Positions 1 through 64,000 of a stretch of 64,000 nt of DNA are shown here, one piece after another. The number at the start of each line of letters is the position of its first letter. Within the stretch, counting starts at the first letter, position 1. The DNA comes from Pelobacter sp. GTDB lineage: Bacteria; Desulfobacterota; Desulfuromonadia; Geobacterales; Pseudopelobacteraceae. Both the position numbers and the translations under genes were made by a program. The stretch lies in contig JAVBXN010000060.1 in assembly GCA_030824515.1 (NCBI GenBank), forward strand, positions 62,001 to 126,000, in the 5' to 3' direction. A model generated the notes under the pieces. It saw only the letters and a list, made by a program, of their open reading frames with translations, made no database searches and was not told where the DNA came from.

Positions 1-1
1 G

Positions 2-2059
2 GGCGCCTCACTGCTGGCTGTCAAAAAAGCGGATGAGAAGCTGATTGCCAAGGCTGCCGCAGAAGCTCCAGCGATGGTCAGGGAAGTGTTGAACGAAGTC
101 AAGGCCAATGGCGTTGGCGACAACAAGAACGTTCTGATCGAGCTGAATATCGAACAGACCCGGCACAACGAGATCCAGTTGCTGGGAAACGGTGAATGGT
201 GCATCTCGCTTGGCGGCCGTGACTGTTCGCTGCAAATGCACGAGCAGAAGCTGCTTGAGGTCTCCGTCACGCAGGAAGGGCTGCTCGCCGCGATTGCCAG
301 CGCCAGGACCGCCGGCAGGCAGGCGGAAGTCGAGGCGCTGGAATCCGACCTGAAGGTGCTTAACAGGATGGAAGAGGAGTCGGCCCGTTTCGGACAGGCT
401 GTTGGCCTGGATTCCGCATCTACCTTTGAGTGCATCGTGGATCGCGATCGTCACTTCTTCATGGAAGTCAATACACGCATCCAGGTTGAACACCGCGTTA
501 CTGAACTCTGTTACAGCCTGAAATTCACCAACCCGAAAGACAAGAAAGATTTCTTCATCGTTGAGTCGCTGGTCGAGGCGATGGCGCTTCTGGCCCGCCA
601 TAAAGAGCGCTTGCCCAAGCCTGAGCGTATAGTCCGTTTCAACGCATCGGTCGAGGCCCGTCTGAATGCGACCGACGCGTCGCTTTCTCCACATGCCGGC
701 GGCATGATCCGCTATTGGTCGAAGCCGATCGAAGGCGAGATTCGAGATGATCAGGGTATCAGTATGCTAAACCCCGATACCGGTATCTTCATGAAATACA
801 AGGTGGCCGGAGCGTATGACTCCAATATTGCGCTGCTGCTCACCAAAGGCGGCGATCGTCAGGAAAGCTACGAGCGCCTGTCCGACGTGTTGTGCAGCAC
901 CACGCTGCACGGCAGCGCCCTGGCAACCAACCTGGAGTTCCACTATGGTCTGGTAAGCTGGTTCCTTGGTAGAAATGTGATGGCCAAGCCGACGACACGT
1001 TTCGTGGTTCCATATCTCACGCTGGTGGGAACGCTGAAAGAGGAGGCCAACAAGCTTGATGTTGTTTATGCCTTCTTCCAGATGAAAAAACATTACGCCA
1101 AGCTGGTGTCTGAGCAGTATGCCGATCAGCCGGACGAGTGCGCCAGGCAGCTCAAGAACATGTCCGCACTGCTCGACCGCAAGGGAACCCTGATCACCCG
1201 CCCGATGGAGCTTCTGCTGGAAGACCCGCATCTGCTTTCCGGCTGGTTGAGCAGAAACATGAACAACTTCCGCATAGATAACGGCAAGGTCGTCTGGATA
1301 AGGAATCCGCTGGGTGTCATCAATGAAACCTACGAGTACCTTCATATGAACTATCGCCCTCACAAACCGTCGGCGGAAATAATCTGGGACCACGATAACG
1401 AGTTGCTGCAGAGTTCGTTGCTTTTCTATCGTACCTTGCGTGAAAGGTTTGGCCTGACACGCGGTGAATATTTCAAGCTCAATGAACTGCTCAAGATGGA
1501 AGCTCCGCAGGGTGGTTATGATGCCGAGATGTGGGAGCAGATCCGTTCCGCCCATGTCGGTTACGAGGCTGGACTTGAATTGCTGGGCATGCTGTTCCTG
1601 ATCGGGAATAATACCAAATTCTGGGAGATGAAGGTACTGGATGACCTGGAGGTTGTGATCCCGGACTATCTGACCGACCCGGATCTGCAGGCTCGCATGA
1701 AGAAGATACTGGTGCCGCCGCCATCCACCAAGGCCGACGAGATCGTGGCGGTTTGCGGCGGGATGTACTACGGGCAGGAAGCACCCGGCCTGCCGGCGTT
1801 TGTTTACGAAGGCATGCATTTCGAGAAGGATCAGCCGCTCTACATAATCGAAGTCATGAAGATGTTCAATACCATCCGGGCGCCGTTCTCCGGAACCATT
1901 GACAAGATCATCATCGACGGTGGTGATGGTACCATTGTACAGAAAGGGCAGCCGCTCTTCAAGATCACTCCCGACGAGAAATTTGTCGAGGTCGATCCCA
2001 AGCTGATTGAGAAGGAAAAGCGAGAATGCACATCGACGTACCTGAAGGCCGTGCTTTAG
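2..2059 (+). CDS. biotin-dependent acyl-CoA carboxylase, biotin carboxylase plus biotinyl domain (5' truncated by window)
   Basis: The reading frame is open from base 2, so the N-terminus lies outside the window; about 685 residues are visible. The early part carries the biotin carboxylase catalytic signature MEVNTRIQVEH (nt 461-493), the ATP-grasp segment that binds ATP/bicarbonate and carboxylates biotin. The C-terminus is a biotinyl domain with EVMKM; the lysine that would carry biotin is codon 1859-1861. About 290 residues between them show no motif I recognise and probably hold the subunit-binding region. The residue after QVEH is Arg where most family members have Pro. No carboxyltransferase gene is visible, so the substrate (propionyl-CoA, acetyl-CoA or pyruvate) is undetermined. 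The neighbouring mutase and epimerase favour a role in propionyl/methylmalonyl-CoA metabolism. Confidence 0.85.
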   Translation, partial: GASLLAVKKADEKLIAKAAAEAPAMVREVLNEVKANGVGDNKNVLIELNIEQTRHNEIQLLGNGEWCISLGGRDCSLQMHEQKLLEVSVTQEGLLAAIASARTAGRQAEVEALESDLKVLNRMEEESARFGQAVGLDSASTFECIVDRDRHFFMEVNTRIQVEHRVTELCYSLKFTNPKDKKDFFIVESLVEAMALLARHKERLPKPERIVRFNASVEARLNATDASLSPHAGGMIRYWSKPIEGEIRDDQGISMLNPDTGIFMKYKVAGAYDSNIALLLTKGGDRQESYERLSDVLCSTTLHGSALATNLEFHYGLVSWFLGRNVMAKPTTRFVVPYLTLVGTLKEEANKLDVVYAFFQMKKHYAKLVSEQYADQPDECARQLKNMSALLDRKGTLITRPMELLLEDPHLLSGWLSRNMNNFRIDNGKVVWIRNPLGVINETYEYLHMNYRPHKPSAEIIWDHDNELLQSSLLFYRTLRERFGLTRGEYFKLNELLKMEAPQGGYDAEMWEQIRSAHVGYEAGLELLGMLFLIGNNTKFWEMKVLDDLEVVIPDYLTDPDLQARMKKILVPPPSTKADEIVAVCGGMYYGQEAPGLPAFVYEGMHFEKDQPLYIIEVMKMFNTIRAPFSGTIDKIIIDGGDGTIVQKGQPLFKITPDEKFVEVDPKLIEKEKRECTSTYLKAVL

Positions 2060-2098
2060 CCGATCTTCCATAATACCGGGATTCTGAGAAAGGCTGAC

Positions 2099-2136
2099 GG
2101 CAAGAAGCTGGAAATTTACCCAAACTTCTTGCCTTT
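2099..2136 (+). terminator. possible weak intrinsic terminator after the carboxylase gene
   Basis: GGCAAGAAG at 2099-2107 is complementary to CTTCTTGCC at 2125-2133, with a 17-nt loop and then only TTT. The stem is convincing, but the T-run is short. It could be a processing hairpin between the carboxylase and mutase genes rather than a full terminator. Confidence 0.4.
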
Positions 2137-2244
2137 AGCTTTTACCGGCCGGTTGATTTCGCCCTGCTTTCCTGCTTCTCAGGAATAAGCGCCTGCTTAA
2201 GCGGGGGCGCACGGTTTTAATTATCAATAATTGGAGAAATTACC

Positions 2245-3897
2245 ATGAGCATCCAGGACCGTAAAGAAAAGTGGAAAGCTGTTGTCGCCAAAAATATTGC
2301 CAGGTCGCCCGAGCGGATGAGCGAATTCCGCACCACGTCCAATATCGAGATGGAGCGTTGTTTTACCCCCGGATTCGATTATCCGGGCTACGAAGAACAA
2401 CTCGGTTTCCCCGGTGAATATCCCTACACTCGCGGCGTTCAGCCGACCATGTACCGCGGCCGTTTCTGGACCATGCGTCAGTACGCCGGTTTCGGCACCG
2501 CCAAGGAGTCCAACGAACGTTACAAGTACCTGCTGTCAGCCGGGCAAACCGGACTCTCGGTGGCCTTTGACCTGCCGACCCAGATGGGCTATGACTCGGA
2601 CGCTGGCATGAGCATGGGCGAAGTCGGCAAGGTCGGCGTTGCGATCGATTCACTGGCGGATATGGAGATCCTGTTTGACGGCATCCCGCTGGACAAGGTC
2701 TCTACCTCTATGACAATCAACTCCACCGCCGCGATTCTGCTCTGCATGTATATTGCCGTGGCCGAGAAGCAGGGTGTGTCGGCCGACAAGATATCCGGCA
2801 CGATCCAGAACGACATCCTCAAGGAATACATGGCGCGCGGCACCTACATTTATCCGCCCAAGGAGTCGATGCGCATCATCACCGACATCTTCGCCTACTG
2901 CAAGGACAACGTGCCAAAGTGGAACACGATCTCGATCTCCGGTTACCATATCCGCGAGGCCGGTTCCAGCGCGGTCCAGGAAGTCGCCTTCACCCTGGCC
3001 GACGGCATAGCCTACGTTGAGGCCGCTATCAAGGCCGGTCTGGAAGTGGATGACTTTGCGCCGCGCCTGGCATTCTTTTTCAACGCCCATAACAACCTGT
3101 TCGAAGAGGTTGCCAAATTCCGAGCTGCCCGCAGGATCTGGGCCAGGATCATGAAAGAGCGTTTCGGCGCCAAAGACCCCAAATCGCAGATGCTCCGTTT
3201 TCACACCCAAACCGCCGGTTGCACGCTGACTGCACAGCAGCCGGACAACAACATCATGCGTGTAACAATGCAGGCACTGGCGGCGGTGCTGGGCGGTACC
3301 CAGTCACTGCACACCAACTCTCGCGACGAAGCGCTGGCGCTGCCGACCGAAGATTCTGTGCGTATTGCGCTGCGGACACAGCAGGTTATCGCCTACGAAT
3401 CCGGCGCGGCCGACAGCATCGATCCGCTGGCAGGCTCGTTCCTGGTTGAGTCCCTGACTGACCAGATCGAAAAAGCCGCCACTGAATACATTGAGAAGAT
3501 CGACAAGCTGGGTGGGGCGGTCGAGGCTATTTCGCGCGGATTCCAGCAAAAGGAGATCCAGGACTCGGCCTACGCCTACCAGAAAGCGATTGAAAAGGAA
3601 GAACTGATCATCGTGGGAGTCAACAAGTTCACCGTACAGGAACCACCTCCCACCGGTCTGCTAAAGGTCAAGGAAGAGGTTGAAATCTCGCAGAAGAAGT
3701 CATTGGGCGAGATGAAAGCTGGGCGGGATAACGCCGCTGTTAAGGCTTCACTGGCACAATTGGAAGTTGCTGCCAGGGGTACGGACAACCTGATGCCTTA
3801 CATCCTGTCGGCGGTCAAGGCCTATGCCACATTGGGCGAGATCGCGGATGTGTTCAGGGAAGTGTTTGGAAAGCATACCGAGACGGTGGTGTTGTAA
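2245..3897 (+). CDS. methylmalonyl-CoA mutase, large (catalytic) subunit of the split type
   Basis: 550 residues covering the substrate-binding TIM-barrel domain of adenosylcobalamin-dependent acyl-CoA mutases. It interconverts succinyl-CoA and (R)-methylmalonyl-CoA. The C-terminal B12-binding domain of the one-chain enzymes is absent, so a separate small cobalamin-binding subunit must be encoded elsewhere. Specificity residues can be read: Tyr80 (RQYAGFG) and Arg198 (MARGTY) match Tyr89/Arg207 of the Propionibacterium methylmalonyl enzyme, whereas isobutyryl-CoA mutase has Phe/Gln there. Gln188 (GTIQND) and His235 (SGYH) match Gln197/His244. The start ATG follows TTGGAGAAAT. The epimerase gene follows after 28 bp, so the two are likely co-transcribed. 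Confidence 0.93.
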
Positions 3898-3925
3898 TAT
3901 AAATGTTTATTCGGAAAGGTTTGTC

Positions 3926-4330
3926 ATGCTGACAAAAATCAACCATATCGGCATCGCTGTCAAATCCCTGGAAATATCCATCCCGTTCTATCGCGATAGC
4001 CTGGGCATGTCGTTTGCAGGCATTGAGGTTGTCGAAGAGCAGAAGGTCCGTGTAGCCATGCTGCAGGTTGGTGAATCAAAGATAGAGCTGCTGGAACCGA
4101 CCGCCGAAGACAGCCCGGTAGCCAGGTTTATTGAAAAAAATGGTGAAGGAATCCACCATGTTGCGTATGAGGTGGAAGATGTTGAAACCGCCATTGCAAA
4201 GCTGATGGAAGAGGGGGTCAGGATGATAGACCAGAAACCGCGCTGTGGCGCGCACGACACACGTATTGCATTTTTGCATCCCAAATCATCCGGCGGAGTG
4301 CTTACCGAGCTGTGTCAGTGCGGTCATTAA
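3926..4330 (+). CDS. mce: methylmalonyl-CoA epimerase
   Basis: 134 residues, the usual length for this VOC-fold (glyoxalase-like) enzyme. It interconverts the R and S epimers of methylmalonyl-CoA and so links the mutase to biotin-dependent carboxylation or decarboxylation. The N-terminus NHIGIAVKSLE supplies the first metal-ligand His. The centre GIHHVAYEVED supplies the second ligand region, and the end GVLTELCQ carries the last Glu ligand. ATG 3926 is preceded by GGAAAGG and is preferred over an in-frame ATG at 3824 inside the mutase gene. It sits 28 bp behind the mutase gene, which supports a shared operon. Confidence 0.93.
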   Translation: MLTKINHIGIAVKSLEISIPFYRDSLGMSFAGIEVVEEQKVRVAMLQVGESKIELLEPTAEDSPVARFIEKNGEGIHHVAYEVEDVETAIAKLMEEGVRMIDQKPRCGAHDTRIAFLHPKSSGGVLTELCQCGH

Positions 4331-4788
4331 TAGTATACTGTAGCCCAGTTTGCAGATTGTCTATTACTTACAGCCGGTTACATGATCTGAATGCTTTTTT
4401 TACTTGACAACCGTTTGATTTGTTGTATATTCCGCTAAACCAAATAGAACAGATGTACTGAAACCTACGATCCTTCTAGTAGCTAACCGATTGATAATAC
4501 TTGATTCCAGCATTGCTGGCAGCAAAAACCGGGAGCGAAACACACTGTGAACGTTTCAGAAAAAAACATAAAGGAAATTCAATCATACCTTTGAGCGCAT
4601 TGGGGTCTTCCAGTGTGTAACAGAGGTATTTGTGTTCAAAAGAAAAATTGTTTGGATTTTAATGGCGGTTGAAATGCGTACAAGTGCCAAATTTACTTGA
4701 AAGGTGGTGAGCATCGGCAAGGAAATTATCTGACATTCACGTTGTTCGCAGTTGTAACACGCATCTTATAAAAATGAAGGAGGCACAC
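4331..4788 (+). other. 458-bp gene-free stretch: porin promoter and long 5' leader
   Basis: No plausible coding frame is seen here. It contains a strong sigma70-like promoter (4404-4431), which implies a leader of about 350 nt before the porin ATG. A perfect small hairpin, CCAGCATTGCTGG, lies at 4507-4519. I compared it by eye with the c-di-GMP/cGAMP riboswitch core common in Geobacter leaders and did not find that core. Confidence 0.6.
4404..4431 (+). promoter_or_regulatory. sigma70-type promoter for the porin gene
   Basis: A perfect -35 TTGACA (4404-4409), a 16-bp spacer and -10 TATATT (4426-4431), preceded by TTG like an extended -10. It is the best promoter match in the long gap before the porin gene. 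Confidence 0.7.
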
Positions 4789-6177
4789 ATGAGTATCAAA
4801 AAAACAGTAGCAATCGCAGCAGCAGCAGGTGCTATCGCCGCAATTTCAGTACCGGCAATGGCATTCGAGAATGAGTTCCACGGTACCTACGGCTTTAACA
4901 CGACTTTCTCGAACTTTCAGAATGGTGGTTCCGGCGATTTCAGCCCGGTAGGTCGTGCTGACAAGGAGATGAACAACTATTTTGAGCAGCGTGCACGCCT
5001 GCAGTATATCGCCAAGGCCAGTGATGACCTGAAATTGGTCACACATTTCGAGATCGACAATCGTTTCGGCGATGCAAATACAGACCTCGACACCGACTCT
5101 CTTAACTTCGAAGTCAAGCACGTATATTTGGACTTCAATCTGGGCAAAAGCTTTAACACCAAGCTTGGTACACAGGCCTACACAGACACCATCAAGGGTT
5201 TGTTTATCACTGCAGATGTGCCGGCTATCATGACTACCACCAAACTGGGCGCATATACCCTTGGTCTCGGTTTTTCCCGTTTTGATGATGATGGTGCTGC
5301 GAACGCTGGTCCTGGTACTGGAACCCGTCTGGGTGACAAGAACAAAGATCTGTTCATTATGGACAATACCTTTGCCATCAACAAGGATGCAAAGGTCGCC
5401 TTATCCTACTACTTCCTTGCTGACTATGCCACCGGATCTACCGGTTACGGCGCAGCTAACGCACCTTCCAATATTTTGGAATTAGCTCCTGCTAGAAATG
5501 CTGAAAATGCTGTCTTGCTTCACACCTTTGCGTTGAGTGGAGAGTCCAAGATCGGTCCGGCAACCCTGAGTGGCTTCATGGCAATGCAAGCCGGACACCA
5601 GAAGTTTATGGCCAATGCCAACACTACTAGTCGCCAGTTTCATGGATGGGCCGCCAATCTGGCCGCCAAAATGCCTATTGGCCCTGGTACAGCCAAGACT
5701 GCTTTCCTGTTCACTTCCGGTAACAACAGTACGGATGCTTCTCACTACAAAGGCTGGGTAACCTCCTCAATAAATGCCTACAATGAAGGCGGTATGATGA
5801 TTCTTACTCGCAGCACCGCCAACAGCCCAGGTTCTACCGACACATATCTCCGCCGTAATGTTACTAATATAGCTCTTGCCAGCCTTGGTTATGATGCCAA
5901 GCTTACTGATAAGCTGTATCTGAACACAAATCTGGGCTTTGGTTGGACACCCGCCTCTCACCGGGAGCTTGGCGTAGGCACTAAGAATTCAAGTGACTTC
6001 ATCGGTACCGAGATTAATGTTGAGACCGGCTACAAAGTGTACAGCAACCTGACACTGAAGGCTCAGGCTGCTTACCTGATGCTTGGTGGCCTCTACAAGG
6101 ATACCGCAACCAGCGATCCTACCAAAGATCCGGAAAACCCCTACACAATGCGTCTTCTTGCTTCTTACGCATTCTAA
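4789..6177 (+). CDS. outer-membrane beta-barrel porin (OmpJ-like)
   Basis: 462 residues. ATG 4789 directly follows AAGGAGG (4777-4783), so it is preferred over ATG 4774, which lies before that site. A clear signal peptide (MSIKKTVAIAAAAGAIAAIS) ends in PAMA, with cleavage before FENEF. The mature part is rich in alternating polar/aromatic strands with short Gly/Asn/Asp turns. It ends in LLASYAF, the terminal Phe typical of proteins folded by the BAM complex. Geobacter sulfurreducens encodes the porin OmpJ near its methylmalonyl-CoA genes; I infer homology from that context and the overall look. A strong promoter and ribosome site suggest high expression. A strong terminator follows. Confidence 0.82.
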   Translation: MSIKKTVAIAAAAGAIAAISVPAMAFENEFHGTYGFNTTFSNFQNGGSGDFSPVGRADKEMNNYFEQRARLQYIAKASDDLKLVTHFEIDNRFGDANTDLDTDSLNFEVKHVYLDFNLGKSFNTKLGTQAYTDTIKGLFITADVPAIMTTTKLGAYTLGLGFSRFDDDGAANAGPGTGTRLGDKNKDLFIMDNTFAINKDAKVALSYYFLADYATGSTGYGAANAPSNILELAPARNAENAVLLHTFALSGESKIGPATLSGFMAMQAGHQKFMANANTTSRQFHGWAANLAAKMPIGPGTAKTAFLFTSGNNSTDASHYKGWVTSSINAYNEGGMMILTRSTANSPGSTDTYLRRNVTNIALASLGYDAKLTDKLYLNTNLGFGWTPASHRELGVGTKNSSDFIGTEINVETGYKVYSNLTLKAQAAYLMLGGLYKDTATSDPTKDPENPYTMRLLASYAF

Positions 6178-6200
6178 TTCTGTTTCACATGATGTCCTTA

Positions 6201-6227
6201 AAGGCGGGAGCAATCCCGCCTTTTTTT
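6201..6227 (+). terminator. Rho-independent terminator after the porin gene
   Basis: AAGGCGGGA (6201-6209), a GCAA tetraloop and TCCCGCCTT (6214-6222) form a perfect 9-bp stem running into seven T residues. Confidence 0.93.
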
Positions 6228-6332
6228 ATGCAAATTATGCTTTGTTATCGGGCTGCTTTATGGTAGTTTGCCTCCTCTGAGTTAACTTCTCCAATTTTAT
6301 CAATTTATATTCTGCTGAAAGTTTAGTGATCC

Positions 6333-7106
6333 ATGTCCCGTATTATCTGCATTGCAAATCAGAAAGGCGGCGTTGGTAAAACAACAACCGCCGTTAATCT
6401 TGCGGCTTCGCTGGCGGCGGCCGAACGGCCGACTTTGCTGATCGACATCGACCCGCAGGGCAATGCTACCAGCGGTGTGGGCGTTGATAAAACGCGTCTG
6501 CGGCACACGGTATACGATGTGCTGATAAATGGGGCCGACCCGCAGGATATCATTGTTGATACCGGGCAGCCGTTCTTGCATATTCTTCCATCGAATGCTG
6601 ATCTGGCCGGAGCCGAGCTGGAGCTGATCACTGAAACCGGGCGTGAGCTGAAACTGAAGTTTGCTTTGGCTGCGCTGGCGAACAGCTACCGTTATGTGAT
6701 TATCGACTGCCCTCCGTCGCTGAACCTGTTGACGATCAATGCCATGACAGCCGCCGACTCGGTGCTGATTCCGCTGCAGTGTGAGTTTTACGCCATGGAA
6801 GGGTTGTCCCAGATCTTGCAGACTATCCGTCTGATCCAGAAAGGTCTTAATCCATTGCTGGTAATTGAGGGGATATTGTTGACCATGTATGATGCTCGCG
6901 GCAATCTCGGCAAGGAGGTGGCTTCAGAGATTCGAACCCACTTCCCGGAACAGGTTTTCGAATCAGTGATACCCCGCAATGTTCGTCTTGCAGAAGCTCC
7001 AAGTCACGGCAAGCCGATAATTTATTACGATATAACATCTCGCGGAGCTGCCAGTTATATGCAGTTGGCGCGTGAAATTATCCAGAGGGAGGCGGTCAAT
7101 GGCTAA
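6333..7106 (+). CDS. parA: chromosome-partitioning ATPase ParA (Soj)
   Basis: 257 residues with the deviant Walker A box KGGVGKTT at residues 11-18, including the signature lysine of the ParA/MinD family. Walker A' LIDIDPQGN and Walker B VIIDCPPSL follow. ParA binds the nucleoid non-specifically as an ATP dimer and is driven by ParB-parS complexes to segregate replicated origins. The length is that of chromosomal Soj proteins. The gene overlaps parB by 8 bp, which implies translational coupling. The ribosome-binding site is weak. rsmG and mnmG, often found beside parA near the origin, are not upstream here; the porin is. Confidence 0.95.
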   Translation: MSRIICIANQKGGVGKTTTAVNLAASLAAAERPTLLIDIDPQGNATSGVGVDKTRLRHTVYDVLINGADPQDIIVDTGQPFLHILPSNADLAGAELELITETGRELKLKFALAALANSYRYVIIDCPPSLNLLTINAMTAADSVLIPLQCEFYAMEGLSQILQTIRLIQKGLNPLLVIEGILLTMYDARGNLGKEVASEIRTHFPEQVFESVIPRNVRLAEAPSHGKPIIYYDITSRGAASYMQLAREIIQREAVNG

Positions 7107-7953
7107 AATAGGCGGCCTCGGCAAGGGGATGGCGGCGCTTCTGCAAGTTACCGAGACTGTGGATGAGTCAAAGAACTACTTCATTTGTCCGATCGAGAAG
7201 ATACGCCCCAATCGAAACCAGCCCCGTAAGCATTTTGCACCTGAAAAAATCGACGAGCTGGCGGCTTCCATTAGGGAGCAGGGGATAATCCAGCCGCTGG
7301 TGGTGACCAGAAAAGATGGTCTTTACGAAATCATTGCCGGTGAACGCCGCTGGCGCGCTGCACAGAAGGCCGGTTTGCACGAAATACCGGTCGTGATTCG
7401 TGAGGCTACACCGGAAGCGGTGATGGAGCTGGCACTGATCGAGAATATCCAACGCCAGGATCTGAATGCCATCGAAGAGGCACAAGCTTATCGCTCACTG
7501 GTGGAGCAATTCAGCATTTCCCAGGAAGATGTCGCCAAAAGAGTCGGTAAAAACAGGACCACCGTTACCAATTCACTGCGACTACTCAAGTTGCCGGAAA
7601 ATATCCAGCGGGATATCGTAGAGGAGCGGCTTAGCATGGGGCATGCCCGCGCTTTGCTTTCCCTGGACAGTGCGGAGTTGATCGAAAGGGCGCGCCATGA
7701 AATACTTCATCGCCAGCTTAGTGTTCGCTCAACCGAAGATCTCGTCAAGAAACTTAAAGTAAATCCCAACCCAAAACCGACCCAGCGTTTTCAGCAACCG
7801 GATTTGCTGATGTCGTCGCTTGAAGAACAGCTCCAAAAACGATTCTTGTCTCGGGTTTCAATTCGCAAGGTGGGGCAAAAGGGGGGGCGCCTTGAAATTC
7901 ACTTCAATGATTCCGATGAGTTGACCCGCATAGTAGATCTGCTGGATATCTAG
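7099..7953 (+). CDS. parB: chromosome-partitioning protein ParB (Spo0J)
   Basis: 284 residues. ATG 7099 lies behind GAGGGAGG (7085-7092) inside the end of parA. An in-frame ATG at 7072 has no such site. The N-terminal part carries the CTPase motifs GERRWRA and ENIQR. The middle helix-turn-helix (SQEDVAKRVGKNRTTVTNSLRLL) would read parS, and the C-terminus is the dimerisation domain. ParB loads on parS, slides as a CTP clamp and cooperates with ParA in origin segregation. The ATP synthase operon follows, after its own promoter. Confidence 0.94.
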   Translation: MAKIGGLGKGMAALLQVTETVDESKNYFICPIEKIRPNRNQPRKHFAPEKIDELAASIREQGIIQPLVVTRKDGLYEIIAGERRWRAAQKAGLHEIPVVIREATPEAVMELALIENIQRQDLNAIEEAQAYRSLVEQFSISQEDVAKRVGKNRTTVTNSLRLLKLPENIQRDIVEERLSMGHARALLSLDSAELIERARHEILHRQLSVRSTEDLVKKLKVNPNPKPTQRFQQPDLLMSSLEEQLQKRFLSRVSIRKVGQKGGRLEIHFNDSDELTRIVDLLDI

Positions 7954-7988
7954 AAATATCTAAAAATAATCAGGTTGGTGCAATTGTC

Positions 7989-8016
7989 TTGACAGCCCGG
8001 CAATTACTATGATAAT
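7989..8016 (+). promoter_or_regulatory. promoter of the ATP synthase operon
   Basis: -35 TTGACA (7989-7994), a 16-bp spacer and -10 GATAAT (8011-8016), about 65 bp before the first atp start codon in the gap after parB. Confidence 0.7.
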
Positions 8017-8081
8017 TAGTCGCTGTTTACACCATTTCTGGGATACTGTATACATCTCAGCATACCTGCAAGGGGTAGGTC

Positions 8082-8507
8082 GTGATTGAATTAAACTTAG
8101 CATTCGTAGTTCAGCTGATTAACTTCGGCATCCTCGTCCTCGTTCTCAATATTTTCCTCTACAAGCCAATCCGCAAGGTGCTTGCGGACCGCCGTGCTGT
8201 GATTGATTCTGCGCGCGACAAGACTGCATCTGTGGACGAGTTGGTTCAGGCCAAAATGACACAGTACGAAGCACGTCTTCGCGATGCCAAGTCTGGCGCC
8301 GGTGCAACTCGTGCAGAGGCGCTCAAGCAGGCCCAGGCCGAGGAGACGGCTGTGCTGGAGAAGGCGCGCAAAGAGGCGTCTGAGTCGTTGGCTTCAATTC
8401 GTACAAAGGTTGCCAAAGAGGCGGCTGATGCGCGTGTGTTGCTTAAACAGCAGGCCGAAGCGTTGTCCGGCGATATTTGCGAGAAAATCCTCGGGAGGAG
8501 CCTGTAG
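8082..8507 (+). CDS. atpF': ATP synthase F0 subunit b' (second b-type stator subunit)
   Basis: 141 residues starting with GTG 8082, with AGGGGT just upstream at 8071-8076. One N-terminal membrane helix (roughly residues 6-26, VVQLINFGILVLVLNIFLY) is followed by the conserved KPIRKVLADRR and a long charged alpha-helical stalk. It forms the peripheral stator with the b subunit and delta, linking F0 to the F1 head. The b'-b gene pair is typical of photosynthetic bacteria and of several deltaproteobacteria. It is first in an operon of seven genes ending at atpC. Confidence 0.92.
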   Translation: MIELNLAFVVQLINFGILVLVLNIFLYKPIRKVLADRRAVIDSARDKTASVDELVQAKMTQYEARLRDAKSGAGATRAEALKQAQAEETAVLEKARKEASESLASIRTKVAKEAADARVLLKQQAEALSGDICEKILGRSL

Positions 8508-8509
8508 TC

Positions 8510-9121
8510 ATGTTGATGGTATCCGATCGTACTAAAAAAATTGTAATTTCGCTGGCTTATGTTGCCATGCTCGTTTTTGTTGCTGACGCCGGATTTGCTT
8601 CCGAAGCTGGTGGCGGGGCGCATCATCCCGACAGTGGCGCTCAGATGAAGGACTTTGCCTGGCGAGTGCTTAACTTTGCCATTCTGGTGGGGATTCTTGT
8701 ATATGCGCTTAAGAAAGCAGATCTGAAGGGTTCGCTGGCAGCGCGTCAGTCCGAGATCGAAAAAAGCCTGAAGGATGCGGAAGCAGCTCGTGATGCAGCC
8801 GAGAATAAATTGCGCGAATACAGTGCCAAGCTTGATCAGGCTTCAAAAGAGATTGACGAGCTTCACGCGGCAATCATCAGTGAAGGTGAGCGTGAGAAGG
8901 GCCGGATAGTTGCCGAGGCCAGGTTGGCTGCCGAGAAGATCGTTGCTCAGGCAGCGCTGTCGGCCGAGCAGGAAACGCTTAAGGCGCGTAACGAGTTGCG
9001 AGTGGAGGCTGCCCGTTTGGCGGTTGAGATCGCGACAGGAAAGTTGAGCAGTTCCATCCAGAAGAACGACCACGACAGATTTGTCGGTGAATATCTTGAC
9101 AAGGTGGTACAGATCCAGTGA
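8510..9121 (+). CDS. atpF: ATP synthase F0 subunit b, with N-terminal signal-like extension
   Basis: 203 residues from ATG 8510, placed 9 nt behind GGGAGGAG (8493-8500). An in-frame ATG at 8477 would overlap atpF' and lacks a site. Two hydrophobic segments precede the stalk: residues 9-26 (VISLAYVAMLVF) ending in ADAGFA, which looks like a signal peptide, and residues 48-64 (VLNFAILVGILVYAL), the usual b anchor. The rest is an Ala/Glu/Lys-rich coiled coil that binds delta and the alpha3beta3 head. The extra hydrophobic segment is not found in the classic E. coli subunit. The stop overlaps the atpH start by 4 bp. Confidence 0.92.
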   Translation: MLMVSDRTKKIVISLAYVAMLVFVADAGFASEAGGGAHHPDSGAQMKDFAWRVLNFAILVGILVYALKKADLKGSLAARQSEIEKSLKDAEAARDAAENKLREYSAKLDQASKEIDELHAAIISEGEREKGRIVAEARLAAEKIVAQAALSAEQETLKARNELRVEAARLAVEIATGKLSSSIQKNDHDRFVGEYLDKVVQIQ

Positions 9122-9660
9122 TCAATAACACGATTGCGAGACGATACGCCAAGGCGCTGGTGCAACTTGGTTCGGAGGGCGGACTTGTGGACCAGTTCCG
9201 TGAGGAATTGGCTGCGGTAGACCGTCTTTTTGCCGGCAACTCTGAGTTGCGTGCCGCTTTTGGCGACCCTGCCATTACGCTTGAACAGAAGAAATCGATC
9301 ATGAGAGAGCTGGTTGCCAAATTGGCCTGCTCGGAGTTGGTTGGAAATTTTCTGTTGCTTCTGGTCGATAAGAATCGCACTGCTTTTCTTGGCCAGATTG
9401 TACAAACCTATGAAAAACTCGCCGACGACTTTTCCGGCGTGATTCGCCCTGTTATCAGGAGCGCCTTCCCGCTTGATGATAGTCAGGTAACAGCCATTCA
9501 GGTGGCACTTGAAAAGAAGAGCGGAAAGAAAGTGGTTCTGCAGGTACAGGTGGATGCGACTCTTCTGGGTGGTGTTATTACCCAGATAGGTGATACCGCC
9601 TACGACAGCAGTGTCAAGACCCAGCTTAAACGGATTCAAGATATATTACAGAAGGGGTAG
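9118..9660 (+). CDS. atpH: ATP synthase F1 subunit delta
   Basis: 180 residues, the family's usual length. It starts with GTG 9118 in a GTGA overlap with the atpF stop, so translation is probably coupled. The N-terminus [14 protein letters not shown] is the conserved delta (OSCP) signature. The C-terminal stretch [22 protein letters not shown] is the other conserved block, which contacts the b stalk. Delta sits on top of F1 and connects it to the stator. Confidence 0.95.
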
Positions 9661-9668
9661 GAGTTTCC

Positions 9669-11177
9669 ATGGAAATCAAAGCCGAAGAGATCAGCGAGAT
9701 CATCAGAAAGCAAATCAAGGAGTATGGTAAGGAAGTTGAAGTGTCGGAAACCGGCACAATCATCTCCATTGGTGACGGTATTGCCCGTATTCACGGCCTG
9801 GCTGGCGCCATGGCCGGCGAATTGCTGGAGTTTCCGGGCGGTGTGTCCGGCATGGTTCTTAACCTTGAAGAGGACAATGTCGGTGCTGCTATTCTTGGTG
9901 AATTTGCCGAGATCAAAGAGGGTGACACTGTCAAGCGTACCGGTCGCATTACCGAGGTACCAGTAGGCGACGCACTGATCGGCCGCGTTGTTAACGCAAT
10001 CGGCCAGCCGATTGATGGCAAGGGCGCCATCAATACCAGCAGCTTCAGCAAGGTAGAGATCAAAGCCCCCGGTATTGTTGACCGCAAGTCGGTTCACCAG
10101 CCAATGGCAACCGGCCTGAAGGCAATCGATTCCATGGTTCCAATCGGACGTGGCCAGCGCGAGTTGATCATCGGCGACCGCCAGACCGGTAAAACCGCTG
10201 TAGCACTCGATACGATCATCAACCAGAAAGGCGGCGACGTGGTTTGTATCTATGTCGCCATCGGACAGAAGCGTTCCACGGTTGCCCAGGTTGTTTCCAA
10301 GCTGACCGAGCATGGCGCCATGGATTACACGATCGTTGTTGCCGCTACCGCTTCCGAGTCTGCCCCGCTTCAGTTCATCGCCCCCTACACCGGCGTTACC
10401 ATGGGCGAGTTCTTCCGCGACACCGGCAAGCATGCCCTGATCATTTATGATGACCTTTCCAAGCAGGCCGTAGCCTATCGTCAGCTTTCCCTGTTGCTGC
10501 GCCGTCCTCCAGGACGTGAAGCTTACCCGGGTGACGTATTCTATCTGCACAGCCGTCTGCTGGAGCGCGCCTGCAAACTTTCCGATGCACGTGGAGCCGG
10601 ATCATTGACCGCGCTGCCGATCATCGAGACCCAGGCTGGTGACGTATCCGCCTACATCCCGACTAACGTAATTTCGATTACTGACGGCCAGATCTATCTG
10701 GAGTCCGACCTGTTCTTCTCCGGTGTTCGTCCGGCTATTAACGTTGGTCTCTCTGTTTCGCGTGTTGGCGGCTCGGCCCAGACCAAATCAATGAAACAGG
10801 TTGCAGGTACGTTGCGTCTCGACCTTGCCCAGTATCGCGAGATGGCGGCATTTGCCCAGTTCGGTTCCGATCTGGACAAGGCCACTCAGATGCAGTTGGC
10901 TCGTGGTGAGCGCCTGGTTGAAGTTCTGAAACAGCCCCAGTATCGCCCGATTCCAAACGAGAAGCAGGTTGTAATCATCTTTGCCGCCAACAACGGCTTT
11001 ATGGATGAGCTGCCTGTTGCTGTTCTCAAACGTTACGAAACTGAACTGTATTCATTCTTCGATAACCGTCAGGCTGAGTTATTGGTTGAGCTTCGCGACA
11101 AAAAAGCGATCGATGATGACCTGAAGAAGCGCATGATATCTGCACTGGAGCAGTTCAAAAAGGAATTTACCGCTTAA
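9669..11177 (+). CDS. atpA: ATP synthase F1 subunit alpha
   Basis: 502 residues, full length. Walker [12 protein letters not shown] lies near residue 170. The beta-barrel domain is N-terminal and the conserved [19 protein letters not shown] leads into the nucleotide site. Alpha carries the non-catalytic nucleotide sites and alternates with beta in the hexamer. The C-terminal PALMAN/ATP-synt C region ends near EQFKKEF. It follows atpH after 8 bp, with GGGGTAGGAG as ribosome site. Confidence 0.97.
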
Positions 11178-11195
11178 GCAAGGACGGTTTGAAAC

Positions 11196-12062
11196 ATGGC
11201 GAGCCTTAAAAGCATAAAAAAACGGATTGTCTCCGTAAAGAATACGCGCCAGATCACCAAGGCCATGAAAATGGTTTCGGCGGCAAAACTGCGCCGGGCA
11301 CAGGAAAACGTGGTGGCTGCCAGGCCTTATGCAAAGAAGCTTGGTGAAGTGCTGCAGTCACTGGCCGGTAATCTTGAAGGAGATCTGCACCCGCTGCTTG
11401 AGAAACGTGAAGCTAAAAAACTGCTGCTGATAGTAGTTACATCGGATCGCGGTCTGTGCGGCGGCTTCAACACCAACCTTTGCAAGGCCGGTGAACGTTA
11501 TATCAAGGAAAAACAGGGTGCATTCGAGCAGATAAGCGTAATGACGGTCGGTCGTAAAGGTTACGAGTATTTCAAGAATCGCCTTACGGTGTATAAGAAC
11601 TTCACAGGCGTGATCTCCAAGCCGACTTATCAAGTCGCCGCCAAGCTTGGTCAGGAGGTCATTGATGGATTTCAGGAAGGTGAATACGATCAGGTTGAGT
11701 TGTTGTATAACTCCTTCCGTACGGTCATGACACAGGACATAACATTCCAGCAGCTGCTTCCGGTTGTTCCTGAAGAAAAAGCAGTTGTGGATGAAGCGCC
11801 GGTGGAATACATCTACGAACCGTCGGTTGGAGAGCTTTTGGCTGAAATATTGCCGAAAAATATTGAGGTACAGCTCTTCAAGTCCATGCTGGAATCGGTT
11901 GCCGGTGAGCATGGAGCCCGTATGACCGCCATGGACAGCGCCTCCAAAAACGCATCCGAGATGATCGGCAAACTGACGCTGCAATACAACCGTGCCCGTC
12001 AGGCCGCCATTACAACGGAATTGATGGAAATCATCTCCGGCTCGGAATCCATCAAGGGATAA
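11196..12062 (+). CDS. atpG: ATP synthase F1 subunit gamma
   Basis: 288 residues. The N-terminal helix [34 protein letters not shown] and the C-terminal helix [20 protein letters not shown]... form the antiparallel coiled coil that rotates inside alpha3beta3. Between them lies the Rossmann-like domain with [10 protein letters not shown]. The start ATG 11196 follows a purine-rich AAGGACGG. It sits 18 bp behind atpA. Confidence 0.96.
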
Positions 12063-12086
12063 TATTTAAGATCGAACACTATATGA

Positions 12087-13532
<1,446 letters not shown>

Positions 13533-13540
13533 TTTTATCG

Positions 13541-13599
13541 TGTAGGGGCATCCCCTTGCGGGTGCCCAAAGCAGGGCAGGTGCAAGACCTGCCCCTACA
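13541..13599. repeat. REP-like double-hairpin palindrome between atpD and atpC
   Basis: Outer inverted repeat: TGTAGGGGCA (13541-13550) and TGCCCCTACA (13590-13599). Inside are two further hairpins: GGGCA-CCC pairing with GGGTGCCC (13545-13566), and GGGCAGGT/ACCTGCCC (13574-13581 and 13587-13594, loop GCAAG). The architecture resembles a bacterial interspersed mosaic element. It lies inside the atp operon and ends 10 nt before the atpC start, so its structured RNA might tune epsilon expression. Confidence 0.8.
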
Positions 13600-13609
13600 A
13601 GGATCATAT

Positions 13610-14026
13610 ATGGCTGAAAAGATGAAGCTTGAAATAGTTACCCCCTATAAGAAAGTTGTCGAGGTAGAAGTTGACGAAGTTACCGCCACCGGTAAGCTCG
13701 GTGAGTTTGGTGTACTTCCGGGCCACGCACCGTTTCTGACATCGCTCCGTATCGGAGAGCTCTGCTACAAGTCGGAGGGGGCTCTTGTCTCCATGGCGCT
13801 TAACTGGGGTTACTTTGAAATCAAGGACGATACGATCATTGTTCTTGTTGAAACCGCCGAGTACGCTGATGATATCGATATCGAGCGTGCCAGGGCAGCC
13901 CAGGGTCGTGCCGAGGAAGCGCTCAAAAAGCTCACTCCGGAAGATAAACAGTTCAAGATCTACGAGGCTGCGCTTGAACGTTCGATAATTCGTATGCAGG
14001 TCGCTGGCAAAGCGGTACGCAAGTAA
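13610..14026 (+). CDS. atpC: ATP synthase F1 subunit epsilon
   Basis: 138 residues. ATG 13610 is behind AAGGA; an in-frame ATG at 13556 lies inside the palindromic repeat and is rejected. The N-terminal beta-sandwich shows the conserved GELGVLPGHAPFLT-like segment (here GEFGVLPGHAPFLTSL). The C-terminal part is the two-helix domain (DIERARAAQGRAEEAL) that can insert between alpha and beta to inhibit hydrolysis. It is the last gene of the atp operon and a terminator follows. Confidence 0.95.
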   Translation: MAEKMKLEIVTPYKKVVEVEVDEVTATGKLGEFGVLPGHAPFLTSLRIGELCYKSEGALVSMALNWGYFEIKDDTIIVLVETAEYADDIDIERARAAQGRAEEALKKLTPEDKQFKIYEAALERSIIRMQVAGKAVRK

Positions 14027-14053
14027 CAACACAACCGGATAATGATAAAACTG

Positions 14054-14079
14054 GAGCGGCGTAAATGCCGCTCTTTTTT
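14054..14079 (+). terminator. Rho-independent terminator of the atp operon
   Basis: GAGCGGC (14054-14060), loop GTAAAT, GCCGCTC (14067-14073), then six T residues. Confidence 0.92.
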
Positions 14080-14149
14080 GTTTAAGTGGATAAACTGATT
14101 CAACTTTGTTATAAACCTACAGCTGCTGATCATGTTGTAGGAGATTTAT

Positions 14150-14671
14150 ATGCCGCTTTCCAATGAACTCAGACGCAATAACTGTTACGAGATATTTTCC
14201 CAATCCACCGGTGTTGAAATCCGTCCCGCAGTCAGGAGTCACGAGGAGAGGGGTGTTGTCGTTGAACGCTCCGGAAGAATACAGCTACGTTTCTTCAAGC
14301 TGACCCCCAAGGCAAATCCGGACGATTTAACCCAGATACGCTTTGTCTGCGAACCGGACGAAGCCTTCGAACTGTCCCATAAAATCTCCTGTGTTGCTGC
14401 TTCGGCAACTCCCTGCAAAGAAAAACTCAATCCCCACAAGTTCTCGACGGGAGAGCCGGCGACCGAAACTGTCACTACACTTTCCGTTGAAAAGTGGGAG
14501 CGTAACGGCAAGAGTGGCTTCGCCTTGACGGTGGGGCGGGGCAAGGACTTCATCAGCGTTCCAGTTCCATTGGCAAAATATCTGTTTGCCGCCGAATTCC
14601 TCAGATACCTGTCAACAGATCAATGCTGGGTCGAACGATCAGATAAAGTATCTTCCAAAAAATCTCCCTGA
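14150..14671 (+). CDS. uncharacterised 173-residue soluble protein
   Basis: I do not recognise a family. The protein starts at ATG 14150 behind TAGGAGATTT. It has no signal peptide or membrane helix, three Cys residues outside any clear metal motif (CYE, FVCEP, ISCVAAS), and a mixed beta-rich composition. The short basic tail is VSSKKSP. The stop is followed one base later by the start of the radical SAM gene (ATG 14673), so the two are probably translated together and may be functionally linked. It follows the atp operon terminator, so it needs its own promoter, for which only weak candidates are visible. Confidence 0.7.
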   Translation: MPLSNELRRNNCYEIFSQSTGVEIRPAVRSHEERGVVVERSGRIQLRFFKLTPKANPDDLTQIRFVCEPDEAFELSHKISCVAASATPCKEKLNPHKFSTGEPATETVTTLSVEKWERNGKSGFALTVGRGKDFISVPVPLAKYLFAAEFLRYLSTDQCWVERSDKVSSKKSP

Positions 14672-14672
14672 T

Positions 14673-15596
14673 ATGTCCATTGCCAAGCGCTACAGCACGT
14701 TTTCCGGTGAATTGAAGCGTGTGTTCGATTGCAAGGTCCAGCGAATATCCATCGATGCCGGTCTTACCTGTCCGAATCTGGATGGAACACTGGATAACAG
14801 GGGCTGTATTTACTGCGGAGGCCATGGGTCCGGCTCGTACGGAATACGCCGTGAGCTTGCTATCACCGGGCAGTTACAGGACGGCATGGAAGTGATGCGC
14901 CGCAAGTACAAGGCCTCGGCATTTCTGGCTTACTTCCAGTCCTATTCCAATACATATGCGCCGGTGGAACTACTGCGGAGGATGTACGGGGAAGCCCTGG
15001 CCGTACCCGGTGTAGTCGGCATGATTTCAGCTACCCGTCCGGATTGCCTGGCGGTTGATATAATGGATTATCTGGAGGAACTCAACGGCCGTACCTACTT
15101 CTGGCTTGAGCTGGGAATGCAGTCAATGCACGACAAGAGCCTGGAATTGATCAACAGGCGTCATGACCATGCCTGTCTGGTTGATGCTGTTCGGCGGGCA
15201 AAAGCGCGGGGATTGCGGATATGCGTGCATGTGATTCTGGGGTTGCCGGGTGAATCGAAGGCTGAAATTCTGGCCATGGCCGGAGAGTTGAACCGGTTGC
15301 AGGTCGATGGAGTCAAGTTGCATCTGCTGCACGTGATGCGCGGAACCGCGCTGGCGGATATGTATGCGCGCGGAGAGGTAGATGTGATGGACCGCGACGG
15401 CTATGCCGGACTGGTCTGTGACTTCCTGGAACTACTGGATCCGCGGATTTTGATCCATCGCCTGACCGGCGATGGCGGCCGTGATAATCTGATCGCTCCG
15501 CTCTGGTCTTTGAAGAAATTCGAGATACTCAACCTGATCGATGCGGAACTCGAACGGCGCGGAACATGCCAGGGCAGCCGCTTCAATCCCTTATAG
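14673..15596 (+). CDS. radical SAM protein, YhcC/TIGR01212 type
   Basis: 307 residues. The cluster motif has the stretched spacing of this family: C-P-N-L-D-G then G-C-I-Y-C (CX12CX2C) rather than CX3CX2C. Later blocks are typical of radical SAM TIM barrels: FQSYSNTYAP, GMISATRPDC, FWLELGMQSMHDKSLELINR and VHVILGLPGESK. E. coli YhcC has the same layout, and its exact reaction is not something I can state from sequence. ATG 14673 is chosen because it lies one base after the preceding stop; an upstream in-frame ATG (14586) is inside that gene. Its stop codon abuts the stop of the convergent kup gene with no intervening base. Confidence 0.88.
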   Translation: MSIAKRYSTFSGELKRVFDCKVQRISIDAGLTCPNLDGTLDNRGCIYCGGHGSGSYGIRRELAITGQLQDGMEVMRRKYKASAFLAYFQSYSNTYAPVELLRRMYGEALAVPGVVGMISATRPDCLAVDIMDYLEELNGRTYFWLELGMQSMHDKSLELINRRHDHACLVDAVRRAKARGLRICVHVILGLPGESKAEILAMAGELNRLQVDGVKLHLLHVMRGTALADMYARGEVDVMDRDGYAGLVCDFLELLDPRILIHRLTGDGGRDNLIAPLWSLKKFEILNLIDAELERRGTCQGSRFNPL

Positions 15597-17417
15597 CTAC
15601 ATCTCCACCCGCGTAACCACTCCCTGCAGTTTGGCGGCCGGCAGCTTGTTGAACTGTACGAAGTTGGGGGTCAGCTTCTTGATCAGTGCGAACACCTTCC
15701 AGAGCGGGTTCCTGGTTTCAATATCCTCGATGCCGTAGAAGATGACCTTTTCTTTAATGCCATTTTCCGCAAGCAGTTTCTCTATATCCAACACCTCCAT
15801 GTAGCCGGCGTTGACTTCAAAAAACTCCAGACCTGTGCCCACATCCTTCTTGTGATGGCAGCTGACATCGAACGGTTCATCGGTTCGTACTATGGAAATG
15901 AAGATATTGCGTTCATAGATGATGTTGGAACGGATCACGCAATGCACAATATAGGGCGGGATCACGTCCAATCCCTTGAGGAAGAAGAGTGCCGTACCGG
16001 ATATGTTCTTGTCTTTGGCGTAGATCTGCTCGTAGGAGAGCATGAATATGTCCAGCTCGAGCGGCCGCAGAGCCCGGTAGAGTGCGCGCTGACCATTGGT
16101 CCAGATCAGGATGGTAGCGAAGGGGATCGAGGCCAGTATCAACGACCAATAAGCGCCATGGGGAAACTTGGAGAAGGTCGAAGTGAAGTAGACTATGTCT
16201 ATAATGGCGATGATCACAACGATCGGAACTTTCCACTTCTTGGTGGTCTTGGAGAAAACCATGATCATCATCAAGGCGGTGATGGTCATTGAGCCTGTGA
16301 CCGCCATGCCGTAAGCGGCGGCCAGGTTGCCGGACTTCTGGAAGAAGAACATCACAAAGATGACCGCTACCATCAATGTCCAGTTGACCGCTCCGATATA
16401 AATCTGTGACTGGATCTGGCTGGAAGTATAATCGACTTTGAAAAGGGGCATCAGGCGGGTGGTGATTCCCTGGTAGACGATCGAAAATACGCCGCTGATG
16501 ATCGATTGGGAGGCGATGATGGTAGCCATGATCGTAAGTATCAGGAAAGGGATGTAAAGCAGTGCCGACTGGCTCTGGATCATTGCGAAGAGTATGTTTT
16601 TGGCCTCGGGGTTGCGCAGGATGAAGGCCCCCTGGCCGAGATAGTTCAAGTAGAGAGCTGCAAAGACGAAATACCAGGCCCGGATGATCGGTTTCTTGCC
16701 CAGATGCCCCATGTCGGCATACAGCGCTTCGCCGCCGGTTGAACAGAGAATCACTTCCGAAAGTACGATGTAGCCGGCAAAGCCGTTCTGGCGAAAAAAC
16801 TCGAGTGCATGCCAGGGATTAACGGCAGAAACTATTCCCGGCGTGCCGGAGATAGAAATAAGTCCTGATAACAGCAGAGCACCGAAATAGACCAGCATGA
16901 TCGGTCCGAAGATGCCGGCCATCTTGTCGGTCCCGCGTGACTGGAAGAAGAACAACGTGAAGGCGATCAGGGCGGCGATTATAACCAGCACCGACTGCTT
17001 GGTGGCAGCCAGAGATGGAATCAGCAGCAGACCTTCCACGGCCGAAAGTATCGAGATGGCGGGCGTGATGACCCCGTCCCCCAGCAAGAGCGAGACCCCC
17101 AGGAAGGAGAGGAAACCGGCGAAAGCCAGTATGCGCCCCTTCTTGAAGAGCTTGATGATGATCTCGCGCAGCACGATTTCACCACCCTGGCCCTTTCTGC
17201 CCAGGCTCATGGCCAGCCAAGCGTATTCGGCCGTCACCAGGATGGTCATGGTCCAGAAAACCAGCGACAGGATGCCGTAAACGTTGGCCACGGTAGGCTT
17301 GGTCATGGCAAAGACCACGGTCAAGGTATAAATCGGGCTGGTGCCGATGTCTCCGAAAACCAGTCCCAGAGCCTTAACGATGCCGCCCCAGAATGAATCC
17401 TCATGTTTTTGGGTCAT
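15597..17417 (-). CDS. kup: low-affinity potassium transporter Kup, copy 1
   Basis: 606 residues. A K+:H+ symporter of the KUP/HAK/KT family in the inner membrane, with about 12 hydrophobic segments and a soluble C-terminal domain. The N-terminal hallmark GLVFGDIGTSPIYTL and the EAYWLAMSLGRKGQGGE-like loop are visible. The start at 17417 (MTQKHEDSFWGG) follows GAAGGC. An in-frame ATG at 17450 lies in the loop of a terminator hairpin and is rejected. The final 14 residues (KLPAAKLQGVVTRVEM) are identical to those of the adjacent kup copy, so this is a tandem duplication. No copy of the 53-bp kdp/kup2 promoter block precedes it; it may depend on read-through from kup2. Confidence 0.95.
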   Translation of the reverse strand: MTQKHEDSFWGGIVKALGLVFGDIGTSPIYTLTVVFAMTKPTVANVYGILSLVFWTMTILVTAEYAWLAMSLGRKGQGGEIVLREIIIKLFKKGRILAFAGFLSFLGVSLLLGDGVITPAISILSAVEGLLLIPSLAATKQSVLVIIAALIAFTLFFFQSRGTDKMAGIFGPIMLVYFGALLLSGLISISGTPGIVSAVNPWHALEFFRQNGFAGYIVLSEVILCSTGGEALYADMGHLGKKPIIRAWYFVFAALYLNYLGQGAFILRNPEAKNILFAMIQSQSALLYIPFLILTIMATIIASQSIISGVFSIVYQGITTRLMPLFKVDYTSSQIQSQIYIGAVNWTLMVAVIFVMFFFQKSGNLAAAYGMAVTGSMTITALMMIMVFSKTTKKWKVPIVVIIAIIDIVYFTSTFSKFPHGAYWSLILASIPFATILIWTNGQRALYRALRPLELDIFMLSYEQIYAKDKNISGTALFFLKGLDVIPPYIVHCVIRSNIIYERNIFISIVRTDEPFDVSCHHKKDVGTGLEFFEVNAGYMEVLDIEKLLAENGIKEKVIFYGIEDIETRNPLWKVFALIKKLTPNFVQFNKLPAAKLQGVVTRVEM

Positions 17418-17431
17418 GTAATCTGCCTTCG

Positions 17432-17461
17432 AAAAAAGTAAGGGCGGCATTTCTGCCGCCC
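17432..17461 (-). terminator. intrinsic terminator between the two kup genes
   Basis: On the minus strand GGGCGGCA (17461-17454), loop GAAA, TGCCGCCC (17449-17442), then TTACTTTTTT. It lies after kup copy 2 and just before kup copy 1, so copy 1 would be expressed at lower level or from its own signals. Confidence 0.85.
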
Positions 17462-17504
17462 CCGCTTATACATCATTTGTGTCTGAAATGTCACCAGAAG
17501 AGTG

Positions 17505-19325
17505 TTACATCTCGACTCTAGTCACCACGCCCTGCAGTTTGGCCGCCGGCAGTTTGTTGAACTGCACGAAATTTGGGGTCTGGCGCTTGATGGTGGAGAA
17601 CAGTTTCCATGCAACATTATTGGTCTCAATGTCTTCGATTCCGTAGAAAATAACCTTTTCCATGATACCGTTACTCTTCAGAATACTTTCGATATCAAGA
17701 ATCTCCATATAGCCGACCTGGATTTCAATTGCATCCAGGCCGCTTGCCAGGTCTGTTTTCAAATCCGTCTCCAGGCCGTAAGGTTCGTCGGTGCGGATGA
17801 TCGAGATCAACACGTTGCGTTCGTAGATGATATTGCTGCGGATAATGCAGTGTACCAAATAGGGTGGAATGACGCTCCACTCCTTGACGAAGAACAGGCC
17901 GGTGCCGGGGATGTTCTTGCCCTTGGCGTAGATTTGTTCATAGGCCAGCTCAAAGGTGTCAAAATCCAGCGGTTTGAGTGCCCGGTACAGTGCCCGTTGA
18001 CCCTTGGTCCAGACGATGATGGTGATGAACGGGATCGCAGCCAGGATGATCGACCAGTAGCCGCCATGGGGGAACTTATTCAGGTTGGCAATCAGAAAAA
18101 CCAGGTCGGCGAAGGTGACCAGCAGAGCTATTGGAACCTTCCATTTCTTGGTGGTGCGGGAGTAGATCATCGTCATCATTATGCCGGTGATGGTCATGGT
18201 CCCGGTCACGGCCAGGCCGTAGGCAGCTGCCAGATTCTCGGATTTTCGGAAGACCAGCATGATCAGGATAACTGCTGCCAGCAGCATCCAGTTGATCGAG
18301 CTGATGTAGATCTGGGATTTCAGATGGGTCGAGGTGTAGTCTACCTTGAGTAGCGGCAGGATGCGGGTGGTGATTCCCTGGTAGATGATCGAGAAAACCC
18401 CACTGATCAGAGCCTGTGATGCGATCACGGTGGCGCTGATGGTCAGGATCAGGAAAGGGATGTAAAGTATGGCTGCTTCATTGCGTACCATGCCGAACAG
18501 CACGTTCTTCGCTTCGGGATGGGTGATGATGTAGGCACCCTGGCCCAGGTAGTTGATTACCAGCGCCGCAAAGACAAAGTACCAGGCCCGTACGATCGGC
18601 TTGCGACCAAGATGGCCCATGTCGGCATAGAGCGCCTCGCCTCCGGTGGCGCAGAGGATGACCTCGGAGAGAACAAAAAAACCCGCCAGACCGTTATCAT
18701 ACAGGAACCGTGCAGCATACCATGGACTCAGTGATTTCAGTACAACCGGGTGGTCGATGATCGAGAACGCACCCGACAGGGTCAGGGATACGAACCAGAG
18801 TACCATCAACGGTCCAAAGGCGCGGGCCACCTTGTCGGTGCCCTTGTTCTGGAATATGAAGAGACCGACTGCGATGATCGCTGCTATCAGGATCAGGACG
18901 TTCTGCGAGGTGTGTTCCAGTCCGGGAATCAGCTCGATACCCTCCACAGCCGAGAGAATCGAGATTGCGGGAGTGATTACGCCGTCGCCGATCAGCAGGC
19001 AGATGCCGACATAGGAAAGGAAGGTGACAAACGCCAGTGTGCGCCCGGGCTTGATCATCCTCACCAGGATTTCGCGCAGGACTATCGTGCCCCCCTCGCC
19101 CTTGCGCCCCAGGCTCATGGCCAGCCAGGCGTACTCGACCATTACCAGGATCACCAGTGTCCAGACAATCAGTGAAACGATGCCGTAAATACTCTCCTGG
19201 GATGGCTTGGTGAGGGTGATTATGACAGTAAGGGTATATATCGGGCTGGTACCGATATCTCCGAACACCAGGCCAAGCGCCTTTACAATGCCGCCCCAGT
19301 ATGATTCTGCTTCGTGCTGCTTCAT
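17505..19325 (-). CDS. kup: low-affinity potassium transporter Kup, copy 2
   Basis: 606 residues, a close paralogue of the neighbouring kup gene, with the same GLVFGDIGTSPIYTL motif, KGEGGTIVLREI loop and C-terminal domain. ATG 19325 follows AGGGGC. Divergence between copies is spread through the membrane segments and the C-terminal cytosolic domain (for example YMEILDIESILKSNG versus YMEVLDIEKLLAENG). Its upstream region carries a 53-bp block also found before the kdp operon, implying KdpDE control, which is unusual for Kup. The gene follows kdpE in the same direction after 167 bp. Confidence 0.95.
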   Translation of the reverse strand: MKQHEAESYWGGIVKALGLVFGDIGTSPIYTLTVIITLTKPSQESIYGIVSLIVWTLVILVMVEYAWLAMSLGRKGEGGTIVLREILVRMIKPGRTLAFVTFLSYVGICLLIGDGVITPAISILSAVEGIELIPGLEHTSQNVLILIAAIIAVGLFIFQNKGTDKVARAFGPLMVLWFVSLTLSGAFSIIDHPVVLKSLSPWYAARFLYDNGLAGFFVLSEVILCATGGEALYADMGHLGRKPIVRAWYFVFAALVINYLGQGAYIITHPEAKNVLFGMVRNEAAILYIPFLILTISATVIASQALISGVFSIIYQGITTRILPLLKVDYTSTHLKSQIYISSINWMLLAAVILIMLVFRKSENLAAAYGLAVTGTMTITGIMMTMIYSRTTKKWKVPIALLVTFADLVFLIANLNKFPHGGYWSIILAAIPFITIIVWTKGQRALYRALKPLDFDTFELAYEQIYAKGKNIPGTGLFFVKEWSVIPPYLVHCIIRSNIIYERNVLISIIRTDEPYGLETDLKTDLASGLDAIEIQVGYMEILDIESILKSNGIMEKVIFYGIEDIETNNVAWKLFSTIKRQTPNFVQFNKLPAAKLQGVVTRVEM

Positions 19326-19371
19326 GATAGCTGCCCCTGATCAAGCGATATCATTTCATACTAGATTGTTT

Positions 19372-19424
19372 GGTATAAAGATTATGTCAAGATATCAGGC
19401 AGGAGCATCAAGAAAGTATCAAGA
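19372..19424 (-). promoter_or_regulatory. putative KdpE-controlled promoter block of kup2
   Basis: Read toward kup2 the block has TCTTGA, 5 bp, TCTTGA, 15 bp, TCTTGA and then, 5 bp on, TTTATACC, which could be a -10 box about 45 nt before the start codon. The same elements with exactly the same total length (53 bp) precede the kdp operon. Direct hexamers one helical turn (11 bp) apart are how OmpR-family regulators such as KdpE commonly bind. Confidence 0.65.
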
Positions 19425-19492
19425 TCGTATTCGGAGAAGCGTTGGATCGCGGAAGTCAGTCGTTATGCCGGGTCACGATCTAACTTATTTAC

Positions 19493-20182
19493 TTAGAGAG
19501 TGAGCCGGTATCCGACACCAGGCTCGGTGATGATGTGACGGGGACGGGACGGGTCGGCTTCGATTTTGCGCCGCAAATTGCTGACGTTGACTCGCAACAC
19601 GTGCGGCTGCTCCAGATAGGCGATGCCCCAGACCTGTTTGAGTATCTGGCTGTGGGTCAGGACCTTGCCGGCGTGGGTAACCATCAGTCGCAGGATGTCG
19701 TATTCGGTGGGGGTCAGTGAAACTTCCTCGCCTTGGATGGTGACCTGGCGGCGGGTCAGATCTACCTGCAGACCGTTGCTGGTGTAGATCGGTTCCGGAA
19801 CCTCCTGGAGAGAGCGTCGCAGCGCGGCCCTGATACGAGCGAGGAGTTCTCCGACGCCGAAGGGTTTGGTCAGATAGTCGTCGGCCCCTGCATTCAGGGC
19901 CGCTACCTTGTCATTCTCGTGTTCACGAACAGACAGCACGATAATCGGCACCTGCGACCATTCGCGGAGTCGTGTGAGCACCTCGATACCATCCAGGTCG
20001 GGCAGTCCCAGGTCGAGCAGGATGATATCAGGTTTGAAGGCCGCAGCCGCCGCCAGGCCGGCGTGCCCGTTCTCGGCCTCGTGCAGTGAAAAATCTTCAC
20101 TGGACAGGATCGTGTGGAGAAAACGCCTGATGGCCAGTTCATCGTCAATAATCAGGATGCGGGGCAGGTTCTCGGCAGACAT
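19493..20182 (-). CDS. kdpE: KdpE response regulator of potassium limitation
   Basis: 229 residues, OmpR/PhoB family. The receiver domain has the acidic pair DD (residues 13-14), the phospho-acceptor Asp57 in LLDLGLPD and the conserved Lys in LTKPF. The C-terminal winged helix shows LTPTEYDILRLMVTHAGKVLTH and HVLRVNVSNLRRKIE. It activates kdp transcription when phosphorylated by KdpD. It lies 38 bp behind kdpD on the same strand, after the structural genes as in E. coli. Confidence 0.95.
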   Translation of the reverse strand: MSAENLPRILIIDDELAIRRFLHTILSSEDFSLHEAENGHAGLAAAAAFKPDIILLDLGLPDLDGIEVLTRLREWSQVPIIVLSVREHENDKVAALNAGADDYLTKPFGVGELLARIRAALRRSLQEVPEPIYTSNGLQVDLTRRQVTIQGEEVSLTPTEYDILRLMVTHAGKVLTHSQILKQVWGIAYLEQPHVLRVNVSNLRRKIEADPSRPRHIITEPGVGYRLTL

Positions 20183-20220
20183 GGATTTACCTCGTTGTAG
20201 TACTACAGCGCAATATGGTG

Positions 20221-22890
20221 CTACTTCTGCATCAGTGGCAAACGTATCACGATTCTCAGACCTCCGCCAGTGCGGTTTTCGGCGATAATCTTTCCTCCGT
20301 GGGCCTCGACAATACCCTTGCAGATTGACAGTCCCAGCCCGGTGCCACCTGCTCCTTCCGGAATCGGGATGCGATAAAACTTGTCGAAGACCCGTTTCAG
20401 GTCATGTTCGGGTACTCCCGGCCCCCGGTCTGAAACCTCCAGTGACAGCCAGCCATTATCGGTGGTGGCGCTGACCTCGATGCTGCTTTCCGCTGAGGCA
20501 TACTTGTGAGCATTGTCCAGCAGGTTTACCAGCACCTGGGTCATCAAAACAAGATCCATGGAAACCAGGGGCAGGTCATCGGCCAACCTGATTTCGACGG
20601 AGCGATTGCCGAGACGCTGTTCGGTGGCAGCCAGTGCGCAGCCGACCAGATCCTGGACATCGCACAATTCAACATTCAGCCTGATCGCGCCGGCTTCGAT
20701 GCGGGTCATGTCCAGCAGATTCCCGACAAAACGATTCAGGCGTTCGGCCTCGCTGCAGGCGGAATCCAGCAACTCTCTTCGAACTTGGTCACTCAGATGG
20801 GTCCCTTCCTCCTTCAGGCTGGAGAGCACGCCGGTCACCGAAACAAGTGGTGTGCGCAGGTCATGGGATATGGAGTTCAAAAGGGCCCGCTCCAGGTTTT
20901 CCCGTGCCTGGAGGATCTGGGCCTGTTCCGCTTGCCGGGAAAAACGGATGCGTTCCATGGCCATGGCCGCCTGGGTGGTAAAGGCATCCAACAGGCGGCG
21001 GTTGTCCTGGGAGTGGTAGTCATGTTGATGCATCAACTTTACTCCCATCACACCCAGGACACTGGACGGGGTCTGCAATGGGAGATAGATCAAGTTCGCG
21101 GATACGAGCGTATCCGTGGCGCGCCCGGCGGGATGGTTGTTGCGAAAGGCCCAGTCGGCCACGGCCTGTTCCTTTATATCCAGCGCCAGCCCGTTGCTTG
21201 ACGCCATGATATCCAGATGCTCCCCCTCCGGCAGCAGGATCGCGACCTGTGCATCCAAAGCCTCTTCCACATTTCTTTGTACCGCCTTCAACACCGCATC
21301 GATATCCGCGGATGCGGCCAGGTCGCGACTGAGGTAGTACAGGCTGGCGGTCTGCACTTCGCGTGAGCGCATCACCTCGGCCCGTTCCCGCGCACGTGCC
21401 ACCAGGCTGCTGATTACCATGCCCACCACGAACAGCCCCAGAAATGTCAGCAGATACTGGGCATCAGCCACAACAAAGGTCAGCCGGGGCGGGACAAAGA
21501 AAAAATTGAAGGCAATCACACTGAGGAATACGGTGGCAATGGCCGGTTTGCGCCCCAGGCGCACCGAGGCGACAACCACGGCCAGCAGATAGAACATGAC
21601 CATGTTTGTCGGCGCCAGGAACGGGCGCAGCAGTTCGCACAGGATAGTTGCGGCAGCCACGAGCACCAGGCTTGCCGTATATCCTTTGGTTTCAAACGAT
21701 GCGCGTTTCCCGGAAACTCCGGAAACATCTGCGCCCGTTTCCTGTGTGAAGCTGACGACAACTATATCGATCGCGCCACTCCGGCGGATGATGCGGTCTA
21801 CGATCGGCTGCTGCAGTACTTCACGCCAGCGGGGCCGGTTCGGTTTGCCCACCACGATCTTGGAAATATTGTGGCGGCTGGCATATTCCATGACCGCATC
21901 GGTAACATCGACAGCGGTAACGCTGGCAACCTGCGCCCCCAGTCCTTCCGCCAGTCGCAGGTTCTGCCAGATGCGCCCCCGGTTCTCCTCAACCTGTTTT
22001 CCGCCTTGCGGTGTTTCGATGTAGAGGGTAAACCACTGGGCCTTCAGCTCTTCAGCCAGACGGCAGGTGGCCCGGATCAGCTTTTCGCTGTAGGGGCTGC
22101 CGCTGACGCAGACCAGCAACCGTTCCGCGGTCGGCCAAGGTCCTGCAATGGATTGGGTCTCCATGTAGGCTCGCATCTGGTCATCGACACGGGCGGCGGT
22201 GCGGCGCAGCGACAATTCCCGCAACGCCATCAGGTTGCCGGGGCGGAAGAACTTTTCGATGGCCTTGGCGGCCTGGTCGGGGACGTAGACCTTGCCCTCC
22301 TGCAGTCGTTGAATCAGGTCTTCCGGAGGCAGGTCGATCAGCTTGATTTCGAAGGCCAGGTCCAGCAGGCGGTCCGGCACGGTTTCACGCACGGTGATGC
22401 CGGTGATCTGGGACACCACGTCATTAAGGCTCTCGAAATGCTGGATATTGACCGTGGTATAGACATCGATGCCGGCTTCCAGGAGCTCCTCCACATCCTG
22501 CCAGCGTTTCTCGTGCCGCGATCCGGGGGCATTGCTGTGGGCCAGTTCATCCACCAGCACGATCTGCGGCCTGCGGGACAGGATGCCGTCCAGGTCCATC
22601 TCGGGCAGTGTTACCCCGGCGTACGATGTCTCACGGCATGGCAGAAGCTCCAGTCCCTCCAGCAGGACGTCGGTTTCAGGACGGCCATGGGATTCCGCGT
22701 AGCCCACCAGCACATCGCGCCCTTCATGTTTGCGCAACCGGGCCGCCTCCAGCATGGCGTAGGTCTTGCCCACTCCGGCGGCATAGCCGAGGAAAATCTT
22801 CAGCTTGCCCAGCTCGGCCGTGACCTCTTCGGCCTGGGCCAGTTTCAGCATCGCCTCGGGGGTGGGGCGTATGTCGTCGGTACCGGTCAT
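20221..22890 (-). CDS. kdpD: KdpD sensor histidine kinase
   Basis: 889 residues, full length. Order of parts: N-terminal KdpD domain with Walker A GYAAGVGKT (residues 35-43) and DELAHSNAPGSRHEKRWQDVEEL; a universal-stress-protein-like domain (LLVCVSGSPYSEKLIRAT); four membrane helices near residues 400-500; a GAF-like domain; then HisKA with the phospho-accepting His676 in SISHDLRTPL and an HATPase domain with GGTGLGLSICKGIVEAHGG. It senses low K+ or turgor and controls KdpE. It starts 2 bp after the kdpC stop. Confidence 0.96.
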   Translation of the reverse strand: MTGTDDIRPTPEAMLKLAQAEEVTAELGKLKIFLGYAAGVGKTYAMLEAARLRKHEGRDVLVGYAESHGRPETDVLLEGLELLPCRETSYAGVTLPEMDLDGILSRRPQIVLVDELAHSNAPGSRHEKRWQDVEELLEAGIDVYTTVNIQHFESLNDVVSQITGITVRETVPDRLLDLAFEIKLIDLPPEDLIQRLQEGKVYVPDQAAKAIEKFFRPGNLMALRELSLRRTAARVDDQMRAYMETQSIAGPWPTAERLLVCVSGSPYSEKLIRATCRLAEELKAQWFTLYIETPQGGKQVEENRGRIWQNLRLAEGLGAQVASVTAVDVTDAVMEYASRHNISKIVVGKPNRPRWREVLQQPIVDRIIRRSGAIDIVVVSFTQETGADVSGVSGKRASFETKGYTASLVLVAAATILCELLRPFLAPTNMVMFYLLAVVVASVRLGRKPAIATVFLSVIAFNFFFVPPRLTFVVADAQYLLTFLGLFVVGMVISSLVARARERAEVMRSREVQTASLYYLSRDLAASADIDAVLKAVQRNVEEALDAQVAILLPEGEHLDIMASSNGLALDIKEQAVADWAFRNNHPAGRATDTLVSANLIYLPLQTPSSVLGVMGVKLMHQHDYHSQDNRRLLDAFTTQAAMAMERIRFSRQAEQAQILQARENLERALLNSISHDLRTPLVSVTGVLSSLKEEGTHLSDQVRRELLDSACSEAERLNRFVGNLLDMTRIEAGAIRLNVELCDVQDLVGCALAATEQRLGNRSVEIRLADDLPLVSMDLVLMTQVLVNLLDNAHKYASAESSIEVSATTDNGWLSLEVSDRGPGVPEHDLKRVFDKFYRIPIPEGAGGTGLGLSICKGIVEAHGGKIIAENRTGGGLRIVIRLPLMQK

Positions 22891-22892
22891 TG

Positions 22893-23456
22893 TTACAGTC
22901 TAGCCAATTCCAGGTTCAGCACAAGCACATTCACTCGCGGCGACCCGATAAATCCGAATTGACGATCTTCTATGCTGTCGTTGACAATTTTATGCAGCTT
23001 TTCTCTGTCGATACCTCGCGCAACGGCAACGCGAGGTATCTGCAAAAGTGCCGCCTCCGGCGAAATGTGCGGATCGAGCCCGCTGGCCGAGGCCTGCACC
23101 AGGTCGGCCGGAACCTGGCCGGTCACTCCTGTGTCGCGCAGCGTCTTGACCCGCTCGCCAACTGTCCGCAGGTAGGCGGGGTTGGTCGGCCCGGCATTGG
23201 AGCCGCCCGAGGCGGCCGGGTTGTAGCCGAATTCAGCCGTGGCCGAGGGGCGGGGCCAGAAGTATTTCGGGTCGGAGAAGGGTTGACCGATCAGCGCTGA
23301 GCCAACCACCTTTCCGTTGGTATCGCTGATCAGGCTGCCGTTGGCCTGTCTGGGGAATATGGCCTGGGCAATGCCGGTCACCAGGGCCGGGTAGATTCCG
23401 CCGCAGATGACGGTGAACACAAGAAGCATCATTATGGCTGGTTTTATGTCTTTCAT
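22893..23456 (-). CDS. kdpC: KdpC subunit of the K+-transporting ATPase
   Basis: 187 residues, the family's usual length. A single N-terminal membrane helix (AIMMLLVFTVICGGIYPALVTGIAQ) is followed by the periplasmic domain with the conserved GSALIGQPF, FWPRPSAT and ASGLDPHISPEAA. KdpC binds KdpA and helps K+ affinity and assembly. It is separated from kdpB by a 121-bp gap almost filled by a palindromic repeat, unlike the tight spacing in most kdp operons. Confidence 0.96.
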   Translation of the reverse strand: MKDIKPAIMMLLVFTVICGGIYPALVTGIAQAIFPRQANGSLISDTNGKVVGSALIGQPFSDPKYFWPRPSATAEFGYNPAASGGSNAGPTNPAYLRTVGERVKTLRDTGVTGQVPADLVQASASGLDPHISPEAALLQIPRVAVARGIDREKLHKIVNDSIEDRQFGFIGSPRVNVLVLNLELARL

Positions 23457-23474
23457 GGGGGGCTCCCTTTTGGT

Positions 23475-23576
23475 TTTGCCTCCCCCTTTAAGAAAGGGGG
23501 ATTGAGGGGGATTTGCCTTTGATGGCAGCAGAGCTAAATCCCCCCTGGCCCCCCTTTCGTAAAGGGGGGTAAAATC
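23475..23576. repeat. C/G-tract palindromic repeat (family 1) between kdpB and kdpC
   Basis: Each end is itself a hairpin: CCCCCTTT AAG AAAGGGGG on the left and CCCCCCTTT CGT AAAGGGGGG on the right. The ends are inverted copies of each other, both also carrying AGGGGGGATTT / AAATCCCCCC. The same design occurs at 49135-49229 between leuC and leuD. The element has no coding potential and lies inside an operon. Confidence 0.85.
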
Positions 23577-23577
23577 T

Positions 23578-25644
23578 TTACACCATCATCCCGATCACCA
23601 TATCAATGGCCTTGATCCCCACAAACGGGGCAATGATCCCGCCTACCCCATAAATCAGCAGGTTGTGGATCAGCAGCTTCTCGGCCGGCATCGGGCGAAA
23701 TTTGGTTCCTTTCAGGGCCAACGGCACCAGCATTGGAATGATGATGGCGTTGAAGATCACCGCCGACAGGATCGCGCTGTAGGGACTGGTCAGCTGCATC
23801 ACGTTGAGCGCGGCCAGCTGCGGGTAGATCGATAACAGTGCCGCCGGGATGATCGCGAAATATTTGGCAATATCGTTGGATATGCTGAAGGTGGTCAGGT
23901 TGCCCCTGGTCATCAGGATCTGCTTGCCTACCTCGACGATATCCAGCAGCTTGGTCGGGTTGCTGTCCAGGTCGATGATGTTGGCCGCTTCGCGGGCCGG
24001 CTGGGTGCCGGTGTTCATGGCCACCGCCACATCGGCCTGGGCCAGCGCCGGGGCGTCGTTGGTGCCGTCGCCGGTCATGGCCACCATGTATCCCTGTTCC
24101 TGATACTCGCGGATCAGCCGCAGCTTCTCCTCCGGTCTGGCCTGGGCCAGAAAATCGTCCACCTGGGCCTCGGCGGCGATGGCGGCCGCGGTCAGCGGGT
24201 TGTCGCCGGTGATCATCACGGTTTTGATGCCCATGCTGCGCAGGCGCAGGAAACGTTCCTGGATACCGGCCTTGACGATGTCCTTGAGGTTGATCACCCC
24301 CAGGATCTCACGGTCTTTGCAGACCACCAGCGGCGTGGCCCCGGCCCGGGCAATGCGGTCTACCACACCGGCCAGATCGACCGGAATGGCTGCGGCGCCC
24401 TGTTTTTTGACAAAAGCGATCGTTGCATCCGAGGCTCCCTTGCGATAGCGCGTGCCTTCCAGGTTGAGGCCGGAGAGGCGCGTGTCGGCGCTGAATTCCA
24501 CCAGTTCGCCATCTGATGGCGTTTCCCTGTTCAGCCCGTACTGCTGTCTGGCCAGTAACACCACGCTGCGCCCCTCCGGTGTCTCGTCGGCCAGTGATGC
24601 CATCAGGGCCGCTTCGGCCAGTTCCCTTTCGTTATGGCCCCCCACCGGTACAAAGGCCACAGCTTCACGGTTGCCGTGGGTGATCGTGCCGGTCTTGTCC
24701 AAAAGCAGTACGTTGACATCTCCGGCCGCCTCGATCGCCCGTCCCGAGAGGGCAATCACGTTCTTCTGGAACAGGCGGTCCATGCCGGCGATGCCGATGG
24801 CCGGCAGCAGCGCCGCGATAGTGGTGGGTGCCAGGCAGACGAACAGTGCCACCAGTATGGTCAGCGAGACCGGCGTGCCCTGCCCGGCGGCCTTGACGCT
24901 ATAGATCGAGAGCGGGCTGATATTGGCACAGACCAGCAGGAATACGAGCGTCAGCGCGATCAGCAGCACTTCCAGGGCCACCTCGTTGGGGGTCTTGCGC
25001 CGCTTGGCCCCTTCGATCAGGCCAATCATCTTGTCCAGGAAGGTCTCGCCCGGATTGGCGGTGATCCTGACGATGATGCTGCCGGAAATGACGGTGGTGC
25101 CGCCGGTGACGGCACTGCGGTCACCCCCGGATTCGCGGATCACCGGGGCCGATTCGCCGGTCACGGCCGATTCGTTGACCAGCGCCGCTCCAGCCACAAC
25201 ATCGCCGTCACCGGCGATCATATCGTTCGACTCGACCAGAACAAGGTCTCCCTTGCGCAGTTGACTGGCGCCGACCGTAGTGTAGTTCTGGCCAAACTCG
25301 GCCTTGTCCAGGCGTTTGGCCGTCACGTCGGTCCGGCTCTTCCTCAGGGAAGCGGCGCGGGCCTTGCCGCGCCCCTCGGCCAGTGCCTCGGCAAAGGTGG
25401 AAAATAATACGGTCAGCCAGAGCCAGATTGAAACTGCGCCGGTGAACCAGGCCGGTTCCAGGTTTGAGCCGGTCAGCGACAGGATGAATGTGACCAGGGT
25501 GATGCAGCTGGCGACCTCGACACACAACATGACCGGGTTGCGCCAGAGCGTGCGGGGATCGAGTTTTTTGAGAGAGTCGAGCAGGGCGCCCTTGAGGAGT
25601 CCGCTGTCGAAGATGGACTGCGGTTGTTGATTATGTTTGGACAT
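23578..25644 (-). CDS. kdpB: KdpB, P-type ATPase subunit of the K+ pump
   Basis: 688 residues. The phosphorylation motif DKTGTIT, the nucleotide-domain KGAS segment (YRKGASDA) and the hinge [17 protein letters not shown] are all present, so the pump looks functional. It hydrolyses ATP to drive K+ through KdpA. The start at 25644 (MSKHNQQPQ) follows GGAG with about 8-9 nt spacing. An in-frame ATG at 25680 lies in the edge of a repeat element. The C-terminus ends in the usual membrane helices. Confidence 0.96.
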
Positions 25645-25663
25645 TTTACTTATCTCCATGTGT

Positions 25664-25792
25664 TTCATAACTCCCCCCAACCCCTTCTAATCTTAAGAGG
25701 GGGAGTATTTGAAAGCTCCTCCCCTTATTTAAGGGGAGGCTGGGAGGGGTTAGCCTTTACCCCTTATTTAAGGGGAGGCGGGGGAGGGGTTA
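25664..25792. repeat. CATAAC-ended palindromic repeat (family 2) between kdpA and kdpB
   Basis: It begins TTCATAACTCCCC and ends GGGGAGGGGTTA. Inside, the self-complementary CTCCCCTTATTTAAGGGGAG (25717-25738 region) is followed by a near copy (CCCCTTATTTAAGGGGAGG) about 40 bp later. A related element with the same ends lies at 32934-33059. It fills the kdpA-kdpB gap completely, touching the kdpA stop codon. Confidence 0.8.
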
Positions 25793-27571
25793 TTACCCCA
25801 CCATCATCAGATGTTCCACTATCGGCCCCAGCGCCAGGGCCGGAAAGAAGGTCAGCGCCCCGACAATCAGGATCACCAGCGTCAGCCAGAGCGCAAAAGG
25901 AACCTTGTCGGTCGGCAGGGTGCCCAGGCTGGGGGGGATGTACTTTTTCTCCGCCAGCGATCCCGCCATGGCCAGTACCGCCACAGCAGGTATATAACGT
26001 CCGATGGTCATGGCCAGGGAACCGGACAGGTTGTAGAAGTTGACGTTGGCGTTCAGGCCGGCAAAGGCGCTGCCGTTGTTGTTGGACATCGAGGCCAGGC
26101 CGTACAACACTTCCGACAGGCCATGCACGCCCGGATTGGCCATGGAGGCCACCGCCTGAGGGGTGATCATGGCGATGCCGGACAGGATCAGTACCGTGAC
26201 TCCGGCGGTCAGGATGATCAGGATCGACATCCACATCTCGCGTACCTCGATCTTTTTGCCCAGGTATTCCGGTGTGCGGCCGATCATCAGTCCGGAGACG
26301 AACACCGCGATGATGGCGAAGGCCAGCATGGTGTAGAGACCGGAGCCGACTCCGCCAAAGATGATCTCGCCCAGCAGAATCAGGGAGAGCGGTATCATGC
26401 CGCCGATGGGAGTCAGGGAGTCGTGCATGCTGTTGACCGCGCCGCAGGAGGTGCCGGTGGTGGCCACTGTAAAGAGGTTACTCCCGGCCAGGCCGTTACG
26501 GACTTCTTTTCCTTCCATGTTGATGCTCTGTACGCCCTGCCTGGCCACCAGCGGATTGCCGCTGCTCTCGGCCCATTGCAGGACACCGAAGGCGGTGATC
26601 AGGATCAGGAGCATCACCCCCAGGAGCGCCCATCCCTGGCGGGTGTTGCCGACCATGACGCCGAAGGTGTAAGTCAGGGCGCCGGGGATCAGCAGGATCA
26701 GCAGGATCTCGATAAAATTGGAGACCGGCGTCGGATTCTCGAAGGGGTGGGCCGAGTTTGCGTTGAAGAAACCGCCGCCGTTGGTGCCCAGTTCCTTGAT
26801 GGCCTCCTGGGAAGCCACCGGCCCCATCGGGATCTGAACTTCTTTTACGCTCACGCTCTCGACCACCGGGTTGCCTTTGGCATCCTTGAACTGAGCACCT
26901 TGGTCATCGAACCTTGGTTTGACCTGGCTGGTGGCCTGGATCAGCGGCATGGTCCTGTAGACGCTGAAATTCTGGATTACCCCCTGGGAAACCAGCGCAA
27001 GCGAGAAGATCATGGAGATTGGCAGCAGTATGTAGAGGGTGCAGCGGGACAGATCGACCCAGAAGTTGCCCAGCATAGAGGTCTTGCGCCGCACGAAGCC
27101 GCGGATCACGGCAATTGCTATCGCCATGCCGGTGGCGGCAGAGACGAAGTTATGCACCGCCAACCCCGCCATCTGGGTGAAGTAGCTGACGGACTGTTCA
27201 CCGGCGTATGCCTGCCAGTTGGTGTTGGTCGTGAAACTGACCGCGGTGTTGAGCGCCAGTTGCCAGGTGAAGGCTGGGACTTTTTGCGGATTGAGCGGCA
27301 ACAGGTGCTGGGTCAGCAGCAGGATGAAGAGCGACGCGAACAGCGCCAGGTTGAAGAACAGCATGGCGCCGGCGTATCGCCGCCACCCCATCTCATCTTC
27401 CGGTTTTACTCCGCTGATGCGGTAGATCAAGATTTCGCAAGGGGCCAGGACGGGCGACAGGAAGGTGCGTTCCCCCTGAAAGACCCTGGCCATAAAACTG
27501 CCCAGCGGCTTGACCAATGCCAGTAATACGACGAAAAAGAGGATTGTTTGCAGCAATTCGTAGGAGTTCAC
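25793..27571 (-). CDS. kdpA: KdpA, potassium-binding channel-like subunit
   Basis: 592 residues, polytopic. The selectivity-filter-like repeats characteristic of KdpA are visible, for example [31 protein letters not shown] and [14 protein letters not shown]. The start is GTG 27571 ([13 protein letters not shown]) behind GGGAG. The in-frame ATG at 27646 would run into the upstream gene and lacks a site. It overlaps the stop of the small gene before it (GTGA), so the two are translationally coupled. No kdpF-like short membrane peptide is seen ahead of it. Confidence 0.95.
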
Positions 27572-27801
27572 GATTTGCTCCCATTTGGATCCGATGCATC
27601 GAGACTTAGCAACTGGCGAGCAATGTTGACCGGTATCACCGCCCATTGATTATTCCGCCGGTCGAACACCGGCACCTGACCATGCTCATATTCGGGCGGC
27701 GAAACAGTAGTGATGCCTTCTTCATATGGAAGCATATCAGCTTCTTCAAAAGTTTCACCCTCGTAGAGACCGTTTTCAGTGTTGAATAAATAGGCTTTCA
27801 T
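27568..27801 (-). CDS. small acidic soluble protein leading the kdp operon, function unknown
   Basis: 77 residues starting at ATG 27801 behind GGAGGAG. Its stop overlaps the kdpA start (GTGA), and it lies directly after the putative KdpE promoter block, so it is very probably a true first gene of the operon. It is hydrophilic with no membrane helix, so it is not KdpF. The pattern [13 protein letters not shown] ... [17 protein letters not shown]...W weakly resembles short N-terminal domains of phage tail-fibre assembly-type proteins, a resemblance I cannot test here. Its role in K+ uptake is unknown. Confidence 0.75.
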
Positions 27802-27853
27802 GAGTGAGCTCCTCCGTCTAGTATTACTTCCATGATTTAAAGGTAGCAAAGAC

Positions 27854-27906
27854 GGTATAAAGTCGGTGTCAAAATGCGGGAGTATGCTGTCAAGAAAACA
27901 TCAAGA
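27854..27906 (-). promoter_or_regulatory. putative KdpE-controlled promoter block of the kdp operon
   Basis: Read toward kdp: TCTTGA, 5 bp, TCTTGA, 15 bp, TTTTGA, 5 bp, TTTATACC. The last could serve as -10 about 53 nt before the first start codon. No good -35 is present at the right distance from it, as expected for an activator-dependent promoter. It matches the kup2 block element for element over 53 bp. Confidence 0.65.
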
Positions 27907-27999
27907 AGTTTATCGCCTTAAAAGTCTATTTTGCTGTTTACACTACGCGCAAAACTGGTAAACTCCGCCTTCAAGCAACAGGAGAGGGACGGATGGTTC

Positions 28000-28902
28000 A
28001 TGGCTGAAAAAATTGTAGCGCTCAAGGTTGATGTTGATACCTATGCCGGGACGAGGGATGGCGTGCCGGCCCTGCTGGAGGATATGGCACGGTTTGATGT
28101 CCCGGCCACGTTCTATTTTTCGATGGGTCCGGACAACTCCGGCAAGGCCATCCGACGCATCTTCACCCGCCCCGGTTTTCTGAAAAAGATGCTGAGGACC
28201 AAGGCCCCCTCCGCCTATGGCATCAAAACCATGCTGTATGGCACTTTGCTGCCGGCGCCGATGATCGCCTCAAGCTTTCCTGATGTGCTGCGCGAGACGG
28301 AACGAATGGGGCACGAAGTCGGCATTCACTGCTGGGACCACGTCAAGTGGCATGATTACCTGCCCTGGTTTCCCAAGCATCTGACCGCAATGGAACTGGG
28401 ACGTGCCAGCGCGCTTTTCGAGGAAATCCTGGGTCATCGCGCTGTCACCACCGCCGCGCCGGGTTGGACCGTATCGGCAGACTCGCTGGAGGTGCAGGAT
28501 GCGCTGGGATTGAAATACTGCAGCGACGGACGCGGCACGCACCCCTTCTATCCGGTCATGGATGGCCGGCGTTTCCGTACTCTGCAGATCCCCACCACGC
28601 TGCCGACCGCCGATGAAATCCTGGGCGAGAACGGCATCACGCCGGAAAATATCGACAGGTATTACGCCGACAGCCTCAAGGAAGGGATTAACGTGCTCAC
28701 GATCCATGCCGAACTGGAAGGTGGAGCCATCAGGGCCGCTTTCGTGCGGTTGCTGGAGCGATTCAAAAAGGATGGCGTGCGCTGTATAACGCTGGGGCAG
28801 GTGGCGCGCGAGATCACCGCACTTCCCGCCTGCGAGCTGTTCATGGGTGAAATAGCCGGCCGGGCCGGCAAGGTTGCGATTCAGGGAGGCAACTGCCAAT
28901 GA
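28000..28902 (+). CDS. arnD: ArnD-like polysaccharide deacetylase family protein
   Basis: 300 residues. NodB-type metal-dependent deacetylase: the Asp-containing LKVDVDTYAGTRDGVP opening, the metal-ligand HxxxH in GIHCWDHVKWHD, and later the APGWTVSADSLE and YCSDGRGTHPFYPV blocks. These are typical of ArnD, which removes the formyl group from undecaprenyl-phosphate 4-formamido-arabinose during lipid A modification. No other arn genes are adjacent, so the exact substrate is not certain. ATG 28000 has GGAGAGGG upstream. The gene overlaps the next by 4 bp (ATGA). It is divergent from the kdp operon. Confidence 0.85.
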   Translation: MAEKIVALKVDVDTYAGTRDGVPALLEDMARFDVPATFYFSMGPDNSGKAIRRIFTRPGFLKKMLRTKAPSAYGIKTMLYGTLLPAPMIASSFPDVLRETERMGHEVGIHCWDHVKWHDYLPWFPKHLTAMELGRASALFEEILGHRAVTTAAPGWTVSADSLEVQDALGLKYCSDGRGTHPFYPVMDGRRFRTLQIPTTLPTADEILGENGITPENIDRYYADSLKEGINVLTIHAELEGGAIRAAFVRLLERFKKDGVRCITLGQVAREITALPACELFMGEIAGRAGKVAIQGGNCQ

Positions 28903-29129
28903 TCTGCCGCTATTTCAAGGTTGCCCACCGCGACATGGTTTACCTGAAATTCATCCTGGAGGCCTACGAGGGGATGAACGTGATGAGTACCGTCGATAAC
29001 AAGGCCGGAATCATCCGTATTGCAATAATGCCCGGTTTCGTGGATGACATGGATGCCCTGCTGGCGGACCTGGGGCAAAAAGTGGTCATGGAACCGGTTG
29101 AATGGAGCGACGAACCGCTTGGATTCTGA
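28899..29129 (+). CDS. small DUF4911-like protein
   Basis: 76 residues. The pattern RYFKVAHRDMVYLKFILEAYEG ... STVDNKAGIIRIAIMPGF suits the DUF4911 family of short deltaproteobacterial proteins that sense or bind an unknown ligand. That family call is from memory of its look. It starts within the arnD stop (ATGA), with GGGAGG at 28884-28889. Its stop overlaps the likely TTG start of the MFS gene. The three genes thus look like one translational unit. Confidence 0.65.
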   Translation: MICRYFKVAHRDMVYLKFILEAYEGMNVMSTVDNKAGIIRIAIMPGFVDDMDALLADLGQKVVMEPVEWSDEPLGF

Positions 29130-30357
29130 AGAAACCCGCCATCCCCGGGCCGGTTACGCCCTTACTCTGCTGCTGGCGGTCAACCTGCTGAATTACATCG
29201 ACCGCCAAGCCCTCTATGCGGTCTTTCCCCTGATCAAATCCGACCTGCAACTCTCCGACACCGCTCTCGGCCTGCTGGGGAGCGCCTTCATGCTCTGCTA
29301 CATGCTGGCCGCGCCGCTTTTCGGGAGGCTGGGCGACCGGTATAATCGCGCCCACCTGGCGGCCGGTGGGCTGGTGGCCTGGAGCCTGGCCACGATGCTG
29401 TCGGGCATGGCCTCGTCCTACCGCATGCTGCTGGCGGCCCGCAGCCTGGTCGGGGTGGGGGAGGCCAGCTTCGGCACCGTCTCGCCCGGACTGGTGGCCG
29501 ATTACTTTCCCCGTGAAAAACGCGGCCGGATGCTGTCGCTTTTTTTCCTGGCCATCCCGGTCGGAAGCGCGCTGGGGTATCTGCTGGGGGGGCAGTTGGG
29601 GCAGGCCTTCGGTTGGCAGCGGGCTTTTCTGCTGGTCGGACTCCCCGGGCTGCTGCTGGCATTGCCGCTTTATCTGCTGGCCGAACCGCGCCGCCCAGGC
29701 GGTTCTTCCGATTCATCCGCCCGAGAGAAGCTTTTACCGGAACTGCAACGGTTCCTTTCAAACCGGACTTATATCCATGCCACCTTTTCGATGGCGGCCA
29801 TGACCTTTGCGTTGGGTGGTCTGGCCCAGTGGGCGCCCTCCTTCCTGAACCGGGGCTTCGGCCTGGATGTGGCCAGGGGCAGCATGCTGTTCGGCATGAT
29901 CACGGTCGTGTCCGGCATCCTCGGCACACTGGCCGGCGGCTGGCTGGGGGACCGCTTGCAACGCCGCACGCCGGCCGGCTACCTGTACGTCTCTGCCGCC
30001 GGATTCCTGCTGGGTGCGCCGGCCATGGTGCTGGCGCTGGTGACGACCAACCTGACGCTCTGTCTGAGCGCAATCTTTGCCGCCGAACTGTTCCTGTTCC
30101 TCAACACCGGTCCGCTCAACACCGTGCTGGTCAACGTGGTCGCGCCAGGACGCCGCGCGATGGGTTTCGCGATCAACATCTTCGCGATCCACGCCTTGGG
30201 TGATGCCATCTCGCCGGCCATCATCGGTTTTCTGTCCGATCGTTGGGGCTTGTCCGGCGCACTGCTGATTACTCCGCTGGCGGTGCTGCTGGCGGCCGGT
30301 TTCGCGCTGTGGGGCGGAAGATATGTGGCGGATGATCAGCGGCTGGCGGAGGAGTAA
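29119..30357 (+). CDS. major facilitator superfamily transporter (Spinster-like)
   Basis: 412 residues from a TTG at 29119, with GGAG at 29104-29107. An in-frame ATG at 29044 lies deep in the preceding gene and would encode a Trp-rich non-family stretch. About 12 hydrophobic segments are present. The loop-2 MFS signature is GRLGDRYNRAHLAAGG, with an ARSLVGVGEASFGTVSPGLVADYF block typical of Spinster-type carriers and of related aromatic-acid or sphingolipid transporters. The substrate is unknown. It overlaps the DUF4911-like gene and may export or import the product of the ArnD-like enzyme. Confidence 0.85.
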   Translation: MDSEETRHPRAGYALTLLLAVNLLNYIDRQALYAVFPLIKSDLQLSDTALGLLGSAFMLCYMLAAPLFGRLGDRYNRAHLAAGGLVAWSLATMLSGMASSYRMLLAARSLVGVGEASFGTVSPGLVADYFPREKRGRMLSLFFLAIPVGSALGYLLGGQLGQAFGWQRAFLLVGLPGLLLALPLYLLAEPRRPGGSSDSSAREKLLPELQRFLSNRTYIHATFSMAAMTFALGGLAQWAPSFLNRGFGLDVARGSMLFGMITVVSGILGTLAGGWLGDRLQRRTPAGYLYVSAAGFLLGAPAMVLALVTTNLTLCLSAIFAAELFLFLNTGPLNTVLVNVVAPGRRAMGFAINIFAIHALGDAISPAIIGFLSDRWGLSGALLITPLAVLLAAGFALWGGRYVADDQRLAEE

Positions 30358-30369
30358 ACCTATAAACGG

Positions 30370-30534
30370 CAGTTAACCGCCGAGAAAAACGGATGCACGC
30401 CGAGAAAACCTGAACTTACATCAAAAAAGTTAATCACCTTAAGGTTGACCCAGTATTTTGTTCAAGCTTTTGATTTCTCGCTTGGAAGCGCCTACTACTG
30501 GCGGCGTGTATCGGCGTTCATCGGCGGTTAACTG
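30370..30534 (+). repeat. 165-bp inverted-repeat element, copy 1 (MITE-like)
   Basis: The ends are imperfect inverted repeats of about 35 bp, with AGTTAACCGCCGA at the left and TCGGCGGTTAACT at the right. Repeated short modules (CACGCCGA, ATCGGCGTTC) lie just inside. An internal hairpin contains GGAAGCGCCTACTACTGG. A second copy, in the opposite orientation and mostly identical, lies at 57362-57524. It encodes nothing. It sits in the gap between the MFS gene and tex, so it may move by a transposase supplied in trans. Confidence 0.9.
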
Positions 30535-30631
30535 TTTTTTAAGGTTTATCTGCCGTATTGTACAAATCCGGATGACGTGATAGGGATATGCCCCTTTAAA
30601 TTCAAAACCAAATTCCCGGGAGAAAAACCTG

Positions 30632-32917
30632 ATGCAGTTCAGCACCGAAGATGTCCACCCGATTCTGCCGATCCTTGTGGAACAGAGCGGCCTTTCAGCC
30701 GCCTCTGTTGCCAATACCGTTGAACTGTTGAAAGAGGGGGCCACGGTCCCGTTCATTGCCCGCTACCGCAAGGAGTGCACCGGCGAGCTGGACGAGGTGC
30801 AGATCCGGCTGCTGGAGGATCTGCTGGCCTACCATAGCGAGCTGGCCGAACGTAAGATGACCGTGCTGAAAAGTATCTCCGAGCAGGGCAAACTTACCCC
30901 GGAGCTTGAGGGGCGAATCATCGAGTGTCGTCAGAAGACCGAGCTGGAAGACCTGTATCTCCCCTATCGTCCCAAGCGTCGCACCAAGGCCACCATTGCC
31001 AGGGAACGCGGACTGGAGCCGCTGGCCGACCTGCTGGCGGCCGGCGTGGCTTCCGGCAGCCTGGAAGAGTTGGCCGCCGCTTTTGTGAATCCGCAAGGCG
31101 ATGTGCCGGATGCTGCGGCGGCGCTGGAAGGGGCCGGGCATATTCTGGCCGAACGTCTGGCCGACGATGCCGATGCGCGGGCATTCGTGCGCCGTCTGAC
31201 CTGGGAGGAAGGTATCCTCTGCTCACGGGTGGCGGCCGACAAGAAAGAGGTCGTGACCAAGTTCGAGATGTACTACGATCACCAGGAAGCGTTGAAAAAC
31301 GTGCCTTCCCACCGTCTGCTGGCCATGCGGCGAGGAGAAAAGGAAGAGGTGCTTTACCTGGCGATCCAGGCGCCGGTCGATACGATCCTGACCGGCTTGA
31401 GGTCGCGTATCTCCAAGGGCAAAGGAGTGGCGGTCGATTTTCTGGAGCGGGTGGCCGAGGATGCCTACAAGCGTCTGATCTCAACCGCGATTGAAGGGGA
31501 ACTGAGGCTGGAGGCCCGCAACCGGGCCGATGAGGTTGCCATCAAGGTCTTTGCCGACAATCTGCGCAACCTGCTGTTGCTGCCGCCGGCCGGAAGCTGC
31601 CGGGTGCTGGGGGTCGATCCCGGCCTGAGGACCGGTTCGAAACTGGCCGCAGTGGATGAAACCGGCCGTCTGCTGGAATATGCCACGATCTATCCCCATA
31701 CCGGTGGCGGCGCCAAAGTGTCCCAGGCCCGGCAAACTTTGATCGAGATGGCCAAGCGCTGCAACAGCCAGCTGGTGGCAATCGGCAACGGCACTGCCGG
31801 TCGCGACATGGAGTTGTTCGTCAAGGAAACCCTGCGCGAGGCCGGAATGAATCTGGCTGTAGTGATCGTCAACGAGGCCGGCGCCAGTGTTTATTCCGCC
31901 TCGGAGATCGCCCGCGAGGAATTCCCCGATCTGGACCTGACCATTCGCGGCGGCGCCTCTATCGCCCGCCGGCTGCAGGATCCGCTGGCCGAACTGGTCA
32001 AGATCGATCCCAAGAGCATCGGAGTCGGTCAGTACCAGCACGATGTTGATCAGGCCACCCTGAAAAAATCGCTGGATGTGGTGGTGGAATCCTGCGTCAA
32101 CTATGTCGGCGTGGATCTGAATACCGCTTCCTGGGCGCTATTGGCCTATGTCTCCGGCATCGGTGAAACCCTGGCCAGGAATATTGTCCGACATCGCGAC
32201 GAGCACGGTCCTTTTGCGACCCGCAAGGCGTTGCATAAGGTGGCCCGTTTCGGCCCGAAGACCTATGAACAGGCGGCCGGTTTCCTGCGTATCCGTCGTG
32301 GCAAGGATCCGCTGGACAACACCGCCGTGCACCCCGAGCGTTATGCGCTGGTGGAGCGTATGGCCGCCGACCTGGGTGTCAAGGTCGCCGAACTGGTGGC
32401 GGATCCGGGCAAGGTGGAGCGGATCGACCTCTCCGGTTACATCACGGAGGGGGTGGGGCTACCGACCCTGAAGGATATTGTCGAGGAATTGAAAAAGCCG
32501 GGGCGCGATCCGCGGGCCGCCTTCAGGACCGCCGATCTGCGCGATGATATCCGGGAACTGTCTGATCTGAAGGAGGGCATGATCCTGGAGGGGACCGTTA
32601 CCAATGTGGCCGCTTTCGGAGCCTTTGTCGATATCGGAGTTCACCAGGACGGGCTGGTGCATGTCAGCCATCTGTCGAACCGTTTCATCAAGGAACCGGG
32701 CGAGGCGGTCAAGGTCGGCGAAGTGGTCAAGGTCAAGGTGCTGGCGGTGGATATACCCCGCAAGCGGATAGCGCTGTCGATCAAAGAGGCCGCGCCACAG
32801 TTGCAGCAGGCCCGCCCCAAGGCGACTCCGCCGCAGAAAAAAGCAGCGCCCCCGGCGCCGGTCAACAGCTGGGAAAATGCCGGTTTCCGGGTGCGGGAAC
32901 AACGTAAAAACAGGTAA
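30632..32917 (+). CDS. tex: Tex family RNA-binding protein
   Basis: 761 residues. Domains in order: N-terminal Tex helical domain (EGATVPFIARYRKECTGELDE); YqgF/RNase H-like (VLGVDPGLRTGSKLAAVD, near residue 325); helix-hairpin-helix pair (LLAYVSGIGETLARNIV); and an S1 domain near residue 645 (EGTVTNVAAFGAFVDIGVHQDG). A Pro/Lys-rich tail follows. Tex is a conserved nucleic-acid-binding factor linked to transcription and toxin-gene expression in some species. ATG 30632 is preceded by GGGAGAAAAACCTG. A repeat element lies upstream and another downstream. Confidence 0.95.
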   Translation: MQFSTEDVHPILPILVEQSGLSAASVANTVELLKEGATVPFIARYRKECTGELDEVQIRLLEDLLAYHSELAERKMTVLKSISEQGKLTPELEGRIIECRQKTELEDLYLPYRPKRRTKATIARERGLEPLADLLAAGVASGSLEELAAAFVNPQGDVPDAAAALEGAGHILAERLADDADARAFVRRLTWEEGILCSRVAADKKEVVTKFEMYYDHQEALKNVPSHRLLAMRRGEKEEVLYLAIQAPVDTILTGLRSRISKGKGVAVDFLERVAEDAYKRLISTAIEGELRLEARNRADEVAIKVFADNLRNLLLLPPAGSCRVLGVDPGLRTGSKLAAVDETGRLLEYATIYPHTGGGAKVSQARQTLIEMAKRCNSQLVAIGNGTAGRDMELFVKETLREAGMNLAVVIVNEAGASVYSASEIAREEFPDLDLTIRGGASIARRLQDPLAELVKIDPKSIGVGQYQHDVDQATLKKSLDVVVESCVNYVGVDLNTASWALLAYVSGIGETLARNIVRHRDEHGPFATRKALHKVARFGPKTYEQAAGFLRIRRGKDPLDNTAVHPERYALVERMAADLGVKVAELVADPGKVERIDLSGYITEGVGLPTLKDIVEELKKPGRDPRAAFRTADLRDDIRELSDLKEGMILEGTVTNVAAFGAFVDIGVHQDGLVHVSHLSNRFIKEPGEAVKVGEVVKVKVLAVDIPRKRIALSIKEAAPQLQQARPKATPPQKKAAPPAPVNSWENAGFRVREQRKNR

Positions 32918-32933
32918 CTGTTCAGCACTTTTT

Positions 32934-33059
32934 CATAACCCCACCTGTCCGCCCCTTAACTTAAGGGGCGGGACGCACTGATGTTGCACAGTGGTATCTG
33001 GCGGGTTGATTCTGCTTTCGCTCCCCTCTTAAGATAAGAGGGGCCGGGGGAGTTATGAA
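32934..33059. repeat. CATAAC-ended palindromic repeat (family 2) between tex and a convergent gene
   Basis: The ends TTCATAACCCC and GGGGGAGTTATGAA are inverted copies. Inside are two long hairpins, CGCCCCTTAA C TTAAGGGGCG (32950-32970) and CCCCTCTTA AGA TAAGAGGGG (33022-33042). Same design as 25664-25792. Here it lies between convergent genes and may serve as a bidirectional transcription stop, although no T-run follows either hairpin. Confidence 0.8.
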
Positions 33060-33094
33060 GGGTATGCTGAATAGTTGCAAAAATAGTTGTGCCA

Positions 33095-34801
33095 TCACAC
33101 CAACATTACCCGCAAGCCCTGTCCGGTCCCTGACACGTAGAGAAACGTGCAGGTGGCCGGATTTTTTTTCCACTCTTCCTGGCGGTAATCATTGATGAAT
33201 TCATAACGGAAAGCCTTGATCCGGCAGCCGGTCGGCAGTTCCACCCCTTCAGGAAGATCCCGCAATCCGGGCCAGCCGCAGCGTTCCTGGCCTGCTTCGG
33301 CAAAGGCCGGCAGTTTGCCCATCAACGGCATTTCGTTCAGGCAGTAGTCGAAGAAAAGCGCGTCGTACAATTCAGCTTGTCCGGCATCACCGGCCAGCTC
33401 TTTTGCCAGGGTGGCGAACAGCTCGTAAACCCGTCGCCGTGAGAAGCTGGAGAGGTTTTCGTTGCCGGCCTTGCGGGCCATGCTGTCGAGTATGTCCGCC
33501 AGGGATCGATCGCGCTGCAGATGCTTGAAGGCCGTGGCAAACCCGCCATGTTTCTGGAAAAGATCCAGCAGGCGCCCGATGGTTTCGATACGACAGATAT
33601 CGTCGTAAGAGAGCCACTGGTTACGCAGAATGGTATAGGGAGGGGAACTGGAAAAAAAGTATTCCTCACGTGCGGCAATCTCCCGCATTGGAGATCCTTT
33701 CAGCACCTTGAGCGGTTCAATCTGGATCTCGTGCGGCTTGAGTCCGGCAACCGTCTGCAGCGAACTCAGAAAACCCTGGTAGTCTTCTTCCGGCAGTCCC
33801 GCCACCAGGTCCAGATGCAGTTCGACTTTTGTCTCGTCTTTCAGCCGGCGGACGTTGTGATAGATCCTTTCCAGATCGGCCTTGCGTCCCACCCGGGCCA
33901 GAGTGCTCTCCGAGGCGGACTGGATGCCGATCTCGAAGCGGAAGGTATTTTCCGGAACCCGCGCCAGAATGCGCAGGTTGTCGTCGGTCAGCAGGTCGGC
34001 CGCTATTTCGAAATGGAAGTGGCTGCTCCGGTTCTGTTCCAGGATGAATTCCCACAGCAGTCCGGCCCGGGCGGCATCGTAATTGAAAGTGCGATCCACC
34101 AGCTTTATCTGCGACACATTGTGACTCATCAACAGCAGCAGATCTCGTTTGATGCGTTCCAGCCCGAAGGAGCGAACCGGACCTTCCACCGATGAAAGGC
34201 AAAATGCGCAGGAGAAGGGGCAGCCCCGAGAGGTTTCGTAGTAGACCAGCGGCTTTTCCAGATCCACCAGGCCGGCCTCAAAGGGCGAGGGGATCGAGTC
34301 CAGTCTGATCTGCCTGCCGGTTATCGGTCCGGAAACCAGATCCTCGCCGTCGCGATAGAACAGGTTGGCGACTTCGGCCAGCGAGCGCCAGGGCGAGTGA
34401 CCGTAATCCTCTTCAATCAATGCCTTCAGCAGCTGATGGAAAACCTCTTCGCCTTCACCCTTGATCACAAAGTCGATTCCAGGGTTGGCGTGCATCAGCT
34501 CAAATATTCCGAAAGAGGCTTCCGGTCCCCCCAGTGCGATCATGGTTCGCGGCGCAATCTTCCTGATGTCGGAGATGATCCGCAGGGTCTGCTCAATGTT
34601 CCAGATGTAGCATGAGAAGGCGATCAGGTCGGCCCGTTCGGCCATGATCAAGCGCAGAATCTGCTCGCGGGGCTCGTTGACGGTCCATTCGCGGATCTCG
34701 ATTTCCGCCCCGGCAATGTCGCTGCAGGAGGCCGCCAGGCAGGGGAGTGCCAGCGAAGCGTGGGAGTATTTGGCGTGCAGGGTTGTGAGGAGTATTTTCA
34801 T
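33095..34801 (-). CDS. B12-binding-domain radical SAM protein (DUF4080 type)
   Basis: 568 residues. The N-terminal cobalamin-binding-like domain begins MKILLTTLHAKYSHASLALP and includes ALGGPEASF and VIKGEGEEVF. The radical SAM cluster is CPFSCAFC (CX3CX2C), followed by LVDRTFNYD, FEIGIQSASESTL and LVAGLPEED. The C-terminal part (from about residue 400) matches the DUF4080 architecture seen in unassigned clostridial and deltaproteobacterial enzymes. Methylation of an unactivated carbon is a common outcome for B12/radical SAM proteins, but the substrate cannot be inferred here. It overlaps the upstream CapA-like gene by 4 bp. Confidence 0.85.
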   Translation of the reverse strand: MKILLTTLHAKYSHASLALPCLAASCSDIAGAEIEIREWTVNEPREQILRLIMAERADLIAFSCYIWNIEQTLRIISDIRKIAPRTMIALGGPEASFGIFELMHANPGIDFVIKGEGEEVFHQLLKALIEEDYGHSPWRSLAEVANLFYRDGEDLVSGPITGRQIRLDSIPSPFEAGLVDLEKPLVYYETSRGCPFSCAFCLSSVEGPVRSFGLERIKRDLLLLMSHNVSQIKLVDRTFNYDAARAGLLWEFILEQNRSSHFHFEIAADLLTDDNLRILARVPENTFRFEIGIQSASESTLARVGRKADLERIYHNVRRLKDETKVELHLDLVAGLPEEDYQGFLSSLQTVAGLKPHEIQIEPLKVLKGSPMREIAAREEYFFSSSPPYTILRNQWLSYDDICRIETIGRLLDLFQKHGGFATAFKHLQRDRSLADILDSMARKAGNENLSSFSRRRVYELFATLAKELAGDAGQAELYDALFFDYCLNEMPLMGKLPAFAEAGQERCGWPGLRDLPEGVELPTGCRIKAFRYEFINDYRQEEWKKNPATCTFLYVSGTGQGLRVMLV

Positions 34802-35835
34802 TTATCAACACCCGTAAAATCAATGCTGTATTTTTCAGCGATACTCTGGAATTCCGTCTTGAACGGACGTGACAACACCCCCAGCTTTTCAATTACCTCT
34901 TCGGCCCTGTTTCCCGACAGCAGTCGGGGTTGAAAACCGACCCGCTGGTGCAGCACGTCCAGCGGCAGTATCTCGGCCGTGCGCTGTTTGCCGTCAAGCC
35001 TCAGGCGAACCAAGACGCTGACATCGGCGGTTTTGCTCTTGCTGGCAAAGGTAAAGTTGCCCAGGCTATAGAAGATGATGCTGTTTTTATAGCGCTCGAT
35101 TCCCTGCAGCACATGGGGATGGTGGCCGATGACCGCATCCGCTCCGGCGTCGATGGCGTTGTGGGCGGCGTTGCGCTGGTAAGCCTGCACCGCGCCGCTG
35201 GCTTCCCTGCCCCAGTGGAACGAGACGATGACATAATCGGCCTGACGGCGGGCGCTGGCCACGTCGGCCGTCACCAGCTTTTCGTATCCGGGGGTAGTGC
35301 CGGGGCGCGCTTTACCGGCGAAGAATTCCAGCGGCTGGGTCAGGGAATATCCCAGGAAAGCGATCTTCTTGCCTTTGATGGTATAGAGCGCCATTTTGCG
35401 GGCTTCGTCCAGGTTTACACCGGCGCCGATCCAGGTGATACCGGCCGAATCCAGGTGTTGTTGCGTCTCGGCCAGCGCCTCAGCGCCGAAATCCATGCTG
35501 TGGTTGTTGGCCAGCGTGACCAGGTTGAAACCGGCCGAGCGGATCGCCTTTGCAATCGCCGGCTCGGCCCGGAAACGGAACTGCTTGTTGCTGAATTCGC
35601 TGCCACCGGTTGCGATCGGAGATTCCAGGTTGGCCAGGTTGATGTCCCCCTTGGCCAGTTCGCTCCTGACACCGTCGAAAGAGTGCTCGTAGCCCCTGGA
35701 CCTCAATGCTTTTGCCCATTTGCCGGCCAGCATGATGTCGCCGACGGCGTTGATGATGATCTCTTCCGCCCGCAGGCCGATCGGTGCGCAGAGCAGCGCC
35801 AATGTAAGCAGGATAAGGGTAAGCGCAGGTTTCAT
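34798..35835 (-). CDS. CapA-like metallophosphatase-fold protein, exported
   Basis: 345 residues. A signal peptide (MKPALTLILLTLALLCAPIG, cleaved around LRA) precedes a PGA_cap domain with AVGDIMLAGKW, LANLESPIATGG, LVTLANNHSMDFG and VIGHHPHVLQGIE. The metal-binding Asp/Asn/His residues of the calcineurin-like fold are all visible. Family members take part in poly-gamma-glutamate capsule production in Bacillus, but most proteobacterial copies stand alone without capB/capC, as here, so the actual function is unknown. It overlaps the radical SAM gene by 4 bp. Its divergent partner upstream is serS. Confidence 0.87.
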   Translation of the reverse strand: MKPALTLILLTLALLCAPIGLRAEEIIINAVGDIMLAGKWAKALRSRGYEHSFDGVRSELAKGDINLANLESPIATGGSEFSNKQFRFRAEPAIAKAIRSAGFNLVTLANNHSMDFGAEALAETQQHLDSAGITWIGAGVNLDEARKMALYTIKGKKIAFLGYSLTQPLEFFAGKARPGTTPGYEKLVTADVASARRQADYVIVSFHWGREASGAVQAYQRNAAHNAIDAGADAVIGHHPHVLQGIERYKNSIIFYSLGNFTFASKSKTADVSVLVRLRLDGKQRTAEILPLDVLHQRVGFQPRLLSGNRAEEVIEKLGVLSRPFKTEFQSIAEKYSIDFTGVDK

Positions 35836-35904
35836 AGTGGCTCTTTTGCATTGACGTGAGGTGGCACAAGTGTTAAAAAATACACTTTTAATCCTGAAAA
35901 ATAA

Positions 35905-37185
<1,281 letters not shown>

Positions 37186-37205
37186 AAAAGGAGCCGCATT
37201 AGTCT

Positions 37206-37234
37206 TTGAAATTTGAAAAAGAGTGTGATATACA
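37206..37234 (+). promoter_or_regulatory. promoter of tRNA-Ser
   Basis: -35 TTGAAA (37206-37211), a 17-bp spacer and -10 TATACA (37229-37234), ending 16 nt before the first tRNA base. Confidence 0.7.
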
Positions 37235-37250
37235 AATCTACTCAAAATTT

Positions 37251-37338
37251 GGAGAGGTGGCCGAGTGGTTTAAGGCAGCGGTCTTGAAAACCGCCGAGTG
37301 TAACAGCTCCGTGAGTTCGAATCTCACCTTCTCCGCCA
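37251..37338 (+). tRNA. tRNA-Ser (anticodon UGA)
   Basis: 88 nt including an encoded CCA end. The acceptor stem is GGAGAGG pairing with CTTCTCC (one G-U). The D-arm carries GCCGAGTGG. The anticodon loop CTTGAAA has anticodon TGA at 37285-37287. A long variable arm typical of class II tRNAs is followed by the T-arm GTTCGAATC. The tRNA reads UCA and other UCN codons. It sits directly after serS. Confidence 0.96.
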
Positions 37339-37347
37339 TAAATATTC

Positions 37348-37379
37348 AGCGCCCGCATTGATTGCGGGCGCTTTTTTTT
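37348..37379 (+). terminator. Rho-independent terminator after tRNA-Ser
   Basis: AGCGCCCGCA (37348-37357), loop TTGAT, TGCGGGCGCT (37363-37372), then an eight-T run. Confidence 0.93.
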
Positions 37380-37530
37380 AGCGCCATGGACGTCCTTTTG
37401 ATACTGACTTTTGCAGGTTAATCTGGTAATAATTAAAAGCATTCGCCACATTGATTACTTCTTTTATGTCGGCTGATTCCGAAGTAATGTCAGTTCTAAC
37501 AGGTCCATTTATTTCAACAAGGGGGTGCGT

Positions 37531-38067
37531 ATGTCGGACGAAAACAGGCCATACCGTTTCCAGTGGAAGGATTTGGGGGATATTGAACTGGGACGTCCAA
37601 ATCTTGGCAATACTATGAGCGTGGCTGTCTACAGGCTGATGCAGTACACGATGCGGGATGTGCTGAACCGCAAGTTCTCTACCGAAATTGCAGCGGAATT
37701 GCTTCGCGAGGCCGGCCACGAGGCTGGCCGCGAGTTATGTCTGAACATGCTTGATACGAAGCTGCCGCTGAACGGATTTGTGGCCCAGCTCCAGGACGTG
37801 CTGCAGTCGCTACGGATTGGCATCATGAGGCTTGAAAAGTCCGATGCGGAGATACTGGATTTCACATTGACGGTCTCCGAGGATCTGGACTGTTCCGGCC
37901 TTCCCGTAACCGGCGTTACGGTTTGCGAGTACGACGAAGGGTTCATTGGCGGAATTTTCGAGGCGTATACCGGAAAACCTTTCACGGTGCGCGAAGTGGA
38001 CTGCTGGGCAACCGGCGACCGGACTTGCCGTTTCAGGGCGGTCGCGGTGAGCGGTGCCGAGTCGTGA
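37531..38067 (+). CDS. V4R (4-vinyl reductase) domain sensor protein
   Basis: 178 residues. ATG 37531 follows AAGGGGG. The C-terminal half has the V4R signature VREVDCWATGDRTCRFRAV (Glu-x2-Cys-x-Ala-x-Gly-Asp-x2-Cys-x-Phe), a small-molecule-binding fold seen in bacteriochlorophyll reductase-associated proteins and in many sensory proteins. The N-terminus is an alpha-helical section (VAVYRLMQYTMRDVLNRKF) that may form the dimer. No membrane helix is present. It overlaps the next gene by 4 bp (GTGA). Together they look like a soluble two-component-like ligand sensor plus effector; the ligand is unknown. Confidence 0.82.
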   Translation: MSDENRPYRFQWKDLGDIELGRPNLGNTMSVAVYRLMQYTMRDVLNRKFSTEIAAELLREAGHEAGRELCLNMLDTKLPLNGFVAQLQDVLQSLRIGIMRLEKSDAEILDFTLTVSEDLDCSGLPVTGVTVCEYDEGFIGGIFEAYTGKPFTVREVDCWATGDRTCRFRAVAVSGAES

Positions 38068-38648
38068 AACCGTCGGAGCGTGAGTTGCTGGATAAGCTGC
38101 GACAGAGCATTGAACAGCTGACACTTGGTGAAAACGCCCCGGTGCTGGAAACCCCGGAAGAGTGCGATAATGATTTGAGGAGCCTGGTCGAGGCCTTCAA
38201 CCGTTATATCTCACTGGTTGACGAAGCGAGAAGCTTTGTCGCTGCCCTTGCCTCGGGAAATCTGAAAGAGTCGCCGCCACCCCGAAACCAGGTTGCGGCA
38301 CCCTTCAAGCAACTGCATGCCGCCCTTCAGCACCTGACCTGGCAAACCGGGCAGGTGGCCCAGGGTGACTACAGCCAGCGGGTACATTTTCTGGGTGAAT
38401 TTTCAGAGTCATTTAATTCGATGGTCGAGGCCTTGTCCGAAAAGGAACGCACCGAAGCGGCTCTGCGGGAGGCGCGCAGCCAGGTGCGCAATCTGGAAGG
38501 AATTATCCCGATCTGCATGTATTGCAAAAAGATCCGTGATGACGGAGATTCATGGCAGCAACTGGAACGTTATATCAGCGATCACTCGGAGGCTTTCTTC
38601 AGCCACGGCATCTGCCCGACATGCTTCGAAGCCCGTTTCAATAAATAG
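38064..38648 (+). CDS. soluble HAMP-repeat protein with C-terminal Cys-rich motif
   Basis: 194 residues from GTG 38064, overlapping the V4R gene stop. Two HAMP-like units can be read (LASGNLKESPP...PFKQLHAAL and VAQGDYSQRVHF...FNSMVEAL) without any membrane helix. A helical linker leads to a C-terminal motif, ICMYCKKIRDD ... SHGICPTCFE, with CX2C at both ends, probably binding a metal. That tail is common at the ends of response regulators and PAS/GAF proteins in Geobacter. It may pass the V4R signal onward, but no kinase or DNA-binding domain is present. Confidence 0.8.
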   Translation: MKPSERELLDKLRQSIEQLTLGENAPVLETPEECDNDLRSLVEAFNRYISLVDEARSFVAALASGNLKESPPPRNQVAAPFKQLHAALQHLTWQTGQVAQGDYSQRVHFLGEFSESFNSMVEALSEKERTEAALREARSQVRNLEGIIPICMYCKKIRDDGDSWQQLERYISDHSEAFFSHGICPTCFEARFNK

Positions 38649-38674
38649 ATAAGAAAGTTTGTGCAGCTACAAGC

Positions 38675-38706
38675 GGGGTCGCTTCTGACAGCTACCCCTT
38701 TTTTTT
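38675..38706 (+). terminator. Rho-independent terminator after the V4R/HAMP pair
   Basis: GGGGTCGCT (38675-38683) pairs with AGCTACCCC (38690-38698) with one mismatch, loop TCTGAC, then eight T residues. Confidence 0.85.
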
Positions 38707-38756
38707 ATCACAATCCGGCCAACATCACTTTTATAGCAATTTAAACGGGAGTCTGA

Positions 38757-38960
38757 ATGCAAATAACTACACCATTCATAAAGCTGGACAGTTTTCTCAA
38801 GGGCGAAAATGCCGTGTCTTCGGGTGGCGAGGCCAAGATCGTCATTGCCGAAGGGGCTGTTTCGGTCAATGGCGAAGTGGAAACGCGCCGGGGCCGCAAG
38901 TTGTATCCCGGAGATCGGGTCACATACGGAAGAAGTAATTTCACGGTGGAGGCGGCATGA
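38757..38960 (+). CDS. S4-domain RNA-binding protein (YaaA/YbcJ-like)
   Basis: 67 residues consisting of a single S4 domain: FIKLDSFLKGENAVSSGGEAK then VSVNGEVETRRGRKLYPGDRV. Proteins of this size bind structured RNA or ribosomal particles. In the YaaA group they sit beside recF, but this copy stands elsewhere. GGGAG precedes ATG 38757. It overlaps the next gene by 4 bp (ATGA), an unusual pairing of an RNA-binding protein with an exported TPR protein. Confidence 0.88.
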   Translation: MQITTPFIKLDSFLKGENAVSSGGEAKIVIAEGAVSVNGEVETRRGRKLYPGDRVTYGRSNFTVEAA

Positions 38961-39853
38961 AAAAACTGCTGATGCTGGCGTGGTTATATCCCGTGACTGT
39001 GCTCCTGCTGCTCTGTTCACACTCCCAGGCGGCCTACAACCTGGAGGTGCCGGTTGATCCCTGGGACGAATACCGTCTGCAGTTCAAGACCTATTCAAGG
39101 CTGCTGCTCGCATCCTATGATCGGGCTTTCGTAGATGACTACGAAGGAGCCATCCGGGAGGTCGGCAAGGCGATTGAGCTTTTGCCGGAAGAGGGGATCG
39201 GATATGCCGAGCGTGGTAAATATTACCGTATGCTGAACAATGCGGCGTTAGCCGAGAACGATTTCAAGAAATCGCTGTTGTTGTTCGAACGGGCGATTGA
39301 ACGCTATCGACCTGATGGAGACAGGAAAGCCAAAAAACGCGCAAGCCGCAAGGTGGATCCGGCGGAGGCCGCCAGCCTGATTGCCACATTGCGTTACCAG
39401 CGCGGCGAAGCCTATTTCAATTTTGAACATTATCACCAGGCCGCCGATGATTTTGCCGCATCCTGTCAGAGTGGCAATACGGTAGCATGCTCACGGATGT
39501 GGGATGTCAAGGCGATAGAAAAGCGCGGACTGAACTGGGTGCCGATCTCCGCGCTTCAATATTATGACCGCCAGCGGGTTGAACGTCCTGATCGCGATGT
39601 CGTCCGCGCCTGGGTGCGCAGGGAGGAATCGCAGCCGGTGCAGGAGGAGGCCGGTAACGTGAAATATGTGCAGCAGCATCTTGAACTGAACTGTTCCACG
39701 CGCGAATTCCGCCTGCTGGAGGCATTTGTCTCGTCGGCCGGCCGAGCGCCGGCCTCAAAAAAGAGCCCGGAGCCGGGTTTCTCCAAGCCGGCTCCGGGTA
39801 GCGCTCCGAGCAGGTTGCTGACGATTCTTTGCTCCGGATCCGCCCTCAAATGA
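38957..39853 (+). CDS. exported TPR-like protein of unknown function
   Basis: 298 residues. A signal peptide (MKKLLMLAWLYPVTVLLLLC, cut after SHSQA) comes first. TPR-like helices follow (YEGAIREVGKAIELLPEEGIGYAERG and RYQRGEAYFNFEHYHQAADDF), and then a C-terminal segment with RAWVRREES ... YVQQHLELNCSTREFRLLEAF. That segment resembles the surface-adhesin-E-like fold found in many proteobacterial lipoproteins; the resemblance is tentative. The tail is rich in Pro/Ser/Lys and looks disordered. It is coupled to the S4 gene by a 4-bp overlap and is periplasmic or secreted. Confidence 0.75.
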   Translation: MKKLLMLAWLYPVTVLLLLCSHSQAAYNLEVPVDPWDEYRLQFKTYSRLLLASYDRAFVDDYEGAIREVGKAIELLPEEGIGYAERGKYYRMLNNAALAENDFKKSLLLFERAIERYRPDGDRKAKKRASRKVDPAEAASLIATLRYQRGEAYFNFEHYHQAADDFAASCQSGNTVACSRMWDVKAIEKRGLNWVPISALQYYDRQRVERPDRDVVRAWVRREESQPVQEEAGNVKYVQQHLELNCSTREFRLLEAFVSSAGRAPASKKSPEPGFSKPAPGSAPSRLLTILCSGSALK

Positions 39854-39854
39854 T

Positions 39855-39884
39855 TTGACTTCTATGGTTGTTTAAAATTAGTAT
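39855..39884 (+). promoter_or_regulatory. promoter of hemE
   Basis: -35 TTGACT (39855-39860), an 18-bp spacer and -10 TAGTAT (39879-39884), 58 nt ahead of the hemE start. Confidence 0.6.
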
Positions 39885-39942
39885 GTCTGTCTTTACCGAA
39901 TAATTTCCAATCGTATTTGGATCCATTTACAGGAGAATGCTA

Positions 39943-40965
39943 ATGAACATGAGATTTCTCGATGCCTGTTGGGGCAAACCGGTTGATCGCACACCGGTAT
40001 GGTTGATGCGTCAGGCCGGTCGTTACCTGCCGGAGTACATGGCGGTTCGTTCGAAATGCACATTTCTGGAACTGTGCAAAACCCCGGAGCTGGCCGCCGA
40101 GGTGTCTATTCAGCCGGTCGATATTCTGGGCGTGGATGCTGCCATCATGTTCTCCGATATCCTCACCCCTGTCGAGCCGATGGGGATGAAGCTGGATTTC
40201 GTTCCCGGCCCGGTTTTCGAGAAGCCGATTCGCAGTATGGCCGATGTCGAGGCGCTGCGCATCCCCGAGATGGAACAGGATGTGCCTTATGTTCTGGAAA
40301 CAATCAGGATTCTGCGCCGGGAGCTGGCCAGCAAGGTGCCGCTGATCGGCTTTGGCGGGGCTCCGTTTACGCTGGCCTGCTACATGGTCGAGGGCAAGGG
40401 CTCCAAGGATTTCGCCCAGATCAAGCGCATGATGTACGCTGCGCCCGACATCTATGCCGCGCTGATGGAAAAGATCACGATGATGAGCATGGAATACCTG
40501 AACGCCCAGATCAAGGCCGGAGCCCAGTGCATCCAGATCTTCGACACCTGGGGCGGCATTCTTTCGCCGGCCGATTACGAACGCTATGTGCTGCCATATA
40601 CCACCAAACTGATCAACGGCCTGAACCGGATGCAGACGCCTGTGATCCATTTCGTCAAGGGCGCCGGTACGATGCTGGACACTGTCAAAAAGGCCGGTGG
40701 CGACGTGATGGGGCTGGATTGGCACGCGGATTTGAAAGCCGCCCGCGATGTGCTCGGTCCGCAGATGGCGGTGCAGGGCAACCTGGATCCGACCGTATTG
40801 TTTGCTACCAAGGAGATCATCGAGCGTGAGGTCAAGCGGGTTCTGGATGAAAACGCCGGCCGCCCCGGCCATATCTTCAACCTGGGACACGGCATCCTGC
40901 CGACCGTGCCACCCGAAAATGCTATTTTCATGGTCGAATGCGTCCACCGGCTATCGCAGAAATGA
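39943..40965 (+). CDS. hemE: uroporphyrinogen III decarboxylase
   Basis: 340 residues, the family's usual length. The active-site N-terminus PVWLMRQAGRYLPEYMA and the later GFGGAPFTLACYMVEG and HILNLGHG-like (FNLGHGILP) motifs are clear. It removes four carboxyl groups from uroporphyrinogen III on the way to haem, much needed in cytochrome-rich bacteria. ATG 39943 stands 7 nt after AGGAG (39931-39935). The ATG at 39937 is too close to that site. Confidence 0.96.
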   Translation: MNMRFLDACWGKPVDRTPVWLMRQAGRYLPEYMAVRSKCTFLELCKTPELAAEVSIQPVDILGVDAAIMFSDILTPVEPMGMKLDFVPGPVFEKPIRSMADVEALRIPEMEQDVPYVLETIRILRRELASKVPLIGFGGAPFTLACYMVEGKGSKDFAQIKRMMYAAPDIYAALMEKITMMSMEYLNAQIKAGAQCIQIFDTWGGILSPADYERYVLPYTTKLINGLNRMQTPVIHFVKGAGTMLDTVKKAGGDVMGLDWHADLKAARDVLGPQMAVQGNLDPTVLFATKEIIEREVKRVLDENAGRPGHIFNLGHGILPTVPPENAIFMVECVHRLSQK

Positions 40966-40979
40966 TCCAAGAGGTTTCC

Positions 40980-41333
40980 ATGTCCGTTTCACTTAAAAAT
41001 ATCGTAATTTTTGTTGCCGATCTTGCCAGGGCCAAGACCTTTTATGTTGATATGCTTGGTCTGCCGGTTGCCGGACAGAGCGAGATGATCATCGAATTCT
41101 TTCCCGGCGCCGGCGCCACCATGGGGGTGTCGCTGGCCCTGCATGAGGATGCCCGCCTGCTGGTCGGCAGACACACCGGCATCACGCTCAAGGTTGAAAA
41201 TATTGTCGAGCTTTGCGAGACGCTGAAAAATGGCGGCGCAGAATTCGTCGAGCCTCTGGAAATCAGCCCCTGGGGTAAAATGGCTGTTGTCCGGGATTTT
41301 GACGGTAATATGATCGCTCTGGTTGATCGCTGA
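40980..41333 (+). CDS. VOC (glyoxalase/bleomycin-resistance) superfamily protein
   Basis: 117 residues with the paired beta-alpha-beta-beta-beta module: NIVIFVADLARAKTFYVDMLGLPV and VRDFDGNMIALVD. Unlike typical glyoxalase I, the metal-binding His at the start of the fold is absent (VIFV), so the function is open. ATG 40980 follows GAGG. The gene overlaps the next by one base (TGATG) and trails hemE by 14 bp, implying co-transcription. Confidence 0.8.
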   Translation: MSVSLKNIVIFVADLARAKTFYVDMLGLPVAGQSEMIIEFFPGAGATMGVSLALHEDARLLVGRHTGITLKVENIVELCETLKNGGAEFVEPLEISPWGKMAVVRDFDGNMIALVDR

Positions 41334-41800
41334 TGAAGATCATTGACCGGCAGCTTCTGGAACAGGTAACCCTGGAAGCATCGGCATCTCCGCGTCTGCG
41401 CAAAAACCACAATATTCACCGTTGCGACGAAGCCCGCTGCCACCGTCTGTTGAACGCCATCGAACCCGGTTCCTACATTCGCCCCCATCGCCATCTCGAT
41501 CCAGAAAAGGACGAAGCTTTCATTCTGATGAAAGGGCGCTTGGGGGTTGTCGCTTTCAGCGATGACGGTACTGTCGCCGAAACGGTGCTTCTGTCCCATA
41601 CCGGTGGAAACCTTGCGGCCGACATCCCCAGCGGAGTCTACCATGCCGCGGTAAGCCTGGAAACCGGTACGGTTTTCTACGAAACCAAGGCTGGGCCGTA
41701 TCTGCCGCTGGCAGAGGAGGAGAAGGCTCACTGGGCGCCCGAGGAGAACGATCCGCAAGCGTCGGCATATCTGCAACGGTTGCGAGGATTGTTCAAGTAG
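41333..41800 (+). CDS. WbuC-type cupin metalloprotein
   Basis: 155 residues. Cupin motif 1 region GSYIRPHRHLDPEKDEAFILMKG carries the His-x-His metal ligands and the Glu. The PSGVYHAAVSL segment supplies the last His. The WbuC family often sits in O-antigen clusters, but here it is between a VOC protein and an exported protein. The N-terminal SPRLRKNHNIHRCDEARCHRLLNAI is also typical of the family. It overlaps the VOC gene by one base. Confidence 0.82.
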   Translation: MKIIDRQLLEQVTLEASASPRLRKNHNIHRCDEARCHRLLNAIEPGSYIRPHRHLDPEKDEAFILMKGRLGVVAFSDDGTVAETVLLSHTGGNLAADIPSGVYHAAVSLETGTVFYETKAGPYLPLAEEEKAHWAPEENDPQASAYLQRLRGLFK

Positions 41801-41801
41801 A

Positions 41802-42404
41802 ATGGCCATCAGATTCCTGGCCGTCCTGCTGTTGATGGGGATTCTGGGGAGCGTTGGTCCGGCCTGCCTGGCCGCCGAACCGGCCAAGATGCGTCCTTAC
41901 AGCGGCATCGGTATCGTTTCGCTTCCCGCTTCTTCGGCAAACAAGGAAAATGAATTGCCGGTTCATCTCTACCGGCAACCGGGTCTGTCACGAGTGGGAA
42001 CTCTCGACAGTTCGAAGCTGTCGGGCAATGATTGGATTTTTGGAGCCCGGACGGACAGTATCAGGTTGATTGTCATGTCGCGCAAGGGGGACTGGTTGCG
42101 GGTCAGTTACGATGATGCCGGCCGGGAGGCCTGGATTGAGCCGCAACGTCGGGACAGGTTTCAACCCTGGGACCATTTCTTGAAGAGCAGCATGAGCCGC
42201 ATGCTGCCGGGGTTGCGCAAGCAGTACTACCAGCTGTTCCAGCAGCCGGAACTGAATCCTCTGATGGTATTGACTCCCAAACAGCCGTTCAGGGTGCTCA
42301 GGCTGGAAAATGACTGGGCCATGATCGTGTCTGACCAGGCGGGGGTAGGTTGGCTGCGCTGGCGTGACGAGGATGGCCGATTGACGATCGGCCTGGACTT
42401 ATAA
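41802..42404 (+). CDS. exported protein with SH3-like repeats, function unknown
   Basis: 200 residues with a signal peptide (AIRFLAVLLLMGILGSVGPA, cut near CLAA). Two beta-rich segments look like bacterial SH3 domains: SRKGDWLRVSYDDAGREAWIE and LENDWAMIVSDQAGVGWLRW. Such domains often bind peptides or cell-wall material, though the match is by pattern only. Starting one base after the cupin stop, it appears to belong to the same operon. Confidence 0.7.
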   Translation: MAIRFLAVLLLMGILGSVGPACLAAEPAKMRPYSGIGIVSLPASSANKENELPVHLYRQPGLSRVGTLDSSKLSGNDWIFGARTDSIRLIVMSRKGDWLRVSYDDAGREAWIEPQRRDRFQPWDHFLKSSMSRMLPGLRKQYYQLFQQPELNPLMVLTPKQPFRVLRLENDWAMIVSDQAGVGWLRWRDEDGRLTIGLDL

Positions 42405-42465
42405 ATTGAACCGAAGCTGCGCGATTTGCGTTGCGAATTTTGATGTGAATATATGAGGTGGAGCA

Positions 42466-43770
42466 ATGAGAGTCGAACTGGTACCGCCCGGCACGGGCGA
42501 ACTGACCTACGAAATCAGAAATATTGTCAATGTTGCTGAAAAACTTCAAAAACATGGCGTCAGGATCAACTGGGAAAATATCGGTGATCCGATTGTCAAG
42601 GGCGAGGCAATCCCGGTCTGGATGAAGGAAATCGTTGCCAAGGCGGCCATGGACAACAACTCATGGGGCTACTGCCATACCCGCGGCGTGCTGGAAACCC
42701 GCGAGTTCATCTGCGATACGACCAATGCCCGTGGTGGGGCGCAGATCACCCCGGACGACATCATCTTCTTCAACGGGCTGGGCGACGCCATTGCCAAGAT
42801 CTACGGATGTCTGCGCGCCGAGGCCAGGGTGCTGATGCCTTCGCCTTCGTATACCACCCATACCCTGGGCGAGATTGGCCATGCCCATTCGGCGCCGTCG
42901 CTGTTCCGTCTTGATCCGTCCAACAAGTGGTACCCGGATATGGAAGACCTGAAAAACCATGTGCGCTACAACCCCAATATCTGCGCCATCATGATTATCA
43001 ATCCGGACAATCCCACCGGCATGGTCTACACCAGGGAGATGCTGGAGCAGATCGTGGCGGTGGCCCGCGAAAACGACCTGTTCATAATCTCCGACGAGGT
43101 TTACACCAATATTGTTTATAACGGCGAGAAAACGGTGCCGATCAGTGATGTGATCGGTGATGTGCCTGCCATTTCGCTCAAGGGTATTTCGAAGGAATTC
43201 CCCTGGCCCGGTTCGCGCTGTGGCTGGATCGAGGTCTATAACGGCAACAACGACGAACAGTTCCGTAAATACGTCAACCTGATCCTGACCGGCAAGATGA
43301 ACGAGGTCTGCTCCACCACCCTGCCGCAGATGGTGATACCGGAGATCGTCCGCCATCCGGAATACGCTTCCTACCTGGCCGAGCGTGTCGCCAGTTACGA
43401 AAAGATGAGCAACATAACCTACGATTTCCTCAGCAAGGTCCCGGGGCTGCAGGTCAACCGTACCAACGGCGCATTCTACATGGCGGTGGCATTCAAGGAC
43501 GGCCTGCTCAACAACCGCCAGACCATCCCGATTGCCAACACCGAAGTCAAGGAGCTTGTGGACGGTCTGATCAACAAGCCGGGGGTGTCTCCCGACAAGC
43601 GTTTCGTCTATCAGATCCTGGCCGCAACCGGCATCTGCATCGTGCCGCTCTCCTCGTTCTCCACGCCGCTGCAGGGCTTCCGCGTGACACTGCTGGAGAA
43701 GGACGAGAACGAGTGCCGCAGGATTTACAGCACGCTGGCGGAGAAGATCGGCGAGTATATCAATTCGTAG
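42466..43770 (+). CDS. PLP-dependent class I/II aminotransferase
   Basis: 434 residues. PLP-binding elements are visible: the pyridine-ring Asp in IISDEVYTNIVY, NPDNPTG, the Schiff-base Lys in SLKGISKEFPWPGSRCGW, and Arg in the C-terminal FRVTLLEKDE. The family includes alanine and valine-pyruvate aminotransferases, but the specificity cannot be fixed. The N-terminal extension of about 40 residues is alpha-helical. A ribosome site, GGTGGAG, precedes ATG 42466. Confidence 0.88.
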   Translation: MRVELVPPGTGELTYEIRNIVNVAEKLQKHGVRINWENIGDPIVKGEAIPVWMKEIVAKAAMDNNSWGYCHTRGVLETREFICDTTNARGGAQITPDDIIFFNGLGDAIAKIYGCLRAEARVLMPSPSYTTHTLGEIGHAHSAPSLFRLDPSNKWYPDMEDLKNHVRYNPNICAIMIINPDNPTGMVYTREMLEQIVAVARENDLFIISDEVYTNIVYNGEKTVPISDVIGDVPAISLKGISKEFPWPGSRCGWIEVYNGNNDEQFRKYVNLILTGKMNEVCSTTLPQMVIPEIVRHPEYASYLAERVASYEKMSNITYDFLSKVPGLQVNRTNGAFYMAVAFKDGLLNNRQTIPIANTEVKELVDGLINKPGVSPDKRFVYQILAATGICIVPLSSFSTPLQGFRVTLLEKDENECRRIYSTLAEKIGEYINS

Positions 43771-43795
43771 AGGTCAGAAATCCAGCAATAACCAT

Positions 43796-43831
43796 ACGGG
43801 GAAGGGGCTTGATATCCGATCCCCGTTTTTT
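43796..43831 (+). terminator. Rho-independent terminator after the aminotransferase
   Basis: ACGGGGA (43796-43802) pairs with TCCCCGT (43820-43826), followed by six T residues. The 17-nt loop is long. Confidence 0.8.
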
Positions 43832-43936
43832 ATTTGTTCAACGTAGCGGGCAAATCTTGCCTGATGTAAGAAACAGGCGCCGCTCCAATCAGGTATAAGC
43901 CTTGTATCGTTCCGCGCGGTTTGCTGAAAAAGGTTT

Positions 43937-45127
43937 CTATAAAATTATATTGTGCCCTGAATTAGGGATGGTCGGGTCGGAGCTGTCCTGAATGGCTTTA
44001 TAGTTCTTTAGGTGTTGGCGGACATCTGTTTTTGGAGCAGGAGCCGGTCCCAGGGAAGATTCATCCGTATTGACAATAGCAAGAAGATCTCTGTTGGAAT
44101 TCTGATCAGCTTCCGGAATGTTTTCCTGTTCGATAACATTTTGCGGTTGAATACGGTCTGAATCAGTATTTATTTCATGGCTGATCCAATCCTGCTTGAC
44201 TATAAAGTTATCGGGGGTTGTCTCCAAAACCGGTTCAGTCTTATTTGCAGACGTATGTTTTGTTACAGGATCACATTTGATGATTTTAGAAGTGGAATTG
44301 CTTCTCTGAATTGATTTGTCGATAGCAAATCGTTTCTGTGAAAATACCGCAAAATCAGGCTTGGTTTTATTAGTTACGTTTTCAGTTGCTATGTGGGGGC
44401 GGGATATGATGGCCTTATCCTCTGCAACGCCAGGGTAGAATTCTTTCACCGGATGGCATTCATCTTCGGCAACCGGCGGCTCTGGAATCGTCTCTTCAGC
44501 AATTTCCGGCACCAGGATCTTCTGTTGCTCCTCATCAGTCAGATCATCATCTTCATCCGGAAGGGTTGCCACGTTTGATGCCGTTTGCACTGGAACTGAA
44601 TCTTCTTCAGAAATATTGATGATTTCAGGAGTCTGGTCAGAAATGGATGCTGATTCATCCTGCACTTGCAGGGTTGTGCTCATTGCACTTGTCTTTAAGT
44701 TTTTAAGCTCACTTTGCAGATAGTCTGTTGTTGATTTCAGGTGTTTGTTTTCATTCAACACCGCTTCATAACTGCATTCAATGTCATTTAATTGGGCTAC
44801 CAGTCGCGCTATCTTTAATTTGAGATCGTCGTTTTCGTCCCTTAGCATGTTAACTTCCAGTTTTGTGCGGTCTGCTTCAATGTTGATTACTTTGTCGATA
44901 ACCGTGCCTGATGTGTCGACTGGTTTTGAATAGTCATCCGCCGTTTTATGGACAAAGCGGATTTCCCCTAAATTAAGATTCATATTGTTCATATTGGGTG
45001 GGGATGCCAGCATGTCATTCAAATAATCAACGATTGCATTAAACACCCCTTCGTTGGCAATGACCCCTTCAGCGTTGAAAACCGCTTCAACATTAAATTG
45101 CTTGTCCTTGTCGGTAACGTTTTTCAT
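43937..45127 (-). CDS. orphan acidic coiled-coil protein, AT-rich gene
   Basis: 396 residues with no family I recognise. The N-terminal 55 residues are Asn-rich (NNMNLNLGEIRF). Residues 85-145 are a strong coiled coil (MLRDENDDLKLKIARLVAQL and beyond). The rest, to the C-terminus, is acidic, Ser/Thr/Pro-rich and probably disordered. The gene has no signal peptide or membrane helix. Its codon and base use are visibly AT-richer than all neighbours (many AAT, ATT and AAA codons), which suggests recent acquisition or weak selection. The start at 45127 lacks a strong ribosome site. Confidence 0.7.
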   Translation of the reverse strand: MKNVTDKDKQFNVEAVFNAEGVIANEGVFNAIVDYLNDMLASPPNMNNMNLNLGEIRFVHKTADDYSKPVDTSGTVIDKVINIEADRTKLEVNMLRDENDDLKLKIARLVAQLNDIECSYEAVLNENKHLKSTTDYLQSELKNLKTSAMSTTLQVQDESASISDQTPEIINISEEDSVPVQTASNVATLPDEDDDLTDEEQQKILVPEIAEETIPEPPVAEDECHPVKEFYPGVAEDKAIISRPHIATENVTNKTKPDFAVFSQKRFAIDKSIQRSNSTSKIIKCDPVTKHTSANKTEPVLETTPDNFIVKQDWISHEINTDSDRIQPQNVIEQENIPEADQNSNRDLLAIVNTDESSLGPAPAPKTDVRQHLKNYKAIQDSSDPTIPNSGHNIIL

Positions 45128-45316
45128 GAGGGAAAGCAGCCTTTCACTTTATGCCTTTGCAAGGACGGTTTGGGGGCGTGTCAGTTCCTGGACACAAACA
45201 TGCTTCTTTGGAGCTTTTGCATAACTATACGTATATGGAAAACAATAAGCAAGATTGTCGGTTGTGTGCTGAAGTTATGAACGTCTTTTGCATATCCGTG
45301 TCCCCAGTCGGCAGAC

Positions 45317-45350
45317 AAAAAAAGGGGGAAACGGTTGTTGCCGCTCCCCC
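45317..45350 (-). terminator. intrinsic terminator of tatA
   Basis: Minus strand: GGGGGAGCGG, loop CAACAA, CCGTTTCCCCC, then TTTTTTT (complement of 45317-45323). It lies about 25 bp past the tatA stop. Confidence 0.85.
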
Positions 45351-45373
45351 CTGTTTTACCTGTCAAACCTGAA

Positions 45374-45562
45374 TCAGGCTTTCTTGTCGCTATCCTCACT
45401 CTTGGGCTTGATTTCAATCTCATCCTTGCCGTCCGAGGCTTTCTTGAAATTACGGATACTCTTGCCGAGTGCCCCGCCAATTTCGGGCAGACGCCCAGCT
45501 CCGAAAACGACCAGTACAATAACCAATATAATTATCAGTTCAGGCATGCCAAATCCAAACAT
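45374..45562 (-). CDS. tatA: Sec-independent protein translocase TatA
   Basis: 62 residues. A single N-terminal membrane helix ([24 protein letters not shown]) is followed by the amphipathic [14 protein letters not shown] and a charged tail, the layout of TatA/TatE. It oligomerises to let folded proteins cross the inner membrane. The start at 45562 lies 6 nt after GGAGG; an in-frame ATG at 45574 would precede it. No tatB or tatC is in the window. Confidence 0.92.
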
Positions 45563-45746
45563 TGAATCCTCCACACAGCGTTTTTAATTGTGGCAGTACT
45601 ATCGCACCGACTAAAAAAAAAATCAAGCTCTGCAAGCTTCGGTGGTGATCGGGACGTTCAGGACGGTGTTAACGGATATGCAGGCAGTCATGCCTGAATG
45701 CCTGTTGACACTATGTTTGCATGAATCGCCCGCAGGTCCCGATGCA

Positions 45747-45775
45747 TTGACACTGTCTGGGCCGCGTGTTACAAA
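45747..45775 (+). promoter_or_regulatory. promoter of the chemoreceptor gene
   Basis: -35 TTGACA (45747-45752), a 17-bp spacer and TACAAA (45770-45775). A second TTGACACT lies exactly 42 bp upstream (45705-45712). The inverted repeat CAGGCA-GTCA-TGCCTG (45681-45696) is also present and could be an operator. Confidence 0.55.
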
Positions 45776-45806
45776 CTTACAACTTGCAGCTCCAAAAGGG
45801 TGGCTT

Positions 45807-47498
45807 ATGTCGAAAAGTCAATATGCCGGCATGTTCTCGATACGTGCCAGGATGATCGTGATCTCGCTGGTCGTTGCGGCGGTTGTTGGCGGTGTTTTTA
45901 CCGCAATCGACGGCGCGTACCCGCTGCTGGCCGCGATGCTGGCCGCGCTTTTCAGCTCGCTGCTCTGTGCCGCTATCTGTGGGAGGCTGGTTGCCGATAT
46001 TCGCAGTGATCAATCCAGGTTGATTGCCGAATGCGCTTGTAACGAAACTGCTGCCGTTTCTCAACCGGAGAATGACGATCTCAAGGCTCTGTTCGCCGGC
46101 ACCGAGACTTCCCTGCAATCGTTCAAGTCACAGGACAAAAGACATCAGGAGCTGATACAGCAGCTTTTCGGCCTTCAGGAAAATCTCGGACAGATCATGA
46201 ACAGCAGGTCAAGCGGCGATGAAAGAGAAGTAGCCCTGGTCAAGGACGCCGTGAATGCGATGGGAAACCTCAACAGCGCATTCAGCCTGGTGATTGAGGA
46301 AATAGAAGATCTGTCCGGACGAACCGAGGAGCGGGCCTCCATTTCAGCCCAGATGAGCGCCACCACCGATGCCATCGCCGAGAACATCAACCAGTATTCC
46401 AATTTCGTGATGGAGACGTCCAGTTCCATCGAGCAGATGGCGCGCGCGACCCGGGAGACAGCGGACAATATCCGCGCGCTTTCGGAGTCTACGGAACAGA
46501 CCGTTTTTTCGATCAATACCATCAGCGCCTCCCAAACCACGGTTCGCGACAATTCCGAGAGGAGCGCAGCTGCTTCCGAAAATGTCCGTACCCAGGCCCA
46601 GCACGGTTTGCGCAGTATGGCGGCAACCATGAAAGCGATGAAGGAAATTGCAAAAAGCAATGACGAGTCGTTCGAATCCATCAACCGCCTGTCCCGCCAT
46701 TCGGCCCGGGTCGGCGAATTCCTCAGCGTCATTCAGGAGGTTGTGGAGCAGACCAACCTGTTGTCGCTCAATGCTTCAATCATTGCCGCGCAGGCCGGCA
46801 CACGTGGGCGGGCTTTCGCGGTGGTGGCCGAGGAGGTGCGTTCCCTAGCCCATCGCACATCAGCATCCACCAAGGAGATAGAGGAGCTGGTTCGCAATAT
46901 CCAGAAAGAGACGTCAATGGTTCAGCGTACGGTCACCCAGGGCAAGGACAAGGTCAAGGAGGGGGTAAAGATATCCGGCTTGGCCAATGATGCGCTGGTG
47001 ATGATTGACAAAAGCGCTGAAGAGGCTTTCGGGATGGTTTCCAATATTGCGGCGGCCACAACCGAGCAGACCGTTAGCATCAAGCGGATTACCGAAGAAG
47101 CGGAGAAGAACCTTGAACGCGTCCAGCAAGTAACCATTGCGACCGAACATCAGCAGCAGGGGGTTACTCTGATCGTGAAGAACCTGGAGCACATGCGCGA
47201 GCTTGCACACCGGATAAATTCCTCCGCCCAGGAGCAGGCCAAGGGTAACCGACTATACCTGAAAAGCGTCATGGAAGACAACGACCGTACCAGTGATCTC
47301 AAAAACGAGGCGTCGCGCAACATATTGCTGGCCAGTCAGGCGGTCGAGGCCGTGCGCGGCGTTGAATCGCTGATTGCAGCCAATACCAGGGAGGGAGAGA
47401 AAATTATGAAGGCCCTCTCGGAGCTTGAAATGCTGATCGACAAATACCGTGACGAGGCGATAATGGATCTCGATCAAGAGGCGGACAAAAATGAGTAA
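45807..47498 (+). CDS. methyl-accepting chemotaxis protein without a periplasmic sensor domain
   Basis: 563 residues. ATG 45807 follows AAAGGG; the open frame extends upstream to 45642 without a ribosome site. Two membrane helices near the start ([16 protein letters not shown] and [20 protein letters not shown]) are separated by only a few residues, so no ligand-binding loop exists. A long coiled coil leads to the signalling hairpin [20 protein letters not shown] and [19 protein letters not shown]. The tip deviates from the usual AIEAARAG, since it reads SIIAAQAG. It overlaps the downstream outer-membrane protein gene by 8 bp. Confidence 0.9.
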
Positions 47499-48495
47499 AT
47501 GGATTCTTGTGCTGGTTATGATCTGCTGTTCCGCGGTTGTCGCACTTGCGGAAGATATGGCAATAACTCCGTTCAGGTCAGTCAACCAGAGCCCGGTTGC
47601 GCAGATCTACGGACTTCCTGCCGATACCGGCGCTGATATCGTCGGTCCGGGCCTTGTCATGCTTGGCCTGACACAGGATATATCCAGTAATTATACGGTC
47701 AGCAGCAACTCGCGGGAAGAGATCAGTCTGGATGGTGAAACATACCGACTGACGCTTTCCGCGCGCTATGGCTTCAAGCCTGGTTGGGAGGTTGGCGTTG
47801 AGCTGCCCTATGTCATCCAGGGAGGCGGTTTCCTTGACAGTTTCATTGTTGATTGGCATACGGCCTTCGGCCTGCCCCAGGGGGGGCGCGAGTCGGCCCC
47901 CAAGGATCGTATCGGCTACCGTTACCGTAAGGACGGCATCCAGAAACTGAAGATGGATCATGCCGGATCGGGGATTGGGGATATGAGCCTGACGGCAGGC
48001 TTCGGCCTGCATGACAGTCGCGATGAAAAGTCGCAGGAACGGCTTGCGGTCAAGGCGGCACTCAAGCTGCCCACCGGTGACAGCTCTTCGCTGCGCGGCA
48101 GCGGCGGCACGGATTTCCTGCTGCAGCTGTGTGGAAATACGAACCGTTACTACGGCTGGGGTTCCCTGGGGTTGTTCGGTTCCGTCGGCGGTCTGGTGAT
48201 GTCCGATGGCGATGTGCTGAGCGGACAGCGTAACAACCTGGCCGGTACCGGAACGGTTGGCATCGGTTGGGGGCCTGCTTCATGGATATCCTTCAAGGTC
48301 CAGCTGAACGGCAATACTCCCCTTTATCGCGGCAGTTCGCTGGACGAGCTGTCGGGAAGTTCGCTGATGCTGATTTCAGGTGGAGCCGTCAGGCTTCCCC
48401 AAGGCTTTCTACTGGATATCGGGGTCTCGGAGGATGTGGCGGTTGCGACCGCCTCGGATGTGAGTTTCCATCTTGGATTGAGTAAAAGCTTCTGA
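47491..48495 (+). CDS. DUF3187-type outer-membrane beta-barrel protein
   Basis: 334 residues with a signal peptide ([19 protein letters not shown]) and many amphipathic beta strands. The C-terminal Phe in LGLSKSF is the usual BAM signal. The pattern [17 protein letters not shown] ... [17 protein letters not shown] matches the DUF3187 family, whose function is unknown. It starts inside the end of the chemoreceptor gene, an uncommon pairing. Confidence 0.8.
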
Positions 48496-48496
48496 C

Positions 48497-48525
48497 AAAA
48501 AAGCCCCGGTTTCCGGGGCTTTTTT
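48497..48525. terminator. bidirectional intrinsic terminator between the DUF3187 gene and leuD
   Basis: AAGCCCCGG, loop TTT, CCGGGGCTT with A-runs before and T-runs after (48497-48525). It can stop transcripts from both convergent directions. Confidence 0.92.
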
Positions 48526-48570
48526 ATTGCTGAATATCCTGTCTGTCAGGGTTTGGCGCTGTGTCCTGAA

Positions 48571-49098
48571 TCAGTAGTTCTGGTCGGCGTAATCGACCCA
48601 GCCGCCGGCCAGCACCAGCGCCTTGTCGAAGGGTGAAATCTCGAAGCTGAACGTCTGCTGCTGGCCGTTTCCGACCATCGTCAGCGTCCCGGCTTCGATA
48701 TCGATCTCCATCGCGGCATCCTGGTCGCCGGCGTGAGAGAAGATCAGGTCCAGGTCGGCCTTGGGAAGTTCGATGGCGGCCATGCCGCAGTTGAACATGT
48801 TCTGGCGGAAGATGCGGGCGAAGGATTCGGCAATCACCGCCGTGATTCCGTTGACCTCAAATACCCAGGGTGCGTGCTCGCGAGACGAACCGCAGCCGAA
48901 GTTGGCGCGGGAGACGATTACCTTGGCCGCCTTGGTTTTCGGGCCGACCGGGTCGAATCCGGGCAGTTTCAGATCCTCCAGGATATACGGTTTCAGGTCT
49001 TCCTTGGTGATCTCGGTCAGGTATTTGGCCGGGATGATTTCGTCGGTGTTGATGTCGCCGCGGTCGAGAAAGAGGACCGGGCCTCCGAATGTTTTCAT
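48571..49098 (-). CDS. leuD: 3-isopropylmalate dehydratase small subunit
   Basis: 175 residues. ATG 49098 follows AAGGAGT. The swivel-domain motif GDINTDEIIPAKYL is at the start and NFGCGSSREHAPW in the middle. It pairs with LeuC to isomerise 2- to 3-isopropylmalate in leucine synthesis. Its short length and sequence are of the archaeal-type group (LeuD/homoaconitase-like). leuC lies upstream, with a palindromic repeat in the 134-bp gap. Confidence 0.95.
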   Translation of the reverse strand: MKTFGGPVLFLDRGDINTDEIIPAKYLTEITKEDLKPYILEDLKLPGFDPVGPKTKAAKVIVSRANFGCGSSREHAPWVFEVNGITAVIAESFARIFRQNMFNCGMAAIELPKADLDLIFSHAGDQDAAMEIDIEAGTLTMVGNGQQQTFSFEISPFDKALVLAGGWVDYADQNY

Positions 49099-49134
49099 AT
49101 GTGGACTCCTTTTGTCGTAATTGGTGGCGGCTTT

Positions 49135-49229
49135 CAAATCCCCCTCAATCCCCCTTTTGTAAAGGGGGAGGCTAAAAACTGAGAGGCTGCATGTTTCCCC
49201 CCTTTACGAAAGGGGGGCAGGGGGGATTT
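49135..49229. repeat. C/G-tract palindromic repeat (family 1) between leuC and leuD
   Basis: The ends read CAAATCCCCC and GGGGGGATTT. Each half contains a hairpin: CCCCCTTT TGT AAAGGGGG (49150-49168) and CCCCCCTTT ACG AAAGGGGGG (49197-49217). It matches 23475-23576 in design. It lies inside the leuCD transcript. Confidence 0.85.
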
Positions 49230-49232
49230 CTC

Positions 49233-50516
49233 TCACAGATACTTCCTCGGGTCGGCGATCTTGCCTTCTATCGCGCTGGCTGCCGCGGTGGCCGGCGACA
49301 TCAGGTGCACCATGCCCCCCTTGCCCATGCGTCCCATGAAATTGCGGTTGGTGGTCGAGGCGCAGACTTCGCCCTCGGCCAGTACACCGTTGCTCATTCC
49401 CAGGCAGGCGCCGCAGGTCGGGTTGGTGACGCAGAAACCTGCTTCCATGAAAATTTCTATCAATCCTTCATGCATGGCTTCCTGCTGAATCTTTGGCGTG
49501 GCCGGGGAGAGTATGCCTCGCACGTTCGGCGCGAGCTTGTGTCCTTTCAGAATCTGCGCGGCAATGCGCAGGTCTTCCAGGCGGCCGTTGGTGCAGGAGC
49601 CGATGTAGATCTGGTCAAGCGGAGTGCCGGCCATTTCGGTTACGGTTTTTACCTGATCCGGTTTGTAGCCGAAGGTGATCGTCGGTTGCAGGGTGGCGAC
49701 GTCTATGTCGATCACCTGATCGTACTCGGCGTCAGCGTCGGCGCGCCATTGCGAATAATCGGCCAGCGCCGCTTCCTTGCTGGCGAAGTCGCCGTTGATG
49801 AACGGCCACAGGAATTCCACCGTGGTCATGTCCGGCATGCATATGCCGGACGTTCCGCCGGCTTCGATGGCCATGTTGCAGAGCGTCATGCGCGATTCCA
49901 TGGTCATCGCGTCGATCGTGGAACCGTGGAATTCCATCACCCGGTCGGTGGCGCCGTTGACGCCGATCTTTCCGATGATATGCAGGATCACGTCCTTGGC
50001 GTAGACCCCTTTGGGGAGCACGCCGTTGACGTTGAACTTGATCGTCTTGGGCTGGCGGAAGGCGCAGACCCCTTTCAGGATGCCGACTTCCAGGTCGGTC
50101 GTGCCGATGCCGGCGGCAAAGGCTCCGAAAGCTCCGTGGGTGCAGGTGTGGGAATCGCCCATGATGACCGTGTAGCCCGGGCGGATGAAACCCTGCTCGG
50201 GAAAGAGGGCGTGGCAGACGCCGTTGGCGCCGATGTCGAAAAAGTCCTTGATGGCGTGGCGGCGGGCCCAGTCGCGCAGGATCTTGGCCTGTGTCGCGGT
50301 TTTTGTGTCCTTGCTGGGGGTGACATGGTCGATTACGGCCTTGATCTTTGTTGGATCAAAGACGCGGTCCTTGTCCCTGCGGATCAGGTCGTCGATTGCA
50401 ATCGGCGTCGTGATTTCGTGGCAGAGCACCGCATCCAGCCGCAGTACCTTGGTGCCGGGGAACGGTTCGTTTACCAGGTGAGCATCAAATATCTTTTCAG
50501 CAGTTGTTCTACCCAT
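49233..50516 (-). CDS. leuC: 3-isopropylmalate dehydratase large subunit
   Basis: 427 residues. ATG 50516 (MGRTTAEKIF) follows GAGG; longer frames upstream are non-family. The [4Fe-4S] ligands are visible in GSCTNGRLEDLR and NPTCGACLGMSNGVL, and substrate contacts appear in GDSHTCTHGAFG. It is of the short, archaeal-type subfamily, matching leuD. Its promoter region is divergent from larB. Confidence 0.96.
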   Translation of the reverse strand: MGRTTAEKIFDAHLVNEPFPGTKVLRLDAVLCHEITTPIAIDDLIRRDKDRVFDPTKIKAVIDHVTPSKDTKTATQAKILRDWARRHAIKDFFDIGANGVCHALFPEQGFIRPGYTVIMGDSHTCTHGAFGAFAAGIGTTDLEVGILKGVCAFRQPKTIKFNVNGVLPKGVYAKDVILHIIGKIGVNGATDRVMEFHGSTIDAMTMESRMTLCNMAIEAGGTSGICMPDMTTVEFLWPFINGDFASKEAALADYSQWRADADAEYDQVIDIDVATLQPTITFGYKPDQVKTVTEMAGTPLDQIYIGSCTNGRLEDLRIAAQILKGHKLAPNVRGILSPATPKIQQEAMHEGLIEIFMEAGFCVTNPTCGACLGMSNGVLAEGEVCASTTNRNFMGRMGKGGMVHLMSPATAAASAIEGKIADPRKYL

Positions 50517-50651
50517 ATTCAGTAACCTCGCATGATTCAGAATTGTAAACTTGTAACATAAATACGGTGGCAAAGTAAACCGGTGAACTTTTTTTTGATG
50601 ATCCGAGATGACGCCTGCGTCAGGATTTTGGATGGAAAACGGGCTTGGGCA

Positions 50652-50693
50652 TGGTATAAGGTCAATACCAATCCAAATCCCGATCATCGGGAT
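50652..50693. promoter_or_regulatory. two palindromes between leuC and larB
   Basis: TGGTAT-N7-ATACCA (50652-50670) and the perfect ATCCCGAT-C-ATCGGGAT (50677-50693) lie just before the larB start (50711). They look like operator sites; no regulator is identifiable in the window. Confidence 0.5.
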
Positions 50694-50710
50694 AATTGAC
50701 AGGAAAAACG

Positions 50711-51460
50711 ATGAACCCTGATAATATCAAGAACCTGCTCCACTCCGTCCGGGATGGGGAGATTTCCATCGATGACGCCATGCTTCACCTCAAAGAGCTT
50801 CCCTATCAGGACCTGGGGTGTGCCCAGGTGGACCATCACCGCGAGCTGCGCCAGGGTATGCCCGAAGTGCTTTTCGGTGAAGGGAAATCGGTCGAGCAGA
50901 TCGTGGCGATCATGACCGCCATGTCCGCCAAGGGGAGCAACGTGCTGGTGACACGCCTGACCCAGGACAGGTCCCGGCAGATCCTGACAAGCTTTCCGGC
51001 AGCCAGCTATCATGCCGAAGCCCGCTGCCTGACGCTGGAGAAGCAGCCGGTGGAGCCGTGCGGAAAGGGGACCATCCTGGTGATTTCAGCCGGCACCTCC
51101 GACATACCGGTAGCGGCCGAGTCGGTAGTGACGGCCAGGTTCCTCGGTAACAGTGTAGAACAGATCTACGATGTCGGCGTAGCCGGTATCCACCGCCTGC
51201 TGGCCCGTAGCGAACAGCTGGCGGCCGCCACGGTAATCATTGTCGTGGCCGGAATGGAAGGAGCGCTGCCGTCGGTGGTGGGAGGATTGGTGGACAAACC
51301 GGTGATCGCGGTGCCGACCTCGGTCGGCTACGGCGCCTCTTTCGGCGGCATCGCCGCCCTATTGGGGATGCTCAACTCCTGCGCCGCCGGTGTAACGGTG
51401 GTCAACATCGACAACGGATTTGGCGCCGCCTGCGCCGCTAGTCTGATCAACCGGGTGTGA
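50711..51460 (+). CDS. larB: LarB, P2CMN carboxylase of nickel-pincer cofactor synthesis
   Basis: 249 residues. The AIR-carboxylase-like domain is seen in ILVISAGTSDIPVAAES, VVAGMEGALPSVVGGLVDKPVIAVPTSVGYG and MLNSCAAGVTVVNIDNGFGA. LarB carboxylates nicotinic acid adenine dinucleotide and hydrolyses it, the first step to the nickel-pincer nucleotide. ATG 50711 follows AGGAAA. In most genomes larC or larE follows; here the vapBC pair intervenes. larA and larE are not in the window. Confidence 0.93.
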   Translation: MNPDNIKNLLHSVRDGEISIDDAMLHLKELPYQDLGCAQVDHHRELRQGMPEVLFGEGKSVEQIVAIMTAMSAKGSNVLVTRLTQDRSRQILTSFPAASYHAEARCLTLEKQPVEPCGKGTILVISAGTSDIPVAAESVVTARFLGNSVEQIYDVGVAGIHRLLARSEQLAAATVIIVVAGMEGALPSVVGGLVDKPVIAVPTSVGYGASFGGIAALLGMLNSCAAGVTVVNIDNGFGAACAASLINRV

Positions 51461-51468
51461 TATGCATG

Positions 51469-51509
51469 TTGACGACATGATGTGTTGCGCATACAATATC
51501 AGCATATTG
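51469..51509 (+). promoter_or_regulatory. vapBC promoter with overlapping operator
   Basis: -35 TTGACG (51469-51474), a 17-bp spacer and -10 TACAAT (51492-51497). The palindrome CAATAT-CAGC-ATATTG (51494-51509) overlaps the -10 box, as expected for VapB/VapBC autorepression. Confidence 0.75.
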
Positions 51510-51523
51510 CGGAGGTGTATTTT

Positions 51524-51757
51524 ATGCGTGCAACTTTGAACATACCTGGCGAGCTTATTGATGAGGTGCAGCGGCTTTCCGGTGAAAAAACCAAGACCCA
51601 GGCGATTGTGACCGTTATGGAAGAGTATGTGCGTCGCCGGAAGATGGAAGACCTTCTGGCTCTGCGGGGCAAGGTTGCTATTGAGTACGACTGGGAGCGG
51701 GAAGAAGAGGCCGAGCTGAAGGCAGTGGAAGAGCGGGAGCGTTATGCTGCCCGATAG
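51524..51757 (+). CDS. vapB: VapB-type antitoxin
   Basis: 77 residues. The ribbon-helix-helix N-terminus RATLNIPGELIDEVQRLSG with KTKTQAIVTVMEEYVRRR is the classic VapB/type II antitoxin pattern. An LRGK segment and an acidic tail (DWEREEEAELKAVEERERY) would wrap the toxin. ATG 51524 follows GGAGG. It overlaps vapC by 14 bp. Confidence 0.9.
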   Translation: MRATLNIPGELIDEVQRLSGEKTKTQAIVTVMEEYVRRRKMEDLLALRGKVAIEYDWEREEEAELKAVEERERYAAR

Positions 51758-52142
51758 GATACTGGCGGATACCTGCGCCTGGATTGATTTCTTCAGGGGC
51801 AGGCAGACTCCTTTGGCCGAGGCTCTTGGAGAGTCGCTGGTGCGGGCCGAGGTTGCTACGTGTGGAGTTGTGATTTACGAACTGCTCCAGGGAATAAGAG
51901 ACCCGCGTGAAGAAGAGTTGGTGCAGAATGCCTTTCAGGCCCTGTCTCATCTGGAAATGACACGGGAACTATGGATTCGTGCCGGACGACTGTCGGCCCG
52001 ATTGCGCGGCAGTGGCCACACACTGCCGTTCTCAGATATTATGATCGCGGCGCTTGCCTTGGAAAACGGCTGTGCCGTTCTGACGATTGATCACCATTTC
52101 GATGCGATCCCCGAACTTAAGGTTGTGAATAAACCGCTATGA
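51744..52142 (+). CDS. vapC: VapC-type PIN-domain toxin
   Basis: 132 residues. The PIN-domain acidic residues are all in place: Asp9 (ILADTCAWIDFF), Glu46 (VIYELLQG), Asp98 (LPFSDIMIAA) and Asp116 (VLTIDHHF). So an active RNase is predicted. VapC toxins cut tRNA or rRNA and are neutralised by VapB. The stop overlaps the larC start by 4 bp (ATGA), tying the toxin-antitoxin unit to the lar genes. Confidence 0.92.
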   Translation: MLPDRILADTCAWIDFFRGRQTPLAEALGESLVRAEVATCGVVIYELLQGIRDPREEELVQNAFQALSHLEMTRELWIRAGRLSARLRGSGHTLPFSDIMIAALALENGCAVLTIDHHFDAIPELKVVNKPL

Positions 52143-53320
52143 AAATCATCTATTTCGACTGCCATGCCGGCATATCCGGCGACATGACCGTGGGAGCGCT
52201 GCTGGATCTGGGGGTTCCGCTGGAACACTTGCGCTCCGAACTGGCCAAGCTGGCGCTGCCGCCGGACTCGTTCTCGCTCTCAACCAGCCATACCGAACGG
52301 CAGCAGATGTCCTCGTTCAAGTTCGATGTGGCGCTGCACGATCATCACAGCCACCGCCATTATGCCGATATTGACGCCATGATTGCCGCCAGCGCCCTGT
52401 CAGCTTTGGTACAGGAAAGGGCGCGGCGGATCTTTCGCCGCCTGGCCGAGGCCGAGGCGCTGGTGCATGGCGTGGCCATCGAAAATGTGCATTTCCACGA
52501 GGTCGGGGCGCTGGACTCGATCGTGGATATCGTCGGCACAGCGATCTGCCTGGACTATCTTGGCGTTGAGGCCATTTACGCCTCGGCGCTGCCGTTGGGT
52601 AGCGGTTTTGTAAATACCGCCCATGGGCGGCTGCCGGTGCCGGCCCCGGCCACGGCGGAACTGCTGAAGGGCTTGCCCGTCCATGGCGATTGCGGCCCCG
52701 GCGAACGGGTCACGCCGACCGGCGCCGCCATTCTGGCCGCATTGGCCGGAGGATTCGGCAAACAGCCGGAGATGCTGCTGGAGCGGATCGGTTGCGGCGC
52801 TGGCAGCAGGGATTACAGCGATTGCCCCAACATCCTGCGGGCATTTCTGGGGAAATCTCCGGAAGCGGGCCGGCAGTTGGAGCGGGTGATCGTGGCGGAG
52901 ACCAATATTGACGACTCTACTCCGCAGGTGCTGGGCTATGTGATGGAACGCTTGCTGGAACTGGGGGCGCTGGATGTCTACTTTACCCCGATCCAGATGA
53001 AAAAGAACCGGCCCGGCGTGATGCTCTCCTTCCTCTGCCGCGAGGAACAGCTCGATGCGCTGGCAAGTGTGACGCTGGCGGAGACATCTGCCATCGGCCT
53101 GCGCCACTACCCGACTGACCGCATCGTTCTGGAACGCCGGATCGTCCAGTTGCCGACGGAGTTGGGCCTGGTGCGCTTCAAACAGGTATTCGATTGCGCC
53201 GGAAAGATGCTGCGGGCTGTCCCGGAATACGAGGATTGCCGCCGGATTGCCCTTGAACGGGGCCTGGCTTGCAGGGATGTAATTCAATTGGCGCAATGCG
53301 CGGGAGTATCCGTATCATGA
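52139..53320 (+). CDS. larC: LarC, nickel-inserting enzyme of pincer cofactor synthesis
   Basis: 393 residues. Family blocks: [21 protein letters not shown] at the start, [33 protein letters not shown], and the later [26 protein letters not shown] His-rich stretch ([13 protein letters not shown]) is the likely nickel store. LarC uses CTP to insert nickel into the dithiocarboxylated nucleotide. It is a single full frame here, without the programmed frameshift known in Lactobacillus larC. Overlaps: vapC upstream and cinA downstream, each ATGA. Confidence 0.94.
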
Positions 53321-54570
53321 AAATATCTGCCTTGAGCATTGGTGACGAGCTGATCTGCGGCCAGATTACTGACACCAATGCCGGCACAATTGCAGCCGTG
53401 CTGCTGAGCGAGGGTTTGCGGGTCCAGCGGCACCTGACCGTCGGCGACAACGAACCGGATATCATGGACGCATTGAATGAGCTTGGCCGGAGCAGCGACA
53501 TGGTGATCGTGACCGGCGGACTTGGCCCGACAATGGATGACCTGACCTCGCGGGCCGCGGCACGCGCCACCGGGCGCAGACTGGTGATCAACGAGGACGC
53601 CAGGGCGCATGTCCGCCTGATATCCAGCAAGCTGGAGTCGCTGATCGTCTGTCCGCTTAGCGACAAGCAGGCCATGATTCCGACCAAATCCAGCCTGATC
53701 CCCAACCCCAACGGCACCGCCTGCGGATTCCAGCTGATGCACAACGGCAGCTTCATGTTTTTCATGCCGGGCGTCCCCTCCGAGATGGTCGTGATGCTGC
53801 GCGAGTCGGTGATACCGTTCATACTGGAGCGGGTGACGCGCAAGCGGGTTATCCGATCGCTCAGCCTGAACCTGTTCGGGCCTTGCGAGGCCGAGGTGGA
53901 TGAACTGCTGGCTGGGATCGCCCGCCCCGAACTGGGGCTGAACATGGGCATCTGCGTTACCTATCCCTGGATTCGGGTGACGCTGCGGGCCGAGGCGGAT
54001 AACCTGGAAACGGTTTCGGAACTGCTCGGTTCGGCCGGCAGCCTGGTGCGTGAGCGCCTCAGTGAGTACATCTTTTCGGACAGCGGCGCCGGTATGGACG
54101 AGACCGTGGCGGAGCTGTTTCGTGGCAGTTGCCTGACTCTGGCGCTGGCTGAATCCTGCACAGGCGGTCTGATCGCCAAGCGCATCACCGATATCCCCGG
54201 CAGTTCCGCCTATTTCCTGGAAGGGGTGGTCACTTATGGCAACGCCGCCAAGATGCGCTTGCTGGGGGTGCCGTCCGAACTGCTCGACACGAAGGGCGCG
54301 GTCAGTTCCGAGTGCGCTTCGGCCATGGCCAAGGGAGTGCGGGCCGCCGCCGGCAGCGACCTGGGTCTGGCGGTGACAGGCATCGCCGGTCCGGATGGCG
54401 GCACCGAGGAGAAACCGGCCGGCACGGTGTTCATTTCGCTGGCAGCCCCGGACGGCTGCTGGACCAAGCGATTCCAGTTCCATGGCAGCCGGGATGAAGT
54501 GCGTGTTATCACGGCCTGGACGGCGCTGGACTGGCTGCGGAGATACCTGCTTCAGAGAGCGGTAAGCTGA
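53317..54570 (+). CDS. cinA: CinA-family protein (NMN amidohydrolase)
   Basis: 417 residues, both CinA domains present: an N-terminal MoaB/MogA-like part ([32 protein letters not shown]) and a C-terminal PncC-type part ([43 protein letters not shown]). It recycles nicotinamide mononucleotide and is linked to competence in some species. ATG 53317 overlaps the larC stop. cinA upstream of recA is a widespread arrangement. Confidence 0.94.
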
Positions 54571-54661
54571 TCCAGATAAACCCTTGCGGTAAAACCGCCG
54601 GATATGCTATTTTTCATTCCCTTTGGTCCATAACATCCCACATTTTCAGGAGATACCATTC

Positions 54662-55690
<1,029 letters not shown>

Positions 55691-55706
55691 AACGCGGAGG
55701 TAGCCT

Positions 55707-56864
55707 GTGGAGCTGAACGAAATACTCACGATTGCCTTCAAGGCCAAGGGCTCGGATATCCATATCAAGACCGGTCTGCCGCCGATCGTCCGCATCGACG
55801 GCCGACTGCATCCGATCCCCAATGCCCAGCGCCTGTCTCCGGACTATGTTTCATCCACGGCCCAGGCAATGATGAATGACCGCCAGAGGCGGATTTTCGA
55901 GGAAAACTCCGAGGTGGACCTGGCCTACGCTGTTCCGGGTCTGGGGCGTTTCAGGGTCAGCGTCTACCGCCAGCGCGGAACCGTGGCGATGGTTTTCAGG
56001 TCGATCGCCTTCGTGATCCCGACCCTGGAGGGGTTGAACCTTCCGCCGGTGATCCAGAAGATCTGCAAGGAGGAGCGCGGCCTGATCCTGGTTACCGGAA
56101 CCACCGGTTCGGGAAAATCCAGCACCCTGGCGGCGATGATCGATTCGATCAACCAGAGCCGCACCTGCAACATCATCACCATCGAAGACCCGGTGGAATT
56201 CCTGCACCGCGACAACAAGAGCATCATCAGCCAGCGCGAGGTCGGCTCCGATACTCCGACCTTCTCGGCGGCGCTGAAGGGCGCCCTGCGCCAGGACCCG
56301 GACGTGATCCTGGTGGGCGAGATGCGTGATTACGAAACCATCGAAACCGCCATGACCGCCGCCGAGACCGGCCATCTGGTCATGTCCACGTTGCATACCA
56401 TGGATGCGGCCGAAACCATCAATCGCATCATCGGCGTTTTTCCCCCCTACCATCAGCGCCAGGTGCGCATTCAGCTGGCCAGCATCATCAAGGGGGTCGT
56501 GTCCCAGCGTCTGGTGCCGCGGGCTGATGGCAAGGGGCGTGTGCCGGCGGTGGAGGTGATGCTGGCGTCGGCCCGCGTCAGGGAGTGCATCGACGACAAG
56601 GAGAAGACTAAACAGCTGCATGACGCGATATCGCAGGGTTATGTCACCTACGGCATGCAGACCTTTGACCAGTCTTTGATGAAACTCTATTCGAGCCAGC
56701 TGATCACATACGAGGAGGCTGTCCGGCAGAGTTCCAACCCGGATGATTTCGCCCTCAAGGTTTCCGGTATTTCGTCCACTTCGGATGCTTCTTGGGAAGG
56801 GTTTGAAAACAAACCGGATGATTCCATCGCCGAGCCGGAAAAACTTGATATCGAAAAGTACTGA
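55707..56864 (+). CDS. PilT/PilU-family type IV pilus ATPase
   Basis: 385 residues from GTG 55707, 6 nt after GCGGAGG. Walker A GTTGSGKSST, the Asp box TIEDPVEF, Walker B ALRQDPDVILVGEMRD and the His box GHLVMSTLHTMDA are all intact. The AIRNLIRE motif that marks canonical PilT is missing; the end reads RECIDDKEKTKQLHDAI ... GMQTFDQSL, which is closer to PilU and the extra PilT copies of Geobacter. It should power pilus retraction or serve as an accessory motor. It overlaps recX. Confidence 0.9.
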   Translation: MELNEILTIAFKAKGSDIHIKTGLPPIVRIDGRLHPIPNAQRLSPDYVSSTAQAMMNDRQRRIFEENSEVDLAYAVPGLGRFRVSVYRQRGTVAMVFRSIAFVIPTLEGLNLPPVIQKICKEERGLILVTGTTGSGKSSTLAAMIDSINQSRTCNIITIEDPVEFLHRDNKSIISQREVGSDTPTFSAALKGALRQDPDVILVGEMRDYETIETAMTAAETGHLVMSTLHTMDAAETINRIIGVFPPYHQRQVRIQLASIIKGVVSQRLVPRADGKGRVPAVEVMLASARVRECIDDKEKTKQLHDAISQGYVTYGMQTFDQSLMKLYSSQLITYEEAVRQSSNPDDFALKVSGISSTSDASWEGFENKPDDSIAEPEKLDIEKY

Positions 56865-57327
56865 ACCGCCAACCGCCGAAGGCGCCTATCAGTACGCGTT
56901 GCGGCTTTTGACGGCGCGGGATTATTCGCTGGCCAGGATGCGGGCAAAGCTTTGTGCCAGGGGTGTTGAGGAACCCGATGTCGAAACGGTCATGCACCGT
57001 TTGCAGCAGGAAGGGTGGCTGGATGAGCGGCGCTATGCCGGACGTTTCGCTGAATCGGCGCTTGCGACCGGCCGCTTTTACGGCCCGCGCCTGCGTCTGG
57101 AAATGCGCCGCCGGGGATTTGAAGCGGGCGTTATCAGCGAGGTTCTGGAAAACCTGCTGGAAGATCACGACCAGGCCGCCGATATCATGATGGTCGTCAA
57201 TCGTCGTTATCCGGGTCTGGATTTTAGCGCGGCATCGGACCGGGATAAAAGAAGAGTGGTCGGTTACCTGCAGCGGCGAGGTTTTGGGCTCTCGGAAATT
57301 TTCAGGTCTCTCAGGACCGCTCGATAG
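56818..57327 (+). CDS. recX: RecX, regulator of RecA
   Basis: About 160-170 residues. RecX helical repeats are visible: YALRLLTARDYSLARMRAKL, LQQEGWLDERRYAGRFAE and RRRGFEAGVISEVLENL. It modulates RecA filaments. The start is uncertain. ATG 56818 lacks a ribosome site; a TTG at 56845 has a weak GGAAA and gives a more typical N-terminus. Either way it overlaps the pilus ATPase gene. The usual neighbour alaS is displaced by about 6 kb. Confidence 0.9.
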   Translation: MIPSPSRKNLISKSTEPPTAEGAYQYALRLLTARDYSLARMRAKLCARGVEEPDVETVMHRLQQEGWLDERRYAGRFAESALATGRFYGPRLRLEMRRRGFEAGVISEVLENLLEDHDQAADIMMVVNRRYPGLDFSAASDRDKRRVVGYLQRRGFGLSEIFRSLRTAR

Positions 57328-57361
57328 ATTTTCATGGCGTATCATTTATCCAGGAAAAAGA

Positions 57362-57524
57362 AGTTAACCGCCGATGAACGCCGATGCACGCCGCCAGAAG
57401 TAGGCGCTTCTAAGCGAGAAATCAAAGGCTTGAACCCAATACTGGTTTAACCCATAAGGTGATTAATTTTTTGATGTAAGTCCAGGTTTTATCGGCGTGT
57501 ATCCGATTTTCTCGGCGGTTAATT
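57362..57524 (-). repeat. 163-bp inverted-repeat element, copy 2 (MITE-like)
   Basis: Reverse orientation of the element at 30370-30534, with the same ends (AGTTAACCGCCGA ... TCGGCGGTTAA) and the same internal landmarks, including the AAGCGCCTACTTCTGG hairpin region and the TTAATCACCTTA segment. It sits exactly at the boundary between recX and the inserted exported-protein cluster. Confidence 0.9.
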
Positions 57525-57561
57525 GTCGATTTTAGATTTATTTGCCTCAGGGGAGGGGAAG

Positions 57562-58755
57562 ATGAAACAGTTGCTGCGAGTGTCGTTGTTTTACATGAGT
57601 CTGTTGCTCTTCTGCTCTCAAGTTGCCATTGCGTCCGGCAGCGCTCCGATTACCGTTGAGGTGGAAGGTTACGGCAGCATCGTCGGCGGCCGCAAGGATA
57701 CGGCACGGGAAAGCGCGCTGAGGAATGCTTTCCGGCAGGCGATCGAGCAGGTGGTCGGTGTCATGGTGCAGTCAAAGACGGTGGTGCAGAATTCGGAACT
57801 GCTCAATGACAAGGTGCTTTCAAAAAGCGCCGGTTTCATAAAGACCTACAGTGTCTTGTCGGAAGTGTTCGAGGCCGACGCCTGCCGCCTGAAGGTCAGG
57901 ACGACCGTTTCCGCTGTGCGGCTGGAGAAGAGCCTGGATGATGCCGGCCTGCTCTCGAAAAAACTGGACAAGCCCCGTATCGCGATCATCATGACCGAGC
58001 AGAACATCGGAAACGACACCCCTTCCAATACCCTGGGCAACGGCACCGTCAATGCGGGGATTTCCGAGAGCGTCATCAATGATTATTTCGCCAAGAAGGG
58101 CTATAACCTGGTTGACCGGGATACTCTGGTCGCCCTGGCCCGCCGGAGCGGTTTCTCGCCCGCTTCGGTCAACGAATCGGACAGCGAAACCGCGCTGCAG
58201 ATAGCCTCCAGCGGAGGCGCCGAGGTGGTGGTTGTCGGCCAGGCCGTTGCCAAGGCAGGTTCCGGCGTCCTGAGCGGCACCAATATGCGAGCCTCCCAGG
58301 CGACCGTTTCTGCCAAGGTGGTCGATGCGGACACAGCCCAGTTGATAGCATCCTGTTCGGCCTCCAGCAATGCCGTTCATGTCAATCCGACCGCCGGCGG
58401 CGCCGATGCCTTGAGAAAGGCTTCCAGGGAACTGGCTGAAAACATGAACAAACAGCTGGTTGCCAAGTGGGGTAAAAAGGTTTCCGGAACCCGCACCGCG
58501 CGCCTGACAATCGATGGCGTCGTTTTTTCCGACATAGCGGGTTTGCGGGAAATGTTGCAGAATCGGGTGAATTGCATTGAAGAAACCTTCGAGCGGGGTT
58601 ACCGGGACGGCACGCTCAGCCTTGATGTCGAGATTACCGGCAAGGCACGGGAAATGGCCGATGAAATAGCTGCTGCCAACATGAACGGCTACCGGTTCAA
58701 CGTGCTTTCATTTTCCGGCAACACCGTCAAGGTCAAGATGGATAAAGTACATTAA
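57562..58755 (+). CDS. FlgT-like exported protein
   Basis: 397 residues. A signal peptide (KQLLRVSLFYMSLLLFCSQ, cut near AIA) precedes a FlgT-N-like domain (VEVEGYGSIVGGRKDTARE then LRNAFRQAIEQVVGVMV). A CsgG/FlgT middle-like Rossmann fold follows (PRIAIIMTEQNIG ... YNLVDRDTLVALA ... GGAEVVVVGQAV), and then a small C-terminal domain. FlgT builds a ring in Vibrio flagellar motors, but here there are no flagellar genes nearby. ATG 57562 has AGGGGAGGGGAAG just ahead. It heads a four-gene cluster of exported proteins. Confidence 0.82.
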   Translation: MKQLLRVSLFYMSLLLFCSQVAIASGSAPITVEVEGYGSIVGGRKDTARESALRNAFRQAIEQVVGVMVQSKTVVQNSELLNDKVLSKSAGFIKTYSVLSEVFEADACRLKVRTTVSAVRLEKSLDDAGLLSKKLDKPRIAIIMTEQNIGNDTPSNTLGNGTVNAGISESVINDYFAKKGYNLVDRDTLVALARRSGFSPASVNESDSETALQIASSGGAEVVVVGQAVAKAGSGVLSGTNMRASQATVSAKVVDADTAQLIASCSASSNAVHVNPTAGGADALRKASRELAENMNKQLVAKWGKKVSGTRTARLTIDGVVFSDIAGLREMLQNRVNCIEETFERGYRDGTLSLDVEITGKAREMADEIAAANMNGYRFNVLSFSGNTVKVKMDKVH

Positions 58756-58767
58756 GAGGGGGACGAG

Positions 58768-60762
58768 ATGCGTAGACAGATATATTCGATTCTTGGCGCT
58801 GCTGTGATATTTGCCGGGGGGTGCGCCACGCCCGGAAAGGACAGTTTCGATCTTGCCCGTGAACTGGAACGCCAGAACCGGTTTGAAGATGCTCTTCCGA
58901 TGTATGAGGATGCCTACAGCAAGGAAGCCGGCAATCCCGAATACCGTGTGGCGTTGAACGGTATCCGAACCCGCCTGGCCCAGCAGTCGATTGTCAGCGC
59001 CCGGGAACAGTTGGCAATAACTCCTCAAAAGTATGAAAATCTGCGCACGGCCCAGGGCTTTGTGGACAAGGCTCTGAAAATAGATTCCGCTAACTCCGAC
59101 GCCAATGCCCTGGCTGAGTCGCTCAAGGTGCAGATGGGCGCCATGGCAAAAAAAGCCGAGGAGACTTACAGCGCCGCGATGAAAGCGGTCGAGGCCAAGG
59201 ATTGGTTGACCGCCCTCAACTCGTTCAAGGAAATCCGGGCCTATTATCCCAACTATCTGGATCTGGGCATGAAGATTACCACCACTGAAAACAGCGCAGT
59301 TTCCTACTATTTGAAAGAGGCGGACCGCTCGAAATCAGTTGATGATGTGGATGGGCTGATCAGTAACATCGAGGCGGCGCTGGTTGTGCAACCGTCCAAC
59401 AGCCAATTGACCGCGGTGCTGAACGATGCCAGGTCAAAGAACATCTCTGCCGTCAACCTGGAGAAGGCGGAAAAATTCGCCTCCGAAAACAAGTGGGATC
59501 GTGTGCAGTTTTTCCTGAAACGGGCGCAACAGCTCGGCCCGAATGCCGGCGAGTCCGGAAGGATTAAGAAGCTGTATTCGGAGGGTGGCGCGAAGCTGAT
59601 GGAGAGGGCCGCCAAGGATTTGAAAGGCAAAACGCTCTACAGTGCCTATGTCGATACGATGCGGGCCTATGAGTTCAGTCCGTCGGCTTTCAAGACGCCT
59701 GAAGCGGACGAACTGCGCAGCCAGATTATTTCCCAGCTGCTGGCAAAGGGAGAAGAACTGGATACAGCTGGATATAGCGGTTATGCCCTGTACCTGACCG
59801 AATGCGCCTATCAGCTGTCCGGTTCCCAGAAGGAAATCTACAAATCGATTCAGCAGCTAAAAGACAAGGTGCGTCAGAGGGTGATCAAGAAAATCGCGAT
59901 CATGGACTTCAACCCACCGACCAACAGCCTGGATGCCGGACGTTTGGTTACCGACAGCCTGCTGTCACACATGACCAAGAATGCCAGTGGTGACGTCAAG
60001 ATCCTGGCTCGCGACGTACTGGGGGCTTTGATCAAGGAGATCGAGCTCGGCCAGGCCGGCATGTACGATATTGAAACTGCCAAGAAGTCCGGCAAGCTGA
60101 AGGGTACGGATTATTTCATTTTCGGGAGCCTGTTGCAGTACACCGTCGAGAACAACAAGGAAGAAGGACAGAAGATGGTGATTGCAACGGTTGGCAAGGA
60201 GCGGGAACCGAATCCGCAATACATGACCTGGCTTTCCGCCAATCCCAAGGCATCCGATGATGAACGGAGAAATGCTCCGCCGCCATTCATCGAAAAGGAC
60301 AAGACCGAAACTATCCGCTACAAGGTGGCTACGCACCGCAAAACGGCCAACGTGACTATCTCGTTCCGGGTTGTCGATGTCGAATCCGGCGAGGTTGTGA
60401 TCACCAAGACGCTGAAGAGCAAGAAAGAGGCCGTGGGCAACTATTCGGAAGGTGTTGACATCGCCGGTATCGCCTATCAGAAGATCGAGCTGCCGCCCGA
60501 TTCGGAACTGCTTGAAAAGGCGGTTGACGAGGCTATTACCGATCTGGGGCACCATGTGCTGTCCCGTTTCCAGAACCTTCAGGAAAGCTATCTGAATACG
60601 GCCGAAACTCTCAAGAAAAAAGGTGAGATCGAGCCGGTGGCCGAAAAGTACATGGCTGCCGTGGTAACGGAAGAGGTGAAAAACATCAAGTCCCCGGTCA
60701 CCGAAAACGCCCGGCGCGAGCTTGACCGGTGGCTGAAGCAGTCGGAGAATTATCCGATATAA
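58768..60762 (+). CDS. TPR lipoprotein with CsgG-like domain
   Basis: 664 residues. The signal peptide ends AVIFAGGCATPG, a lipobox with Cys19. TPR-like helices cover about 25-350 (NRFEDALPMYEDAYSKE, AVEAKDWLTALNSFKEIRAYYPNY). A CsgG-like domain follows at about 365-600: KKIAIMDFNPPTNSLDAG, VKILARDVLGALI, KGTDYFIFGSLLQY and VTISFRVVDVESGEVV. CsgG itself is the curli export pore; the TPR fusion suggests a scaffold or partner at the outer membrane. It follows the FlgT-like gene by 12 bp. Confidence 0.82.
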   Translation: MRRQIYSILGAAVIFAGGCATPGKDSFDLARELERQNRFEDALPMYEDAYSKEAGNPEYRVALNGIRTRLAQQSIVSAREQLAITPQKYENLRTAQGFVDKALKIDSANSDANALAESLKVQMGAMAKKAEETYSAAMKAVEAKDWLTALNSFKEIRAYYPNYLDLGMKITTTENSAVSYYLKEADRSKSVDDVDGLISNIEAALVVQPSNSQLTAVLNDARSKNISAVNLEKAEKFASENKWDRVQFFLKRAQQLGPNAGESGRIKKLYSEGGAKLMERAAKDLKGKTLYSAYVDTMRAYEFSPSAFKTPEADELRSQIISQLLAKGEELDTAGYSGYALYLTECAYQLSGSQKEIYKSIQQLKDKVRQRVIKKIAIMDFNPPTNSLDAGRLVTDSLLSHMTKNASGDVKILARDVLGALIKEIELGQAGMYDIETAKKSGKLKGTDYFIFGSLLQYTVENNKEEGQKMVIATVGKEREPNPQYMTWLSANPKASDDERRNAPPPFIEKDKTETIRYKVATHRKTANVTISFRVVDVESGEVVITKTLKSKKEAVGNYSEGVDIAGIAYQKIELPPDSELLEKAVDEAITDLGHHVLSRFQNLQESYLNTAETLKKKGEIEPVAEKYMAAVVTEEVKNIKSPVTENARRELDRWLKQSENYPI

Positions 60763-60816
60763 AGCTGCCGGGTCATTTTATTGATTGTTTGATTTGCAAT
60801 ATCGGGAGGGGAATAA

Positions 60817-63027
60817 ATGGCTGTAAGGATATTGTATGCTGCAATGTTGCTGCTGCTGGGCATTGCCGGCACCGCATCGGCGCAGGTGGCGAATTTCAAG
60901 CCACGACTCGGCTGCATACCTTTCATGGCTACCAGCCTTCAGGCGATGGCTTTTACCGAAAACATATCCTCCTCCCTGCTCGACAGTATCGACAAGACCG
61001 GCCATTTTGAAGTGGTTGAACGTAAAAAAGTAGAACATTTCATAGAAATCGAAGGACAACGTCTTGATAACCTGAACCATGACGGCATAGTCAGAGTCGG
61101 ACTCAAGGCCGGTATTGACTATGCCGTGCATGGCAGCGTAAGCATGACCGACTCAGGAGCAAGCCTGGAAGTTAACCTGATCGCTGTGCGTTCGAAGAAG
61201 ACGCTGATGAAGGGTACTTTCCGCATATCGGAAAGCGATTTTACCCGCCAGCTGCAGAGCATTGCTGCCACTATCGTCGAACGCGTGAAACAGTCGGTGC
61301 AGGAGTCTCTGGCCACGCCGGAAGTGGTTCAGGTGGTTGTTCCGCAACCCAGGAACATAAGCGTCAGTGGAACTTCCACCAGTATCAGGCTGACCTGGCA
61401 GATGAGCGACATGGAACAGATTGCCGGTTTCAACATCTATCGCTCGGTGCACCCGGATGGCCCCTTCTCGCTGCACGGGACCACGACCGAGCCGATGTTC
61501 GTTGATGACCGCCTGAAATTGAACGAAGTATTCTACTACCGGATATCGGCGGTAAACAGATCCGGCATCGGCTGCGAGTTGACTGCCGCGGTGCGCGGCG
61601 CCACGGTGATTGCTCCGCCGGCACCCATATTCCTGAATGTACAGCCGGACATCAAGGGAGCCAGGCTCTCATGGCGTCCAAGGCCGGGCGCCGGTTCGGT
61701 TTCAAGTACGGTACCGGCCGCTTTCAAGATCTATCGCAAGAATGAGAGTGATAACACTCTGGTGATGGTGGTGCAGTTGCCGGTTGAAAGTATTGAGTAC
61801 TATGACGGCGACCTCAAGGACGGAATCAAATACATATATACGATCACCGCCTGCAACAGCGAGGGGGCCGAGAGCGAGATGTCGGCCCGGCTCAGTGTGG
61901 TGCCGCTGCATCCGCCAAAGCAGGTCAGACCCTTGAGCAATCTTATCCGTCAGATTCCGATCAGTTGGGATGCCTACGGCGGCGAATCGGCCGAAGGATA
62001 TGTTCTTTACCGTTCCGAATCCCGTGACGGGAGCTATGCCCGGATAGCAAAACTGGATCTGCCTGCCACGATCTCCTACACCGACAAAAAGCTGGCTGAC
62101 AATACCAGCTATTGGTATCGGCTAAGCGCCTATAAAAAAGGCGGCATCGAAACCGATCCATCTGACCCGGTTTCCGCAAAGACCAGGGATGTGCCGCCGA
62201 AACCGGCCGCTTTGACCGCCGAGAGCGGCCAGCCGCGCAAGGTTACCTTGCGCTGGCAGAATGTCGGCGTTGCGGAAGATGAAATCACGCAGGTGCTGAT
62301 CTTTCGCTCCTTGACATCGGCGGATATGAAGTTCGAGAAAATCGGCGAAGTTCGGGCGGACATGACCAGCTTTGTCGATGACATCCGGCCGCTGCTCGAC
62401 AAGACCAGCTATTCCTACCGGATCAGCTCACAGAATTCGGGCGGCGCGTTGAGCCCGATGACGGATAGTGCCGTGGCAACCACAAAGTCGCCGCCGGAGG
62501 CGCCGGCCGGGTTAGCCGTGAAGTCCGGCCTGGTAAAAAAGGCGACTGTCAGCTGGCAGAGGAACCGGGAGAACGACATCAAGGAATACCATGTCGCCCG
62601 AAAACAGGCGGGGGATCCGGAATACAGGGAAATCGGTATAACCGCCGATACGGTCTTCGAGGATCTTGAACTGGCGGATGGAGCCGAGGTTTCTTACAAG
62701 GTCAGGGCCTTTGACCGGGATGGTCTGGTTAGCGGTTATAGCGATGCGGTCAGCGCCCGGACCAAGCCACTGCCGGCCAGGGTCGCTGGTTTCAGGATTG
62801 CCGATCAGGCAAGCCGGTCGCTGGAGTGGCAAGCAAACAGGGAAGTAGATGTGCTTGGTTATGTGATATACAAGAAAGGGTTTCTGGGGGTGGCGCAGAA
62901 ACAGACCACTGTTTCCGCAACCAGCTGGAAACCGGCCGAAACCAGGGAAAAAGCCGAATACTATGTTACCGCTCTTGATGCCGCTGGCCTTGAGAGCCCG
63001 CCTTCCGAGTCAGTCAGTTTCGAGTGA
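60817..63027 (+). CDS. exported CsgG-like protein with six fibronectin type III domains
   Basis: 736 residues. After a signal peptide (cut after TASA), residues 25-175 form a CsgG/TolB-like domain: LGCIPFMATSLQAMAF, GHFEVVERKKVEHFIE and GLKAGIDYAVHGSVSMT. Six fibronectin III modules then begin near residues 188, 279, 378, 468, 567 and 653, each with the conserved Trp/Tyr pattern (for example LTWQMSD ... FNIYRSV ... YYRISAVN). It ends without an anchor. The modular tail suggests surface or extracellular binding. A ribosome site, CGGGAGGGG, precedes ATG 60817. Confidence 0.85.
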   Translation: MAVRILYAAMLLLLGIAGTASAQVANFKPRLGCIPFMATSLQAMAFTENISSSLLDSIDKTGHFEVVERKKVEHFIEIEGQRLDNLNHDGIVRVGLKAGIDYAVHGSVSMTDSGASLEVNLIAVRSKKTLMKGTFRISESDFTRQLQSIAATIVERVKQSVQESLATPEVVQVVVPQPRNISVSGTSTSIRLTWQMSDMEQIAGFNIYRSVHPDGPFSLHGTTTEPMFVDDRLKLNEVFYYRISAVNRSGIGCELTAAVRGATVIAPPAPIFLNVQPDIKGARLSWRPRPGAGSVSSTVPAAFKIYRKNESDNTLVMVVQLPVESIEYYDGDLKDGIKYIYTITACNSEGAESEMSARLSVVPLHPPKQVRPLSNLIRQIPISWDAYGGESAEGYVLYRSESRDGSYARIAKLDLPATISYTDKKLADNTSYWYRLSAYKKGGIETDPSDPVSAKTRDVPPKPAALTAESGQPRKVTLRWQNVGVAEDEITQVLIFRSLTSADMKFEKIGEVRADMTSFVDDIRPLLDKTSYSYRISSQNSGGALSPMTDSAVATTKSPPEAPAGLAVKSGLVKKATVSWQRNRENDIKEYHVARKQAGDPEYREIGITADTVFEDLELADGAEVSYKVRAFDRDGLVSGYSDAVSARTKPLPARVAGFRIADQASRSLEWQANREVDVLGYVIYKKGFLGVAQKQTTVSATSWKPAETREKAEYYVTALDAAGLESPPSESVSFE

Positions 63028-63046
63028 CCTGAAGAAAGGAGCAAGT

Positions 63047-63370
63047 ATGAAAAGTCTTTGTATGGTTGCAGCGATTGCCATTTTTACGGCTACCAACGTG
63101 CAGGCCGGCGATGCCGGAAAACAGCCGCAGGAGATCGGCCGATACCAGCTGTTTCAGGGCACTTTTACCACACTTGACCTGAAGTACAGCCAGGCCTCTT
63201 CGACACATAATGCGGTTTTTCTGCTGGATACCGTAACCGGGCAGGTCAAGAGGTATTCCAACAGAATCGATGAAGACGGGCGCTATATCGAAACCTGGCT
63301 TCCGACAGACGTTACCCAGCAGATGGGTCCCAAAAAAACATTTCCACCTCAAGCTGAAGGGAAACAATAA
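63047..63370 (+). CDS. small exported protein closing the cluster
   Basis: 107 residues with a signal peptide (KSLCMVAAIAIFTATNVQAG). The mature part is short and hydrophilic (GRYQLFQGTFTTL ... NAVFLLDTVTGQVKRYSN), resembling one beta-propeller-like strand set, but no family is recognised. AAAGGA precedes ATG 63047. It lies 19 bp after the fibronectin gene, and alaS starts immediately after its stop, so all are probably co-transcribed. Confidence 0.7.
   Translation: MKSLCMVAAIAIFTATNVQAGDAGKQPQEIGRYQLFQGTFTTLDLKYSQASSTHNAVFLLDTVTGQVKRYSNRIDEDGRYIETWLPTDVTQQMGPKKTFPPQAEGKQ

Positions 63371-64000
<630 letters not shown>

Follow-up and report, generated by a model that had tools for sequence, protein, structure and literature searches.

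Ring-forming domains of the FlgT, FlgP, CsgG and PelC kinds have so far been known from single, well-studied machines. The same superfamily includes TolB, LptE and LpoB, which are not known to form rings, so the fold alone is no proof of a ring. Ring formation in the FlgP/FlgT family accompanies an insert after the SHS2 helix (PMC12222027), the lipoprotein PelC forms a 12-fold ring that encircles the TPRs of PelB (PMC12141448), TraC is an outer-membrane lipoprotein with TPRs (PMC8546572), and LpoP and LpoB are peptidoglycan-synthase activators. Here, a cassette of four genes, A to D, is described from a 64,000-nt stretch of Pelobacter sp. DNA (contig JAVBXN010000060.1, positions 62,001 to 126,000; hereafter the window). 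A literature search, with bioRxiv and most subscription papers outside its scope, found no published account of such a cassette.

Gene content and domain architecture

The locus reads recX-A-B-C-D-alaS, with four exported-protein genes at positions 57562-63370, all on the + strand (Table 1), and spacers of 12, 54, 19 and 0 nt 3' of A, B, C and D, respectively, D directly abutting alaS (63371). Export signals of the encoded proteins, and the lipobox of B, were judged by eye. dN/dS was 0.02-0.24 in 11 of 15 comparisons, those with unsaturated dS. An alternative, longer reading of A has a TTG start at 57523.

Table 1. Features of the A-B-C-D cassette; nucleotide positions are those of the window.
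Feature	Position	Strand	Basis
Gene A, FlgT-like exported protein, 397 aa	57562..58755	+	Pfam FlgT_N, NCBIfam LipL46, Foldseek
FlgT_N/LPP20/FlgP-type domain, A residues 31-114	57652..57903	+	Pfam; profile match to FlgP
PelC/CsgG/TolB_N-type domain, A residues 133-309	57958..58488	+	VIA Z
Gene B, outer-membrane-type lipoprotein, 664 aa	58768..60762	+	Pfam; lipidation Cys19
TPR-type helical array, B residues 24-372	58837..59883	+	AlphaFold2; Pfam TPR_19
CsgG/PelC/LpoB-type domain, B residues 373-604	59884..60579	+	Pfam; VIA Z
Long predicted beta-hairpin, B residues 449-537	60112..60378	+	Predicted model; alignment
Gene C, exported protein with a CsgG/TolB_N-type domain and six FnIII modules, 736 aa	60817..63027	+	Pfam, orthologues
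CsgG/TolB_N/FlgO-type domain, C residues 28-175	60898..61341	+	Orthologue matches; PDB TolB
Six FnIII modules, C residues 178-735	61348..63021	+	Pfam fn3, 75.7 bits; leave-one-out models
FnIII module bounds, C residues 178-265, 266-362, 363-459, 460-558, 559-651, 652-735			
Gene D, small exported protein, 107 aa	63047..63370	+	Homologues aligned; profile search

For A, Pfam FlgT_N was matched over its cut-off (30.2 vs 28.8 bits), CsgG was matched under its cut-off (19.6 bits), this domain being recovered via the predicted structure, and FlgT_C had no Pfam match. The NCBIfam LipL46 model (NF033164) gave 64.4 bits over residues 32-330, its cut-off of 400 not being reached. Top Foldseek matches, over ~400 columns, were the LPHT ring 8z5n (2.4e-11) and FlgT 3w1e (1.3e-10), and across the 402 columns aligned with 3w1e the global rmsd was 17.5 Å, with the domains matching and their arrangement not superposable. 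The first domain aligned without gaps to C. jejuni FlgP (9hmf_C; profile E = 2.9e-8, 77 positions); pLDDT was low at residues 70-90, within this FlgP-like segment, in a model of middling confidence (mean pLDDT 75.6). The middle domain resembled PelC (VIA Z 11.5), CsgG (10.8) and TolB (10.6), with the LpoB C-terminal domain also among the fold matches of A (Z 9.4). No lipobox was seen in A by eye.

For B, the lipidation cysteine was invariant in all 24 aligned rows, and an AlphaFold2 model was obtained at a mean pLDDT of 85.6 and a pTM of 0.54. Pfam cut-offs were exceeded for TPR_19 (25.2 vs 25 bits), CsgG (50.9 vs 20.8 bits) and LpoB (27.3 vs 22.3 bits), and the NCBIfam LpoB equivalog model gave 13.6 bits, its cut-off of 110.55 not being reached. 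The C-terminal domain matched PelC (VIA Z 14.4), FlgT (13.5) and CsgG (12.6); by fold comparison of the predicted model it superposed on PelC with an rmsd of 2.1 over 117 residues, and among the fold matches listed, the rows for CsgG gave alignments of 139-167 residues. Foldseek with the whole of B returned TPR proteins as its top rows, the first CsgG row being 4uv2 (8.2e-5), and a B profile searched against PDB sequences returned mostly TPR proteins, with no CsgG at E≤1; LpoP was a weak match to the TPR part (E = 0.2). In the predicted hairpin, strands 449-481 and 507-537 flank a helical tip that is conserved (N482, P483, Y485, W488, A503 and P504 invariant), and the two strands occupy what we take to be the place of the first barrel hairpin of CsgG. 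Since the hairpin is mostly hydrophilic in the 24 rows, with alternating hydrophobic residues scarce and conserved charges numerous, the reading of B as a membrane-spanning CsgG-type pore becomes less likely and finds no support in the predicted model.

For C, CsgG scored 12.5 bits in the window's own protein, under the Pfam cut-off, and among 22 orthologues matches at E<0.1 were obtained to CsgG in 18 (best 1.1e-8), LpoB in 15, TolB_N in 14 and FlgO in 11. The N-terminal domain matched PDB TolB 7mx5 at E = 0.0072. Comparison of its profile with those of A and B by hhalign gave probabilities of 2.0% and 1.8%, no detectable relation, and A against B gave 59.5%. A model built from any five FnIII modules recognised the sixth every time (E of the window copies 8e-23 to 5.4e-8), and module 5 was missing in 2 of 22 orthologues (L049, L050). 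D belonged to no known family in Pfam and NCBIfam searches and had no solved structural relative; it was found by profile in 23 of the 41 B loci defined below, so its constant membership in the set is not established.

These results uphold the preliminary description in its account of four same-orientation exported-protein genes, of CsgG/FlgT-superfamily domains in three of the proteins (by Pfam for A and B, orthologues for C and predicted structure for A) and of six FnIII modules. The assignment of A, B and C to CsgG/FlgT-type folds is a predicted one.

Sampling and co-inheritance

Of 395 phylum genomes sampled, 24 matched the B model at E≤1e-40; 19 of these were taken with flanks, G060 was added, and G181, G208 and G316 were not taken; G000 is the window, and G075 appears to be the same as L043. 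Loci with B at 450 bits or more numbered 41, from several families and including records labelled Nitrospirae, and are not a random sample because a selected subset of phylum matches was taken. L089 and L090, repeats of L057 and L060, were not double-counted. All locus counts come from a six-frame profile search, and neighbour clusters, which rest on greedy ORF picking that sometimes kept an antisense ORF and missed B in L040 and A in L088 and L092, are lower bounds.

Of 76 family genomes, one and the same set of 20 has strong matches to A (E<1e-120), to B (E<1e-200) and to C (E≤1e-40). Carriers include two family genomes assembled into one or two contigs (G059, G060). Some B match at E≤0.001 occurred in 44 of the 76, the 24 beyond these 20 being partial and mostly to TPRs. 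An empty site was sought in 16 of the 56 B-negative genomes, and recX and alaS were directly adjacent in all 15 that had an alaS match; the window set aside, 18 of the 19 loci whose B is 50% or more identical have the block between recX and alaS. A-B-C is gained or lost as one unit, all or none.

Across the 41 loci, A preceded B by at most 160 nt in 37 and C followed it within 250 nt in 36, with three of the five misses of C at contig ends. The preliminary description had named scattered homologues, or folds unrelated to CsgG/FlgT, as what would speak against it; the search did not refute it, as A and C were found to adjoin B beyond this genome. At L061 and L063, two loci of Syntrophaceae type that no contig end truncates, C is missing and a giant PKD protein separates A from B, A was not found at L057 and L062, only its first domain is left at L058, and an NHL/Ig protein lies within the L055 cluster. 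Five other genomes (L102-L106), left out of the 41 loci, have B-like proteins scoring 196-250 bits with neither A nor C nearby, and therefore B-type lipoproteins exist alone too.

A second gene block, encoding FlgT-like, CsgG/FlgO-type, LPP20-type, TPR-SLH and transglutaminase-like proteins, was present in 14 of 20 genomes with the cassette and 14 of 56 without it (p = 8e-4, shared ancestry ignored), an association that is only suggestive.

For the curli reading, CsgE, CsgF and curlin (PF10614, PF10627, PF07012) were searched for in the whole genome, giving no match at E≤0.001 while the E. coli control was positive for each, and a curli system was rejected, though B has a CsgG domain. For the flagellar reading, FlgI was found in 19 of the 20 family genomes with B and in 48 of the 56 without it (p = 0.43), the FlgI of the window's own genome lies on a different contig from the cassette, and one genome with the cassette (G019, 76% complete) had no FlgI match; a flagellar accessory was rejected, as cassette presence does not track FlgI. 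That the locus is neither curli nor flagellar, as first proposed, thus stands on both counts. The other suggestions of the preliminary description, an envelope-spanning ring or a pore with an external adhesive arm, are hypothetical, although FnIII modules are of an adhesion type, and the hydrophilic hairpin of B speaks against a membrane barrel like that of CsgG.

Proposed assembly and alternatives

What the cassette builds at the outer membrane is probably a structure not described before. Because the genes co-occur in the same 20 of 76 genomes and share the recX-alaS site, we tentatively favour one outer-membrane-associated, non-flagellar ring or scaffold assembly with FnIII arms, a reading that we hold with slightly more doubt than belief. 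B would be anchored in the outer membrane through its lipid, its TPR arm and CsgG/PelC-type domain hanging in the periplasm, where the latter may oligomerise into a ring; the PelC/FlgT/CsgG-like C-terminal domain, with PelC itself a ring around TPRs, supports this. A, FlgT-like and with a FlgP-type ring segment, may pack on B as a second ring, as suggested by its FlgT-likeness over its length and the gapless FlgP alignment through the ring-insert region. C would dock via its CsgG/TolB-type domain, its six-FnIII rod perhaps reaching either the wall or the surface of the cell, and D would be a small accessory or cargo, the whole serving as a structural scaffold or for surface display rather than as a membrane pore. 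Counting against a single assembly are the C N-terminal profile, with no detectable relation to A and B by hhalign, and the exceptions at L057, L058 and L061-L063. A larger version is doubtful: an envelope machine of a new class, in which two or three stacked rings (FlgT-, CsgG/PelC- and TolB/FlgO-type), belonging to neither flagella nor curli, would hold FnIII spokes or a surface arm and would be extended by the second gene block, in records labelled Nitrospirae and several Desulfobacterota, into one structure tying the outer membrane to the cell wall.

An outer-membrane export channel, with B as a CsgG-like pore or PelC-like ring passing C, D, another protein or a polysaccharide and A as a periplasmic adaptor, is unlikely. 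The Pfam CsgG score of B, its CsgG/PelC fold, the length of its alignment with CsgG and its long strands at what we take to be the position of the CsgG first barrel hairpin are consistent with it, as are the giant PKD proteins at L061 and L063 and the NHL/Ig protein in the L055 cluster. TPR arms beside PelC-type rings are likewise known from PelBC (PMC12141448). It is opposed by the hydrophilic, highly charged hairpin, by the four genes including no PelB-like barrel and by the genome having no CsgE, CsgF or curlin.

A cell-wall regulator, in which the TPR arm and LpoB-like domain of B would activate a peptidoglycan synthase with A and C as wall-linked partners, is improbable: the LpoB equivalog score is below its cut-off, the CsgG match of B is far stronger than that to LpoB and, to our knowledge, Lpo systems have no FnIII arms and no FlgT-like partner, set against the Pfam LpoB match of B, the LpoB fold match of A, the weak match of LpoP to the B TPRs and the activator role described for LpoP and LpoB.

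The FlgT-likeness of A, its FlgP-like first domain and the presence of FlgI in the host and nearly all B-positive genomes would fit a flagellar-motor accessory ring, like the Vibrio H-ring or Campylobacter basal disk, but FlgI is frequent in B-negative genomes too, the cassette sits at recX-alaS away from its own FlgI, G019 has no FlgI match and we know of no FnIII proteins or TPR lipoproteins among FlgT partners, which leaves this reading very improbable.

A TraC-like accessory lipoprotein supporting surface receptors and outer-membrane exchange is highly improbable, for although 23 of 24 B orthologues match NCBIfam TraC (NF040658; best 2e-19), and TraC too is a TPR-bearing lipoprotein of the outer membrane (PMC8546572), orthology was rejected by score, with the window B at 37 bits against a curated 500 (best stretch C-terminal, residues 508-629), the best stretch of L094 in the TPRs, L061 with no match, and another protein of the genome scoring 36.2 bits against 22.6 for B (0/1 over the cut-off).

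For the ring or scaffold assembly that we favour, three superfamily proteins in one all-or-none unit outside flagella and curli suggest that the same parts build unsought structures. Close relatives in which the recX-alaS site is empty allow a clean same-genus comparison, with and without the block. A lipoprotein family weakly resembling TraC, which is required for efficient outer-membrane exchange in Myxococcus, also gains a predicted fold for its C-terminal domain.

Comparison with known systems

A resembles FlgT of the Vibrio H-ring in its FlgT_N domain, CsgG-type middle domain and full-length structural match, and the cassette differs in having no flagellar context, in not following FlgI and in its partners, a TPR lipoprotein and an FnIII protein. 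To FlgP/LPP20 of the Campylobacter basal disk the likeness is confined to the first domain of A, which carries two more domains and, again, stands outside a flagellar context. LipL46, a Leptospira lipoprotein, is matched by A below the cut-off, and A has no lipobox by eye. TraC of Myxococcus outer-membrane exchange shares with B the TPR lipoprotein plan and a weakly similar C-terminal stretch, whereas the score of B is far below the curated one, and the consulted part of the TraC account (PMC8546572) mentions no FlgT-like or FnIII partner genes. The CsgG curli pore is like B in its Pfam domain and fold, and unlike it in that B has a hydrophilic hairpin and N-terminal TPRs, in a genome without the curli partners. 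The PelBC exopolysaccharide exporter is similar in fold, PelC being the best VIA match of both the B C-terminal and the A middle domain, and a lipoprotein and TPRs are involved in both; there is no PelB-type barrel among the four genes, and, unlike PelBC, B fuses TPRs and a ring-type domain in one lipoprotein and adds a long hairpin.

Gene arrangement and selection

Genes A (FlgT-like), B (TPR lipoprotein), C (FnIII-bearing) and D (small exported protein) lie head to tail between recX and alaS, which starts at 63371; from reading of the translations, we take the genes upstream of A to be cinA, recA, pilT and recX. Because the A-B, B-C, C-D and D-alaS gaps are only 12, 54, 19 and 0 nt, the layout suggests a single transcript.

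Coordinates of the four cassette genes in the window
Gene	Position	Strand	Feature
A	57562-58755	+	exported-protein ORF
B	58768-60762	+	exported-protein ORF
C	60817-63027	+	exported-protein ORF
D	63047-63370	+	exported-protein ORF

Consensus scanning is neutral on this point. It found no + strand terminator-like site between the four genes; overall it returned 7 terminator-like sites (6.6 expected), one in the recX-A gap at 57512, and 8 promoter-like sites where 3.5 would be expected, all of them outside that gap. The cassette genes are under purifying selection: dS was unsaturated in 11 of 15 comparisons, and dN/dS in these was 0.02-0.24. A 20-base intergenic motif with two GCCGATG steps lies upstream of A (57367-57386), with a second, one-mismatch copy on the other strand at 30509-30528 (2 found, 0.01 expected).

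Inheritance within the family

The same 20 of 76 Pseudopelobacteraceae genomes carry strong matches to B (E<1e-200), A (E<1e-120) and C (E<=1e-40); weaker matches to B (E<=0.001, mostly TPR parts) and A (E<=1e-8) occur in 44 and 39 of the 76, in each case including these 20. B is 50% or more identical at 19 loci (L036-L052, L088, L107), and 18 of these have recA, pilT or recX upstream and/or alaS downstream, as in the window, the exception being L044. For an empty-site check, 16 of the 56 B-negative genomes were taken, 15 of which gave an alaS match. These 15 represent eight genera, and every one of them has PilT, RecX and AlaS in succession, with at most about 200 nt separating the RecX and AlaS matches and no A-D match at this site. 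Since A, B and C share the same 20 genomes and the site is empty in these 15 B-negative genomes, the cassette comes and goes as an all-or-none block and occupies almost invariably the same site.

Members of a second block, made up of recurrent clusters of other exported proteins, flank the cassette in L054-L056, L060, L091, L097, L099 and L100 (L097, L099 and L100 from one genus). Among the members tested against Pfam are LPP20-type (mostly weak), FlgO- or CsgG-type, FlgT_N, TPR-SLH and transglutaminase proteins. Within the family, second-block genes occupy a separate locus (L143, L147, partly L156, by position and similarity), and 28 of the 76 genomes encode the TPR-SLH protein. These are 14 of the 20 cassette carriers and 14 of the 56 non-carriers (p=8e-4, in a test that ignores shared ancestry), leaving six cassette genomes with no match. 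On contig 41 of the source genome (L156, 9389-11566), a TPR-SLH-type lipoprotein gene is followed by another exported-protein gene, so that this genome, too, has part of the second block. Paired FlgT-like matches recur at a non-cassette locus across many family genomes; in genome G059 (L146), adjacent matches at 7942-8442 and 9079-9726 fall within ORFs 371 and 379 aa long.

Distribution beyond the family

The cassette is widespread outside the family. A related-locus search gave 28 loci, with labels including Geobacteraceae/Desulfuromonadales, Nitrospirae, Desulfobacterales and Syntrophaceae, and 24 of 395 genomes in a phylum sample had a B-type match at E<=1e-40. Among 41 distinct loci with B at 450 bits or more, A lies at most 160 nt upstream of B in 37 (in L058 as its first domain only), is separated from B by a giant gene in L061 and L063, and was not found in L057 and L062. 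C lies at most 250 nt downstream of B in 36, missing from L046, L062 and L101, which stop at a contig edge, and from L061 and L063; D was detected by profile in 23. At five extra loci with B at 196-250 bits, neither A nor C was found.

L094 comes from a distant family; here too recA and alaS are close to the cassette, which by eye sits on the opposite side of a cinA-like gene. Giant proteins (2156-2271 aa) are encoded directly 5' of B in Syntrophaceae-type loci L061 (3112-9927), L062 (3299-9865) and L063 (3464-9934); those of L061 and L063 contain PKD domains, and that of L062 clusters with them. L061 also encodes an RHS-repeat protein downstream of B.

Domain architecture

Protein A scored 30.2 bits against Pfam FlgT_N (cut-off 28.8) and 19.6 bits against CsgG, slightly under the cut-off of 20.8. 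Searched against the PDB, its profile matched 9hmf over 77 gap-free positions (E=2.9e-8) and CsgG weakly (E=0.64); 9hmf chain C, titled putative lipoprotein, is presumably C. jejuni FlgP. The best Foldseek matches of the AlphaFold2 model (mean pLDDT 75.6) were the LPHT ring 8z5n (2.4e-11) and FlgT 3w1e (1.3e-10), over about 400 columns; individual domains of the predicted model match, but their arrangement fails to superpose. Its middle domain is predicted to be PelC/CsgG/TolB-like (Z 10.6-11.5, best of each). According to PMC12222027, the FlgP/FlgT-family proteins that form rings tend to be those with an insert separating the SHS2 helix from the strand that follows. From the A-FlgP alignment, which runs through this stretch, we infer that A may form rings; confidence in the A model is low here.

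B has a Gly18-Cys19 lipobox (Cys19 invariant in 24 of 24 aligned orthologues). TPR helices occupy residues 24-372, and Pfam detects a CsgG-type domain at 50.9 bits. Its AlphaFold2 model (mean pLDDT 85.6, pTM 0.54) matched the folds of PelC (Z 14.4), FlgT (13.5), CsgG (12.6) and TolB (11.1). The model pairs strands 449-481 and 507-537 in an unusually long hairpin that is capped by a helical tip; N482, P483, Y485, W488, A503 and P504 are invariant across the 24 orthologues.

C begins with a signal peptide, identified by eye, and continues with an N-terminal domain. Six FnIII modules follow, each recognised by a model built from the remaining five; the fifth is missing in 2 of 22 orthologues. Against Pfam CsgG, C from the window scored under the cut-off (12.5 bits whole, 16.0 for the domain alone), and orthologous N-terminal domains matched CsgG (18 of 22), LpoB (15), TolB_N (14) and FlgO (11) at E<0.1. 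Profile-profile comparison detected no relationship of C to A or B. For D, Pfam and NCBIfam returned no known family, and no solved relative was found; D-like small proteins, 22-26% identical, follow C in L094, L097 and L099.

Proposed assembly and comparison with known systems

The leading reading, which we favour tentatively, is a B-anchored ring under the outer membrane combined with an A ring and a C rod: B would anchor a PelC/CsgG-type ring beneath the membrane, A would build a FlgT/FlgP-type ring upon it, and C would attach through its TolB/CsgG-type domain and project its FnIII modules as a rod. The assembly may export, display or simply brace something; in L061 and L063, the giant PKD proteins that separate A from B hint at a surface partner.

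An export channel is a less probable alternative. The B hairpin carries many conserved charges and only short hydrophobic runs across the 24 orthologues, and a CsgG-type membrane barrel is therefore not supported. A wall regulator is improbable. The models for TraC, LipL46 and the LpoB equivalog all score far under their cut-offs, although B exceeds that of the Pfam LpoB domain. A motor ring is very improbable, and the P-ring protein FlgI, present in 67 of 76 family genomes (19 of 20 carriers, 48 of 56 non-carriers), fails to separate carriers from non-carriers. A TraC-like role ranks last of all.

Curli are ruled out by the absence of CsgE, CsgF and curlin repeats from the whole source genome, in a search for which E. 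coli served as the positive control. Elsewhere, L001 (1423-2145) encodes an exported CsgG protein of 240 aa (172 bits) although its genome lacks matches to CsgE, CsgF and curlin, and L002 (1363-3240) a 625-aa protein with a CsgG-type domain (60.9 bits) and, by eye, a WD40-repeat-like C-terminal part.

No description of such a cassette was found in the literature searched, judged by paper titles; its parts are known already, and the combination and all-or-none inheritance are, as far as we see, new. In PMC12141448, PelBC is a 12-fold PelC lipoprotein ring enclosing TPRs, which would offer the closest working picture for the cassette's combination of TPRs with a ring.
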